From: Diplonema papillatum
Lineage: Eukaryota; Euglenozoa; Diplonemea; Diplonemida; Diplonemidae
Direction of reading: 5' to 3'
Length of the DNA stretch: 64,000 nucleotides
Assembly: GCA_030068145.1 (NCBI GenBank)
Contig: JAPJBO010000005.1
Coordinates: 558,001-622,000 of the forward strand
Shown here piece after piece: positions 1 through 64,000 of the stretch. The notes below the pieces were generated by a model. It was not told the DNA's origin. It saw nothing but the letters and a program-made list of their open reading frames with translations, and made no database searches. Position 1 is the stretch's first letter. Every line of letters starts with the position of its first letter. Position numbers and translations under genes: made by a program.

Positions 1-502
1 GGCGTGCCTCGATACGTTGCTTGCCCTCGCAGGCGCACAATACGGGGCCGTGCCAGTTTAGTCCGGGGTTTCCGCAAAAAAAAAAAAAGGATGAGAAAAG
101 GCGAACTATATATTATAACTCTAAGAAAGCCGCTGGAAACACAAGAAATGAGCCATGCTTGGTTCCCTGACCCCCAAGAGGGCGCAGACGGCAACCGTTT
201 CTAGACGTAGCCTCGGAGTGGGCCGCGCTCGTCACCGCCGCCGGTCATCGGCTGACAAAAGACCACGAAAAGAGACGGTCATACGGTATCAAGAAGACAG
301 ACAGTCACCTCATGCTGAGGAGGGCCTACCGTAAGTTAAGGTATGTGGATCATGGCCGACACCACCAATGACCAACAACCAAGGTACCCACCAACCTCTT
401 ACCTTGTGTAACCACCACTCTTACGACACTCAGAGCACAAAGGATATCTTCTAGCCGCCGTAGGCCGCGCAGTCGCGAGGAAGAAGAGGGCCCGCAGCGT
501 TG

Positions 503-715
503 CAAGGCGGCGATCCCCCGCGAGACGAGCTCGCCCGCCGGCCAGAGCGCCCGCTGCAGCACCAACTCCGGTGCCGCCACTCACTGTAGCAGAGCCGCAA
601 CCTGCAGCGCGCCTCCGGAGCGACTTACGCCCGCCGTAGCAGTGCGAAGAGAAGTGAGGAGACCGGAAACTCCCCGGAGAGATGGTCCCTGCACTCTAAC
701 TCGTCTCTCTCTCTC
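503..715 (+). repeat. ~210-bp GC-rich dispersed repeat, copy 1
   Basis: From CAAGGCGGCGATCCCCCGCG to a TCTCTCTC run. Nearly identical to 28810-29030, differing at only a few positions (GCTCGCC/GCTCACC, GCCGCCACT/CTACCACT, GCGCGCC/GCGAGCC). The high GC content contrasts with the surrounding spacer and suggests a decayed exon or retrocopied gene fragment; I do not recognise the source. Confidence 0.85.
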
Positions 716-718
716 TTC

Positions 719-897
719 TATTGACGAAGGTCACCCGGAGACTTCAATGCCCGGAATTTCAAGCGAACTTTCACTCTAAAAGACAACGAAGTGAACTTGC
801 ACTCTAAAAGAGCACAAAGGATATCTTTCCATATTGACGAAGGTCACCTGGTGGCTTGAATACTCGGAGTTTCAAGCGAACTTTCACTCCAAAAGAG
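719..897 (+). repeat. Two ~62-bp direct repeats (GGTCACCCGGAGACTT family)
   Basis: ATTGACGAAGGTCACCCGGA to TTCAAGCGAACTTTCACTCT at about 719-780 recurs at 834-892. Relatives lie at 27370-27432 and 54097-54162. All contain GACGAAGGTCACCCGGAGAC-like and TCAAGCGAACTTTCACTCTA-like blocks. Confidence 0.8.
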
Positions 898-2117
898 AAT
901 TCGATGGCACCTCCTCCTTTATTCATTGTTGTTCTCTGTCTGACCACCGGCATGGTGTCGAAAAATATAATATTATGCTCACGCACACACAACACACCTT
1001 CTGGCCTGCCCCAGAAGGCCCAAGGGCGGTCGAATAGCACGGGATCGAACAGTATCAACGTCACGGTATATTTCTCCTTAGGTGTGGCGGTCTCCCACTC
1101 CCTAGCGAGGAATTTGGGGAAAGCGAGCGTAAAAGTGTGGATTCACGGTTAAACGAAGCTTGCGCAACAAGGTTTGCCTGATCTTGCGCCGCTGCTTTTG
1201 AAACTCTTCGGCGAGTGAGACGGCAACGTGGTTGCTTGCCTTTTTCCAGAGTGAAAGTTTTCTTCAGGGATTCAGCCCTGCAATGCATTGCGAAAAGGCT
1301 GCAAAGACGTACGCAGCGTGCATTTCTAGTTGGAACCGAATAATCAGTCCTTGCGAAACAAGAGGAAGAGGAGGTGAACACAAAAAGAAATACCTAGATG
1401 AACAGAGGGCGAGTCGATCAACCGGCACACACAACTCGAGGGGGCAAGGCCCCGCATTTCCACCAAAACTACGCATTTCTTCCCCTTTCGGGCTTCTTTC
1501 TGTTTCTGGAGCGCGCTGACAAGGCGCGGTCGGCGTTGTCGAGCTGTTACATCCGAAGGAGAACCCTCGCTTCCGAGCCCCGCACCCCTTCCCCTTGCAC
1601 ATACGCAGACTTTCAGTGTGCGCATCCAATCACTGAGCGGCAGTCGCACCCGCAAGGTTTAAGGTTTCCCCCTCGCACTCCTGTTTTTGCTTCTCATACC
1701 GATCGACTGCTCGTTGTGTGGAACCCCCAGCCTTTTTCTTTCTTTCCTTTTTTTGTTCGTGTTTTTTTTTTTTGTGTTGCTCGTTTTGTGTTTCCACGTT
1801 TGCTGCCGTGTTTTCTCCCCACAAGTATAGCTAGTCCCCCCCCTTGGGGAGGAGAGTGTCAGGGGAAGGGAGTACTTCATGCGCCCACTGGGGAGAAAAT
1901 CTTAGGTTGATGAACAGCCAGCAACACTGCCTCTCGTGCTCGCACGTAGTCTTCTCCGAAGCAAAATGTGCACAATGTTCTCCGTCTCGGGTACCGCTCG
2001 TGAACACAGAACAATCCACGGTTTGAGCTCAGCAGTGGGTCCTTTGGATGGGGCTTTCGGTCCTGTGCAAACGCAACCTTGCTGGTTGGTTAGGAGGAAC
2101 TTCGCTGTTTTTATTTT

Positions 2118-2408
2118 ACATAAGCGCCAGCTTGAAAGGAAATGCTCGACGATGCTGCCCGACAAAGAACAGAAGGGATCCCAAGTGCTGTAACTACCGA
2201 ACCACGTGTTGAACGGACGTGAGGTCATGCGGGTCTACCCCTACACGACAAATCACACAAACACAACAGGTCAAAAAATCCTGAGTGAGAAAACAACACA
2301 CGGTGGTGTAAGCGAAGAACAAATCAGATTGTGTTTGTATTGTATTTGCCCCTTACCTCTATATTTCCCCCCTTCCATTCGGAGTCGAAGCAGCTACGTC
2401 GAGTATTT
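2118..2408 (+). mobile_element. Family A foldback element, first of a tandem pair
   Basis: Starts ACATAAGCGCCAGCTTGAAA after a T-run and ends TCGAGTATTT. Its 5' segment AAATGCTCGACGATGCTGCC is the imperfect inverted complement of its 3' end (reverse complement AAATACTCGACGTAGCTGCT), and similarity goes on inward to GAAGGG on both sides, about 43 bases. No coding capacity, so it would be non-autonomous. Internal landmarks: GGTCATGCGGGTCTACCCCT and CACACGGTGGTGTAAGCG. Confidence 0.8.
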
Positions 2409-2410
2409 TT

Positions 2411-2713
2411 ACATAAGCGCCAGCTTGAAAGGAAATGCTCGACGATGCTGCCCGACAAAGAACAGAAGGGATCCCAAGTGCTGTAACTACCGAACCACGT
2501 GTTGAACGGACGTGAGGTCATGCGGGTCTACCCCTACACGACAAATCACACAAACACAACAGGTCAAAAAATCCTGAGTGAGAAAACAACACACGGTGGT
2601 GTAAGCGAAGAACAAAAAATGGTGTAAGCGAAGAACAAATCAGATTGTATCTGCCCCTTACCTCTATATTTCCCCCCTTCCATTCGGAGTCGAAGCAGCT
2701 ACGTCGAGTATTT
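2411..2713 (+). mobile_element. Family A foldback element, second of a tandem pair
   Basis: Begins two bases after the first copy ends and has the same orientation, so the two form a head-to-tail dimer sharing a T-run. It carries an extra short duplication of GGTGTAAGCGAAGAACAAA near 2600-2640. Otherwise it is nearly identical to its neighbour, indicating recent duplication or insertion into the T-rich 3' end of the first. Confidence 0.8.
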
Positions 2714-4074
2714 TCCATCTTTCTCTTCAGACAACGGCTGCGCGAAGAACAAGCACCGGCGACGTTAGCTGGACGCGTCCCCGGCGGATCTAAAATCAGT
2801 ATCTTCGCGGGTTGCCTCCTGAACTCCAGTTCAGCCTAAAGATGGCCCCCTTTTTTATTTCTTGCAAGCATGCTAATACTGCAGGGAATAGTTGACGAGA
2901 CCTCTTGAATTTGCGCTGCTCACGATTGCGGGAGTTGGAGGAGGCCGACGTAACCTACAACAGGACCTATCCCCCCTTTCCGTGAGAAGAAGCGCAGAAT
3001 AAAAACACCATATATCTATGTGTTGTCTAGAGGTGCGACTCAACTATTCTCACCCCCTTTTGGTTTCTAATATTTTTGCGTTTTCTTTTGTTTTCTCTTA
3101 GGTAGTACTGTTGCACTGAAGGGAACGTTTCCGGAACAAACCAGCTGCACGCGAGAGAGGGTTGCTCTTCCTGCATCTGCAAGGAACAAGAGCATCTTAC
3201 CGCATCATCTTTCACCACCAGCATTCAGTTGAGGCTGACTTCCCGCTGTAGCGTTTATCAGAGGAAGACCCTTATTCCGGGAGTGTTCCCTTCTCTTTTC
3301 AACTTGCTTGGTCCGATTCCTTTCATCTTCGGCTCTTGGTCCCCCCACACAAAGCCCCGTTCTGCTCAACAGGGTTTCCGGACTCTTTCTTTGGCTTTCG
3401 CTCCCATGGTATCCACGGCGGTTCACTGGGTTTGGCGGCCGCGCGGGGCCGGAGAATGCTGGTCGGGACACATCGTTCCATTATCCCTGCAGAGTAAGTG
3501 AGCACCGGAGATTCGACGGGATCCGTTTTGAGCCGACGTCAACTCCTGTGGCGGAAATCCGCTGTGAACACAGTATTACTAAGAGCCACAGTGTGTTTGC
3601 GATTCGTTTGCAAAATTAAACTGTCGTCTGGCCTTGGAGCACCTGCATCTCGTACTTTCCCCCGACGGGGTTTCCGACTTGTTCCGGGTTTACAGGCTCC
3701 TTTTTGCTCGCTTTTCGCTGATTCATAAGATCTCGGTTTCGTGTGTACGACGTCGGATTTGGGTGGTTGCGCCTTCGGCGCTTAAATCTTTTAAGAGAGA
3801 TCGCTGGGGATGGTGATTCCGCCAGTCTGGGCAGGTCCGGAATGCCGGACAGACGCGCCGTTCTTTTGAACGCGCTTTATCGCCATGAAGCGGCTCGAAC
3901 AGTTCCGGTTGCCAGAACGGTTTACGGCTGTGAAGGCGGTTTTGGAGCGGGAACTTCAAAGAACCCCCACAGAATTCGCCCCAGCTCGGAATTGGCTTGT
4001 GCACTTCACCGCACTGCCACAGGCAAAAAGAACGGAAACCGTTCAGGGGGGGGAAGGTACGAACAGCGGGGAAA

Positions 4075-7000
4075 ATGATGAGCAGGCACCTGCTGCTTGC
4101 TGCGCTGTTGGCGGGCTGCTTGCAGGCGGCGTGCGCGGCCACCCCAGCGGAGCGGGCGCAGGCGATGTTGGGGAGGATGAGCTTTCGGGACAAGATCAGG
4201 ATGCTGCACGGCTCAACGGAGGCGGACGGGTACGTCGGCTTGGTCGAAGGGAACACAGAACTCGGAATCCCCGACATCCGCATGAACGACGGGCCGCAGG
4301 GGTTTCGGGCGGTTGATCATCCCGGGACCACGACGCAGTGGCCCAGCTCGTTGGCCATCGCGGCAACGTGGAACGAGACCGCGGCGTACGCGTGGGGGCG
4401 GGCAATGGGTGCGGAGTTCAAAGCGAAGGGCTGCGACATTCAGCTGGGCCCCGCGGTCAACGTGGCGAGGATTCCGCGGGACGGGAGGAACTACGAGTAC
4501 ATCTCCGGCGAAGACCCGCACCTCGGTTCCGTCCTCGCGCCGGCCGCGATCGACGGCATCCAGAGCCAAGGCGTGATGGCGAACTTGAAGCACTTCATCC
4601 TCAACAACCAAGAGGCCAACCGCACCGCGGCGTCTTCCAACGTCGACGAGCGAACGCTGATCGAAATCTACGCACGCCCCTTTTGGGCAGCGGTCACTGC
4701 TGGGAACGTACGAACCGTGATGTGCTCGTACAACTCTATCGTATGCGTTCTCGTGGGGTCTCGAAGGATACTGTTTGGTACGCTTCGCTCCTGCCGACGC
4801 TTGCACGAAATTAGCTGACATTAAACTTCCATTCATAGCAGAAGATTGCACAACGTTTTTTTATTGTATAAGCACCTGCTTTGTAGGAAATGCTTGAGGA
4901 GACTGCCAGTTGCGATAGATCAAAGGAGGTAAATGTGCTGTAGCCCACACGAAACACAGGTAACCCTGGGTTCAGTGGCGGGCGTAAGCGTTCAACAAAA
5001 AAGACCCACTTTGTAGTTGTATTGTTTTCTCCCCCTCTAGCCTCCTTCGAAATGAGCACAAGGCAGTCCCTCGAGTATTTCTTTCAGAGCTCGACGACGG
5101 TAACTATGGACGAGCTCCACAAAATGATCGAGGACCGCAGGCGATCCCGAGCTCTCGCCTTCAACTGCGAAAAACGGCGGAAAACGAAAAGACACGCCCT
5201 TATTTCCCGAAGTACATACATTCCAAAACCAGAACCAAATCCCTCGCAGAACCACGTGCACGCGTGCGAGAACTTCGAAACGCTGCGGACGATTCTGAAG
5301 GGGTACATGAACTTCACGGGGTGGGTCATGTCCGACTGGTTTGCGACGCACACCAGCGTCGACTCCGCCGCGAACGGGCTCGACATGGAGATGCCGTACG
5401 GCTTGTACTTCGACGAGCTGCTGGAGGTGGCGGTCGCCCGCGGGTTGGTCGGCGGCGATCTGCTCGACGAGAAAGTCCTCCGCATCCTGACTACCATGTA
5501 CGGCTTCGGCATGTTCGACCGCCCCAAGTACAACGGCACCGCCGCGACGAACGTGACGAGCGACGAGCACACCCTGCTCGCCGAAGAACTCGCCCTCGGC
5601 TCCGCGGTGCTGCTGAAGAATGAGAACGGGCTCCTCCCCCTGCAGGCGGGAGGTTCCCTGACCATCGCGGTGTTCGGCAAGCCCGCCCATGATGATCCCG
5701 TCACGGGTTCTGTGGCTGGCAGCGGCAAGGTGGTCCCGGCGAGCGTCGTGACAGTCCTCGCGGGAATCGAAAAAACCGGCGCTTTCTCGAACGTCTCGTA
5801 CTACGCCGGAGCCGACGCCGGCGAGGCTTCCCGCCTGGCTCAAGCCGCCGACGTCTGCGTGGTCGTCCTCGCGACAAACAGCAAGGAAGGCCACGACCGG
5901 GAGACGCTGGCCCTGCCGGCGGGGCAGGTAGCGGTGGCGAAGGCGGTCGCCGCCGCCAACCCGCGGGCCGTCGCTTTAATCGTCGCGCCCGGCCCGGTGA
6001 CGGTCGACTGGGACGCGGCCTTCGCTGCGGTGCTCCTCATGGTCAACCCCGGCCAGCAGGAGGGGGCGGCCTTCGCGAAGCTGATCCTCGGCGAGGTCTC
6101 GCCGTCGGGCAGGCTGCCGTTCACCATCCCGAACTCCGACAACGAGATGGAGATGACCCCCGCCCAGTACCCCGGAATCGCGTTGGAGGTCGAATACTCC
6201 GAGAAGCTCAACGTCGGGTACCGCTGGTACAACGCGCACAACGTGCGGCCGAAGTACCCTTTCGGACACGGCTTGTCATGGGTTTCCGTCCAGTACTCGG
6301 CGCTGGCCGTCGACCCGTCAGGCCTCTCCGCCAACGTCACCGTCACCAACACGTCGCCGCTCCCGGGAGCCGACGTGTGCCAGCTGTACGTGTCGTTCCC
6401 CGCAGCGGCCGGCGAGCCGCCGATGCAGCTGAAGGGGTTCAAAAAGGTGTTCCTGCCCGCCGGCGGCAGCGAGACGGTGCGCGTACCAGTCGGGGAGACC
6501 GACCTTTCCGTCTGGAACGTGTCGGCGCACGCGTGGCAGCGGGTGCACGGCAACTTCACGTTCGCGGTGTGTGTTTTGTTTTGTATAAGCACCCGCTTTG
6601 TAGAAAATACTTGAGGCTGCCACCTGCAAAAGATTGAAGGAGGTAAATGTGTTCGTCGCCCACTCGAAACACAGGTGAATCTGGGTTCAGTGGCGGGCGT
6701 AGGCGTTCAACAAAAAAAAAAAAAATGCCGAAGCAACTCGACAGGTCAGGCGTAAGCGTTCAACAAAAAAGACCCGCTTTGTGTGTTGTTTCTCCCCTCT
6801 AGCCTAAGCACAAGGCAGCCCCTCGAGTATTTTCTTTCTTGTACAATCTTGTATCATAAGTGGCGGGGCGGCCGGATTCCCGAAGAGATGGTGTGTGGGT
6901 GCACGCTGACTCGTTCACAGAAGTGCGAAAGGCTTGGGAGATCGTCAGCAGTCACTACGAGCCTGAACAATTCCTGGTGTGTGTCACTGTGGCGCGCCCC

Positions 7001-7131
7001 TTCATCTCGGGGGAGGTGGGCCAGCATGGCCTAGCTTGTCGGAATCGAGCAAAACCAGCAACCTTCCACTACTAACACAGATTGGCAGGTCTTCGCAGGA
7101 CATGGTGCTCTCCGCCACTGTTGCTTTGTAG
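4075..7131 (+). CDS. Secreted glycoside hydrolase family 3 (beta-glucosidase/beta-xylosidase-like), 3 exons
   Basis: Exons 4075-4740, 5250-6566 and 7081-7131 (both introns phase 0) give about 677 residues. GH3 enzymes remove terminal beta-linked sugars from the non-reducing ends of glycans. Residues 1-21 form a signal peptide (charged start, Leu/Ala core, ACA before the likely cut), so secretion or lumenal delivery is inferred. Visible GH3 motifs are NDGPQGFR, RNYEYISGEDPHLG, KHFILNNQEANR, then GWVMSDW with the predicted nucleophile Asp251, followed by the second alpha/beta domain and a C-terminal FnIII-like domain. The first junction rebuilds CSYNSI-NHVHACEN. The last 16 residues, beginning IGRSSQDM, come from a 51-nt exon with ACTAACACAG before it. 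ATG at 4075 or the adjacent 4078 may start. Each intron contains a short foldback element. Family assignment is firm; substrate is not known. The sequence resembles bacterial GH3 enzymes, so lateral origin is possible but untested. Confidence 0.9.
4741..5249 (+). other. Intron 1 of the GH3 gene, carrying a foldback element
   Basis: The donor is GTATGC and the acceptor CTCGCAG. The central 215 bases (4866-5080) are a family B foldback element. Its flanks, about 4835-4860 and 5081-5172, match a continuous block on the minus strand at 22839-22942 that lacks the element. The intron therefore appears to have been lengthened by an insertion into an older dispersed repeat. Confidence 0.8.
4866..5080 (+). 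mobile_element. Family B foldback element in GH3 intron 1
   Basis: Runs from GTATAAGCACCTGCTTTGTA to CCCTCGAGTATTT. The inverted ends are GAAATGCTTGAGGAGACTGCC and the complement of GGCAGTCCCTCGAGTATTT, extending inward to ATCAAAGGAGG against CCTCCTTCGA. The centre contains GAAACACAGGTAACCCTGGG and GGCGGGCGTAAGCGTTCAAC. No open frame. Confidence 0.85.
6567..7080 (+). other. Intron 2 of the GH3 gene, carrying a foldback element 16 nt from the donor
   Basis: Donor GTGTGTG, acceptor ACTAACACAG with a branch-like CTAAC immediately before it. A family B element fills 6583-6832, starting almost at the donor. Its 3' half holds an extra partial duplication of the GGCGGGCGTAAGCGTTCAAC segment. The remaining 6833-7080 shows no feature I recognise. 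Confidence 0.75.
6583..6832 (+). mobile_element. Family B foldback element in GH3 intron 2
   Basis: The same family, about 250 bases because a run of A and a second partial copy of the GGCGTAAGCGTTCAACAAAA segment were gained in the centre. The 3' end is CAGCCCCTCGAGTATTTT. Confidence 0.8.
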
Positions 7132-8050
7132 CCCGCTCCAACGGCCCGCAGCAGGCTGTGGCTGCAAGCAGCTCAACGGCAAATCTCTCAACTGGCAGTT
7201 TCATCGAAGCGAGTCGACAAACTGTGTACCGCTGCGTCGTCCAAAAACACACACGGCTAGTGCACGCGTGAGCACCGTAAGCACATCCATTCCAATGGAG
7301 AGTAGGATCGCGACTGTGTCCACAGAGCACAGGGGTTGAATGCGAGAGGGTTACCCCCAGAAGGAACCAGCACCATACTTTTGGCAGACGACGTGGCTCG
7401 GACAACCCAGAAGAAGTTGGACAAGTAGGTCGCCCTGCGCATTAGCACATAGCAGCGACAGGATCATATCTCCTCTCCTTGCAGATTTCTTCACCCAACG
7501 TAGCTTCGCTCAATACATAGAATGCGAGGAGATGGCATATTTTGCCTCTATTTGCCTTTGCTTTGCTTAGCTTGGCTCTGAGGTACGCTTACGGATACTT
7601 GTTGCGAAGCAGAAAATAAGAAAAATGCGGCAAATGGGGCAAGTCATTTTTGACTCCCGTAGCGACTTGCGATGCTTGCTTTGCTTGCATTCTATGTCAA
7701 TTATGTGTGTACCTACGCTGAGCATCGGCGTTCCTTGCAAATTCCGATCGCGGCTCATCGTCCTTCGATTGATCTCTATCCTGCGGCCGTCACGCTGCCT
7801 GTACTGCCCACATCATTTTTGGAATGAGCACCTGTGTCACAACACACCGAGTCCGGGGTTTTAAGTGCTGGGCGAGAGCGTGCCAAAAAGAGTAAGGCGT
7901 CCATCGCCGACAACGCAAGAAAAACTAAACCCACAAAAGCAGTTGACCCATTTTCATGTTTTTGGAGCCGCAAAATGACCCTGAGTAGTATCTCGAGCAC
8001 GACGACGAACGCGAGATATTTCACAGGAGCGCCGTCGGGTGTTTTTTTTT

Positions 8051-8257
8051 ACATAAGCGCCAGCTTGAAAGGAAATGCTCGACGAGGCTGCCCGACAAAG
8101 AACAGAAGGGATCCAAAGTGCTGTAACTACCGAACCACGTGTTGAACGGACGTGAGGTCATGCGGGTCTACCCCTACACGACAAATCACACAAACACAAC
8201 AGGTCAAAAGTCCTGAGTGAGAAAACAACACACGGTGGTGTAAGCGAAGAACAAAAA
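8051..8257 (+). mobile_element. Family A foldback element, 3' truncated
   Basis: The 5' end follows a run of ten T. The copy stops at GCGAAGAACAAAAA and is followed by unrelated GGGGGGCGCTTCCC, so the 3' inverted end is missing. Confidence 0.8.
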
Positions 8258-8360
8258 GGGGGGCGCTTCCCGTTGTTTGTTCTACCTTTGTTTTGCTACA
8301 TCAGTTTGCATCACGCAGCGGTGAGAACGAGGAGGAGAGAGTGATATTTCACTTTTGCAA

Positions 8361-8460
8361 CAAGCCTACATTGGAGTGAATAGTTGAGAAGGCCGCCAGT
8401 TGCAAAATCAGACACGAGGAAAATGTATCGTAGTCGACATGAAGCACACATGCAGTGTGG
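8361..8460 (+). mobile_element. Partial, diverged family B-like element
   Basis: GAATAGTTGAGAAGGCCGCC, AGTTGCAAAATCAGACACGA, then ATGAAGCACACATG correspond in order to the family's left half, with many differences. Confidence 0.45.
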
Positions 8461-9866
8461 GTTGCATTGCTTTTGCGCTGGTCCTCCTCTAGTCTGTCGA
8501 AAGAAGCATCGAGCGGCCCCTTTGAAGGATTATTTCCGGACAACGGCCGCACACGAGAAAATTAGGCGGAATCAAGCAAAATCGACATCAAAACTCCGAC
8601 AGCTCAGCACAAGAAACAGTTTAAAAGTGCGAGGTAGCTGCTCTTCTCCAGAGAGGTTTGTTCCCTGTGCACGGAGTATCTATTCGGTGTCGTTTCCTCC
8701 GTTTCTTCGTTATCAGCGCAAGACTCAACCTCCGGACATGTTTCTCAATACGCGTACCCACGCCGGTACAGCGTCCTTCGATTGATCCCGACCCTGCGGC
8801 CGTCAGGCTCCTGCTGCCACGTTATTCTTTGGGCATCAGGAAAAGGTCTGCGAAAACGTTTCAAAAACCCTGATTCTTTGCGTTCTAGTCCAACTTATCA
8901 TGATCTTTTTGGCTGCATCAAGATGGGGATGACTGCCTCGCTGAGGAAAACCTGACTACTTCGGCGACCTCTTCGCGTTGTATTCCCAGTATTGGTCTCT
9001 CTCTCTCGCCTTCCATCAGAGGGGTAATTGTGTGTACTCGGCCTGCAGCTTGAAGCGCCAGAGATACCGCGCACTGACAAGCATTGAGGGGGGGAACCCG
9101 CAAAGAATCTCACTTGTGGTGAAGGCCTGGTTCTCGGGCGCAGGCTGCAGCTCGGTCCGGAGCGCATTTTGCTCTCCGGGACCTCCCAGCGAACTACGGG
9201 CAGCGCCCAAGCCAACCACTGGCCGCACGGGGGGCGGGGGCGTCGGGCAGGGAAGATACCGAAACAGAAGCTTTGTGTCTCCTTCCATTTCTCTCCCTTC
9301 TCTTCATCTCCCAGCTGCAACGAGGCTCTTCCTACAGGAAGCGGTCTTTGCATGCTCTTGCATTTGTACACCTTGTCATGATCGGGTGGAAGCTTCTGGT
9401 TTAGCACACAGCGCAATCGCGAGTTGTATTGCTTTTGTGTCGTATGCCGACCCATCTCTATCGCCTGGAACTGCATCGATCGGAATTGCTGCCTCTGTTT
9501 GCACGGTGAACCACGGAGCAGTAAAGGTCTATCAGGTTCATCCCTATCCCGTGGAGCTGTCTCTAAGTGCCTGCATCTATGTGCGAGCCGCCCCTTGGCA
9601 AAACGAGCTCCCGCACGTTGCTAAAGAGGGGGTAGGCGGCGTCACTTCCTCGTGAGCCAACATTTCTCCAGCTGGGACACTCGAGCAGTACTGCTGCCCG
9701 AATGTGTAGAAGTAGTAGTTTAAACTTGACATGTAGCAACAACCGGTGGGACGACAGATAGGGGTTCCCGGCCAATCAATCAGACTACCCTAAAGCGTCC
9801 CCCCCGAGCATAGATAAAAATCCCGCAGGAACGAAAAGTAGAAAGAAAAAGAAGCAAGACGAAAAA

Positions 9867-11920
9867 ATGGCGTTCTCGTCGAACAACTTCCAGCAGCCGT
9901 GGATGGACGGTGGGAACCAGGCAACAATCCCAGGGCTGGTAGGCAACCAAGGGGCGATGGGTGGTGATGGTGGTGGCTTCCCTTCGCCAAGCCAGGGTGG
10001 CGGATCCTCTGGAGACAGGTATGTGCACCTTGCTGTCGAAAAGAAAAGCGACGTCAACATACGGCGCATACCTTCAGTAGTGCACGTGTAGCAGTTAACA
10101 CATTATTCCAATACAACGCAGGCATTACTTCCTCCCTTCCTTTGACATAGCACACCAAGCAAACAACACAACTCACCAGCTTTTGGAGTCTCTGTGTTTT
10201 CTGAGCGAACTCATATCCACTCGCCAGGCGAGGTTGGAGGGATGCTACGAAGAGAATGGCTAAAATTGCCTTCTTGTTTACAAAACAACGCAACACAGCA
10301 CAACACAACACAACACACAACACAACACACAACACAACACAACACCACACACCACAGGGTCGCGACTTCCATCATGCCGATCACGTGCCGCCAGTTCCAA
10401 AAGGTGGACAAGTTGTCCGGGGACATGTTCAAAATTGGCGGCAGGACAGTGTACCAGGTGTCTCTCTTCGTGCAGCTGAACGGGTGGCAGCTTCAACCGG
10501 GCGGACGAGACGTCCAGCTCTCCGTCTCCGACGGGACCGCCACCGTGAATGTGACCATCTTCGGCAACTTCCAGGATGAACTGAAGGTATTGTCTTGTTT
10601 ACGAAGGATACCTGGCATGATAGAGTGTTGACACAAAATGTCTCGATCGAATGACTTTAGAAAGAGAAAAGGAGGGAAAGCTTTACGGGAGCTTGCCGCT
10701 GCGCCCCACAGCAACATCCGAACGAGCAAGCTGCACATCTTCTGTGGGACGAAGCTGACGTACTTTATACTCCTTTACACTCACATGATCCGCTGCTGTC
10801 GGTCCGAGACTTATTTCCAAAGTAGTAGTCAGAATGATGACCGTCATAGCTTGCCGTCAGGCAGGCTCAGTCTCGCAGCAAAGCCAAGGTCAGACCTAAG
10901 GCGACAGTCTGACTCTGACTTTGCTATGGCCACAATATTATTGTACTTTCAGAGTCAACGATACGTGGGCCCTCGGCGGTTCCTTGACATTTCAAGTATT
11001 TTTTTTTCAAAAACATAAATAATACAGGAATGGGCGAACACCGCACCCAGCGCTCGAAAAAACTTCTTGCGGTTGTACGGACACATTCGAACATGGAACG
11101 TATGCATACCAACTGCTTCTGTTTTGTAAAAACGTCGGCGGCGGCGTAATTCTGTTTTTCGCTGAGCAGCACGCACAGGTGGGCGCACCGAGCTTTTGCG
11201 CTCCGTAATCACGCACGTACGCATGCAGGACAGCAACCCCGACCCAAAGGCGCAACACTTCGTGTAGCCTGCCTCTTTGTTGGGTCTAATAAATGCAATT
11301 TGTCTAGAACATGAAACCGTCGATGGCAGCGTACTATCCTCACTCCCGTTAGATGAACGAAACAGGTTTGCAGGAAGTGCGCACAAACAAAGGAAGCGCC
11401 AGATTCGTTTGTTCCAGACCTGGCCTGATGGGTCAGAGGACACCCCGCCTGGACGTAAATGCATACCGGCTTCTTAACTCAACGAAGTCTGAGATAGTGA
11501 AGAGGCTCGACCTCAGCGCCTTGCCAACAATTGTGGCTGCAAGTATTTACAGCTGTTTTCCGAATACGTGCTTAGCGGCCGTGCGTGCAACTCACCGTGC
11601 CAGCATTGTGCTAAGGAAATGTACACTCGGACACACAGAACGCGACGTGCCTTCTCGCCTTCCACGCAAACTTCGAGGACAACCAAACGGCGGTGGCGCA
11701 GATGCTGCACCACGCCAACAGCTGCGTTCACGCCGTGCTCTATGCAAAGCACGGCCCCCTCGACGAGCTTCAGCTGGACGCCCAGCAACAACAGCAGACC
11801 GCCGCGCCTCACCAATCAACTCAGCCCACCAACCAGCCCGCCTGGGGTGGTCAGCCTGTTGCTCAAGGTGGGCAGATGAACATGTATGCCACCATGCAGC
11901 ACCAAACCGCGCGGTATTAA
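9867..11920 (+). CDS. RPA2: Replication protein A 32-kDa-like OB-fold subunit, 4 exons
   Basis: Exons 9867-10018, 10358-10586, 11028-11099 and 11639-11920 join in frame to about 244 residues. RPA32 is the middle subunit of the nuclear single-stranded-DNA-binding RPA heterotrimer used in replication and repair. The N-terminus is Gly/Ser/Gln-rich (GGGFPSPSQGGG), as in RPA32. The OB fold starts at IMPITCRQF, with FKIGGRTVYQVSLF matching strand 1. The 72-nt third exon supplies LYGHIRTWN, equivalent to the family's AGHLRSF segment, and exon 4 continues LLAFHANFEDN and the helix QMLHHANSCVHAVL that would contact the other subunits. After the helix comes a Gln-rich tail (QQQQQ, then Pro/Gln/Gly) instead of the C-terminal winged-helix domain of animal and fungal RPA32. 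Introns: phase 2 then phase 0 twice; donors GTATGT, GTATTG, GTATGC; acceptors CACAG or TACAG. An SSB-like OB protein is the alternative. Confidence 0.8.
10260..10357 (+). repeat. AACAC microsatellite at the 3' end of RPA32 intron 1
   Basis: About 65 bases ahead of the acceptor are a CA-rich run of AACAC/AACACAC units that ends directly in CACAG, the splice acceptor of exon 2. The many CACA steps offer no alternative AG until the true one except a CACAGCACAAC near the 5' end of the run. The repeat replaces any polypyrimidine tract. Confidence 0.7.
11277..11420 (+). repeat. GGCAGCGTACTAT / GTGCGCACAAACAAA family repeat inside RPA32 intron 3
   Basis: ATGCAATTTGTCTAGAACAT, GATGGCAGCGTACTATCCTC, ACTCCCGTTAGATGAACGAA, GAAGTGCGCACAAACAAAGG. 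Its closest relative is at 31008-31125. Looser relatives at 18.87, 24.60 and 63.19 kb share TGGCAGCGTAC, ACCAAA-CAGGT and CAAACAAACG-AAGCGCCA. Confidence 0.7.
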
Positions 11921-14110
11921 GCCGGGCTGCGTCTCTTCTCTTCCGCCCCGGCACCCCTCCGTGAGCCACGGCAATCTCATTTCTTGCATGGGTCGAAGTC
12001 TTCTCCCAGCCGACTGCAATGGATCCACGCAAGGCCCGTTGGACTCATGGGGGGGGGTGGTGCGTGGTCAGAGGGGGAAAGTCGCAGGCGATGGGAGGCA
12101 TGCAGTGCGCATATACACTCACACACTGGGACGTTGCATGTTTCGACGACGGTTTCCGTGTCAACAGCAAATCGGTGGGTCGGTAACCTGTTAGGATACC
12201 GCTCGGGCAAAATGCTGTGGTCAACTCTCACACGCCGGCTCGCAGCAGGGAGTTTCAACGAAGGTTTCGATTGTCCACGGTCGTGCTGTTCTCTGTATGC
12301 TCTCGGGCTCGTATGCCTCAGCAGCTCAGCAGGAGAAGGTTCCGTTGTCAACAGCACATGCCTGGGCTGAGGCCTCGGTGCTCACCCCGTGTTCGGTTAG
12401 ATAGTTCGCCTGGGCTGTGTGTGTCCGGGTGAGCTGTCTTTGTTACACTCGCTGAACAGGAACGTGTGGTTTCCTTGTCAACGAGGGTCGCTGGCCCCCT
12501 GTTATCTCATCCCGTGTCACGACCGCTCGGATTAGCGCTGCTCTCACGCAGGCTCGCAGCAGACGAGGTTTCAACAAAGGTTTCCGTGTAGCCAACATTC
12601 TGCAACCAGCTGCGTCTGAAGTGGCGACACAATCTTTTACCCCCTGCCGTCCGGTGTTGACAGCCCCAGGTGATGCAGATCGACTCTTTCTTAAGTACCG
12701 GAAAGCCGCCGTTTCATCGAGCCACATGGCGTCTTGTGAATGCGCGTGGTTCTAAAACGCACCCTTGGATCACCCTTGGAACATCTTGGATCACCCTACG
12801 AACACCCAAGGAGCACAGCTAGTACACCCTGAGCACACACTATACCGCTTCAGGCCGTTCCGACTTCCTACGGCACCTTTTCACTGTTGTTTGCATGCCT
12901 AGGTGTGATTACCACCAACCCGAATCACGTGTGTGCAGGTCGTTTGCCCCTTGTCGGGGGTAGTTCTTTTTTTGCCTTCTCCTCTCTTTCTCTCAGTTTT
13001 CCCGTTTTCTCTTCCTTTTTCTCTTCTTCGTAGAGCAGGGGGATCCAGCTTTGAAGACAGGACGGTGAAGATTCATCAGGCCCAGCCTAAGAGACGGTCA
13101 TGCCGAGCGCTCCGTAAGCGCCGACGGCCGTGTTATCCAGTATTTACGGGCCAAATTCGTACTTGGTCATCTTTTTTTCCTAGAAGCCCCGGAACAGAAA
13201 GACCCTGCGACAACCGCGCCCATCGCATTGCCGTCATGCGTGTCGGAAAGTATCTGAACTGCGAGTCCCACGACCAATAGAAACAGCTCATCAGCGCAAC
13301 TTGACGGCTGTGGCTACTCGGCAACCTAGGTAGCTTCACAGCCGCAAATGGCTCGACTCCTCAAGGTTCAAGCAGCTCTTGGCGTCAAGGCTAATTGGCA
13401 CACTGGAGACACTCCGGTGTTAGCACACCGGAGGCATTCCACCGTCTCCAAGAAGAGTTGACCGTTTGAGATTGTGCCAACGCGCTGCATGCTGGTGATA
13501 CCACAACGCAGTGCATACGTACTAGCAGAGGAGGATACTACGTAGCTATACAGGCTGCAGGCGGTATGTGTAACTACTATACCTACGTACTGTGTAGCAG
13601 CGTAGCATGTACACCGAGGTTTTATGCACACCTACGAGGTGTGTATACACAACCACGAGGACGCAGCAGCAGCTGTGTTGCTAGTAGCAGCACATACCAT
13701 ACGCGGTAGCGTGCTATGCATCTACATACGTAGGTGTATGTATACCACGAGAGCCGAAGCCGCAACAAAAGAAGTGTAGCGCACCCCGGTCCCAACCCAA
13801 GCTCAATCGGCCCAACCCCCCCCCTGCAGCTGTCGTGCTGGCGGTGTGTTGGTGAGCACGCCGACGCTACGCATCTAGCAGCAAAAGGACGAACGGTCAA
13901 CCCCCTCCCCTCTCCCCTCGCGCCCCCTAGCTTTTCCGCGACCGCCCAAAGCTTTGCGTTTCATCAGTCCGTCCTGGGTGGGTAGATTGCGGGCAACGCA
14001 CAGCAGCGAAAACCCCCGCGCTTGGACACCCGGGGCCGGTATGCAGCTGCATCACCTGCTGTCGACTCGTCTACCTCCTCTTCGAAACGACCAACGTTTC
14101 CCTGCACGGT

Positions 14111-14240
14111 GGCGTCCAGCCCCAGAAGCTGGAGCTAAAAGCTGGAGTTAAAAAAAAGCGGGTGTCACACCCGCTTTCCTGGTGTCGATTTACACGCGTT
14201 CGGGTGTGACCCAGTTCAACTCCAGCTCCTGAGGCTGGAC
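14111..14240 (+). repeat. Hairpin (foldback) repeat with AGCCTCAGAAGCTGGAG ends
   Basis: GTCCAGCCCCAGAAGCTGGA at the left and TCCAGCTCCTGAGGCTGGAC at the right are inverted complements. Inside are inverted CACACCCGCTTTC and AAAGCGGGTGTCACACC blocks. The whole can fold into one long hairpin. Related copies are at 25.77-26.04 and 49.47-49.64 kb. Confidence 0.8.
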
Positions 14241-14446
14241 TCCGCCGTGTATTCCAAATGCGGACCTTAATCTCTCCCCCGCGTCACCTCCTCGCTCCTA
14301 ATGGATAGTTCTAGCGGGAGCTGCTGATCGCCATGCCAAAGAAGCGAAGAGACTTCCTGGACAGAAGAATAGGAGAAGGAGGGAGCGTTGTCGCAATCTC
14401 TGCATCGAATCTCTGCAGCCAGCGACTAGGAACAGGTCCTTCTTTA

Positions 14447-14548
14447 GTACGCACCTGCTCTGTGCAAAATACTCGAGGAGGCCGCCAGTTGCAAAGTCCC
14501 AACTCAGGAAATGCGCTGCAGCCCACTCGAAACACAGGTAAAATATGG
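14447..14548 (+). mobile_element. Partial, diverged family B element (5' part)
   Basis: GTACGCACCTGCTCTGTGCA, AAATACTCGAGGAGGCCGCC, then GCAGCCCACTCGAAACACAG, matching the left part of the family. The right part is absent. Confidence 0.6.
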
Positions 14549-14778
14549 GTTTAATTAGCAAGTCTGCGACTCAGCTATTCCCATCTTGTTGCCATTCTCT
14601 GTTTTTTTTTTTTTTTGCTCCTGCTCTGCTTCCTTTTTCCTTTACCCCTCTTCTCGAAATGCCGGGTGGCGCGTCATCCGGACAGTGGCCTGCCACTAAA
14701 ACAGAAGAACGGCTCCCCACGTCACTTGCTCTCAACTTGGTCTTCCTTTCGCTGTCCCCTCTGTGCTGTTGCGGTGTA

Positions 14779-15000
14779 TGGACAAGCGTGCGAACTCTTT
14801 GGGGAATGACAAAGGAATCCTTCAGAACGAGCATCCAGAATGAACGGAAGAACGTAGTACCATCCTTAAACTATGCACATTGGTGTACGGACAAACGTGC
14901 AAACTCTTTGGAGTATAACAAAAGGAATCCTTCAGAACGAACATCGAGAATGAATGGAAGAACGTGGTGCCATCCTGAAACTGTGCACACCCCCAAGGCA
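14779..15000 (+). repeat. Two ~112-bp tandem copies
   Basis: GGACAAGCGTGCGAACTCTT ... GAATCCTTCAGAACGAGCAT ... GTACCATCCTTAAACTATGC is followed by GGACAAACGTGCAAACTCTT ... GAATCCTTCAGAACGAACAT ... GTGCCATCCTGAAACTGTGC. It lies about 330 bases before the HIT-phosphorylase-like start codon; function unknown. Confidence 0.85.
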
Positions 15001-15330
15001 GGTGGTTGTCATCGACCCTTATCCAGAGTGCGAAGCAGCTGCCGACCCAAGTTCCCGACATATTCTCTCCGCCAATTAGACCAACGCGCTTTCTCTTTGC
15101 GCAGGAGATCTTTGGCTGGTCAGACGTGACGGTCATCGACCAGCCCCGTGCTACGAGAGCCTGCACTGGATTCTCCTAACTGCTGAAACAAGCCGGAGAC
15201 TCTCTGGACCTTAAGCCTCATCTCCACCAACACAGTCCCCTCATGCAGGTGCCAGGCGTGGTGGGTAGGGGCATCGCAGACGTTGTCATCGAGCCCTTTC
15301 ATGCTCGTCCACTGAGTCTGTGCGGCGCAG

Positions 15331-16767
15331 TTGATGTTTCACCGCTTTCAGCGGATCCCTCGGACTCCTTCGAGCAACCGACGGACTCGGGTTGTCGGCG
15401 GATTTCTTATCGCGTTGATCGTCGCAACGAGCGTGCTGTTCTATGCAACGATAGGGCTCCCCGCGCCACATTCGAAAGACTCGGAGAATGCTGGTGTGAC
15501 CGATTCGGAAAAGGCAGCGGCATGCCGTGAAGCGGGCCGCCAGTTGCTCTGCGAAGAGTCGTCGCAGGGCATGGAAGCCGTGCTGAAGGGCGCCTGGCTG
15601 TACCAGTACACGACTGGGGTCATCCCTCCGTTGGACGGGCTGACGCAGCCCGTGTCTTTGCTGAGCACCGGCACCGAGAAGGGATCCGGATCGCGGAAGC
15701 TGTTCGACGTGGTGTACAATCCCGTCCGGGGCTCGAAGCGCACGTCGGCCAACTGGGCGGCGGCCCCGCCGCTGGCGCTGCCGTTCTCGGGCGCGGCCTT
15801 CAGCTTCCACCAGGTCCCGGCGGCCGAGGCGCTGCTGCTGTACCGCACCGCCAAGTTCTCTTCGCTCCGGCCGTCCGGCGCTTGCTCCTGCGCCGGCGTG
15901 CGGCGGAACCCCGCCGAGAAGGCGCTGGCGGCACCCGAAGTCGTCGCCGGGCGGTGCCAGCACGCCGCCGTAGCCAACAAGTCCCCCCTTTCCCCGTACT
16001 CCGGGTTGTTCCTCCCGTTCGCGGCGGCGAACCGCAGCCAGGCGTTGGTCGAGGAGGACTCGCTCGAAGCTGCCCTGGCGTTCTTCAAGTCGCTCAGCGG
16101 CGCGACGCGGATGTACCGCCACCGGTCGAAGTCTGCGGTCGAAGGCGCACCGACTATACGCCTGGGCTTCAACTCGCTGGCCGCCGGCGCCTCCGTCAAC
16201 CACCTGCACTTCCAGTTCTGGCAGCACCCGGCGGAATCCATCCCCGGCAGCGAAATCCCGCGGGCCTCGCAGAAGCAGCGGCAAGTGCCGAGCTTGCCGG
16301 TCGAGGCGACGGTGAAAAGGGTCGTTTCGCGGCACGACGTGCACCCGGGCTTCGCCCTGCACGACTTCGCGCACTTCCAAGTCCCCGGGTTCTGCTTTTC
16401 GGACGCGTTGGAGCACGTGGAGGAGGTGGCGGAGGCCGTGGCGAGGGCGGTGCGGTACATGACGTCGCACGAGATCCCGTACAACATGCTCGTCAACCCG
16501 AGCACCCCGCCGCGGTGCGATGTGTACCTGGTCCCCCGCAAGCCGACGTCGGCGGCGTCGATGCTGCGCGGCGTGCTGCCGGCCGGGTTCCCCGAGATCA
16601 TGGGCGAGGTCATCGTCCCCGACGGCGCCGCGAGCCACTGGAAAAACCTCACCGGCGACGAGCTCGAGCGTCACTTTGCGGACAACGTCCGACAGGCGGA
16701 CGAAGTCCTGGACGCGGTGCGGAACGTGCTCACTGACAGTAGTCTCTGGTCTCCTGTGCCCGCGTGA
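15331..16767 (+). CDS. Membrane-anchored HIT-superfamily phosphorylase-like protein (GDP-L-galactose/GDP-D-glucose phosphorylase-like)
   Basis: A single 478-residue exon. Residues about 22-44 are one hydrophobic segment after a basic N-terminus, so a type II membrane anchor is likely. The core resembles VTC2/GDPGP1, which phosphorolyse GDP-hexoses through a covalent nucleotidyl-His. The diagnostic stretch is LGFNSLAAGASVNHLHFQFW, in which H291-x-H293-x-Q295 fits the HxHxQ active-site motif with His293 as likely nucleophile. Downstream, PYNMLVNPS, VYLVPRKP and PEIMGEVIVPDG match the conserved C-terminal half in order. Start: ATGATG at 15331/15334. Known homologues are soluble, so a membrane anchor is unusual. 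The substrate (GDP-galactose, GDP-glucose or another nucleotide sugar) cannot be read from the sequence. A role in ascorbate synthesis or nucleotide-sugar repair is inference. A decayed copy of its 3' end follows at 16855-17075. Confidence 0.75.
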   Translation: MMFHRFQRIPRTPSSNRRTRVVGGFLIALIVATSVLFYATIGLPAPHSKDSENAGVTDSEKAAACREAGRQLLCEESSQGMEAVLKGAWLYQYTTGVIPPLDGLTQPVSLLSTGTEKGSGSRKLFDVVYNPVRGSKRTSANWAAAPPLALPFSGAAFSFHQVPAAEALLLYRTAKFSSLRPSGACSCAGVRRNPAEKALAAPEVVAGRCQHAAVANKSPLSPYSGLFLPFAAANRSQALVEEDSLEAALAFFKSLSGATRMYRHRSKSAVEGAPTIRLGFNSLAAGASVNHLHFQFWQHPAESIPGSEIPRASQKQRQVPSLPVEATVKRVVSRHDVHPGFALHDFAHFQVPGFCFSDALEHVEEVAEAVARAVRYMTSHEIPYNMLVNPSTPPRCDVYLVPRKPTSAASMLRGVLPAGFPEIMGEVIVPDGAASHWKNLTGDELERHFADNVRQADEVLDAVRNVLTDSSLWSPVPA

Positions 16768-16854
16768 GGGTAGTTGGCCACTACTGCTACACGCGTGTAT
16801 GTTTGCAAGCCAAGGGTGGCGTGCACCATCACTCAGAAAAGCGAACAGACACGT

Positions 16855-17075
16855 TTGCAGCCGTGCCGATGGCGGTGCCCCATGAACATGAGGTTTCGTG
16901 CAACTTGCTGGTCGCCCGTTGGCCACGACCGCCGGAAGCATGCGACGTTGATGCTGCGAGGGCGTGCTTGCTGGTGCAGGATCGTAGCTCCAGCACAGAC
17001 AGCACTTTCCCGCCCGTATGACAGACGGACGAAGTCCTTGGCGCAAAGCAGAACCGTGCTCACTGGAACGGTGGC
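16855..17075 (+). pseudogene. Degenerate downstream copy of the 3' end of the HIT-phosphorylase-like gene
   Basis: By eye, short blocks here follow the same order as 16430-16745 of the gene. CATGAGGTTTCGTGCAACTT mirrors CACGAGATCCCGTACAACAT; TTGATGCTGCGAGGGCGTGC mirrors TCGATGCTGCGCGGCGTGCT; and ACAGACGGACGAAGTCCTTG mirrors ACAGGCGGACGAAGTCCTGG. Intervening stretches are shortened or lost, and the frame is broken. It looks like an old tandem duplication of the coding 3' end, not an exon. Confidence 0.6.
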
Positions 17076-17119
17076 CCGCTGGCCGCGCGAGCGCAGGAAA
17101 GAGACGCGGAAACGCAACG

Positions 17120-17250
17120 TTGCTGTACGGCTGCTTGCTGCAGAGTTACTATATTGCTGCGGATACTGTATTGCCGCAGGTTATTGCATTGCTGCAGGTT
17201 ATTGCATTGCCGCAGGTTATTGCATTGCTGCAGCCGCGTGCTACTGTATT
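17120..17250 (+). repeat. 18-bp tandem repeat
   Basis: Several units of about 18 bases of the form TTATTGCATTGCTGCAGG, alternating CTGCAG and CCGCAG, with divergent units at both ends. It lies just after the decayed gene copy. No coding function is evident. Confidence 0.8.
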
Positions 17251-17640
17251 GCCGCGGCCCCGCCCCTCCTTGCTTGCTCTTAATTCCCGCGTCTCCGGCT
17301 TGTTGCGTGACGTCACGCTTGCGGTACATGCAGCATATTTCGTTTGTGTTGGCCTCTTTGCCCTGCCGCTGATTGAAGCTAGCGGAACGAGTGCGGGGCT
17401 GCAAATCCCGCCGCCCGCAGAAGCCAACTCGGTTGCACGTCCACAGCGCCCTAAAGACCACGAGCTGAAATGACGCGGAAAGCGACACCAACGAATGGTT
17501 AAGGGGGAGGGTCGAATAATAACACCTGTGTTATTATCCGATTTGAAAAAAACGGTTCCGGGTAGCCGAACAGTAGCAGGATCAAATAGTGGTAGTGATT
17601 TTAAACAACCAGACATGTGTCAAATAACTATTACTATTTT

Positions 17641-17930
17641 ACATAAGCGCCAGCTTGAAAGGAAATGCTCGACGATGCTGCCCGACAAAGAACAGAAGGG
17701 ATCCCACGTGCTGTAACTACCGAACCACGTGTTGAACGGACGTGAGGTCATGCGGGTCTACCCCTACACGACAAACCACACCAACACAACAGGTCAAAAG
17801 TCCTGAGTAAGAAAACAACACACGGTGGTGTAAGCGAACAACAAAGCAGATTGTGTTTGTATTGTATTTGCCCCTTACCTCTATATTTCCCCCCTTCCAT
17901 TCGGAGTCGAAGCAGCTACGTCGAGTATTT
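17641..17930 (+). mobile_element. Family A foldback element, full length
   Basis: A complete copy from ACATAAGCGCC to TCGAGTATTT, preceded by ATTACTATTTT and followed by CGACCCCCCCCCCCC. About 290 bases, almost identical to the 2.1-2.7 kb copies. Confidence 0.8.
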
Positions 17931-18137
17931 CGACCCCCCCCCCCCTTTAGAATACCAAACGAAGCCGTCTCCCGAAACGAGAGCGAAGCGAACCCACACT
18001 GGACGGAACGCACATCTTTACTGCGGGGTACTGCCACCGGCGCCCCCGGTTGGGTGCGGTCGAGCTGTGCACTTTACCAACTGATGCCAGGCACCTCGCC
18101 AGCAGAACTTGACGGCAACCCGCTAAAATCTCTTTTG

Positions 18138-18195
18138 TGTGAGCACCTGCATTGTAGGAAATGCTTGCGGAGGCTGCCGGTTGCGAAACATGAAG
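18138..18195 (+). mobile_element. Family B element, 5' fragment
   Basis: TGTGAGCACCTGCATTGTAG, then GAAATGCTTGCGGAGGCTGC and GGTTGCGAAACATGAAG match the first 55 bases of the family; the rest is missing. Confidence 0.6.
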
Positions 18196-18865
18196 CTCGG
18201 GGCTGAAGCCCTGCACACGGTGGTGCGCTGCTGCGTCTTGGTAGCCTGGTCGTCTGCAGTTGTCTCGCGTGGTTCGTGCGCACGAACAATATGCGTTGAC
18301 CAGCCCTTTTTCACTCTCGAAAGCCTGAACCAAGATCAACGAACAAGCACCACCATCACGACAGGAGAGAACGAAACGGGGGAGGGGACTCAGGGGAGGC
18401 TGCGACCGCCACGCATCACGACAAGGAGATCGTCAGTTTGCAGTAAGGAGCCGCAGTGGGGCAAAGGCGCGCGCGGTACAGGAACCGGGTGACAGGACTG
18501 GTAGGAGTGCGGTGGGGTGGCGGGGAGGGGGGGGGGGGAGGGGAGGGGGAGAGATCGAGGCGTGGCCGTTGCGGTGGGTGTTCTACCACGGTACCGTGCT
18601 ACAGATTCACCAAAACGCGGTCAGGAGCCGGCTCTGAGTGCGGCAACCGCACTTCGCGCTTCAACGTGCCCACTGAGGGCGGGCTCGGAGATCCCCCGAA
18701 GGGGGATGACTCCGGACACGGCGGCTCTTGCACGTGGAAGTTGACCAGCATTCGCGATGTTAAAAGGTGCGTGCCCCCCCCCCCATCCTCCGCTAGCATC
18801 AAACGTGCATGAGAGACAGTGCTCTGTCTGCACATTCAACTAAGATTTCACCCGTCCTCTTTTTT

Positions 18866-19060
18866 GTGTTATCAATGCATTGTTGGTGCTAAGAATTAGT
18901 AGTTGGCAGCGTACTACATGAAACTTACCAAACCAGGTGAGTTCCGCTAGTGCGCTCAAACAAACGAAAGCGCCATACTATTTTTTTATTAAACAGGAAA
19001 AACACGCGGTAAATCCCGGCTCAGCCGACTTCCGCGGCCTTCTTAAACCTGCGTCCTCTC
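18866..19060 (+). repeat. ATTAGTAGTTGGCAGCGTAC family repeat
   Basis: TGTTATCAATGCATTGTTGG, AAGAATTAGTAGTTGGCAGC, GCTAGTGCGCTCAAACAAAC, GAAAGCGCCATACTA. The copy at 24603-24730 is nearly identical over 125 bases; a weaker one is at 63188-63310, which also shares AACACGC and GGCTCAGCC downstream (63.45-63.57 kb). Confidence 0.8.
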
Positions 19061-19609
19061 CATCCAACCCTCTGTTTTTCAAAAACAAATATAACGTGGG
19101 CGGCGCCGAAGCTTTACCAGCTTCGGCTGACACCATTTGCGCACTTAACCATGGTTAAGAAAACGACTGAAAGCATAGACACAAAGATAGCAAAGCATCT
19201 GCAGAATAACACGAAAAGCCTCTAGGCAAAAACCCGTTTTCACATTTCTCCCGTGTTCTTCTTTCTCTGCATCTCCAAGTTCTCCCCTCGTGCTGGCACC
19301 ACGAAGCGAGGTCCGTCGCTGCTAGCGGGCCCAGAGAAGGGAAATAAAATGGCAACAACCGCGGTTGTCATCATCAAAAGCTGACGGTTGACAGCGTACT
19401 GTGCAGATTACCAAAACAGGTGGTTACACATACGATCACACAAACTAATATACCGGTGTACCATCTCTCATGAGGTCATTGACCCGGATGCGATCCTGGT
19501 GGGCGAGTTTCCGCCAAACGCCAGGTCGGTTGCCCGGCTGTGGGTAAAGGAGAGCCACGTCACTTTTTGAGGACTTGGTGCTTGCAAAGAAACATGCAAT
19601 GAAAGGCAG

Positions 19610-20018
19610 GAGTACTGCCTAACCAAGCTGAGCTTCCCAAGTCAGCTTTGGAAGAGCTGCGACTCAGGTATGTCCCTACATGAGTACTAACACGCTCTTC
19701 CCACACAGAGACGGAGGCGGGCAGCGGTTTACGTTGGATATGCTAGACATGGAAAGCGTGCGGATAGCGGAAGATGTGGCGCCCATCGTCGGGTACAAGA
19801 ACGTTCCAAGGGCGTGCATTCAACGAAAGGACCCGCCCTTGCCGCCGCGTGTATCGAAGGTGACGTTCCAACTGCCCGTAGAGCCGCCGCAACCGCCAAC
19901 ACCCCCGCTTCTCTTCATCAACCCTCCGGCCGTCGTCCGCATCCCTCGTGATGACAGTGACAGTGAAAGCGAATCCGATTCGGAGATGCCGTCTGATGCC
20001 TACTTCCAACCTTCGTGA
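19610..20018 (+). CDS. 3' part of an unrecognised proline-rich protein with acidic Ser tail (5' end not resolved)
   Basis: I do not recognise this protein. Coding character comes from a 41-nt intron-like segment at 19668-19708 (GTATGT, a perfect TACTAAC, ending CACAG) whose removal joins two open frames. The upstream exon reads VLPNQAELPKSALEELRLR (from about 19610, after CAG). The downstream exon (19709-20018) continues DGGGQRFTLDMLDMESV, a proline-rich part (PPLPPR, PPQPPTPPLL), then a Ser/Asp/Glu tail (DDSDSESESDSE) and the stop. An in-frame ATG at 19740 could instead start a 92-residue protein if CACAG at 19708 is a trans-splice site. Coding-like sequence at 19485-19542 may be another exon, but I could not join it in phase. 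The tail and following sequence are duplicated downstream. It could be a decaying gene. Confidence 0.45.
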
Positions 20019-20202
20019 CGGCTGCAACGAAAAAAAAGGGGTGCGAAGACAAGGGAAAGATGGGGGGACGGCCTCGAAGTTATCGGCGAATCCGATTCGG
20101 AGATGCCGTATGATGCCTACTTCCAACGTTCGTGACGGCTGCAACAAAAGAGGAGGGGCGAAGACAAGGGAAAGGGAGGGGGATGGCCTCGAAGTTATCA
20201 AA
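19969..20202 (+). repeat. Two ~117-bp tandem copies covering the gene's 3' end and downstream sequence
   Basis: The segment starting GCGAATCCGATTCGGAGATG at 19969, which encodes the last residues of the acidic-tailed protein plus about 75 bases after its stop, recurs at 20086 with a few differences. Both copies end near GGCCTCGAAGTTATC. The second copy is out of reach of the reading frame. Confidence 0.85.
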
Positions 20203-20512
20203 GGTAGACGGCGAAGCAGAAACGTTTCCGCAACCTGCGCTACGCACGGGTTTATTGCTGTGCGCCTTTTTCCTTTCATGAGGAAATCAGGTTTTGGGTG
20301 CGGAATCGGAGTTTCCGACGGAAGATGTTTTCCTGAACCAGCATGGCTTTGCCGACGTTTTCAATGAACAGAAGCGAAGCCCGAACACGGGCCTCGCAGA
20401 GAGCACGTTCTTCGTTTCCGGAAGAAGAATAACCACCTCTAAATTCCTTTCAAAGGAACGTCGGTGGTATTGCACTCATCGCTGGGCAATCTCCTCTCTG
20501 GAAAGCATAGGC

Positions 20513-20665
20513 GGTCCTGGCTGAGACGAGCCACGAACAGCCGCCTGACAAACCAGACTCACGCCGCTCTGGTTCCGCGGCTTAAAGGACCGAACCACGG
20601 TGCAGGCACAGGGACTAGTGGGGTGTTCAACACGCGGAACCATTCGAAGCACGTTTTTGCCATCC
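20513..20665 (+). repeat. Zinc-finger-ORF-relic repeat, copy 1 (degenerate)
   Basis: GAGACGAGCCACGAACAGCC, GCCTGACAAACCAGACTCAC and AAGCACGTTTTTGCCATCCC align with 56478-56665. The central codons for the CPVC pair are lost, so this is the most decayed of three copies. Confidence 0.7.
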
Positions 20666-21265
20666 CCCCCCACCCCCGAAGCACTCAGCCTCCGGAGGAA
20701 GATCAGTTTGAAAGCACGTTTCGTGCGCAGGCGTCGGCCCGAGAACGGATCTCAAAAAAAATGCTCACACGCGGCTGGCCGTGCTAGATCGTTGCGCGAT
20801 GCGAGTGACCCTCGCGTGCGCGCTCCCCCTGCCCCCGGCGCCAGTGCTGGAGAAATACTCAAAAGAAGGTCGCCGCCCGAATTCGAGAATATGTGCTGGG
20901 ATGCCATGCAGCGCATTTAACCCTTTACTGACGGGGGGGACACATTCTTACGAAAAAGGCAGAACCCGTGGAGTGCGGACGCTGCAACTACACAGGGTAA
21001 GGACACGTCCGAATGCATCCCTTGCTTGGGAAGACTTGCTACGAAACCTTTCCAACGAGTCCCAGGTTCCCTGTAGCGGAGTCATAAAACGCATGGGCGC
21101 GGTCCACAGTTTTCTCCTTCCTCCAAGGCTTTCCGCACCCTGGACAACCTCCATCCCCCTCCGTCCGTAAGGGGTTAACACCGAAAAAGAATAATTGCAT
21201 AGCGAATTTCTTCTTGGTGTCGGTCGCACCAGCCACAAACTGGACTAGCCGTTGTTAAAGTGTGT

Positions 21266-21360
21266 CATGATGTCTGCATCCCTTTTCACTACCCGACATC
21301 ATTGGTCAACCGGAGACCCTAAAACACCGAACCTCTAAACGACAATAAACGCTAGTACAA
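21266..21360 (+). repeat. GGTCAACCGGAGACCC-family repeat
   Basis: CATGATGTCTGCATCCCTTT, CACTACCCGACATCATTGGT, CAACCGGAGACCCTAAAACA, CCGAACCTCTAAACGACAAT. Relatives are at 30510-30603 and 63001-63060. The core is also faintly similar to the GGTCACCCGGAGACTT family. Confidence 0.8.
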
Positions 21361-22527
21361 GTCCGGGTTTCTGTAGCTGTGTCTCGCTGCCTGCTCCCTG
21401 CGCTTTCTCAACATGAGTCCGCACCTGGAGTATTGTCGGTCGAAGGGTCTCAACAGACCGTTCTGCAACATAGCTGCCCGGTTTGATGAAAACTGTTCAT
21501 GTCGTCTTCGCTTGCGACACTTTCGCGCTCCGCATGTCGTCGGAGTCTGAGGAGATGCATGTACCTAAACGGAGCTCACGTCCCTCCGCACTTTCTCCAC
21601 CTGCCCATCGCTGGCAGATTATCGAAAGAAAATGAGGGGGAAAAGGAATGAAAATGAAAAATATAATAGTAGAAAAATAATAATAAAAAAGCACCGGGTA
21701 CGAGCTAAAACAATAAGGTAAAGATAAGTATTCGTTGTATGTGTGGGGTGGTCCTCCTGCCCACGGAAAAACTTCGAGCCAGCTTTTGCAACCTTTCGCA
21801 ACTGTTAGGGCCCTTGCAGTGACGGTGACCTTTGTCCTTCGCACAGAGTGAGCCAGGGCCACTCGTCTCACCTTTGGTGTGCTTGTGGCATGCATGCTTT
21901 TGTGGGGGGCCGGCATTGTGCAACTGCGTGTCACAGCCATCGCTCAGCTAGCTAGGGTTTGTTGCCGTAGGTTCCTCTCCGCCTGGGAGGCCACCCACGC
22001 GCCCTCGCGTCAACGACTTCGTGGCGTGGACCATGCACCTTTACGCACGCCTAGCTTTGTGATACCAACTATGGGTGGATCGCTTGAGCATCATCCATGT
22101 TCGGGACCGGTGCATTCAGCAGGTGAGTTGTTACACACTCATTACTCGGATGCTGACTGTCACGGCCGCTGTCACGCATCAGGATGAACCGACACCCTCT
22201 GTGATCTGACGACCTTATGTCAGCTCTCGGTTGATCCCGCGTCGCCAGTCCTGCTTACCAGAAGTGCCCACTTTGAACCAGGTTTCGACGCCAGGTATGG
22301 GGTAACCCCGAGCTCACGCCCTCGGGAAGGAAGCGGATTCCCGAATGCCTCAATCATTAGCTTTACTTCCTCGATTGGCTGTTCTCTGCTTGTGTGTCCC
22401 TGTCTGCTACATCGTCCTCTTCTCCGTTTTAGCAAGGTCCAGCGGACGGATGACTCAATACTGGTCATTACAGCCGTAGCTTCTGGGCTGAGTGGCCAGA
22501 AGAGGTACCGAGTTAGTGTCGCTTTAC

Positions 22528-22575
22528 GAGTCCGAATGGACAGGCGGGCGTAACGCACTGAGGAGCCTTGTTGTT
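22528..22575 (+). repeat. ~47-bp segment shared with 57.5 kb
   Basis: CGAGTCCGAATGGACAGGCG, GGCGTAACGCACTGAGGAGC and CTTGTTGTT occur here and identically at 57500-57549. Here it lies directly before the 3' half of a family B element. Confidence 0.85.
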
Positions 22576-22617
22576 CCGAGGGTTTGAGCCGTATAGCCGG
22601 TTCCTACGGTTATCTCC

Positions 22618-22731
22618 TGGATTGAGTGGCGGGCGTTTAGCGTTCAACAAAAAAGACCCAATTGTAGTTGTATTGTATTCTCCCCCTCTAGCCTCCTTCG
22701 GAATGAGCACAAGGCAGTCCCTCGAGTATTT
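22618..22731 (+). mobile_element. 3' half of a family B element
   Basis: Begins at GAGTGGCGGGCG and runs to CCCTCGAGTATTT, closely matching the right half of the GH3 intron copy. The left half is replaced by a segment shared with 57.5 kb. It lies about 110 bases from the minus-strand copy of the GH3 intron flank. Confidence 0.75.
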
Positions 22732-22838
22732 CGATACCCAGTAATTACCTTCTCAGAGAGCATACTTGTTCTCGCTAAAAAGGGTTGGCAGCGGTTTGAC
22801 TTGAACGCGTACAGGTCAAATCGCACAAGCAGTTTGGA

Positions 22839-22942
22839 GTTGAACGCGAGAGCTCGGGATCGACTGCGATCTTCAATCATTTTGTGGAGCTCCAGGTTTA
22901 CCGTCGAGATCTAGAAGTAAAAGGTTGTGCAATCTTCTGCTA
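22839..22942 (-). repeat. Dispersed repeat matching the flanks of the element in GH3 intron 1 (empty site)
   Basis: Read on the minus strand, ATAGCAGAAGATTGCACAAC is followed by about ten bases and then CTCGACGGTAAACCTGGAGC, CTCCACAAAATGATTGAAGA and CCCGAGCTCTCGCGTTCAAC. The same blocks flank the family B element at 4835-4860 and 5081-5172 in the GH3 intron. Here no element lies between them. Confidence 0.8.
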
Positions 22943-24602
22943 TAAACAGAGAGGATCACCCCACGTTGTGTGTGTCTTTATTAGCCGTTGGCACTCAGCG
23001 ATGACTCGCATAGTGTGTGACAAATTCGGAGAACTGTCCCCGAACAAGAAAGAAGACTTGCGGAACACAGAGTTACACATCAGGAGACGTCGGGTATGGA
23101 GCTGCTGCCGCTGCTCGTAGGGGAGTACTTGATGTAATGCCCTTATAGCCCAAACTGGGATATAAGGGTCTAAAACTTGGGCCCAAAATACTTTAAACGA
23201 TTATTTGGCCAGCAGTGAACACCCCCTACCCTTTACACTCGTATCGGAGAAGTTACGAGAGTCCAAATGCATCGCAGAATAACGCGAACAGCCTTTAAAC
23301 ATTTCTTACAAATTTCTCAAGCTTACCAAGGCCAATCGTCACTTTTAGTGATGGCAAGAGAGGCTGTTCTGCAAATTGCGCTTTCCTCCGTGCTCCTCGT
23401 GAAAGTTCGAACCTGAGATCCGTGCAACTCGATGAAAAGCAAAGAAAATAAACAGTAAAAAAAAAGATCCTTAACCCAAGCAAGTTCCGCCGGTAGAGAT
23501 GACCTGCCTACACGAATCAAGTACCTCCGGATGTCTGAAGCTTGCTGTCATTTTTCGCTTTCTTTTTTTTTTGTTGGGGGGGCAAAGGGGGCGGGGCGGG
23601 GTGAAGAGATACTACCTTCAGAGTCCGAATCAGTCTGATCCAGCTTTCCGCTCTGGCGGGCAAAAAGTATTCTACCTCTCTGCGTAGTGACTATCGATTG
23701 GCTACCGTGAGGCCGGATAAATTGCTGCTTTGCTAAGAGGCCGCAAGGGTGTTAATGCCGCCTCTCCTTTCGGTTCGTGAAACCCAATTGGCAAGTCGCT
23801 TGGTCACTCAGGGGACAACCATTTGCGCATTTATTTGTAGTGCGAGGAGACTGAGCCTGAGACCAGAGAGTATCCCGGTCGGAATGAAGATTCTTGTACC
23901 GCGAATTTCACTCTTAAGGACGTTCTGCGAGGAGTGCGGGAGGTTTGTCTTCCCCACCGTCCGTGCGTGTGTGGGATTGAAAGCTGCATCACCCAACCCA
24001 ACAACATTTCGAAAGCTCGCCTGATGAGGTGCAATTCTTTTTCAAGAAGGAACAACGGCGAATGGCTTGCTCCTCGCAGTGCAACGCAACGGTCCGTCGA
24101 GTGACGACATGCAGACCACCGCCGCAGATTCTTAGCGTTCTGTCCTCAAGCTGTTGAGGGAGAACGCAAAGAGTTTCCCTCCTTTTTCCTCTTCCCCGTG
24201 ACGTGGGTTGTTCCTTGTTTTCCTGACGCGGAAGAATTAGCCATGCGAGCCTCTGCCAGTTCGTCATCTGGAGACAACTGCAGTGAACCTCTCGGCTGCC
24301 TTCGCGGACGCCTCCTCGGACAGCTAGTCTTCTCAGCTTTCTTGCTCCTCAACGCAGATACAGCACAAGTGCAGACGTCAAGTGTCAAGGCTAGCGTTTT
24401 GGAAAGATCGGGCCACTCCCGGGGCTACCCTCCTGCCAGTGCGTACGTGTCGGGGGAAACTGAACGCCCCAAGTAGGACCTTCCGATCGTGATCATTTGC
24501 AAATTATGCCACCTGAAACCACGTCCAGGATTTGGGCTCAGGGTTGTGTTGTCAACGAAAACTCTAGCTTCCCGTTCACCTACTCTCGCGGTGTACGGTT
24601 TT

Positions 24603-24730
24603 TTGTGTTAACAATGCATTGTTGGTACTAAGAATTAGTAGTTGGCAGCGTACTAAAAGAAACTCATCAAATCAGGTGAAAAGCCGCTAGTGCGCACAAA
24701 CAAACGGAAGCGCCATACTAATTTTTTCAT
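24603..24730 (+). repeat. ATTAGTAGTTGGCAGCGTAC family repeat
   Basis: TGTTAACAATGCATTGTTGG, AAGAATTAGTAGTTGGCAGC, GCTAGTGCGCACAAACAAAC, GGAAGCGCCATACTA, near-identical to the 18.9 kb copy. Confidence 0.85.
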
Positions 24731-25764
24731 TTACACCCGCAATGCGGGAGCAGTGTGAACTGGGGTGTTGGTTACGAGTCAATGAGACAAAGGTTGTGCA
24801 GTTAAGTAGTGGCAGTCATCGTTTGAACTTGGTATGCAGCAAGGCCTTGTAGGAAGGCTAACCCGACAGTATTGCGGGCACGTATCCATCTACGATACGT
24901 ATCCGGATACGTATCCTGATTCTCGAAAGACCACGTATCCTCACGTATCCTAGCATCACTGGCCCGGGGGGGGGGGGGGGGGGGGGCTAGAAGAATGCGT
25001 AGTTTTGTGTGGAAAACAAGAGTACTATCCGTACGCCCGCGGGATTGTCCGAAACACAAAAGCTGGTCCAAGCAACTTTCGCGGAAAAAAAGACTGCCAA
25101 AAACAAAACCAAAAACAACTTCCGCCGGTAGAGGAACCTGCCTAAAGAAACCAACTGCCTTCTGGGCTTGGAGGGGGGAGGGGCGGGGAAAGCAAAGCAT
25201 GCAGTGTTTTCTCGACTACAGCTGTAGAGCACGTTTTTGAATTCAAAAGGGGGGAGGATATCAAATGGAAACGTATTATTGGGTGGCGTGTGGCATTCTT
25301 GTCTCGGATTGCCCACAAGCACCCAGAATAGCTATGAAACAATGCTCTGAGTGTGGTTCTTTGGCATTCATAACACGACCTCGCAACACTGTGGGTGCGG
25401 ACTTAGCCCGAGAGCCTCGGCAGCCCCCACACTGCAACAAGCAGCCCCCGGCGATGGCCAGAAGCCTTCACTCTAAATACGGCCGATTTCCACACCGAAG
25501 ACCTGGACTATGCTGACGTTGTGAAGGAACCAGTAACTGGGCTGGGAGTCAAAATGGTAGCGTAACAATAGGGATAAGGATATTGCTCGTGTTGGGTGAT
25601 TCCTTACTACCATCGTGAAGGTTTTAGGGGGTGTTGAGGGTTGTTATTCGTTGACTGGTGCATCTTTAACGATTAGAGCTGTCGCATGGTATGTATTGTT
25701 TTGCGGCGATCCCCCGTATTGTCCAAATCAGTATGCGAGGTACACTGCGCAGGAGTGTGCGCAC

Positions 25765-26042
25765 GAGTTAAAGAGGGTGCCCGAGTCACACCCGAAAAGC
25801 GGGTGTGCTACAACCAAAGCGCGTGTAAATCTGCACCCGAAAAGCGGGTGGGACACCCGCTTTCAACTCCAGCTTTCACTCCAGCTTCTGAGGCTGGACC
25901 TCACCGTGCAAGGGTGGAGTGAAGAAAGCCTGTGGCCAACTGCTTTTCGGGTGTGCATTTCCACGCGTTATGGTCGTAGCACACCCCCTTTTCGGGTACA
26001 CGGCTCCCCCTCTTAACTCCAGCTTCTGAGGCTGGACCCGTG
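25765..26042 (+). repeat. Tandem pair of AGCTTCTGAGGCTGGAC hairpin repeats
   Basis: The first unit runs from AGTTAAAGAGGGTGCCCGAG to CTTCTGAGGCTGGACCTCAC (about 25905). The second, to 26042, ends TTAACTCCAGCTTCTGAGGC. Both contain CACCCGAAAAGCGGGTG palindromes. The units lack the full left inverted end. Confidence 0.75.
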
Positions 26043-26400
26043 TGGGCCTTATGAATTCAAATGGGGGGGAGGGGCGGGGGGGAATAGTAGAAGAAGAACG
26101 AAAGGACTTCTCTCTCTGAAGGCAGAAAAAAAGGAACCCTCAGCTGGGGGTATCGGGCGGGGGTGTGTGGGTGATTGGGTTGGGGAATAATAACGAGCTT
26201 AACTCCCTCCCTCCCTTTCAGATTTCTGACGGGATAAAGGACCGGGCGGAGGGGGAGTACTTTTTGATGCAATTCGAGAGACCACTCGGAGCGAAGTAAA
26301 GGGAGCGAGTTGTTTCAGATGTGTGGCCATCATCGATCAGTTGCTGCAAACTTTGCTTCACCGTCATTGATCAGCTAATGCCGACCGCCCGTTTTCTTTT

Positions 26401-26676
26401 GTATAAGCACTGCTTTGCAAGAAATACTTGAGTAGGCTGCCAGTCGTGAAATCTCGACGGTAGTATAGTAGAGGGGTATGCATCAGCATGCTGATGACTC
26501 CCCACTGTCGCAATATTCCAATAAGCAAGTAAATGTGCTGTAGCCCACACGGAACCCAGGTATATCTGGTTCAGTGGCGGGCGTAAGCGTTCAAAAACGA
26601 CCCATGTTGTAGTTGTATGGGGTTCTCCCCCTCTAGCCTCCGTCGAAATAAGCACAAGGCAGTCCCTCGAGTATTT
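26401..26676 (+). mobile_element. Family B foldback element with internal insertion
   Basis: GTATAAGCACTGCTTTGCAA at the start and TCCCTCGAGTATTT at the end. About 75 extra bases near 26455-26525, including ATGCATCAGCATGCTGATGA, which is itself nearly palindromic, interrupt the position where other copies read AAAGGAGGTAAATG. Confidence 0.75.
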
Positions 26677-27369
26677 CTTTGTATATCCCGGACATGACCC
26701 CATCGCCGGGAAGTGTTCTCCGTGGAAGGGATGGACGTTCCGGGATTCGTGGTCAATTCAATTGGATTTGGACGGTTACCCATTCTGGTTATTCCACCCC
26801 GTCGTTGGCACTCCCGAGGCGGCAACAAGCAGTTTTCATGGCGACGCACCGGCATGAATGCTAGGTACCTGTTCTTCGGCGTCACCTTTCGAGAAAACGT
26901 TGCTCCGCTCGATGAAGACCAAAAGGGAAGATGGCAGTCCTTTACGGGGTGCACCTATGGAATACCTCTTTTCTCTTTGGGGGGAAACCGTGCACCAGCA
27001 CTTTTTGATTGGTTTTTGTTAACTTTCTCATGCATACAGCTGTTGATCCGGAGTGTTGCTTCAGACCAACAGAAGTACTCAAGATACTCAGGAACACCTC
27101 CCTGCGAAGAAGACTGAAAGGGCTTCTTCTCTGAAGGAAAACAAATGCGAAGAAAAAACGAAAGGGTTTTCTTCCGAACGAGGGAAAAATTCAAAAGAAA
27201 AGAGGGGGAAAAAAAAAACAAAGGGAAACATATGTGAAGGAGAAAACGAAGATTTTGTTGCAGTGGGAAGAAAAGGGTAGGGACGAGTAGGTGCAGGTAA
27301 ACGAGATCGTTTCGGGCGAGCAGGGTGCATTAGATCAGGGTTGTCACAGTCATCTTCACGCGATGGATA

Positions 27370-27432
27370 TTTGACGAAAGTCACCCGGAGACTCTAAAGT
27401 CCCGGATTCTCGAGCGCACTTGAAGTCTAAAA
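27370..27432 (+). repeat. GGTCACCCGGAGACTT-family repeat
   Basis: TTGACGAAAGTCACCCGGAG, AGTCCCGGATTCTCGAGCGC then ACTTGAAGTCTAAA match the 0.7-0.9 kb repeats in order with scattered changes. Confidence 0.65.
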
Positions 27433-27641
27433 AGCTGAGTTTGTCCTGGATCGACTTCTTCCTGTGATTTTGTACACAACGCGCTGGTGAATTGACAAGT
27501 GAACTGACACTTAAACCCCCACTTGCAAAATTCTTGTGGCAAAGATTATTTTCCGGCGCAAGTGATCTCCAAGTGTTTCGCATTAGCAGTTGAATTGTGA
27601 GAACGAACGAGAGACCCGATGGCGCGCTATTCCTTGCAATA

Positions 27642-28035
27642 GCGCGCCTGCGTATCTACAATTACAGTTGCATTGCGCAGAAGATGGGAAGTCTCTGCCT
27701 TGTCTTACCAGGAATGCCTTTTACACTCGGCCAACATCTAGATCCTGTCATGGGTTTTGGACTTGGCAACTAATATTGGTCCAGTCCACAAAAGAAATGC
27801 CGACGGGAGCCGGAAAAAAGACAGAAACAAGATAGCGCGTCTGCGTTTCTACAAATGCAGATGCATTGCCCAGAAGGTTGTGTCCCCATCACCCGATGGG
27901 AAGTCTCTACCTTGCCTCATTAGGGATGCCTTTACTCTCGGTCAACTTCTAGATCCTGTCACCGGTTTTGGAGTCGGCAAGTAATATTGGTCCGGTCCCC
28001 GGAAGAAAATGACGACGGGAGCCGGAAGCACGGTG
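27642..28035 (+). repeat. Two ~190-bp tandem copies
   Basis: GCGCGCCTGCGTATCTACAA ... GATGGGAAGTCTCTGCCTTG ... CATCTAGATCCTGTCATGGG ... GGCAACTAATATTGGTCCAG ... GACGGGAGCCGG recurs from about 27836 as GCGCGTCTGCGTTTCTACAA and so on. The second copy has a short insertion (GTTGTGTCCCCATCACCC). Confidence 0.85.
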
Positions 28036-28809
28036 ACAGAAAACAAAGAAAGTGGCGAGAAGAAGATTGTCAGAAGAACGAGAGGACAAAGGAGCTACTT
28101 TTTCCGATTGGAGTTAGTCACGCCGAGTGCGCAGAACGCTTTTCACAACTTTTAACCTGGTCTTCTCGAACTTATCTAACCAGCCGGCGTAACATGCATG
28201 CAGCCTTCACGAAGAAGACTAGCGTCAGCATACACCAGCGGAAGAGGAGCGGGAGGCATCAGGCAGGAAAGTGCGAGAGGCTGCCCGCGCCAATAACAGC
28301 AGGCACCGCACACACACATGCACGCGTTCACACACACACACCTAGCGAGCTTGTTTTAGGGTGCTCTGACTTTTCTTTTGTTTCTGGTCCCGCCGCGTGC
28401 GTACAGATTTCTGAGAATTGCCGGAAAAGAAGATAATCCAAGAAAAAGATAATTTGCACAAGAACTGACCACAACGTTACAAACTGGTCGGTTCGCCTCT
28501 GTCTCGTCACGCTGTGGTAGGTTTCTAAAGCACGCGCTCTCAGTGTGTTCAGAACAGCACCAGGCCACAGCTACACAGAGAGCTATGAACGCTCTGGAGG
28601 CTATCAAAGCCCGTCTTGGGACCGCTTAATACAGCAGACAACCGGTAGTTGTATAAATGAGGATACCGCAACCGAGCAGGCATCTCTTCTTGCGTACGTC
28701 CAGGAGAAGTTTGGTATCAGCAGTCCTATGGTGAGCAAGGAAGACGAAGGAAAGCAAATTCATCCCCGCACCTTGTCAACCTGCGGTACAAGCTGGCCTC
28801 TCTCTCTCA

Positions 28810-29030
28810 CAAGGCGGCGATCCCCCGCGAGACGAGCTCACCCGCCGGCCAGAGCGCCCGCTGCAGCACCAACTCCGGTGCTACCACTCACTGTAGCAGA
28901 GCCGCGACCTGCAGCGAGCCTCCGGAGCGACTTACGCCCGCCGTAGCAGTGCGAAGAGAAGTGAGGAGACCGGAAACTCCCCGGAGAGATGGTCCCTGCA
29001 CTCTAACTCGTCTCTCTCTCTCTCTCTCTC
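28810..29030 (+). repeat. ~210-bp GC-rich dispersed repeat, copy 2
   Basis: Partner of the copy at 503-715, in the same orientation, ending in a longer TC microsatellite. It overlaps the end of an open + frame that starts at 28545 and whose earlier part (INEDTATEQASLLAYVQEKF) looks mildly coding, but the repeat contributes only a low-complexity Arg/Pro/Ala tail. Confidence 0.85.
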
Positions 29031-29089
29031 ATGTCGACTCCGAGTGCCCAACACTTGTAGCCCAAATAGGAGACAATCGCTGAGGAAAT

Positions 29090-29640
29090 TTGAGGAGGTG
29101 TTGGACAAAACTGACATCGGTCACGAGGAACCTTCAGACCTTCGCCCGCTGCCCCGAAGGCGCCGATCGGCCTTCACAGAATGTGCACCAGTCTATTAAG
29201 TGCCCAATGTGTAACAAATTTTGCGGAATCTTCCGGGCAAGTGTATCCCAAGCCAAGCTTCACCAGGGTGCCGTGTCTCAACTCATCGAGGAAACACATT
29301 ACATTGCACCATGACATTTCCTGAGGGAAGCTGCTACGAGTACGGGGCGAGGGAGACAATGCTAGTGAGATTTAAGTTGTCATCCGTGTTTGCCACTAAG
29401 GGAGAGGATGTCCTGAACTGCCCATGTCGAGTGGACCTTAAACCTGACGACACCCTACAACGGAAGTACAAGACGACTCACAAGATCTGTGATCTGTGTC
29501 GACAACGTGGACTGCACCCTGCGAAAATGTTGATCAACGGGTCTGTGCTCAGAAACCGCCTTCCACCACAGAGTCAACCACGACAGATGCGACGCCTTTA
29601 TGAAGCAGAGGCTCAGCGAAAACACCTTTGTAGGCCCTAG
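29090..29640 (+). pseudogene. Cysteine-pair-rich ORF relic, frameshifted
   Basis: Two overlapping + frames carry zinc-finger-like pairs. Frame one (to 29314) has IKCPMCNKFCGIF. Frame two (from about 29311) has LNCPCRVDLKPDD and KICDLCRQRGLHP. A return to the first frame near 29565 reads HHRVNHDRCDAF. This order would fit one protein broken by two frameshifts. No family can be named. It lies directly after the second 210-bp GC-rich repeat. Confidence 0.35.
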
Positions 29641-30509
29641 TTTCTTTGGGCTATTTATTTATTTATTGCGTGCGTGCGTACAGATTTTTGGGGGGGGGTG
29701 GGGACCAGAAACAAAAAAAAAGGTCAGAGCACCCTTAGCGCCTTCGGCGCCTTCTCGACTGTTTTATACTTGGTCGGAAGGGGTAAACACTTAAGATACG
29801 TGCGCAGGCTCCACGGTTGTCTCTTTAGTCACCCCTCATCGAGACCCTTCGTTGGTTGTTCCGTCTCTGACGGCCCTCTTTTGTTGTCTGGTTTGTTCTT
29901 CCGCCTTTATTGCTTCCCCACCCAGTTTTCTCCTCATGAGTTCGACAGAACTCTCTTACTCATGCAACAAGCACCGCGGCGGAAAACGGAGCCACGGGCC
30001 GTGCTTTCGCTATTCAAGGAATAGCGAACAAACGGAAAGGGATTCCAACACTGGGACGGAATCTTCAATTCGCCACAAACACACACACACGCACTCACAA
30101 ATGCATGCACTCAACACATGACCTCAAACGCGCGCACACATACACGCACACATATGAATAGTCAAGTGGAATTATTTGCTGTCCCGAGAAAGGCGATGTG
30201 TACTTGTTTTCTCCACTGGTTTCGAGGTTGGAAAGGCCAGTTGATGCAAACAGCGAGCAGGCCAAAGGAACCGCGCTGCCTTTTCATCTCTTGTTTGCTA
30301 GCACCCAGCGATGAAGAACTGAGCAGTGTCGTCAGAAAGAGTTCCCCTCTGAAGGTAAACTCGGGACAGGATACAGGACACCACCTCCATACACACGCGC
30401 GCGTAGCGACTCACCCGCAGTGCCCACAGGGATCTCTAAGTGAACTTGCACTCTACAAAGAGCGACGCATTGGTCACAAATTTGGCGCCATAGTTATAGT
30501 GTGTGCAAA

Positions 30510-30603
30510 TATGTCTGCGTCCCTTTCGCTACCCGACTCTCAGCCTCAGTGGTCAACCGGAGACCCTACTACACCGAACCTGTAAATCACAATAAATATG
30601 CCG
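30510..30603 (+). repeat. GGTCAACCGGAGACCC-family repeat
   Basis: ATATGTCTGCGTCCCTTTCG, CTACCCGACTCTCAGCCTCA, GTGGTCAACCGGAGACCCTA, ACCGAACCTGTAAATCACAA follow the same order as the 21.3 kb copy. Confidence 0.8.
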
Positions 30604-31007
30604 GTCCATCCCCTCCTGATAGACTGTGATAGACAGAATGCAGCTCCAGGCAATTCTATGAAGCTCCAGGGGATAGGGATGTACCTGATAGACCGTGGTG
30701 GACGGTCGATTCGCTACAAAGAACAGCGGCAAGCAATTCGATGCAGTTTCAGGAGATAGGGATGGATCGGCTTAATAAACGCTAGAGAGAGAGAGAGAGA
30801 GACTGTGCTGCCTCAAGTACCACTCCGAGACTCCAGGCTCCCACCAGCAGTCCGGCGGGGCATCAGCAGTACCGTAAAAAGAAAACCACGCGTGTGACGC
30901 ACTCTCGCGAAGAGGGGCGCCACACGCGGTGAAACGGGTCCGCAACATACGCGTGGGCGCGCGGGCACGTTTGTCGGATTGTTGGCCCGCTTTCTTTTTT
31001 TTGCGTC

Positions 31008-31125
31008 TTGCACATGCAATTTGTCAAGAACAAAAACCGATCGATGGCAGCGTTCTATCCTCACTCCCGTCAGATGAGCAAAACAGGTTTGAAGGAAGTG
31101 CGCACAAACAAAGTCCCAAGTGGCC
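31008..31125 (+). repeat. GGCAGCGTACTAT / GTGCGCACAAACAAA family repeat
   Basis: ATGCAATTTGTCAAGAACAA, GATGGCAGCGTTCTATCCTC, ACTCCCGTCAGATGAGCAAA, GAAGTGCGCACAAACAAAGT, closely matching the copy in RPA32 intron 3. Confidence 0.75.
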
Positions 31126-31189
31126 ATGAAACTGACATGTTGACGTTGAGGAACATTTCCGGAGTTCGGGTCGTGTGCTGATGCTGATG

Positions 31190-32030
31190 CGAAGTAGCGT
31201 ACGATCACCACCCACCTGACAATGGTGGTGGCGAGAATGAAATGTTCGTGTTCATCGTGTCCAATCAGGAAGACACGATGACGAGACAGGCAATCGAGGA
31301 AAGCTTGCCGATAGCGCCCGACGAGTGCCACAACAGAACAACACCGAGAATGGCAATCATCCACTGCAAACGGCTTTCCCAGGTCGCGTGCTGGTGCTGA
31401 CGCGAAGTTGCGTACGATCTCCACGCACTTGTCAATGGTGGTGGAGAGAAAGAAATGTTCGTCATCGTGTCTTCCTTATCAGGAAGGCACGATGGAGAGA
31501 CAGGCAATCGGGGAAAGCTTTGCCGATGAGCGCCTGACGAGTGCCACAACAGAACAACACCGAGAATGGCAATCGTTCACTGCAGACGGCTTTCCCAGGT
31601 CGCGTGATGCTGAATGCGAAGTAGCGTACGATCATTCCTTAAGGAAAATCATCAAAAACCCAAACTGCAGCCACAAAAAGCAGCCCGACTAGGACACAAC
31701 CGCAAACGGAACCCAAAAACAATCGGAAATCCCAGGAAAGTTTGATCCACACCGGTGTGGGTTCATAAAACGCCTGCAAAATGTGTCGCCAAACCGCCGG
31801 GACCCTGAAAGGACCCCGAAAAGACCCTGAAAGGACCCTGAAAGACCACCACCCACTTGTCAATGGTGGTGGAGAGAAAGAAATGATCGTCATCCTGTCT
31901 TCCTAATCAGGAAGACACGATGACGAGACAGGCAATCGGGGAAAGCTTGCCGATGAGCGCCCGACGAGTTCCACAACAGAACAACACCGAGAATGGCAAT
32001 CGTCCACTGCGAACGGCTTTCCCATTCCAC
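31190..32030 (+). repeat. Three ~200-bp direct repeats with a short interruption
   Basis: Each unit has CAATGGTGGTGG, GAAATG-TCGT, AGGAAG-CACGATG, GAGACAGGCAATCG, GAAAGCTTGCCGAT, GCGCC-GACGAGTGCCACAA, CAGAACAACACCGAGAATGG and a closing CGGCTTTCCCAGGTCGCGTG. Starts lie near 31195, 31400 and 31845. Between the second and third is an unrelated 200-base piece with four AGGACCCTGAAA-like units. Confidence 0.8.
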
Positions 32031-32404
32031 CGATTGGGCTGTCTTCTTTCTCCTTCTTCTTCCTCTTTCTCCGTTTTTGTCTTCCCTGAAAAGTCTGAAT
32101 GAGTCTTTTTCCTCTTCCTTTCATTGCAGGTTCTACTGGTTCCAGTTCAATGTAAGAGTTTCCTTTCGTGTGTGGGCAACGTGGCTTCTCTGGTCCAAAG
32201 CCCTAGACCGGGTTTGAGTGCAGGATCCATTTTTTCGGACCTCAGACAGCCGAGGCGTCTCTGGCCTGGTGGCGAATTTTTGAATCCCGCCCTCGGTTAT
32301 CTCTTGCCGCGAGTCCACACTGACATCGGAACCGCGAGCACACTGAAGTTGATTGGGTGCCGCACAAGCCAGTTTCCTGTTATAGCAATGAGTTGTATAC
32401 TCGA

Positions 32405-32600
32405 AAGAGAACGATGGCAGCGGGTTTGGGAAGAGATTAGGCTTACGATCATGTTCACTAAGAGGCTCACTTCCCCTGCAAACAAACATCGCGCCTGTTC
32501 TTTTTTTGCATGCCAGCCTAACGAGCATACTCACTCACTATCATCCACTAGCAGGCTAATCCTCCCCCGGCACGTACAAACAAACACGCGCCTATTCCTT
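32405..32600 (+). repeat. CGAAAGAGAACG-TGGCAGCG repeat with internal duplication
   Basis: CGAAAGAGAACGATGGCAGC, AGATTAGGCTTACGATCATG, then a duplicated module CAAACAAACATCGCGCCTGT / CAAACAAACACGCGCCTATT. The single-module version is at 42254-42385. A family B element follows immediately. Confidence 0.8.
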
Positions 32601-32603
32601 TTT

Positions 32604-32812
32604 GTACAAGCACCTGCTTTGTAGGAAATACTTGAGGAGGCTGCCAGCTGCAAAACATCAAAGGAGGTAAATGTGCTGTAGCCCACACGAAACACAGGTA
32701 AACCTGGGTTCACTGGCGGGCGTAAGCGTTCAACAAAAAAACACTTTGTAGTTGTATTGTTTCTCCCCCTCTAGCCTCCTTTGAAGTAAGCACAAGGCAG
32801 CCCCTCGTATTT
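32604..32812 (+). mobile_element. Family B foldback element
   Basis: A clean 209-base copy. The inverted ends are especially clear: GAAATACTTGAGGAGGCTGCC plus CATCAAAGGAGG at the 5' end, against CCTCCTTTGAAG plus GGCAGCCCCTCGTATTTT at the 3' end. It sits directly after a T-run at the end of a CACGTACAAACAAACA-containing repeat that also occurs at 42.25 kb without the element. Confidence 0.85.
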
Positions 32813-33239
32813 TTTGCCGGAAAACTGGTTGACGCTTCAATAGAGAGTTATTATTGACCGGAGGGTCCGTCGTACCAGAAATTCAGTTTTCCGCACCAGG
32901 GGTCGAGGTCAGAGCTAGTTACAGAAACAGTACCCTGACGTTGGCTCGCCACCTACCAGAATTTGTATGGAATTGCCGATCGAGGGGTGTGTTGTTCTTT
33001 TCCGAACGCGCTCCGGTGCTGTCTAACCATCTTTATTTTTAGGGGCTTTCAGGGGGTTTCCCTCCCTTTCCCCCAGGCAGGATCCAAGAGCCCAATATAG
33101 GAAAGGGGGTCCTCCCCTCCTGGAAGCTCTAGAGCTCCAGGAGGACGGAAGGATCACTACCTCTCCAGTTGGGTAAGCCAGGTGACTCTCGCGTGCTGCT
33201 CTCTCTTCTCTCTCTCCTCTCTCTTCTCTCTCCTCTCTC

Positions 33240-33272
33240 CCTACAGGCAACTGTAGGGAGGGGGGGAGGGAA

Positions 33273-33303
<31 letters not shown>
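33240..33303 (+). repeat. Long G homopolymer region
   Basis: CTCTCC/CTCTCTT microsatellite at 33195-33240, then GGGGGGGAGGGAA and about 34 G in a row. Such runs are prone to sequencing error. Another G-run of about 22 lies at 24964-24986. Confidence 0.9.
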
Positions 33304-33305
<2 letters not shown>

Positions 33306-33494
33306 GCGTGCGCGTCGCCGACCCCCCCAGTTCGGGAAAAGGGGTCATGCCCAATATACTGCACCTTGATCTTTTAACACGAACAGGGTGGGAGAGCGGG
33401 TAAAACACAGGGTTTGTCGGTCCTCCAGGGGATGAGTTTCTATTGCAGATTTAGACCGACGGTCTAAATCTGCAAACCGGCCTTAGCCGGGAAA

Positions 33495-34905
33495 AAAAAA
33501 AAGGGATAATTAGCTTATAGCCACCAAGAAACTTTTTATTTAGCTTATAGCCACAAAAAACTTTTTATTTAGCTTATAGCCAGGAGGGCCTGAAACTTTT
33601 TATTTAGCTTATAGCCACAAAAAACTTTTTTATTAGCTTCGAGCCACATTTTGCAAAATTTTGGTCATTTTTTTTGGGTTGGCAAAATTTTGGGTCCAAA
33701 AATTGGGTCCAAAAATTGGGTCCAAAAATTGGGTCCAAAAATTGGGTCCAAAAATTGGGTCCATGATTAGGGTCCAGGATTTTGGTCCAGGATTTTGGTC
33801 CAGGATTTGGGTCCAGGATTTGGGTCCAAAAATTGGGTCCAGAATTTGGGTCCAGAATTCGGGTATATCTTTGGGCTGTTTCAATAAAGGGTCAAAAGGG
33901 CCTTCCCTCCCCCAAAACAATAAGACTCCAGATACGCAAACTCTTTCGAACGCTGCACACGGGTATCCTTCAAGTGACCTCATAACTATCATGTTGCATA
34001 AGGCGTATCCGGATCTGAAAGCCGAAGACTTTGTAACACTATACCCCTCGACAGCTTTCAGAACACGGCATAGTAAGTCAAGAGACGGATAAGCGTGTGC
34101 ACACTCTACTCCCGTTTGATGCATTTTCCACCTTTCCCCCCTTTCTTTGATCTGGGTGTATTTGCGGGACTACTGCAAAACGTATCGAATGAAAGCTAGA
34201 AGTACAAACTAAGACCAGTTCCAGTTTGCTCTGGGGGCAGGTTTGATGTCATCTGGGGGGTTTTCTAAAGCCAGGTACCTCGACTTAAGTTCGGCTGCAT
34301 CAGTGTTGGCTTTCGACATACTTCTGTGTGGGTTCGGTGGACCGCCCAAAACTGTCCAAAAACTCGACCAAATTTTGGACCGAATTTTTGACCAAAATTT
34401 TTTGACCAAAAAAATTTGACCAAAAAAATTTGACCAAGATTTTTGACCAAAATTTTTGACCAAAATTTTTGACCCAAATTTTTTGACCAAATTTGTGGAC
34501 CAAATTTTTGGACCCAAAATTTTTGACCCAAATTTTTGACCCAAAATTTTTGACCCAAAATTTTGACCAAAATTTTTGACCCAAATTTTTTGACCAAATT
34601 TTTGGACTAAAATTTTTTGACCAAATTTTAAATTTTTTGACCAATTTTTTTGACCCAAAACTTTTGACCCAAAATTTTTGACCCATATTTTTGACCCAAA
34701 ATTTTGACCACAATTTTTGACCAAAAATTTTTGACCAACTTTTTTGACCAAGTTTTCACCAGGTGGCTATAAGCTAAAAAAAAAGTTTCAGGACCTTCTG
34801 GCTATAAGCTAAATAAAAGGTTTTTTGTGGCTATAAGCTAAATAAAAAGTTTCACTTTAGGTGGCTATAAGCTATATAAAAAGTTAGCAGGTGGCTATAA
34901 GACAA
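33495..34905. repeat. Inverted satellite: GTGGCTATAAGCTAAATAAA and GGTCCAAAAATTG arrays mirrored about a ~480-bp centre
   Basis: The left side has four TTAGCTTATAGCCAC units (33510-33645), then TTGGGTCCAAAAA units of about 13-14 bases (33660-33865). The right side has the complementary order: TTTTTGACCCAAA/TTTGACCAAA units (34360-34750), then GTGGCTATAAGCTAAATAAA units (34756-34900). The centre (33870-34355) is non-repetitive. The whole can fold into a large stem. Open frames through the arrays (GPKIGSKNWVQ-type and FGQKFWVKN-type) are by-products of the repeats. Confidence 0.85.
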
Positions 34906-36357
34906 AAAGCCCAAAAAAAAATCTTCAAAAAACGGTTTTCGAAGTAAATATAGGCGGGGGGTGTGGTGTTTGTAGCAGTGTGCTGAAGATGCTGGAAGGC
35001 TGCTGAAACCCAGCCGCTGCCGTTCAATTGTGTTCAGCTTCGGGTCGGCAGGTTGCAGCTACCACTGTGCTTCATTACCGGGCCAAGGTCCTGTTTGACA
35101 GTTGAGTAACCCACACGGCCCACACATGATATAGGGGGGGCGGAATTATTTTTGCAAATTCTTCAAATTTACCCGTGAACGCAAAATTTGTTGGAGACAA
35201 AACGTTCCTATTATAGGCTTTTTCCAATGGCTATCAAGGGTGAGTGGCAATTTTTTTCCGTCGCGCCTTCGGCGCGATGTTGCTAAAAATAACGCTAAAA
35301 ATGTTGTTGTAGGCACGGCGGTGCAGGAGCAGATACACCAAAGCCGTATCATAGGAATCATAGGAAGATAGGTCCCCAGGTCCACCCCTTTAGCTGCCTG
35401 ACGAGACTGTCTATTTACGATTTTGACTGTTTTCGGAGCGCGTCCCCATATGTCCCCACATGGGCAACCCCACAGGGAACCCAGAAGCATTCGGAAACCC
35501 CCGAAAAGCTTGATCCAGACTGGCATAGGTTGACAAACGCCAACAGAATGTGTCGCCAAACTGATGGGGTGACCAAATTGACCCATTGAAGACCCCTCTT
35601 TTGCCGAACGAAGTTGTGGAGATGTGTTCGGCTCCGCCCCAAGATGCCGTACATCGGCGAAAACGGCACCGGAAGCCTTCAAAACTAATACCCTGGGCAC
35701 TCCATACCAGGGTTTATCCGCATGGTTAAAAAATTATTTCTTCACCAAACAAAAATATGTATGAGACGATGCCAAAACCCCCCCCCCCTCCCCTTTGCAC
35801 TAATAAAAACCTTTTTAACATCACCCCATACTGGCCCCGAACCCCCATCTGTGTGACCCAAAACGGGTCCCAAACGGTTTTTGACGGGCTGAGTCGAGGT
35901 AAAGGGGTCTCCGAAGGCCCACGAATGGGCCCAGGTGGGCCCCGGAGCGGGCACTCAGCGCGAGGGGGAGAGCCCCAAAAAATGGGGTCGTTTTCGGGCC
36001 TCGCCACTACTCAAACTAGTCAAACACCTTCTGGCCTCCAGCGGGAAACCCAGACTTCAAAACGACAAGATCGGCTGTGTTCAGCCGTAGATAGCCACCA
36101 GCGGGTCCTCTTGAAGCCGAAGAATGCTCTCGGGGGTCACAGTTAGCCCCATGTGTGCAGCGCCAGCAGTGGGCAGGCACACGCTTAGAATGTGTGGTAT
36201 GCAAGTGCACCCTGCCTAGAATCCGGCTTCACCCGCTTTTGAGACACAGTGCTTACAAGGAAAACGCAGAATATAAGGTGGAAAAATGCAAAAGAACCAA
36301 GATGACGACTGTGAGCCCCCCGCCAACGCTAATCTCGGCAGCCTTTCCCCGGTTCTT

Positions 36358-36663
36358 TCAGAGATTGTCACCCACGACCATTCCAACAGCCCTGTACCGG
36401 GCACGTGCCCAGTCCAAACCGCTCACGATGCGTCGCCGGCTCGCCTCGTCGTCAAGGCTGTTGAAGGCTTCTGAAAGCCTACCAGAAAGGCGCATCCAGA
36501 TGGCAACCTTCTCCTCCTCTGTCATTAGGGCGAGAAAGAAACCGATCAGGTCCTCACCAGAGACCTTTTCGCAAAAGGTCCTGCTGGCTACGAGTCGTCT
36601 CTGCAAGGACTGACCACGTCTCGTTTCCTCATGAAACGGCGACAACTTCTGCATTGCTCTCAC
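36358..36663 (-). CDS. Small ORF in the spacer of the long-inverted-repeat element
   Basis: A 101-residue minus-strand frame occupies most of the spacer between the arms. The first ATG gives a basic N-terminus followed by a mostly helical, charged stretch (GEDLIGFFLALMTEEEKVAI, RLSEAFNSLDDEASRRRIV). I recognise no family; it is far too short to be a transposase. The spread of charged and hydrophobic residues looks protein-like, unlike shadow frames nearby, but there is no independent support. Confidence 0.25.
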   Translation of the reverse strand: MRAMQKLSPFHEETRRGQSLQRRLVASRTFCEKVSGEDLIGFFLALMTEEEKVAIWMRLSGRLSEAFNSLDDEASRRRIVSGLDWARARYRAVGMVVGDNL

Positions 36664-37225
36664 CGATCACTCCACGAACTCCAGACCCGTGATCTTTGGC
36701 ATTTTCTCCTCTCTTAGTTTCCGTTTTTCTGGGTCAACCTTAATTCTTAATTAGTATTGCTGGTAAAGCCGGATTCTAGGCAGGGTGCACCTGCTGCACC
36801 CACTCTATTTACAACGTGTGCCTGCCCACCGCAGGCGCTGCAGGCGGGGTGGCCAAGTAGGGCTATCGGTGACCCCTGAGAACATTCTTCGGCTTCAAGA
36901 GGACCCGCTGGTGGCTATCTACAGCGGAACACAGCCGATCTTGTCGTTTTGAAGTCTGGGTTTCCCGCTGGAGGCCAGAAGGTGTTTGACTAGCTTGAGT
37001 AGTGGCGAGGCTTTGAAAATGACCCCATTTTGGGGGCACCCCCCCTCGCACTGAGTGCCCGCTCCGGGGCCCACCTGGGCCTATTCGTGGGCCTTCAGAG
37101 ACCCCTTTACCTCGACTCAGCCCGCCAGAAACCGTTTGGAAACCGTTTTGGGCCACACAGGTGGGATTTCAGGGCCAGTATAGGGTGACATCAAAAAGAA
37201 ATTTATTAGTGCAAAGGGGGGGGGG

Positions 37226-38467
37226 ACCCGGCTAAGTTGGATGGAAACGCCGTTTCTTTTAGTTTTTTCGAAATAAGGAAACGGAAACGGAAACGGAAAC
37301 GGAAACGTTTCCGTTTCTTTTAAAAGAAACGCCTGAAGGCTCTTCATGCTGAGGGGTCCTATAAGATACCACTTCGCGGGTCCTTCTGTGTGTCCGTCGG
37401 GTGTCCGTTTCCAGCCAAATTTTGGCTTTCCTTTCAGCGGGCGGGATCACCTTCTTCTTTTGATCTACCAGCGGGCACTTCTCTTCCTCCGTCTTCTGGC
37501 GGGCTCTCTGACTCTTCAGGGCCCTTCCTGGGCTGTTCTTCGACTTGGCTCGGCCCCTTCTTCTGTGCCGTCGCGGTCTCGTTTGTGCAGAGCAGTCGCT
37601 GAAGCTCACCGCTTTCTTTCGTCGGCGATCTGACACGAGCAAATAGGTAACCACAAGCTAATGATGCAGAATGTCGTCACATGTGGATGTTTTCTGACAC
37701 CAGATTCCACTCTTCTGTGCCTACCACTTCGTCTTCTGCTGCTTCCAACCCACGTTCTCATGTGAGTGGGGCTTTTTGAATCTGCCGTCCTCTTCTGCAT
37801 TGTTGGTGGGTTCTTCCTGCTGTCGTTGTCTATGCTCCGACAACACCGCCCCTTCCGGTGACGGTTGCCACCCGTCGTCGTATGCAAGGTGCACTGTGGC
37901 AAGCGATGTTTAACGCACACGTTACTGCGTGGCCATCGCTTTTCTGGCGGGTTCAACATTGCCCCGGCATACGTGTGCCCTTCTCACCTCCTGATGCTGA
38001 TTGCACTCCCTCTTTGTCTTACACCGCCGAAAGACCCCGGTCTTGTAGCCTGTGGCGCTGAACGATCGTATCTGTAGAGTCTATTATTGGAAGCGGATGT
38101 GCTTTCCCGATCGTCTTCAGCGCGTTGGCCAACAGCCTCGCATAACAGAGCATCGTCGCCACAACAGCCATTGGTGTAAAGAGCTGCAGACCTCAAAGTC
38201 AGCACAACCGGATGCGTGTGGTTGCGTCTGCTCCACGCGGTCGCAACTCTTATGCTTCTTTCCTCCCTCTTTTCGGAGCCTCCTTGTCCATGGTTTCCCA
38301 CTGGATTGCGGGGTCCGCCGTTCGGAACACATTTCCGGTCGGACCTTCAGCCAGTATACTAGTGGCATACCAGCCGTTTCTTTTGAAAAGAAACGGCGTT
38401 TCCATCCACCGCCAAAAAGAAGGAAACGGAAACGGAAACGGAAACGTTTCCATCCTACATAGCCCAA
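37226..38467. mobile_element. Nested element with GGAAAC-repeat inverted ends
   Basis: The left end ACCCGGCTAAGTTGGATGGA then AACGCCGTTTCTTTT, and the right end (complement) CTTGGGCTATGTAGGATGGA then AACG, are inverted copies. Both ends carry four to five GGAAAC units and a GTTTCTTTTAAAAGAAAC-like palindrome. G-runs flank it on both sides. The interior (37340-38380) has no convincing coding frame. Confidence 0.75.
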
Positions 38468-39689
38468 GGGGGGGGGGGTGGGGGTTTTGTCATCGTACCA
38501 TATATATATATATTCTCAAACCAGGCCGGTTAAAAAAGGGGTTTTAACCACGGGAGTTTCTGGTGAAAACTTTTTTGTGCCTGCAAGGCTAGAGGACCCG
38601 CAAGACCCACAAGTGGGTCTACAACAAAGCGACGAAGCAGCAACACGCCCACGAAGGTCGCATACCAGGATTACATTAAAAAACCCTCGCTCAACGTGGT
38701 AAAAGAAAAAGAAAAAAAAAATGCTACAGACTTTTTAACCATGATTTTCCGAATTGGGGATCAGAATAGTCCCTGCTCCATACCAAAAAAAAAATCCAGT
38801 AGGAATCTTGCCTAAAGAAATCAACTGCTTTCGGGTAGGCTAGTCTGACACTAGTTGTCGTCGGGAAAAAAAAAGAACGAAAGAACCCAGGGTTGAGTTC
38901 AACTTTCAAGCCTTCTCTTTACAACACGCCAAACTCTCGTCTCTCGTTGGATGATTCCCGTTGGACATACCTTTGCCAGGTTTGGCCAAGCGAACTTGAT
39001 CAATTTGCGTTTTTGTGTGCCCTCTGGATACAGAGAGCATTTCCGGAGGGCGAGGCTTGCACTCGTAAATGAAAAGAATGCATAGTAGAGTTCTGTAGAT
39101 TACGGAAACGGAAAAGCGATCCATCAACACGATGGATAGGCGGTTCTGAAGATTTGGTGCAGTGGGGGTTCTTGTAATAGCACTTGTGTTGTTGCGGCTT
39201 CATTTCCCTTTTCCCGCACTAATTGCGGAAATGTTCCCTCGCAGGCTCCACCCCCTGCCCCCCTTGGAAGAAGAGTTGAAACAACTCGGTCTCAAGAGAC
39301 AGGGGGAAGTAAAGGCAGGAGCGGTAGACGTTGACGGAGAGTAGTTCTTTCCTGCGCATGCCCAAGTGCTGCGCTTCATCCTCTTCTTCCGCAAGTGCTC
39401 ATCTTTTTCTTCCGAGTTGAGATATGTGTTCAACTTCTTTTCTCGCTCTTTCGTTTCATTTATTTTCCTTCCTTTTCTTTTCTCCATATTTCTTTCTTTT
39501 TCAAGGTACGTTGCGTTGGCAAGAATCTCTTCCCTTTCACTTCGAGCTCCAGGGAGCGGAACTTGCGATAATACTGCATCGGGGGTGGGACACAGGTGGA
39601 ACTGATTTCGACTGGTGTGGTTCCATGGGTGAGGGGCCATTCGGTCATACTGACAGGGGCGGAAGAAAACTGGTGATGATGTGGAGTCA

Positions 39690-40690
39690 TAAGCACGCTC
39701 CACCAGTACACAGGTCAAAAGGTTCGTGGAGGCACGCTCCACCAGTACACAGCTCAAAAGGTTTATGGCGTCATAGGCACGCTCCACCAGTACACAGCTC
39801 AAAAGGTTCGTGGAGTCATAGGCACGCTCCACCAGTGCACAGCTCAAAAGGTTCGTGGAGTCATAGGCACGCTCCACCAGTGCACAGCTCAAAAGGTTCG
39901 TGGAGTCATAGGCACGCTCCACTAATACACAGCTCAAAAGGTTCGTGGAGTCTTAGGTACGCTCCACCAGTACCAGCTCAAAAGGTTCGTGGAGTCATAG
40001 GCACGCTCCACAAAAGGTTCGTGGAGTCATAGGCACGCTCCACCAGTACACAGCTCAAAAGGTTCGTGGAGTCATAGGCACGCTCCACCAGTGCACAGCT
40101 CAAAAGGTTCGTGGAGTCATAGGCACGCTCCACTAGTACACAGCTCAAAGGTTGGTGGAGTCATAGGTACGCTCCACCAGTACCAGCTCAAAAGGTTCGT
40201 GGAGTCATAGGCAACGCTCCACCAGTACACAGCTCAAAAGGTTCGTGGAGTCATAGGCACGCTCCACCAGTACACAACTCAAAAGGTTCGTGGAGTCATA
40301 GGCACGCTCCACCAGTACACAGCTCAAAAGGTTCGTGGAGTCATAGGCACGCTCCACCAGTGCACAGCTCAAAAGGTTCGTGGAGTCATAGGCACGCTCC
40401 ACTAGTACACAGCTCAAAAGGTTGGTGGAGTCATAGGCACGCTCCACCAGTACCAGCTCAAAAGGTTCGTGGAGTCATAGGCACGCTCCACCAGTACACA
40501 GCTCAAAAGGTTGGTGGAGTCATAGGCACGCTCCACCAGTGCACAGCTCAAAAGGTTCGTGGAGTCATAGGCACGCTCTACTAGTACACAGCTCAAAAGG
40601 TTGGTGGAGTCATAGGCACGCTCCACCAGTACCAGCTCAAAAGGTTCGTGGAGTCATAGGCACGCTCCACCAGTACACAGCCCAAAAGGT
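39690..40690 (+). repeat. 45-bp satellite array upstream of the ECHDC1-like gene
   Basis: About 22 units of the form CACGCTCCACCAGTACACAG, then CTCAAAAGGTTCGTGGAGTC, then ATAGG. Because 45 is divisible by three, open frames run through on both strands (SSKGSWSHRHAPPVH on +, VERAYDSTNLLSCVL on -). Some units lack the ACAC (CAGTACCAGC) and so shift frame, and one unit is truncated near 40010. Variants include CAGTGCACAG and TTGGTGG. The array ends about 90 bp from the start codon of the downstream gene. Confidence 0.95.
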
Positions 40691-40776
40691 TTAATCAGAA
40701 AAGTCATAGGGTCCTCCCAACCCGAGGGTGGTGGAAAGAAAGGCGTCTGCGCGGTGTAGACGCCGCCCGCCGGAGA

Positions 40777-43270
40777 ATGCAGCAGCTGGCGCAGAGGACG
40801 AGCGGGGGCCTGGTGCGGACCGGCTACTGGACGGCTGCGAAGGGCGTGAAGCTGGGGCTGATCGTGATCGACAACCCGGCCAAGAGGAACGCCCTCTGCG
40901 GGCAAGGCATGGCCACGCTGCGCCAGGGGGTCGAGGCCCTCGCGGCGCTCGAGAACGTGGCAGCGGTGCTGCTGTGTGGAACTGGCGGCCGGTTCTGCGC
41001 GGGGGCCGAAATGCCGGTGCTGGTCGACGGCGGCTTCCAAAAGCACATGCAGGACACACTGCGGCTCATGCGGGCGCAGAGCTTCGTGACTTACGCTCTC
41101 GTCGAGGGCCATGCCATCGGTCTGCCCTTCTTCCGTCATAACAATTATTCGAGACTGAAGGTCCTATGAACATGCAATGTGAATAGCCGATATTCGAGCC
41201 AACCCGGCTTTTAAAGTTGCGAAAGGTGTATTGTTTTGGGACTAGATAATAGTGCGGAGCAAGCTTTTTTTTCCCCTACCAAAATTCACACGTGAGCGGG
41301 CGTCGGCCTTCAGGCCGGTCGGCCCGGGTACGAACCCCGCCCATCACACTTTTCCGGCCGAAGATTGTTTTCGAGTTTTGTTGGGTCTCGGGGTCTAATG
41401 TGCCTGAAATTCGCGTTTTTTGCGGAGTTTCTCAGTATCTCGCGGTATTTGGGACACCCCGGGATACCGGGGGGGTCTTCCCCCCGGGTATTAGGCGCCG
41501 AACTTGCCATCACAGGCCAAACTTGCTACACGCCGAACTCAGCATCACGAGAACCCGAATTTTGCTTCACCAGAACTTAGCTTCGCCCAAACTTAGCATC
41601 ATCTCACCAGAACTGAGCAGCGCGCTGAGCAGTGAGCTCCGAACTCAGCTGCGCCCGAACGTTGCTTCACCAGAACTTAGCTTCGCCCGACCTTTACTGG
41701 AGGGGTCGAATAACAGGAGGTACCTTGAAGAGGCATTTTGGAAATCTGTAAAAAAAGTTGGATTTTTCTTTGGTCCGCATAGCAGACCTTTTTTGACGGT
41801 TTTCTGATCGCGATGAGCTCCGATGAAGAGAACCGTGAAAAATAGACCCGGGGACCAAAGATTATATGCGTGGTTCGTGGGTCTTCACCAGATGCGGGGC
41901 ACCGGGCATGGAAACCACAGGTTTTCATTGGGAAGGACGGGAATCGACCCACTGGTTGGTGACATTTCTTTGTTGGCCCATAGCAGATCTTTCTCGGCGA
42001 ATTTGTGCTCGCGTGCAGCTCCGATGAAGAGAACCGTGAAAATTAGCACAAATTACGTGCGTCTTCCAAGAAGAAGGGGGTTCCCGCGGGTTCCGGGTTT
42101 GCGGTACTTTTTTCTATTTTTTTTTTTTTTGGAAAATTGCAGGATCGGCACGCCGAAAACAAGAGGTACCTCTTGTATTCGACCCCCCCCCAGTAACTGC
42201 TGCCTCCAGTCTCGCCCTGCGCCGGTCTTTAACCGAGCGCACGTACTTTGTAAGCACGAAAGAGAACGCTGGCAGCGTGTTCGGGAGAAGATTAGCCTAC
42301 CGATCATATTCACTTACGAACAGGCTAATCCTCCCCCGGCACGTACAAACAAACATCGCCCCTGTTCTTTTTTGCTTTCCTTGCCAGGCTGTTTTCGTGA
42401 GGTTCCGGTGTTTCCAAGTCAAACCGGTTCGACGGATCAATTTCTGACTGGCCAGCCTGAGAAAATGCTCATGACTTCACTCTGGCATCTGTCTGTGTGA
42501 CACTACTACGTCTTCGGGTCATCATGCACGCGCCGAAGCAGCGCTCACGGATTATTTGTATATTGTAACGTCAGTCGCGTCCCGCCAGTTGACTCATCTC
42601 GCACCTACTTTTCGTACCAGCCCCACCCACACGGGTGCTCTCACAGTTTCACTGAGAGTTGATGCTCAGGGTGTGGTTGGTTCGAAGAAATTGTAAAGAA
42701 GTTCGAAGAAAATGTAAAAGGTTTTTGTTTCACCTTCATCTCACACGCGACTTTTTTGCAGGCGGAGGAGCCGAGTTGGCGATGGCCGCGGATTGCCGCA
42801 TATGGACGGAGACGTCGTCCCTGCAGTTCGTGCAGACCGCGATGGGCATCCCGACGGGCTGGGGCGGCGCCCACTGGCTGGCCGAGGCCGTCGGCCGGCC
42901 GGCTGCGCTGCACCTGCTGGCTTCCGGGCAGCGCCTCGCCACCTTCGAGCAGGCGTCGGCGCACGGCGTCGCGCACTCTTTCACTGCGGCGCCCACGGGT
43001 CCGACCACCGAACTTGGTCTGCCGCCTCTCAGCAGCCCCGGCACCGCCGCCCCTGGTGCCTCTGAGTCGCATTTGAGCCCCACCGCGCTGGCCGCGGCCG
43101 CCGAGCTGCTCAAGCTGTACCAGGACCGATTCCCTCGCGCGGTTGCCAGCGTGAAGGCGATCGTCGACGCCGCTCCGGAAGACCGGTTAGCCACCGAAGA
43201 AGAGCTGTTCGGGAAGCTGTGGAAGGCGCCGGACCACGTTGCGGCCTTGACTGCTGCAAAAATGATTTGA
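40777..43270 (+). CDS. Enoyl-CoA hydratase/isomerase family, ECHDC1 (ethylmalonyl-CoA decarboxylase)-like, 2 exons
   Basis: Exons 40777-41119 and 42762-43270 (phase 1 intron, GTCTGC...TTTTTGCAG) give about 283 residues, normal for crotonase-fold enzymes. The join rebuilds EGHAIGGGAELAMAADCRIW, the second oxyanion-hole motif; the first is GRFCAGAEM. The distal part is closest, from what I know of the family, to ECHDC1, a decarboxylase that removes side-product ethylmalonyl- or methylmalonyl-CoA: MGIPTGWGGAHWLAEAVG parallels its MGI-x-SWGG segment, and the end (EEELFGKLWKAPDHVAALTA) parallels its ELLGTVWGGPANLEAI end. Catalytic acid residues of a hydratase are not evident at the usual Glu positions. 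No targeting peptide is obvious. A 45-bp satellite ends about 90 bp before the ATG, and partial copies of the last exon follow. A generic enoyl-CoA hydratase is the alternative. Confidence 0.85.
41120..42761 (+). other. Long intron of the ECHDC1-like gene with internal duplications
   Basis: A 1,642-nt intron. It holds a short-unit run with CACCAGAACTTAGCTTCGCC-type repeats at 41510-41700 and a direct duplication of a segment containing TAGCAGA...GCTCCGATGAAGAGAACCGTG at about 41758-41852 and 41963-42045. A dispersed repeat of the CGAAAGAGAACG-TGGCAGCG family lies at 42254-42385. No open frame of interest is visible in it. Confidence 0.7.
42254..42385 (+). repeat. CGAAAGAGAACG-TGGCAGCG repeat, single-module copy
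   Basis: CGAAAGAGAACGCTGGCAGC, AGATTAGCCTACCGATCATA, AGGCTAATCCTCCCCCGGCA, CAAACAAACATCGCCCCTGT, then TTCTTTTTTGC without an element. Lies in the ECHDC1-like intron. Confidence 0.8.
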
Positions 43271-43435
43271 TCATAGTGTAGATGGTGTAAGCCAGAAGAC
43301 GCCTCTTTGAGGTCCTTCGGGACAAGTGGGAATCTTGTAGTCTACAGGTCCGAGAAGTGCCTCACGACGTCGAAGATATCGCACCCCACGGCACACTCCT
43401 TTTCTAGTGCGCCCTCGAATACGCTGTCCCCTCGG

Positions 43436-43680
43436 CCTGCCCCCCTCAGCAGCCCCGGCACCGCCCCAGGCGCCTCTGAGTCGCACTTGAGCCCCACCGC
43501 GCTGGCGGCGGCCGCCGGGCTGCTCAAGCTGTACCAGGACCGATTCCCTCGCGCGGTTGCCAGCGTGAAGGCGATCGTCGACGCCGCTCCGGAAGACCGG
43601 CTGGCCACCGAAGAAGAGCTGTTCGGAAGCTGTGGCAGGCGCCGGACCACGTTGCGGCCTTGACTGCTGCAAATATGATT
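43436..43680 (+). pseudogene. Partial duplicate of the ECHDC1-like last exon, copy 1
   Basis: From about 43436 the sequence is nearly identical to 43024-43260, encoding SHLSPTALAAAAGLLKLYQD and continuing to EEELFG, then shifts frame (a base missing in TTCGGAAGCTGTGG) and ends in AAATATGATTTGATC like the parent. It lacks all upstream exon sequence and the catalytic core, so it cannot make an enzyme. Confidence 0.85.
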
Positions 43681-43705
43681 TGATCTTAGTGTACATGGTG
43701 TAGTC

Positions 43706-43897
43706 GAGTCGCACTTGAGCCCCACCGCGCTGGCGGCAGCCGCCGGGCTTCTCAAGCTGCACCAGGACCGATTCCCTGTGAAAGCAATCGTCGACGCCCC
43801 TCCGCAAGATCGGCTGCCCACCGGGGAAGAGCTGTTCGGGAAGCTGTGGAGGGCGCCGGACCACGTTGCGGCCTTGACAGCTGCAAAAATGATTTGA
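43706..43897 (+). pseudogene. Partial duplicate of the ECHDC1-like last exon, copy 2
   Basis: A second, more divergent copy. It keeps frame from SHLSPTALAAAAGLLKLHQD to the stop after LTAAKMI but carries an internal deletion (RAVAS lost, giving FPVKAIVDAPPQDRL). The retained frame with mostly conservative changes suggests recent origin or gene conversion with the parent, not function as an independent gene. Confidence 0.85.
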
Positions 43898-44420
43898 TCA
43901 TGGCACACATGGTGTATGCCAGAACATACCTTTTTGAGGGTTTTCAGGACAAGTGGGACCATCTTGTTGTCTACAGGTCCGAGAAGTGCCTCATGACGTC
44001 GAAGATATCGCACCCCACTGCACACTATTTTTCTGGTGCGCCGAGCCAGAGCGTCCCGAAGCAGCGTGGCTACTGCTGCTGTCTCCTGTACCTCTTTGAG
44101 GTCCTTCGGGACGAGTGGCACCCATGTTGTTGTCTACAGGTCCGAGAAGCACATCACGACGTCCGAGGATACTTTGCACCCCACGCACACTCGTTGTCTG
44201 GTGCGCCCAGCCTGTGCTTACCGAAGCAGCATGGCTACTGCTGTCCCGTGTGCCTTTTTGAGGTCCTTCGGGACGAGTGGCACCCATGTTGCAGGCTACA
44301 GGTGCGAAAAGCGCCTCACGACGGCCGAATACCGCACCCCACTGCACACTCTTTTTCTGGTGCGCTGAGCCTGCGCTTCCCGAAGCGGCGTTGCTGCTGC
44401 CGCTGTCCCCGGTGCCTTTC

Positions 44421-45381
44421 AGTCGCGCGTGGCCCTGCCGCGGGAAGTATGCGGACAACCTAGCCGTTCCCAGCCGCCTATTCAAAAAGGCGTCGAGTCC
44501 CCGCAGCGGCTTTGCTTAGCTGCGTCTGCTAATGGGCCGGCTCATTGGTCTCACGCTGTCCTCTGCCTGCCTCCTGGAATTCATTTCGGAAGACAGTTCA
44601 GCACAAAACAAAAAAAAGACGTTGCCCATTCTCTCTCACCCGCTGCGGCGAAATGCACTGCGACTGCGTCCCTGGGGAGTTCTGCTCTTCGTATCGTCTG
44701 ACGAGAGCTTTGAAGAAAGGGAGAAGTAAGAATCACTAGCACACGAGAAAATTGAGTAACGGGGAACGGGCAACGTCACCTTCTAGACTTTCAAGCAGGC
44801 TACGCAGAGGAGTGGTGCCAACAGGGCTCGAACAACCCGGCCGACGTCCCAACCGGAGACGAAAGAAAATCTGTGGAAGTAAGTTATATCCCAATGGGAT
44901 TGCCTTGCCTTGGGCATTCCTTGCTTGTGGCTTTGAGAGGGTTTCTGTCAACGAATCCCTGGTATCACAGCTTAGGTTCTTGTAGGGTAGTACAAGAGTT
45001 GTGTTTGTTGATGTGCAGACAGCGGCCGAAACGAGACCTTTTTTAGTTGTATGGAACAAACACGCCGCTTCGCACACCCCCTCCGTGACAGGTGACCACA
45101 ACCAACAAAAGAAGAATCGAAAAAACAAAAAGAGTAAAAAAAATTGAAAAAGGCAGAAGAGCAACTCGTCAGAGGGAAAGACTCTCCCCCCACATTTTGA
45201 AATAGACGGCCCGTCCGCAGCTCAACCTTCACGGCTCGCAGCAGCTCGCCGAAAAGAGGGAGCGGAGAGAGGGCTGTGAGGGTGAGAGTAGAGGGTAGAG
45301 TACCGACGGCGGTTCACACAGCACGCTAGGAAACAAAAGACACCAGACCGACGTTGCACCGCGCAGCCGCACGCCGGGCCG
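44421..45381. other. Spacer and leader before the cyclase-homology gene
   Basis: 44421-45170 shows no gene. 45190-45381 is GC-richer and likely the leader; TTCACACAG at about 45312-45320 matches the acceptor consensus and could be a trans-splice site. Confidence 0.45.
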
Positions 45382-48334
45382 ATGCTCTCTTTCCGCGGGC
45401 TGAACATCGCGTTGATAACGGTGAGCGTCTTCATCTCGGCGCTGACGACCACAGTTCTGTCCATAGAAACGACGGCGACCGCGTTGGACCGGACGTCGAA
45501 CGCGAGAGACGCCAGCTTGCATTCAACCTTCAACGCCACCGAGTCCAACGCGCAGGCTCTGCGGGACCACCTGATTTCGTCGATATCCTCGCGCGTTTCC
45601 GCTTCGGTGCGCCACGCTGCCGAGACGACGGCCCGCGTCCCGGCGCTGCTGAAGGACAGCCTCGAGGCCGCGTCCGCCGCTGAAAAAGGCTCGCCCGCCT
45701 TCCTCTGGACCCTCCTCCCCCTCATGACGCAGCTGCTCAGTCACCACAGGAGCTTCGGCGTCGGGTTCGTCGGCGTCGTGACGGTCGACCACCGGGCCGT
45801 CGTCGTGTACGAAGACGAGAAGACAGCCGGGAGGGGCGCCGCGGAGTACCACCATTACAAGGCCATGTGGACGAACGCAACGCAGGTCACCGGATTGGCC
45901 ACCCTGGTGACGGCGGGCGTCGTGACTAGGACAGGGGAACTGCTAGGCGAGGCAGTGGTGGAAGAGCACCCGGGATGCAGCGAAAAGGGGGTCGAGACGA
46001 ACGGCTCCGTGGCCGACGCCGTGTGCGTCCACAGAGGGTACAACACGACGAGCCTGTGGAGGGGCCCGCCGGCAGACACGGTCGGCGAAGCGCAGTTCCT
46101 GCCGGAGACGCGGAGCGACGGCATCTGGCGGTTCGCGTCCGCCGTGGCTGGGTACGCAGACGTACCGGGCGCGGCGGTGGCCGGGCAGGTGTTCGCTGAC
46201 GTCAACGCCCACGCCTTCTCCGGGCTCCTCCGCGCGGCGTCGTCCGTCGGGCGCGTGTTCCTCGTCGAGCGCGGGCGGGTCGACGTCCTGGTGGCCGCGT
46301 CCCACGGGCTGCAAAGCGTGGCGCCCGTCGATTCGGACGACCCCATCATCGCGGGGTTTGCCGCCCGCCTGCTCACGTACTCCCAAGGGTACTCCGTCGG
46401 GTACGAAGCGCTCTCCCGGAAGAACGAGGTGGTGTCGTTGAAGTTCAAAGGATCCGGGGCAGCCGTCGAGGAGTTCTACGTGCGGACATCGATCATAGAG
46501 GCCTCGGGGCTGGAGTTGTTCTGCAACGTGGTCGTCGGCCGCGCGACGCTACAGGGCGAGTTCGACGCGCACATTTCGGAGACGAAGGCGGGGATCGAAC
46601 AGTCCGACCGGGACGTTGCCGAGAAAGTCGCTTTCAACCGGTACCTGCTGATGGTCAGCGCCGTCGGCGTCGCCGCATTGCTGGTCGCCTTCTGCTCGTA
46701 CCTGGCGGTCCGGTCCACCGCGCCGCTGCACGTCCTGACCACGCAGATGGACCAAGTCTCGCGGATGAAGCTGCAGGCCGTCGAAGACGTCGACTTCTCG
46801 ATCATCACCGAGGTCCGGCAGATCCAAGAAAGCTTCTTCCGGATGGTCGCCTGCCTGAAGGAATACCGCGAGTACATGCCGGCTTCCGTGCTGCAAGACA
46901 CAGACTCCGAGACCGACAAGGTGGACGGCATCATCAGCCCCGCGTTGAAGTCTTTATCCGCCTCAGCGTCCGACTGCGTGAGCCCCGTGCTGGCCTACAA
47001 GAACGAACCCCGGACCAGGCGAATCTCGAACGCGTCTTGCAGCACGACCGTCTCCTTGAGCACCGTCGCAGGGGTTTCCCAAGCGTTGGCACTTGACCTG
47101 AGGCTGAAGGATGTGTCCATCGCCGTGGTGAACATCGTCGGGTTCTTGGCGTGCAGGGACAGTTCGATGCAGGGCTACCACCACAGATTCGTGGCGACAG
47201 TCGCGCAGGCGGTGAAGCAGTTCAGAGGCATCGCCGACGGGTTCTCCGGGGACCGCGTGTCTGTCAGCTGGAACACAGTCAAAGCCTGCCCCATGCACCG
47301 CCAGTGCGCCGCGCAAGCTGCGTGCATCATCAAAGAGTTCCACTCAGACGACGTCGCGGGGAGAACGCAGATCACCGCAGCGGTCGCCAGCGGGGTGCTT
47401 CGCTGCGGAAACATGGGCTGCGAAGGCATGAAGAAGTACAACTTCATCGGGTCCCTGCACACGTGGGTCTGCGCGTTGGAACGGCTGAACAAGGTCCACG
47501 ACACCTCCGTTCTAATCGACCAAGTCGTGCAGGGCGACATTGCTTCGACGCATGTGACCCGCGCTCTCGACTGCGTGCCATTCGCCAAGCATCAAAAATG
47601 GCCCATCCTTATCTACGAGCTGATCGAGCCCAAGGTATGCTTTTGCAAAGAAAAACAAGATCGGGGGGGGGGGGGGGGGGATCTCAGCGAACGGAAGAAG
47701 GAAAAGAGAACGGGTTCATGACAGCGGAACGGCAGAGCCCACCACAAAGGAAGGATACCATGAAGAGTCGAAAGACCCGCAGCACAAAGTGCATGACGAC
47801 GAGGGGAGTGCTGCTGACCCGTCGATACCGTTTTTTACCCGATATCGAGGTTTATACCCTGTACACGCGAGGAACAAGAAACTTTTGCCTTGTCAATGAT
47901 GATGATTAATATCATTTTTATCACCTTTGGTCAGTTGATTCCCAGTGCTTGCCCCAACTCCGGAAATGTTCTCGAAGATTGGAATAGCCTGCAGATGAGA
48001 GGCAGTGTTCTGTCTAAGCAGCAAACTAAGATTCCCCCCCCTGCTGCCGTCGACAAAAAAGGAAAGAACAACAACACAGACCTTCGAAGAAAACGAATGG
48101 ATGTACCAGCTGGAGCAAGGCGACAAGGACGACGTTTTCATGTCCTACAACAGAGCGTTCGAAAAGTACCGCAGCGGCAACTTCGAAGGCGCTCTTTTGC
48201 TGCTCAGGAACGTTGTCAGTATGGAGACACGCCCGTTCGTTCAACAATTCACGGAGCAGATCAAGTTGTGCATCGACGAAGACCGCACGACGCCTCTCCC
48301 CCTGCAGGACCCATCGTTCTACTCCATCTACTGA
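45382..48334 (+). CDS. Receptor-type nucleotide-cyclase-homology protein (extracellular sensor, HAMP-like, degenerate class III cyclase domain), 2 exons
   Basis: Exons 45382-47634 and 48080-48334 (phase 0 intron, GTATGC...CACAG) give about 835 residues. Residues about 6-27 form a signal anchor, 30-415 a large sensor-like extracytoplasmic region with several N-glycosylation sequons, 419-442 the second membrane helix, and 443-495 a HAMP-like linker ending in KEYREYMPASVL. From about 576 comes a class III cyclase-like domain: VSIAVVNIVGF, FSGDRVSVSWN, AVASGVLRCG, YNFIGSLHTWVCALERL. The first metal-binding Asp expected in the FTDIVGF position is Asn here, and the second region is also atypical, so catalysis is doubtful. 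Exon 2 adds a TPR-like tail (EWMYQLEQ, YNRAFEKYRSGNFEGALLLL). This arrangement fits cyclase-like families known from kinetoplastid relatives. The ligand is unknown. The intron contains a G-run at 47660-47680. Confidence 0.8.
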
Positions 48335-50095
48335 GGAGCTCTGCATTTCACTTATTTCCTCCCCACCCCATGTGCATTATATTGTCATGAACTGTCGCCG
48401 GCGTCAGTCGTCCAGCAAGTACCTGGCGCTTTCAACGACGCGATCGTCGACACCTCCACCCCCCCCAGCACCATCAGCAACACCATATAGGCCACATCAA
48501 CCCGCATCGACTTGATGGTATACAGGGACGTCCTTGTTTCCGCGTGGCACTTGTGCATCTACAATGCTTCCCTCCCCACCAGAGCCTCCGCCCTACTCAA
48601 GTACCCCGCCATCCCCACTTTAAGCGACCCGAAACGTCATCAACCGGCAGAGCCATATTTAAGGGTGTAGCCTAATGCCGGTGCTTCCTATCTACATCAA
48701 CCGACAGAGCATATTTTTACGAGTATATCCCAATGCCAATACTTCCTTCATCCGCCTTCCGCCCCCTTCCCCTCGGCGTGTGCGGCTCCAGACAACTCAA
48801 GAATTAGAAGAACTTCCGGTACTTTGAAAAAGAAGATTCCATCAACCCATCAACCCATCAACCCATCACCCGCACGATGCGGGCGCAGTTTTTTTTAATC
48901 TTATTTTAATCTAATAATAATCTTTAAAAAGTAGAGAATACGACAACGCGGCTTTTCTCCCCCTCCCCGAAGAGATGCGTAGCAAGTCAACTTGCAGCAT
49001 ACAAAGCTGGCGTCGCGGTCCGCACGAGACAGCCCCTGTTCGCTCCGTCCGAGAGGCGGCAGTCGTCGTGCCGCAGCGCCAAGCCCAAGGATTGCCGCAT
49101 TCTGTGTGCCCTTTTGGTCTAGGAAAACGCACCTTTCAGATCTTTGCTACGTCCTCCTTGCTGGTGCCACCGCCCACGGTGAAAGCGACCTATTCTTGGT
49201 GTTTTGCGCCCAACCGAGGGTGCTCATTAAGAATATGAACCCTGGTACTAAAGAGGGGGTCGATTAATAACACTGTGTTATTATTCGATGTGTCGAATAA
49301 TAAAAAAAGTTTCGGGTAGCCGAACAGTAGCAGGATCCAATAGTGGTAGTGTTTTTAGACAACCAGACGTGTGTCAAATAACGACAGATTTCCCCCCCCC
49401 AGAGAAGTTATGTGGCCCGGCTCCGGAAATGAACCCACCCTTCAGGCACAGGGTCACGGTGAAGTCCAGCCTCAGAAGCTGGAGTTAAAAGCTGGAGTGA
49501 AAAATTGGGTGTCACACCCGCTTTTCGGGTGTGGATGTGGATTTCCACGTGTTTCGGTTGTGTCACACCCGCTTTTCGGGTGTGACTCGGGCACACCCTC
49601 TTTAACTTCAGCTTCTGAGGCTGGACCTCACCGTGTAGGGTGGACGGTGGTGCAGCACAGTGCGAACTACGGATCAAGCTTTGCATGCCGCGGTTGACCG
49701 TTACGCTCTTGCTCGCCCCTAAACAAACTTCTTCACCTTCTGGTCGGCGAAGCCGTGTGATTATTTTCACTTCCCAGCGCTCACCTGTCAATCGCACTTG
49801 GTACAACCCTCGAATTGTTCTCGATACTATACCCCCCCTCACTCCCTTCAGCAAGACTTCGCTTCAGCAAGACAAACGAACACATTCAAAGTGACATACG
49901 CTTCCTCCGTCTAAGCCACGCCACTGTTTTACGTTGGTTCAGCACCGGACAGCCGCGGAGGACCACCCGTCAGAGCCTCCATACTACGCCGCGGGGCCTC
50001 TTCTACCGTGCAGCAGAGAGGCTTAGCAAGTCAAGCAAATAATTAGCCACATACGGACGGAGGGTGGGTGTTAATTTTGAGAAAATGGGCTTTTC
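48335..50095. other. Spacer after the cyclase-homology gene
   Basis: Contains a diverged ~60-bp direct repeat (CATCAACCGGCAGAGCCATA at 48635, CATCAACCGACAGAGCATAT at 48695), a CATCAACC microrepeat (48840-48870), a hairpin repeat, and near 49295 GGGTAGCCGAACAGTAGCAG, which recurs from 17561 with following TAGTGGTAGTG. No gene is supported. Confidence 0.5.
49468..49640 (+). repeat. Hairpin repeat with AGCCTCAGAAGCTGGAG ends, most complete copy
   Basis: GTCCAGCCTCAGAAGCTGGA on the left pairs with CAGCTTCTGAGGCTGGACCT on the right. The interior carries two CACACCCGCTTTTCGGGTGT palindromes separated by a CCACGTG-containing spacer. Confidence 0.85.
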
Positions 50096-51730
50096 AAGGC
50101 AGCCCTTGGTTCATACTCAAAAGGGTGTTTCGTAGGTCAAAAAATGGGAACCGAGGGGCGCATTTGAAAGATTTCGTGGCAGATCTCAAGGCAACCCTTG
50201 GTTCAAGGCTACCCTTGGTTCAAGGCTACCCTTGGTTCAAGGCAACCCTTGGTTCAAGGCTACCCTTGGTTCAAGGCTACCCTTGGTTCAAGGAAACCTT
50301 TGTTCAAGGCTACCCTTGGTTCAAGGCAACCCTTGGTTCAAGGCTACCCTTGGTTCAAGGCTACCCTTGGTTCAAGGCAACCCTTGGTTCAAGGCTACCC
50401 TTGGTTCAAGGCAACCCTTGGTTCAAGGCAACCCTTGGTTCAAGGCTACCCTTGGTTCAAGGCAACCCTTGGTTCAAGGCAACCCTTGGTTCAAGGCTAC
50501 CCTTGGTTCAAGGCAACCCTTGGTTCAAGGCTACCCTTGGTTCAAGGCAACCCTTGGTTCAAGGCAACCCTTGGTTCAAGGCTACCCTTGGTTCAAGGCA
50601 ACCCTTGGTTCAAGGCTACCCTTGGTTCAAGGCTACCCTTGGTTCAAGGCTACCCTTGGTTCAAGGCAACCCTTGGTTCAAGGCTACCCTTGGTTCAAGG
50701 CAACCCTTGGTTCAAGGCTACCCTTGGTTCAAGGCAACCCTTGGTTCAAGGCTACCCTTGGTTCAAGGCAACCCTTGGTTCAAGGCTACCCTTGGTTCAC
50801 CCTTGGTTCAAGGCAACCCTTGGTTCACCCTTGGTTCAAGGCTACCCTTGGTTCAAGGCTACCCTTGGTTCAAGGCAACCCTTGGTTCAAGGCAACCCAT
50901 GGTTCATACTCAGAAGGGTGTTTCGTAGGTCAAAAAATGGGAACCGAGGGGCGCATTTGAAAGATTTCGTGGCAGATCTCAAGGCAACCCTTGGTTCAAG
51001 GCAACCCTTGGTTCAAGGCAACCCTTGGTTCAAGGCAACCCTTGGTTCAAGGCAACCTTGGTTCATACTCAGAAGGGTGTTTCGTAGGTCAAAAAATGGG
51101 AACCGAGGGGCGTATTTGAAAGATTTCGTGGCAGATCTCAAGGCAACCCTTGGTTCAAGGCTACCCTTGGTTCAAGGCAACCCTTGGTTCAAGGCAACCC
51201 TTGGTTCAAGGCAACCCTTGGTTCAAGGCAACCCTTGGTTCAAGGCAACCCTTGGTTCAAGGCAACCCTTGGTTCATACTCAAAAGGGTGTTTCGTAGGT
51301 CAAAAAATGGGAACCGAGGGGCGCATTTGAAAGATTTCGTGGCAGATCTCAAGGCAACCCTTGGTTCAAGGCTACCCTTGGTTCAAGGCAACCCTTGGTT
51401 CAAGGCAACCCTTGGTTCAAGGCAACCCTTGGTTCAAGGCAACCCTTGGTTCAAGGCAACCCTTGGTTCAAGGCAACCCTTGGTTCATACTCAAAAGGGT
51501 GTTTCGTAGGTCAAAAAATGGGAACCGAGGGGCGCATTTGAAAGATTTCGTGGCAGATCTCAAGGCAACCCTTGCTTCAAGGCAACCCTTGGTTCAAGGC
51601 AACCCTTGGTTCAAGGCAGTCCTTGGTTCAAGGCAACCCTTGGTTCAAGGCAACCCTTGGTTCATACTCAGAAGGGTGTTTCGTAGGTCAAAAAATGGGA
51701 CCCGAGGGGAGATTTCGTGGCAGATCTTTT
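50096..51730 (+). repeat. 17-bp satellite with higher-order organisation
   Basis: Units AAGGCAACCCTTGGTTC and AAGGCTACCCTTGGTTC alternate in blocks. Blocks are separated by an ~85-base linker (GGTGTTTCGTAGGTCAAAAA, ATGGGAACCGAGGGGCGCAT, TTGAAAGATTTCGTGGCAGA) seen near 50125, 50918, 51074, 51286, 51497 and 51671. The first block has about 41 units; later blocks have 4 to 8 and use the AAC variant almost only. Since 17 is not a multiple of three, all three + frames stay open with a 17-residue period (KATLGSRLPLVQGNPWF). Confidence 0.95.
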
Positions 51731-52203
51731 ATGTGCGCACCTCGACGCTGAATGAATACACATGGAAGTGACCCGGGACGGGCACCCGTGGCGTCTTGCA
51801 GAGACCCGCGAATTAATGAATTAACTTCGCCTTGTGGCGTAGTTCGTCCGTATGTGGTTAAACAAGGAAAAAGGAAGCCCCACGCCTATCACGCCAGCGC
51901 TAGCAGAAATTCATCCCTCCCCGGGGAGTTGTCTAACAGTTGCAGTCGTAAGAAATGAAAAAAAAGAGGACCCCCGGGTGGGCTAGTCTGACACAAGTTG
52001 TCAACAGGAAAAAGAAAAAAACAATCGACCGCACAAAAAAAAGGAAACCGGAAAATTGTGGGAAAAATGAAGACGTCCTCCGCCGCCGGTACCGATCTGA
52101 TTGTTAACGCAGAAAGTAACCGGGGGGGTTGGGACACTTGAATCGAATGCAAACGAGCAAGCTGGTTGGTTGAATGTGCTGCGAGCCTCCTCTTTCTTTT
52201 TTT

Positions 52204-52420
52204 GTATCAGCACCTGCTTTGTTGGAAATACTTGAGAAGACTGCCAGTTGCGAAATCTTAAAGGAGGTGAAATGTGCTGTAGCCCACACGAAACACAGGT
52301 AAATCTGGGTTTCGTGGCGGGCGTAAGCGTTCAACAAAAAAGACCAACTTTGTAGTTGTCTTGTTTTCTCCCCCCTCTAGCCTCCGTCGAAATAAGCACA
52401 AGGCAGCCCCTCGAGTATTT
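52204..52420 (+). mobile_element. Family B foldback element
   Basis: A complete 217-base copy starting GTATCAGCACCTGCTTTGTT after a T-run and ending CAGCCCCTCGAGTATTT. Located just downstream of the 17-bp satellite region. Confidence 0.85.
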
Positions 52421-53702
52421 CGGCCACATTGCGTAGTGTGAGGAACCTGAACAGCCCCCTGATCATGATCAATTGCAACTTTGAGTCCACGTCCAGGATT
52501 TCGGCAGGGTGGTGCGGTCAACAAAAGCACCTTACCCTTCCTCACACTTAGCAGTGTGGCTAGAATGAAAGAGTGCCGGCACCGGGCAGAGCATCAACCA
52601 CGAAACCCCCGCGGAACCCAGAAACGCTCATAAAATCATTTTTGTTTTGCTTCGTGTTTTTTTTTTTGACTCTTTTTTGTGGTCTCTTTTTCTCGGTTCC
52701 TTTTCTTCGCTTTCAACCACACCTTAGGGCAGCCGCCGAATCGATCCGGCCGGGACTACTCGAAGATGGATTCGGCAGGCGAGCATCAACGCCTCTCCTT
52801 TTTTGCGAGTACCAAGTGTATCTGGGAAGCCTGCTACACGGGAATCAAGTAGCATTCCCCAGCCGAAGCATCAGAGAGCGTGATGTGCAGCTTCGCGCTT
52901 GGACACAAGGCAGCCGATCACCAGGCAAAGCAGACACGGTTGTAACGCTGTAACACCGGGGTGGTACGACCCCACTTTTCCAAGCTGCAGAGTTTCAGCC
53001 AAGCTTTTCTCTTAAGTAAGACAGTCCACAAACCTGTAAAGCGAAGGATTAGCACACCGCTACGTCCTTCCACTCATATTGTCCCTGTCAGCATTTTCTA
53101 TATATGACGAAGAAAGACGCCAAAGCACAGGCACGCAAAGCACATGTTGACGAAAATGGCCAAACTTGAGCTGTTTCCTGTGCGAGTGGCTTGTTTCTTT
53201 ATCCTCTGACGAAAGAAGACGAAACAGATACCAAAGGCAGTTAACGTGCAAAGCCAAAGTCACGAAAGCCGCCACCGGAAAAGCTCACCAAGATAGTTCG
53301 AACTTGGGCTGTTTCCTGTGCAATTAGCCGCCTGTAGTCTTTCCCCACTCGCGGGTGTACCCAAAACTCAACGTTCTTCAGTCCACCCAGCGCCTAGCCA
53401 TTGATGCACCAATGATCAAACAAATCTGAAACAAATGCTAAAAACAAATGAGCTTCGGGCACGCCTCACTCGGCCCCGCCGACGTGCAGTGTCAATCAAT
53501 AGAACACAAGGAGTAGCAGTCAGGCTATCAAGCTGGTGGCACCTTCCCGGAGGCGGTAGCGTTATGCACTGAGAAGCGGGCCACTGTCACCTGATGGATG
53601 GCAGCAAAAATGACACGGGAAAAGAACAGTGTGGCCGTGCAAGTATCAGAACCCGCAGGGCTGTTTGCCACCCTTCTTCTTCGGATTTGGTCTCGTTTTT
53701 TC

Positions 53703-53992
53703 ACATAAACGCCAGCTTGAAAGGAAATGCTCGACGATGCTGCCCGACAAAGAACAGAAGGGATCCCAAATGCTGTAACTACCGAACCACGTGTTGAACG
53801 GACGTGAGGTCATGCGGGTCTACACCTACACGACAAATCACACAAACACAACAGGTCAAAAGTCCTGAGTGAGAAAGCAACACACGGTGGTGTAAGCGAA
53901 GAACAAATCAGATTGTGTTTGTATTGTATTTGCCCCTTACCTCTATATTTCCTCCCTTCCATTCGGAGTCGAAGCAGCTACGCCGAGTATTT
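53703..53992 (+). mobile_element. Family A foldback element, full length
   Basis: A complete copy with the variant start ACATAAACGCC after TTTTTTC and the variant end CGCCGAGTATTT. It lies in the spacer between the 17-bp satellite and the WD40 gene. Confidence 0.8.
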
Positions 53993-54096
53993 TTTGTCAG
54001 TCGGGACAAAAACCCGTCTATATAACACAAGCTTTCCGACGCAAGAAACAAGTCTAGAAGAAGAAAAAAGATGAGAACACGCAGGATATCCTCCCA

Positions 54097-54162
54097 TATC
54101 GCCAAAAGGTCACCCGGAGACTTAATAAAATCCGAGGTTTCAAGCGAACTTTAACTTTAAAA
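54097..54162 (+). repeat. GGTCACCCGGAGACTT-family repeat
   Basis: CAAAAGGTCACCCGGAGACT, TCCGAGGTTTCAAGCGAACT then TTAACTTTAAAA; upstream AGGATATCCTCCCATATCGC also resembles the sequence before 834. Confidence 0.7.
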
Positions 54163-54980
54163 TGTGCGATGTAACCTGTAAGTGATTTAGTTAAACCGCT
54201 GCCAACGTTCTTTTTAGCTGTAACAAATACTGTCTCCAGGGAAGCAAAAATTGGTTATCGCAAAAAAGATCTTCGAAGTTCATTGCTATTCCGGCAGGAA
54301 CCGGCACAAAGGTTGCTACCCCCGTTGCGAGCCCGAAAAAGTGCAGCCGCTGTGTCCGGGAATATTCTCCCAAAATTGCCTTTCATGCTATCAAGAAACC
54401 CGGCGAATCTCGCGGGAGGTCCCAACACCTGTGCCTGTGAACATGCCTGCAGGCTGTAGAGGCGGAAGCACGATATATCACGAGCAAAAAGATGATCGCA
54501 TCGCTGAAATTGCCACAGGCTCGTTTCAAAAACTACCTTGCGTCTCACGGTCTCCAACACCGCGCGCAAACTCCCCCCAGCCCCCGTCAAAGATACGCTG
54601 AAAGATGCGAAGACAGAGCTTCCAGGCCACTACATGCTGCAGGCGCGACTGTCGCCCCGGCGATTGGACCTGTTCTTCCCATCTTTTTGCCTCCCGTGAG
54701 TGCTCAAGGGGGCTTCCGACGTCAGGAAATCGGAAGGATCGGGTGAAACCTTCGGTCATGCTACACGGGGAGCTGTGAGAGCCTTTTGTGTGCCTCCAGA
54801 CCACCCCGGGGCGCGTTGTGTCAATCCCCTCCTTTCTTTTCCGTGGGCACCATAACTATACCCCAAGCAAAACAGCAATCGAAAGCAAAAAAATGAAACG
54901 AAACCACCCCCCAGGGCTCTGTCTGCCCCAGCACAGTAAGCCAGTCCCCTCGGGGCCTTCCCCCCCCCCTTTTTTTGTGC

Positions 54981-55132
54981 TGCGACGAGCCACGAACAGC
55001 CGCCTGACAAACCAGACTCACACACTCAGGTTCCGCGCTGATGGTGGTCCGCCTTATGTGTGCGCGGCGGCGCAAACGGGACCCGTGCGGTGGTGAGCAC
55101 GTATCCATTCCGAGCACGTTCTTGCAATCCCC
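54981..55132 (+). repeat. Zinc-finger-ORF-relic repeat, copy 2 (degenerate)
   Basis: GCGACGAGCCACGAACAGCC, GCCTGACAAACCAGACTCAC, ACTCAGGTTCCGCGCTGATG, GAGCACGTTCTTGCAATCCC in the same order as at 56.5 kb. The frame is interrupted. Confidence 0.7.
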
Positions 55133-56349
55133 CCCCCTTTTCCGGAAGCGTTAACTATTTACTAGGACGTTGGGGGCCCTTTTCTTATAGCAAGCGCACA
55201 CTAGATTTGTAGGTTCCCACATGATTTGTGTGCTTTTGCGACGTAGCTGAATAGTCGGTGGCGGGCGCATTTCTTCAGTGCTAAGCCAGCCCGGTTTACG
55301 ACTTCGGTCGCGGTGAAGTGTCACAAGCTCTTCAGCCTTCCGAGTCGGATTCTATCGCTTGACCCGGTGTGTCCTTACACCGCACTGTGCACATGGCAAT
55401 GTATCCTGAGCCCAGTCTTTAGACATCGTGCTTGAAGAGGGAAAGAAGCACCCGTCCTTTGGCTGTGAGCCAAAGCGGAAAGTAAATGACAGAACAAAAA
55501 CTACCGTGCTGACGGATATCACTGCCCACCCGCTCCTATGTTCCCAGCATCGAATCCAGCTAAAAGTGAACTTTTACTCCAGAAACACCTGTCTAAAAAA
55601 TGACTCAAAACGCCGGCTTCCCAAAGTACGAAGCGGTCTCGGAGTGACCGATCCAGATTTTGAACTCCGGCCGTTTTCGAAAAGGATCGGTGAACTTATC
55701 CTGCAGAAACCTCATTTGAGGTGTTGGCCTGTCCCCCCATAGTTACACAGAATGTGAATAAAGCATGGCAGAAAGTGTGGGTCGTCGAGGAATAAAACCT
55801 GCGTGACGACTCGAACCAAGAAGCTCTCCAGCCAGCAGCACGTAACTGTTTTTAGTTCCTCGCGGGATCTACATCGTCTCTCGCCTCCCTTTTGTTTTTG
55901 AAAGTATGCCAATACTGCAGGGAATAGTTGACTAGACCTCTTGAGTTTGTGCTAACCACGAATTGGGAGTCGGAGAACCTACAAAGCCAAAAGCAGGACC
56001 GACCCCCCCGTTCCTCTCCTGTTGGTAATATGTTGGTCAACCACGCATGAAATGAAAATCAAAGACTGGCAAATGAAAGAGACTGGTATTCATAGTCTGG
56101 GTGGGTAGATGCAAAACTGTGAGGTGGCACGGATGCGGGGCCACGCGATACAGCTCCAGAGCTCCAGGAAGACGGAAGGATCACTACCTCTCCTGTTGGT
56201 AATATGATGGTCAACCACGCATGATTGAAAGTCTCGCGGGTCTAAGCGCGGAATATGTGCCCCCTGCGGCGCTCAAGGCTGAACACGAATGAAAGAGACA
56301 AGGAAGAAGAACTGAGATCCCCCCCCCCCCCGTAAGAAAAGACAAGTCA

Positions 56350-56907
56350 GTGCTGCCTAGTACAATCAGGGCGAGGGCCCTGAGTTTTTTAACTGATTAC
56401 TCAGACACGGTTGTAGGGGCCCTTTCTCTCCGTGACGGATTCGCCTGTGCTCTGGTAGCACGGGTGGTCCTGGCTCTGACGAGCTACGAACAGCCGCCTG
56501 ACAAACCAGACGCATACCGCTGTCCTGTCTGCAGACACTCAGGTTCCGCGCTGATAATGGTCCGCCTTATGTGTCCGTGGCTTAAAGTACCGAAACACGG
56601 CGCAGACGGGACCAGTGCGGTGTTGAGTCATATCCATTCCAAGCACGTTCTTGAAATCCTCGGTGGCGAAGGTCCCCAACAGGGCGGCTCTCGTTTGCAC
56701 TGGTTTGGGACAGGGCCTCCAACTAGGCCGAAATTCTTTACATTACCCGGATTATACCGGGATTCAAAATCATCGACATCAATCCCTCCCTCCCCCCCCC
56801 TTAAAAACGCCGTCGGGACACCCGAAATCCGGCCCCACGGCGAAATCACCCGACGTTTGCAGCATCCTCCCCTTACCAGTTTGACACAGCCAACAGGAGA
56901 GCTCTGA
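56350..56907 (+). pseudogene. Zinc-finger-like ORF fragment of a dispersed family (best preserved copy)
   Basis: An open 185-codon + frame. I do not recognise the protein. Around residue 57 it reads YRCPVCRHSGSALIMVRL, and about 30 residues later LSHIHSKHVLEIL, giving a C-x2-C ... H-x-H-x3-H pattern compatible with a zinc-binding finger. The segment recurs in decayed form at 20.5 and 55.0 kb, with the HSKH/HSEH part conserved best. The rest of the frame is low-confidence, and the last third covers a homopolymer. It may be a relic of a mobile-element protein or a multicopy gene; expression is unlikely. Confidence 0.4.
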
Positions 56908-57499
56908 ATGCTGACTACCTCAAGCCCGCAACCGGAGACCCAGAAAACCCCCGCTCCGTTCGAATTACCGCACCCCTCTCTTCTCTCGTCCCTCCCTACA
57001 GGTTGCCGGTCCACTCTCTTTTCCTCCTTGATGCCTTGATGCAGCTTTTTTCGGCTGCATCGTCACGATGTCCTTCCTCCGGTGTTTCTCCCGCTCGTTC
57101 GTGTCTGGCTTCGTTTCCGTGCAGCTGTGGACGGCAGCCAGTCCCTGGCCCTTTGCTTGGCAAGGCGGCGAAAAGGAGGAGACGAGAGGAGGTTTGGTCC
57201 GGTGTTAGCCTTGACAGGACACTTTGCCCGGCATCGCGAAGACTCCCCCGCAACAGGATCGAGGTTGATATGGGGCCGCTAAACGTGGCATACACGCGCC
57301 CCCTCTTTGAGACGTTCGATCTGACAGTGCCGTGATGCTACCACTGGATGGATTATGGCCAACGCCTCTGAGCCAGAACCCATTCTAGAGAAATGCGTGA
57401 GTTACTCAGGGCACATCGGATTTATCGGGCCACGACTAGCTTCGGCGAACGGCAACTTCCAACTTCACGTACAGATCCCGTGTCTCCAACCGGGTCGAT

Positions 57500-57700
57500 A
57501 CGAGTCCGAATGGACAGGCGGGCGTAACGCACTGAGGAGCCTTGTTGTTACGGAACTTCCGAAAGGTAGCACCAACGAACCGGAATCTGCAAATCTGCAG
57601 AGAAACGAAAGGCTATGGTACCAACGCCGCGTCTCCTTCCACCACACTGAAGAGAAACGAAAAGCTATAGTACCAATGCCGCGTTTCCCTTCACCACAAA
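57500..57700 (+). repeat. Shared segment plus ~56-bp tandem duplication just upstream of the WD40 gene
   Basis: 57500-57549 repeats 22528-22575. It is followed by two copies of AGAGAAACGAAA-GCTAT then GTACCAACGCCGCGTCTCCT / GTACCAATGCCGCGTTTCCC and TTCACCACA (57599-57700). The start codon of the WD40 gene is at 57751, so this lies in its likely leader or promoter. Confidence 0.8.
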
Positions 57701-57750
57701 TGCAAAACAGGGGGTGAGGAAGAGGGGAGGAGGAGGGTCGGCACGAAGCG

Positions 57751-60700
57751 ATGCGCGCGACGCCGCGGGCGAAGTCAGCCGGCCGCGGGACCCCCCGCAC
57801 CGCCACCCCTAAGGCCACGCCGAAGCCCCGGACGAACAACAACAACAACGGCAACACCACCGCCGCCACGACCACCACGCATGGTCCTCGGAAGCACCCC
57901 CCCCAGTGCGCCACGCTGAGCCCGCCGCCGGTCGCCGGCAGCGACTCATCCGACGCTGGGGTGGAAAGCACGCCGATGCTGCCGCCGCGGCGGCTGCTGC
58001 TGGACCCGCCGACGCACCCCGGCGCCGCCGCGGGCCCGGACGACGCGGCGACGGCAGCCCCGCCGCCCGAGCACCAAGCCTCGCTCGTCGGGCAGCTGCC
58101 GCTGCCGCACGCCCTGCGCTGCATGGCGAGCACCGGCACCGACAGCGTCTGGGTCGGGGACCGCACCGGCTCGGTCTCAACCCGACAGGCGGTCACCGCC
58201 GCAGCCGCGGGCGGGGCGGAGGGGGCCGTAGTGTACAAGGCCGCGGCCGGCGTGCTGCCCAACGCGATGGCGGTCGTGCAGGAGCAAGGCCAGGTGTGGG
58301 TCGGGTTCTCCGACGGAGTCGTCCGCGTTTTCGCCGCCGCCGCCGGCTCGCTGGTTAAGGAGCTGCAGCACCACGCGGGCGCGGTCCTCGACCTGCACGC
58401 GGCCGGCGGCGCGGTTTTTTCGGCCGGCCAAGACTGGAAGGTCAACCAATGGTCCGTCGGGTCCCTGAAACACGTCTCGACGTTCACCGGCCACAGCAAC
58501 GCAGTCCGCTGCCTCACGACCGGCGCGTGCCTGGCCTCCGGATCCGACGACGAGACCATCCGCCTCTGGGGCGAGCAGAAGCGAGTGCTCAAGGGGCACT
58601 CCGGCTCGGTGCTGCGGCTGCTCGCGGTTGGAGACGCGCTGTGGTCGGGTGGGGAAGACGGCGTGGTTATGGTCTGGGACGCGGCCGAAGGCGTGTGCAC
58701 CAGGAGGTTGGGTGTGCACAAGGCACCGATCAGCGCGTTGGTCAGCGTCGGGTGCGAGGCGGTGTGGAGCGCGGATAAATACGGGGTCGTCGCCGTGTGG
58801 ACGACGGCAGGGCAGCTGACCCAGCGCCTGTCCCCGAGCGGCACTGACTGGCAGCGCAACGGGATCTGGTGCGCGTGCGTAGCCGCCAGAACAACCAGCT
58901 GGCGCGTGTGGACCGGCAGCGGCGACGACGCCCTTCGCGTCTGGGAGACCCCCGCCGCCCCCCACGCCGCGGTCGAATCGAGCCTGCGGGCGGAGCTCGC
59001 GGCGCTGCGCAACCGCCGGACCCTCGCCGACGTCCACCTGGAGGCGATGCTCAGGGACAACGACGCCGCCGAGCTGAAAAAGCGCGCGGAAGACCTGCAA
59101 ACCGCGCTTTGCGACAAAGAAACGGAAGTCGAACGGCTCGCGATGCAAGCCAGCGACCTCGAAGGCGAAGCGGCGCTCGCAAAAGTCGAGTTGGACCGCC
59201 TGCGGACTCTGCACGCGGAGGTCGAAAAGCTGCGAAAGCGAAACAAAGAGCTGGAGAAGTCCGCGTCGGAAAGCGACGCAAAAGCGGTGGTCTTGGGGAA
59301 GGAGTGTGCGGCCCGGACTGCCGCACTGGACGGGTTGGAGGAGGAGAAGCAGGAACACGAGAATCGGTTGGGGAGAGTCGTGGAGCTAGAGAGGGAGCTG
59401 TCGCTGGAGAAGAAAAGGCGCGAGTCCGAGCAGCAGACCGTCGCGTGCTTCGAGGCGCAGAACGGCGAGCTGCGGGCCCGGTTGCGCGAGGCGGAGGCGG
59501 CGACCGACGAGCTCAACGACGAGATCACTCACCTCAGCGCCCCGTCCGCCACCCCTTCCGTCGACGCCATAATCATCGTCGCGACTTCCCTGTTGCTGTC
59601 GGTCGAGGTCGCCTCGCGCGACGTCCTCCTCGACCTTCAGCACCACCTCTTCAGCAATCTGAATCGTGCATTTCAGGCAGGCCTGCAGTACTCCCTCACA
59701 CCGTCGACAATTCCGTGCTTTGAGCCAACAGCGACCGAACAGTCTGCACGGGAGTCAGCCCGGGATGCTTCAACCTCGTCCATCTTCGACCCACTTCCTC
59801 AGGCAAGGACCTCCACAGAGCAAGGTCTCCACTTCCGCATCCTCACTCTCGAGCAGGCTTTAACCGAGAGTCAGAAGCAGCTTCTATCGCAAACGTCCGA
59901 AGGACAGGTACGCCTGCTGAAAGCTAACGGAGACTCGCACTCGCAGTTTTCTCTGTTTCTCCCCAACCCATGAAAGGGTTAAACTTGACGGAAAACACAC
60001 CATCAAACGTGCCCGAGAGCTTCGTTGTGCAGGCGGCACGTTGCGGTGTCGCTGAAGACATTCTGAGCCACCTTAACATCACAGGAAAGCTGCGCGCGCA
60101 TTCAGCAACTGGAAGCAAGCCTGGCAGTCCACAAAAACGAGCTGACCGAGACGGTGTGCTTTTTCTGCTGACCAGTTCGGTGTGGGTGTGCGGATGAACG
60201 GACCTGTGAAAAGAATTCGGAAGGACTACACAGTCCAAGCCCAAACAGCTTTGGATTTACATCTGAATGACACCTCAATACAAAAAGAGTTGTCGACAAC
60301 TAACAAGTAAAAGAATAAAATAAAACTACGCATTTTTTCTCGTTTCTTTGGCAAAGCAGAACGCTGCCGGGAAGGTTCCGAACCCACTGTTTCCTTCCGC
60401 GTGGAGGCACACGGAAGAGGGTCTCCACAGGGGTGCCGACCCCAGCGAGTAAAAGGTTGCCTCTTCCGCGGCAGGATTTATCTAGCAAGGTGGCCGGTGC
60501 TTCTCACCGGCCCCGAAGCACGCCAGCGTCCTCCTCCAAACCCTCACTGTCTTTCTCTGTGTCTCTATCCCTCTTTTATTACGTACACGGAAGCGAGGTT
60601 TGGCGGCAGGTTCTCCAAGAGAAGGGAAATACAATTCTCGTTTCTTTGGCAAAACAGAACGCTGCCGGGAAGGTTCCGAACGCACGGAGACCTTCGACAG

Positions 60701-62807
60701 TTGCTTCGCTTCTACTTATCGTTTCCCGCTGCGACTCTGAGTGCCAACGCTACTCGTTCTACAATGTAGTCTATTCATGATTACCAACTACATAATACTA
60801 TAATAAGGTGTCACGGGATAAGCCGGCAGCCGCTGCTTAACGGCATGCTGATCCGTGTGGTCCGTGTACTTAACGGTTCCCAGTGTTTAACGGCTTTGTC
60901 AAGTGGGCGGCCCTCCCTCAGATACTTCAACTCTCTTCGTGTCCACACAGGCAGCCGAGCTTGCAAGGGCGCGGTGTGAAGTTTCGAGTAGGATCGCGGA
61001 GGTGAATGGGAAGGAGAAAGGCGTACAGCGCCTCCAAGAGTGCTTGCAGGGCAAGGATGCGGAGCTGGTGGCGATCACGCAGGAGACGCACGCGTACCGT
61101 CAGCAGCTGGAGCAGAGCATTGCATGCATCGCTTCGCTGGAGGCGGCGTTGAAGGCCGCTGAAAGGGGCACGGAAGCCCGGCAGCAGAAGTTGGACTCTG
61201 TGCCTCAGCGTATCCAGCAGCTGGAAGCGGGACATGCGAAGGAAGTCGACAGCTTCGCGCTGCGACTCCGCTTGAAAGACGAAGAACTGCTCCGAATAGA
61301 AACCAGACGAGCCGACTCAGAAAGAGACGCCGACAATCTGAAGAAAGTCATCGAGATCCTGCGCCGAGACCTGGACCAGCACCGCGTCAAGGTCGCAAAA
61401 CACGAAGAGTCTATTCTTCGCACTGACGACGACAGAGCGCAGGTATGGTAGCACCTTGGACACTCCATGCCCGACACACCCCTATTCCAAGTTCCCTTCG
61501 GAGCGAGTCGTGTTACCGTTAACATCGGCAAATCACACGTTCGCAAACTTCTGCTGTACCTGAGGGCACCTGCAGTATACACCCCAAGCGCCGAAAATGG
61601 CCGAAAAGATCTCGAAGACATCTGCGACGCGTCTCGTCTTCAGCACTGAAGGGAAACAAGACAAGAACCATCGGAGACTCACCCTCTTGAGCTAGCCGGA
61701 AAGGGTGAAGGGTTTGGGAGAGATCTAAACACGTCGGCAGTGGCGTTGTAGGGTGGGTCGGCTGGTTTATCGGAGAAACGTGGATAACGAACTTCGAAAA
61801 CGAAGCAAGCGAAGTTCTGGACGCATTTACCGCGATGCACCTGAACTGTGGACGGTTATTATTGTACGCCCCGTGCACACTATCACAGGTCGCTTCAAAG
61901 TACAGCGAGGTGCTCGCCGTCGTTGACCAGTTGAAGGGCAAGCTCAGCTGCAAACAAGACGAACTGCACCAATTGCAACGAGAGCGAGCAGACGACGTCA
62001 GTGTCCGAGCTGCTGCCACCGATGCTTTGCAGGGGAAGCTGCTCGATGCGCAGAGCGCGCTGGCCGAGCGGGAGGCAAAGCTTTGCGTCCTCGAAGCGCA
62101 GCTGCACGCAAAGACCGAACAATACTCGAGGCAAACCAATGTCTTGAGCGAGGTCTTGTCAGAGGTGACCGACAGGAGGCGCCACTCGGTATGACCCTCC
62201 GTCAGTTGTATGGCTGCATCTCGCTCAATACTTAAAGAGAGCTCACGGCGTGAGCAACGACACCGCGCAAAAATTAGATCACAACACTTGTTGAACGATT
62301 GGGGCTTACCGTACCGTGCCGTAATGAGTAGCGAAACTGGACCGGGGAAAGAAACAAACCAGAAATGTTTCCGGTGCCAGAGATTGTTGTCAAGCCGAAC
62401 TTGATTCATTGATCGGTCCTCACTATTGTGTCATGATAGGTTTTTCGAGTACCCGTAGCCAGCAGCATTTGGCTGAACAACGGGCGAGGAGAGACACGTC
62501 ACCGTATCACGGGTGTGCTACACGCGAAGGAGGCAGCACGTAAAAACAGGGCCAACAAACACAGAACGAGCTTGCCTCTCGTGTTGAAGAGCTGGAGAGA
62601 GGCATGAGGGACCCCATGGGGCAAAGCGCGGGTGGTAGCAGCAGTGACGCAGATCAGCAGCAGAGACGGCAGTGGGAGCTGGAACGCGCGCATCTGCAAG
62701 AGGTCATTCAGCAACTGCAGCAGAACAGCGATGCTGGCAATGTGCACACCTTCAGCGCCGTTCGGGCGAAGCTGGACGCAACGCAGCGCGAGCTGGCAGT
62801 CCAAAGG
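57751..62807 (+). CDS. WD40-repeat plus long coiled-coil protein, at least 5 exons, 3' end beyond the window
   Basis: Exons 57751-59907, 60085-60153, 60951-61442, 61889-62188 and about 62565-62807 join with every intron in phase 0, giving at least 1,087 residues without a stop. Residues 1-110 are low-complexity (Asn, Thr, Pro, Ala). About 111-400 form a WD40 beta-propeller (SVWVGDRTGSV, GHSNAVRCL, ASGSDDETIRLWG, GHSGSVLRLL, GGEDGVVMVWD, GSGDDALRVWE). From 409 to about 593 there is a heptad-rich coiled coil, then a linker, and exons 2-5 each add more coiled coil (ESCARIQQLEASL; EEVNG-like and KVIEILRRDLDQH; VVDQLKGKLSCKQDEL; WELERAHLQEVIQQLQQ). A scaffold or cytoskeletal role is inferred from architecture only. 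The fifth exon may start at 62550 instead, adding GQQTQ. The next donor is GTATGC at 62808 and no later exon is recognisable before 64000. Confidence 0.85.
60340..60695 (+). repeat. ~55-bp direct repeat within WD40-gene intron 2
   Basis: CGTTTCTTTGGCAAAGCAGA, ACGCTGCCGGGAAGGTTCCG, AACCCAC at 60338-60390 recurs at 60640-60690 with two differences. The rest of intron 2 (60154-60950) shows nothing coding. Confidence 0.8.
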
Positions 62808-63000
62808 GTATGCCGATGCCTCCTTTTCTCACCCAGGCTAAGGCGTTTTGAGAAGACACACAACGAACCGACGAAAGGACGTTTAACCCCCTTTTCACAA
62901 AGTCGTGCCACAAATTCAGAAAACGGTCCAACCCGCCCAAATCTTCGAATAGACTTCGTACTCCCCTCATACTACCCGCCTCACAGCCTCAAAAAAAAAA

Positions 63001-63060
63001 ATGGTCAACCGGAGACCCTAAAACACCGAACCTTTAAACCACAATTAAAGCTAGAATTGT
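63001..63060 (+). repeat. GGTCAACCGGAGACCC-family repeat (3' part)
   Basis: ATGGTCAACCGGAGACCCTA, AAACACCGAACCTTTAAACC, ACAATTAAAGCTAG, preceded by a run of A. The left half of the family is missing. Confidence 0.7.
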
Positions 63061-63187
63061 AATTCGTTCATTCATGACGCCCAGTCGACGGCACTTCAAG
63101 CGTCGAACAGTTCTTTCGAAGATTGGCTGCGGACCTACGACGCGTGTTTTTCTCCGAGAGAAAGCGAAGGGTTCTGACACCTTCTTT

Positions 63188-63575
63188 TTTGTATGAACAA
63201 GGCATTGTCGGAACTGAAAAATGAGTAGTTGGCAGCGTGCCCATCAAACTTACCAAAGCAAGCAAGCGAGTTCCCCACTACGAAAAGCAACCGCCATAGT
63301 AGCCCTTTCCTCAAGTCTCCCTGGCAAACGTTGAAGGGAGTCCGGTAGCGAGCTCTACATACGTTCCTGCCAGCGCGGGCCAACCGATTTTTGCGAGTCC
63401 TACAATAGGCGTTCGAGTCAGGTTCTCAACGATTTTTTCATTGAACGGGAAAAAACACGCAGTCCTTTATCCCCGAGGTTTTATTATCCCGCAATCGAAC
63501 CAGGTTGTAATACCTAAGCACATACACACCTTCTCCGGTAGCTCCCGGCTCAGCCAACTCTCGCGGCCTTCTTAA
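63188..63575 (+). repeat. Diverged ATTAGTAGTTGGCAGCGTAC family repeat
   Basis: GTATGAACAAGGCATTGTCG, AATGAGTAGTTGGCAGCGTG, then CCGCCATAGTAG; further on AACGGGAAAAAACACGCAGT and CTCCCGGCTCAGCCAACTCT resemble 18.99-19.05 kb. An insertion of about 120 bases separates the two parts. Confidence 0.6.
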
Positions 63576-64000
63576 AAGGTCCCTCCCTCCCTCCCAGCTC
63601 GGCCGAGGAGAGCGCGTGTTAGCGGTTTTTTGCGCCAGCATTGCGTACGGTCTTCTTTCCCGACTCCCAGCGGGGTAAGCGGGCCTACTATTCCCTCCGA
63701 GTCAGGTTCTCAACGATTCCTTCATGAATTCCACGGCGTCACGAAAGCACCACCCCCGACGCCCGTCCACCGACACCCCGAAGGCTCCATTTTTAGACTG
63801 TTTCTTCATTTCTTCTGTTGTTTGGCCCTTCTGCGGAAGGCCCAAGCAAGAGAACCCATTTAACTCACTCCAAAGCTCCCGGTTTGGCGCCGGTGCGTGG
63901 CGTTTGAAAAAAAGAATTCCACTACAAAAGAAAAGGACACCCCAAGGCCAGTTCCCCGTAGTTCCCCCGCAGTTCACCTTGGCTATACCGACCACACCAT

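Follow-up and report, generated by a model that had tools for sequence, protein, structure and literature searches.

The intron of a GH3 beta-glucosidase-like gene carries a short repeat that folds back on itself, and the sequences on either side of it are found again in the same stretch of DNA, on the other strand, where they adjoin without it. This arrangement raises the question of what kind of element entered the intron, by what reaction it did so, and whether it moved on its own account or is what remains of something larger. The window analysed here is a stretch of 64,000 nucleotides, bases 558001–622000 of contig C5 in a 271-Mb eukaryotic genome of 2910 contigs, and positions within it are counted from its first base.

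A filled intron and its empty counterpart

By Pfam profile, exon 1 encodes the GH3 N domain and exon 2 encodes both the GH3 C and the Fn3-like domain (Table 1), and the predicted spliced protein aligns to PDB entry 4i3g without a gap over the exon junction. The intron was lengthened by the insertion, from about 292 bp to 509 bp, and judged from this homology it is removable in frame; the original prediction that splicing survived holds in that sense, as an expectation from the alignment. The splice sites (4741 and 5249) are separated from the inserted unit by 123 and 169 bp, respectively, and are not borne by the element, as those of an introner would be. An acceptor-like TTTCTTTCAG is present at the right edge of the unit. 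At the other end of the gene, the GH3 frame enters an older-type copy of the same repeat (6582–6828) and stops inside it. Either the C terminus was altered by that copy or it lies in a later exon.

The left flank of the insertion (4832–4859) matches 22946–22919 at 92.9% over 28 bp (E 4e-5), and the right flank (5095–5166) matches 22906–22838 at 84.7% over 72 bp (E 6e-16, or E 3e-14 for the right flank alone in a whole-genome search). Both matches are collinear on the minus strand, and 12 bases (22907–22918) separate them. In a full scan of excision points against this paralogue, removal of 217 bp gave the top score (120), followed by removal of 220 bp (119). A coarser scan scored 119 with the real paralogue, and its controls reached no more than 14 (60 shuffles of that paralogue) and 13 (100 other segments of the window). 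The flank similarity withstands alignment, with controls far lower, and the claim that the two flanks adjoin without the element near 22.8 kb is confirmed (22838–22946, with the 217-bp excision best).

The cut that removes TT, a 212-bp repeat and TTT (4864–5080) scores 115. A cut of equal length, offset by 4 or 5 bases, scores highest, and the ends of the unit are uncertain by 4–5 bases inside T-rich sequence. The element had been described as 215 bp long, inserted between the two flanks, with ends pinned to a few bases: the scan does fix the ends to a few T residues and the insertion between the flanks stands, with the size corrected to 217 bp (TT + 212 + TTT). Taken together, the flank matches and the excision scan place the insertion in one copy of a duplicated stretch. 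The empty site has a neighbour of the same repeat family, a truncated copy in opposite orientation at a distance of about 100 bp (22616–22735).

Table 1. Positions in the window of the GH3 gene, the inserted unit with its flanks and parts, the empty site and related repeat copies.
Feature	Position	Strand	Basis or remark
GH3 exon 1 (222 aa, Glyco_hydro_3 domain)	4075..4740	+	open frame from ATG 4075 to GT donor; PF00933 4.1e-24
GH3 intron, GTATGC...CGCAG, phase 0, 509 bp (292 bp minus inserted unit)	4741..5249	+	
Left flank of insertion, common to empty paralogue	4832..4859	+	
T-rich left junction (target T-run + TT of unit)	4857..4865	+	
Inserted 217-bp unit TT-[212-bp A-B repeat]-TTT, probable solo split direct repeat of YR retrotransposon	4864..5080	+	excision scan; layout as A2-B2 of L086
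A part of repeat, matches A1 at 5' end of full element	4866..5000	+	L086 A1 vs A2
Left fold-back arm, sub-terminal	4888..4907	+	fold z -4.33; arms compared between types
B part of repeat, matches B1	4982..5077	+	L086 B1 vs B2; about 19 bp overlap with A
Right fold-back arm, terminal	5062..5080	+	fold and arm comparison between types
Right flank of insertion, common to empty paralogue	5095..5166	+	
GH3 exon 2 (GH3 C-terminal and Fn3-like domains), putative 3' end	5250..6587	+	PF01915 5.6e-45, PF14310 2.2e-18
Second A-B copy, older type, at GH3 3' end, retaining some interior sequence of the autonomous element	6582..6828	+	
Family A head-to-tail dimer, joined via the same TTTTT junction	2114..2714	+	
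Truncated A-B copy of the same family (right part)	22616..22735	+	93.2% over 118 bp to 4965-5081
Empty paralogous site, sole other flank copy found in genome	22838..22946	-	
Older A-B copy with internal insertion	26390..26680	+	
Older A-B copy	32599..32815	+	
Older A-B copy	52203..52416	+	

The stretch that received the element had been taken for a pre-existing dispersed repeat. Genome searches with the empty site and the right flank as DNA and with the right-flank peptide as protein, made with a tool that skips very common words, returned two copies, both in this window, which speaks against a dispersed repeat; on the evidence of these searches, the flanks are a two-copy inverted duplication whose members lie 17.7 kb apart. 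A 60-bp core of the flanks (5112–5171 vs 22833–22892) has a reading frame common to both copies (ELHKMIEDR.RSRALAFN), and five of its seven differences have the same codon phase, a weak hint that this part of the intron is possibly a coding relic.

The relative age of the two states can be read from their divergence. The GH3 flanks and the empty paralogue are about 13% divergent, whereas the GH3 copy of the element differs from the majority of 54 other copies, the GH3 copy itself being left out of the comparison, at 1 of 212 positions. The majority sequence is found unchanged in 44 of those 54, most of which were chosen as closest to GH3, and in 5 of 14 copies chosen by an exact 58-mer, the remaining nine being one or two bases off. 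Given an element so close to its majority between flanks so far apart, the filled GH3 state is the derived one and the 22.8-kb site represents the older state, and the insertion is, by this comparison, recent and later than the duplication of the flanks. The opposite course, in which the element once stood at the 22.8-kb site and was removed from it by a precise deletion, had been raised in the original prediction as its own counter-case. A comparison of two copies alone lacks direction, and precise excision is possible for elements that use a tyrosine recombinase (YR); but an element 1/212 off its majority, between flanks about 13% apart, cannot have been present since the duplication unless it was converted, and we regard precise loss as very improbable.

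The parent retrotransposon

An exact 58-mer of the A part of the repeat occurs at 339 places in the genome, and among the places listed seven pairs stand exactly 4464 bp apart in the same orientation. The one pair that was fetched, L086, belongs to a 4.68-kb element with the order A1 – gag-like – YR – RT/RNase H – B1 – TTTTT – A2 – B2, bordered by a T-run at the left and by TTT after A2-B2 at the right. A1 and A2 differ by a single mismatch in roughly their first 135 bases, and B1 and B2 agree over about the last 96 bases, which gives the split-direct-repeat layout A1 – ORFs – B1 A2 B2. The A2-B2 region of L086 is the 212-bp element itself, without a single difference from the copy majority, and the GH3 unit, with 1 difference in 212, corresponds to a solo AB copy of it.

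Three open reading frames lie between A1 and B1, one of them gag-like by position only. ORF2 matches Phage_integrase (PF00589) at 6.9e-9 and 36.1 bits, above the cut-off of 27.1, and R...HxxR...H...Y, which we take to be the tyrosine recombinase motif, is seen in it by eye. ORF3 matches the reverse transcriptase (RT) structure 5ovn at 3.6e-5, and its RNase H is recognised by eye only. Two points weigh against the reading as a YR retrotransposon: the match of ORF3 to RVT_1 (1.7e-5, 25.1 bits) falls under the curated cut-off of 29.6, and the RT (L086:2649–4445) reads WVDN in place of the expected YxDD, as it does in 37 copies at 100%. A profile search of the L086 ORFs gave no match to a methyltransferase family.

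Among the 75 RT matches listed, 37 cover residues 1–599 at 100% (rounded) and are stop-free, and a second group of 31 stands at 82–83%, each with one TAG in the matched stretch. L103, which belongs to the second group, also has B1–TTTTT–A2–B2, in the older sequence type met elsewhere in the window. By their sequences, L103 and L086 represent two autonomous subfamilies, with RTs 82–83% identical and each with its own A-B type. Copies with an RT on contigs C1–C163 were inspected by hand (9 full, 1 partial), and the 58-mer stands at the A2 place in 9 of these 10 and at the A1 place in 8. Seven of the nine full copies examined end in B2 + TTT with differing flanks; the other two, C48 and C2, are without a complete right end.

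We are therefore confident, RT caveats included, that the unit in the GH3 intron, 217 bp long with its five T counted, is a solo A-B split direct repeat, and that the retrotransposon family from which it comes has intact copies and integrates by means of a tyrosine recombinase, not a DDE integrase. The name 'foldback element' that it was first given is apt as a description and does not denote a class; the element is better called a split direct repeat of a YR retrotransposon. It had also been said to have moved as a unit, but the 217 bp in the GH3 intron may be the remnant of a 4.68-kb insertion.

Its ends also call to mind a non-autonomous Helentron/Helitron2 (HINE), which would have moved by rolling-circle transposition, with asymmetric inverted repeats and T-rich insertion without duplication. 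The A-B repeat has a sub-terminal and a terminal inverted repeat, a small hairpin at one end, a T-rich target and no clear duplication, much as Helentrons, HINEs and Helitron2 elements do (PMC4067079, PMC3627910), and the genome contains 68 Helitron_like_N matches. However, the elements of those two papers are rolling-circle Rep-helicase elements, whereas the element that bears the ends found here encodes RT, RNase H and a tyrosine recombinase. Although PF14214 elements were found, the A-B end motifs are absent from the 22 Helitron loci examined, most of them without ends of their own, with one complete (L067) and one nearly complete (L068) tandem unit, and the T-run and the hairpin end would not be on the strands that a Helentron calls for. 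We give this identity very little credence. Many of the Helitron_like_N matches (on C249, C355, C930, C907, C1879, C514 and others) lie in open frames of more than 1000 codons, and on C514 they form an exact tandem with a spacing of 7154 bp between the first three.

A poly(A)-tailed SINE on the minus strand is scarcely credible: the left end of most top-scoring copies has at least 9 T and resembles an A tail, but that sample was picked by a query with long T-runs, copies chosen by the 58-mer have as few as 2 T at the left, no direct match longer than 7 bases was seen across the element in 47 copies, and a T-run target accounts for the T's at either end. A TIR transposon or MITE was rejected since the inverted repeats are not both terminal. 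A partner with the same left-end pattern and a different interior was likewise sought and given up, 16 of the 17 matches being variants of the A-B repeat and one (L085) not.

Fold-back arms and T-run targets

The two arms of the A-B repeat are asymmetric, one being terminal and the other about 22 bp inside, and each arm matches its own partner in three types of element: GAGACTGCC/GGACTGCC in L086, GAGGCTGCC/GGGCTGCC in L103 and CGACGATGCTGC/CGACGTAGCTGC in family A. The older window copies at 26398 and 52203 have one unmatched base in the arms. An inverted pair flanking a core is the usual layout of a tyrosine-recombinase site. The related family A (TTACATAAGCGCC...CGAGTATTT), present at 2114–2714, 8047, 17637 and 53699, has the same kind of arms and the TTTTT junction. 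A search of Rfam gave one match, at E 4.3, which we took as chance. Other repeats in the window are a 366-bp inverted repeat (89%, 35784–36149 / 36860–37225), a 45-bp tandem array at 39644–40760 and a 17-bp tandem array at 50034–51815.

The T residues that border the GH3 unit recur in other copies. Among 69 copies with both ends, all have at least TTT at the right, 68 have at least TT at the left and 55 are exactly 212 bp long; a copy entered this count only if it had at least 8 flank bases on the left and 6 on the right, and identical flanks were counted once; its members are not all independent insertions, and about 40 came from a query favouring long T-runs. The sample chosen by the 58-mer comprised 18 copies, from which L107, L119, L120 (without B end) and L116 (mis-measured, with a tandem neighbour) were left out, and the rule of at least TT at the left and at least TTT at the right is kept in all 14 properly measured copies.

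Empty sites are known for five insertions besides that in GH3, two of which (L018 and L035) are not clean. The insertion represented by L008, L015 and L019 has empty counterparts in L044 and L025. A joint query with the joined flanks of 11 of 12 sites (L016 was dropped) gave, with the best 40 candidates scored, 41 matches at at least four sites, namely 23 for L040, 15 for L018, 2 for L017 and 1 for L035, and 10 of the 41 were read at base level. At L040 the empty site has T6, T8, T9 or T10 and the filled site T10 + T5; at L017 the empty site has T8 and the filled site T12 + T3. The empty sites of L018 have T6 to T9 and the filled site T13 + T3 with extra bases, so that this case is not clean, and the empty site of L035, at 87%, is not clean to the base.

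Where a filled site could be compared with an empty one, no target duplication was seen outside T-rich sequence. Filled sites are 5 to 10 T longer than the clean empty ones, and because this gain is mostly larger than the unit's own five T, a duplication of TTT is indistinguishable from homopolymer drift. In 5 of 47 copies the two sides of the element match each other directly over 4 to 7 T-rich bases (e.g. TTTCTT). The original prediction had named two signs that would support transposition, and one of them, further empty sites, did appear, for five other insertions; the other, a constant short target duplication, was not seen outside T-rich sequence.

Several copies (L041, L029/L045, L024/L042, L025 and L113) lie at the T-rich left edge of other repeats, and some pairs among them have right flanks in common and left flanks that differ. 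Other repeats may use the same T-run target.

Origin of solo copies and relation to known elements

Alongside the layout, the T-run target, the recent age of the insertion and the prior site in a duplicated stretch, all of which are observed, we propose a reaction whose circle steps are modelled on DIRS elements (PMC3266345) and on the split-repeat model mentioned in PMC6681497. The element would circularise and form a B–TTTTT–A junction. The recombinase, we infer, would bind the two inverted arms flanking the T core of the circle and exchange that core with a genomic T-run, and an exchange of this kind would leave the insert flanked by T's without a real target duplication.

A solo unit could arise by either of two routes: A1 may recombine with A2 within a full copy already in the genome, or a 217-bp A-B circle may itself integrate. 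The second would make solo A-B units self-mobile, with the recombinase resolving two B–TTTTT–A junctions to yield a 217-bp minicircle that enters T-runs, a possibility that we rate at somewhat below even. Solos seem commoner than full copies, with 339 exact 58-mers (at most two per full copy) against 37 full RT copies among the 75 matches listed, and they are young, as the counts of majority sequences given above suggest (44/54, mostly chosen near GH3, and 5/14 in the 58-mer sample). Head-to-tail units joined by TTTTT occur (L039), three copies on C76 stand at a spacing of 217, and the inserted length of 217 is that of one head-to-tail unit. However, collapse by A1 × A2 recombination yields an identical 217-bp end product. 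Solo long terminal repeats normally outnumber full elements. The internal-deletion junction, considered as a common mark of mobilisation in trans, is found at two places only in the genome, in two sequence types, and no clear movement of short copies in trans was seen. One candidate pair of full and solo copies at the same site (L086/L028) was not used, its left flank being common and its right flank diverging beyond a CTT microsatellite.

Solo AB repeats are already in print for two systems. In Cafeteria burkhardae, isolated AB units are scattered in the genome, their Ngaro parent has the layout A1-[ORFs]-B1A2B2 with a tyrosine recombinase, and the units are proposed to have arisen as solo LTRs do, by a suggested collapse of full copies (PMC8547959). 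In Trypanosoma cruzi, the short SIRE matches the A2-B2 part of VIPER, a split-direct-repeat element with the order gag – YR – RT/RH (PMC6681497). The repeat in the GH3 intron is like both. It is unlike Ngaro in gene order, which is gag – RT/RH – YR in Cafeteria and has YR before RT in L086, and the T-run core, five-T junction and inverted arms set it apart from the Cafeteria account as far as that partial description extends (PMC8547959).

In L086 the order is the VIPER-like gag – YR – RT/RH without a methyltransferase, the gag being assigned by position only. The likeness to VIPER is one of gene order and repeat layout, and the host, whose GH3 gene has a spliceosomal-type intron, is unlikely to be a kinetoplastid. 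A search for the chlorophyll a/b-binding family gave no match. VIPER is said to be known only from kinetoplastids in PMC3783388, and PMC6681497 mentions few VIPER matches outside them, some ascribed to contamination. The term VIPER-like is used twice in PMC9210276 (Xenopus), and the titles and abstract openings of the searched literature named no VIPER-like element outside kinetoplastids. With DIRS1-like elements (PMC3266345), the proposed reaction would share integration of a circle by a tyrosine recombinase, a 3-bp core often with T's and lack of target duplication. DIRS1 differs in that its terminal repeats are inverted and that it has internal complementary regions and a methyltransferase domain; L086 carries split direct repeats and gave no methyltransferase match.

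A more far-reaching account would join these threads: a VIPER-type (gag – YR – RT/RH) lineage thrives outside kinetoplastids, its recombinase makes 217-bp minicircles that transpose themselves into T-runs, and the hundreds of solos, GH3's included, are products of integration and not relics. As a whole we consider this account unlikely, at roughly one chance in several.

On the reading that we prefer, a fold-back repeat that had no class is now placed in a defined one, as the solo split direct repeat of a YR retrotransposon; its parent is identified, its integration reaction can be put to the test, and the GH3 gene offers an example of an intron that gained 217 bp with the reading frame, as predicted, kept. 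Full, solo and empty sites occur together in one genome, which is material for asking how split-direct-repeat retrotransposons form solos. If the VIPER-type gene order reflects kinship, which is a matter for phylogeny, a group reported from kinetoplastids would range much wider.
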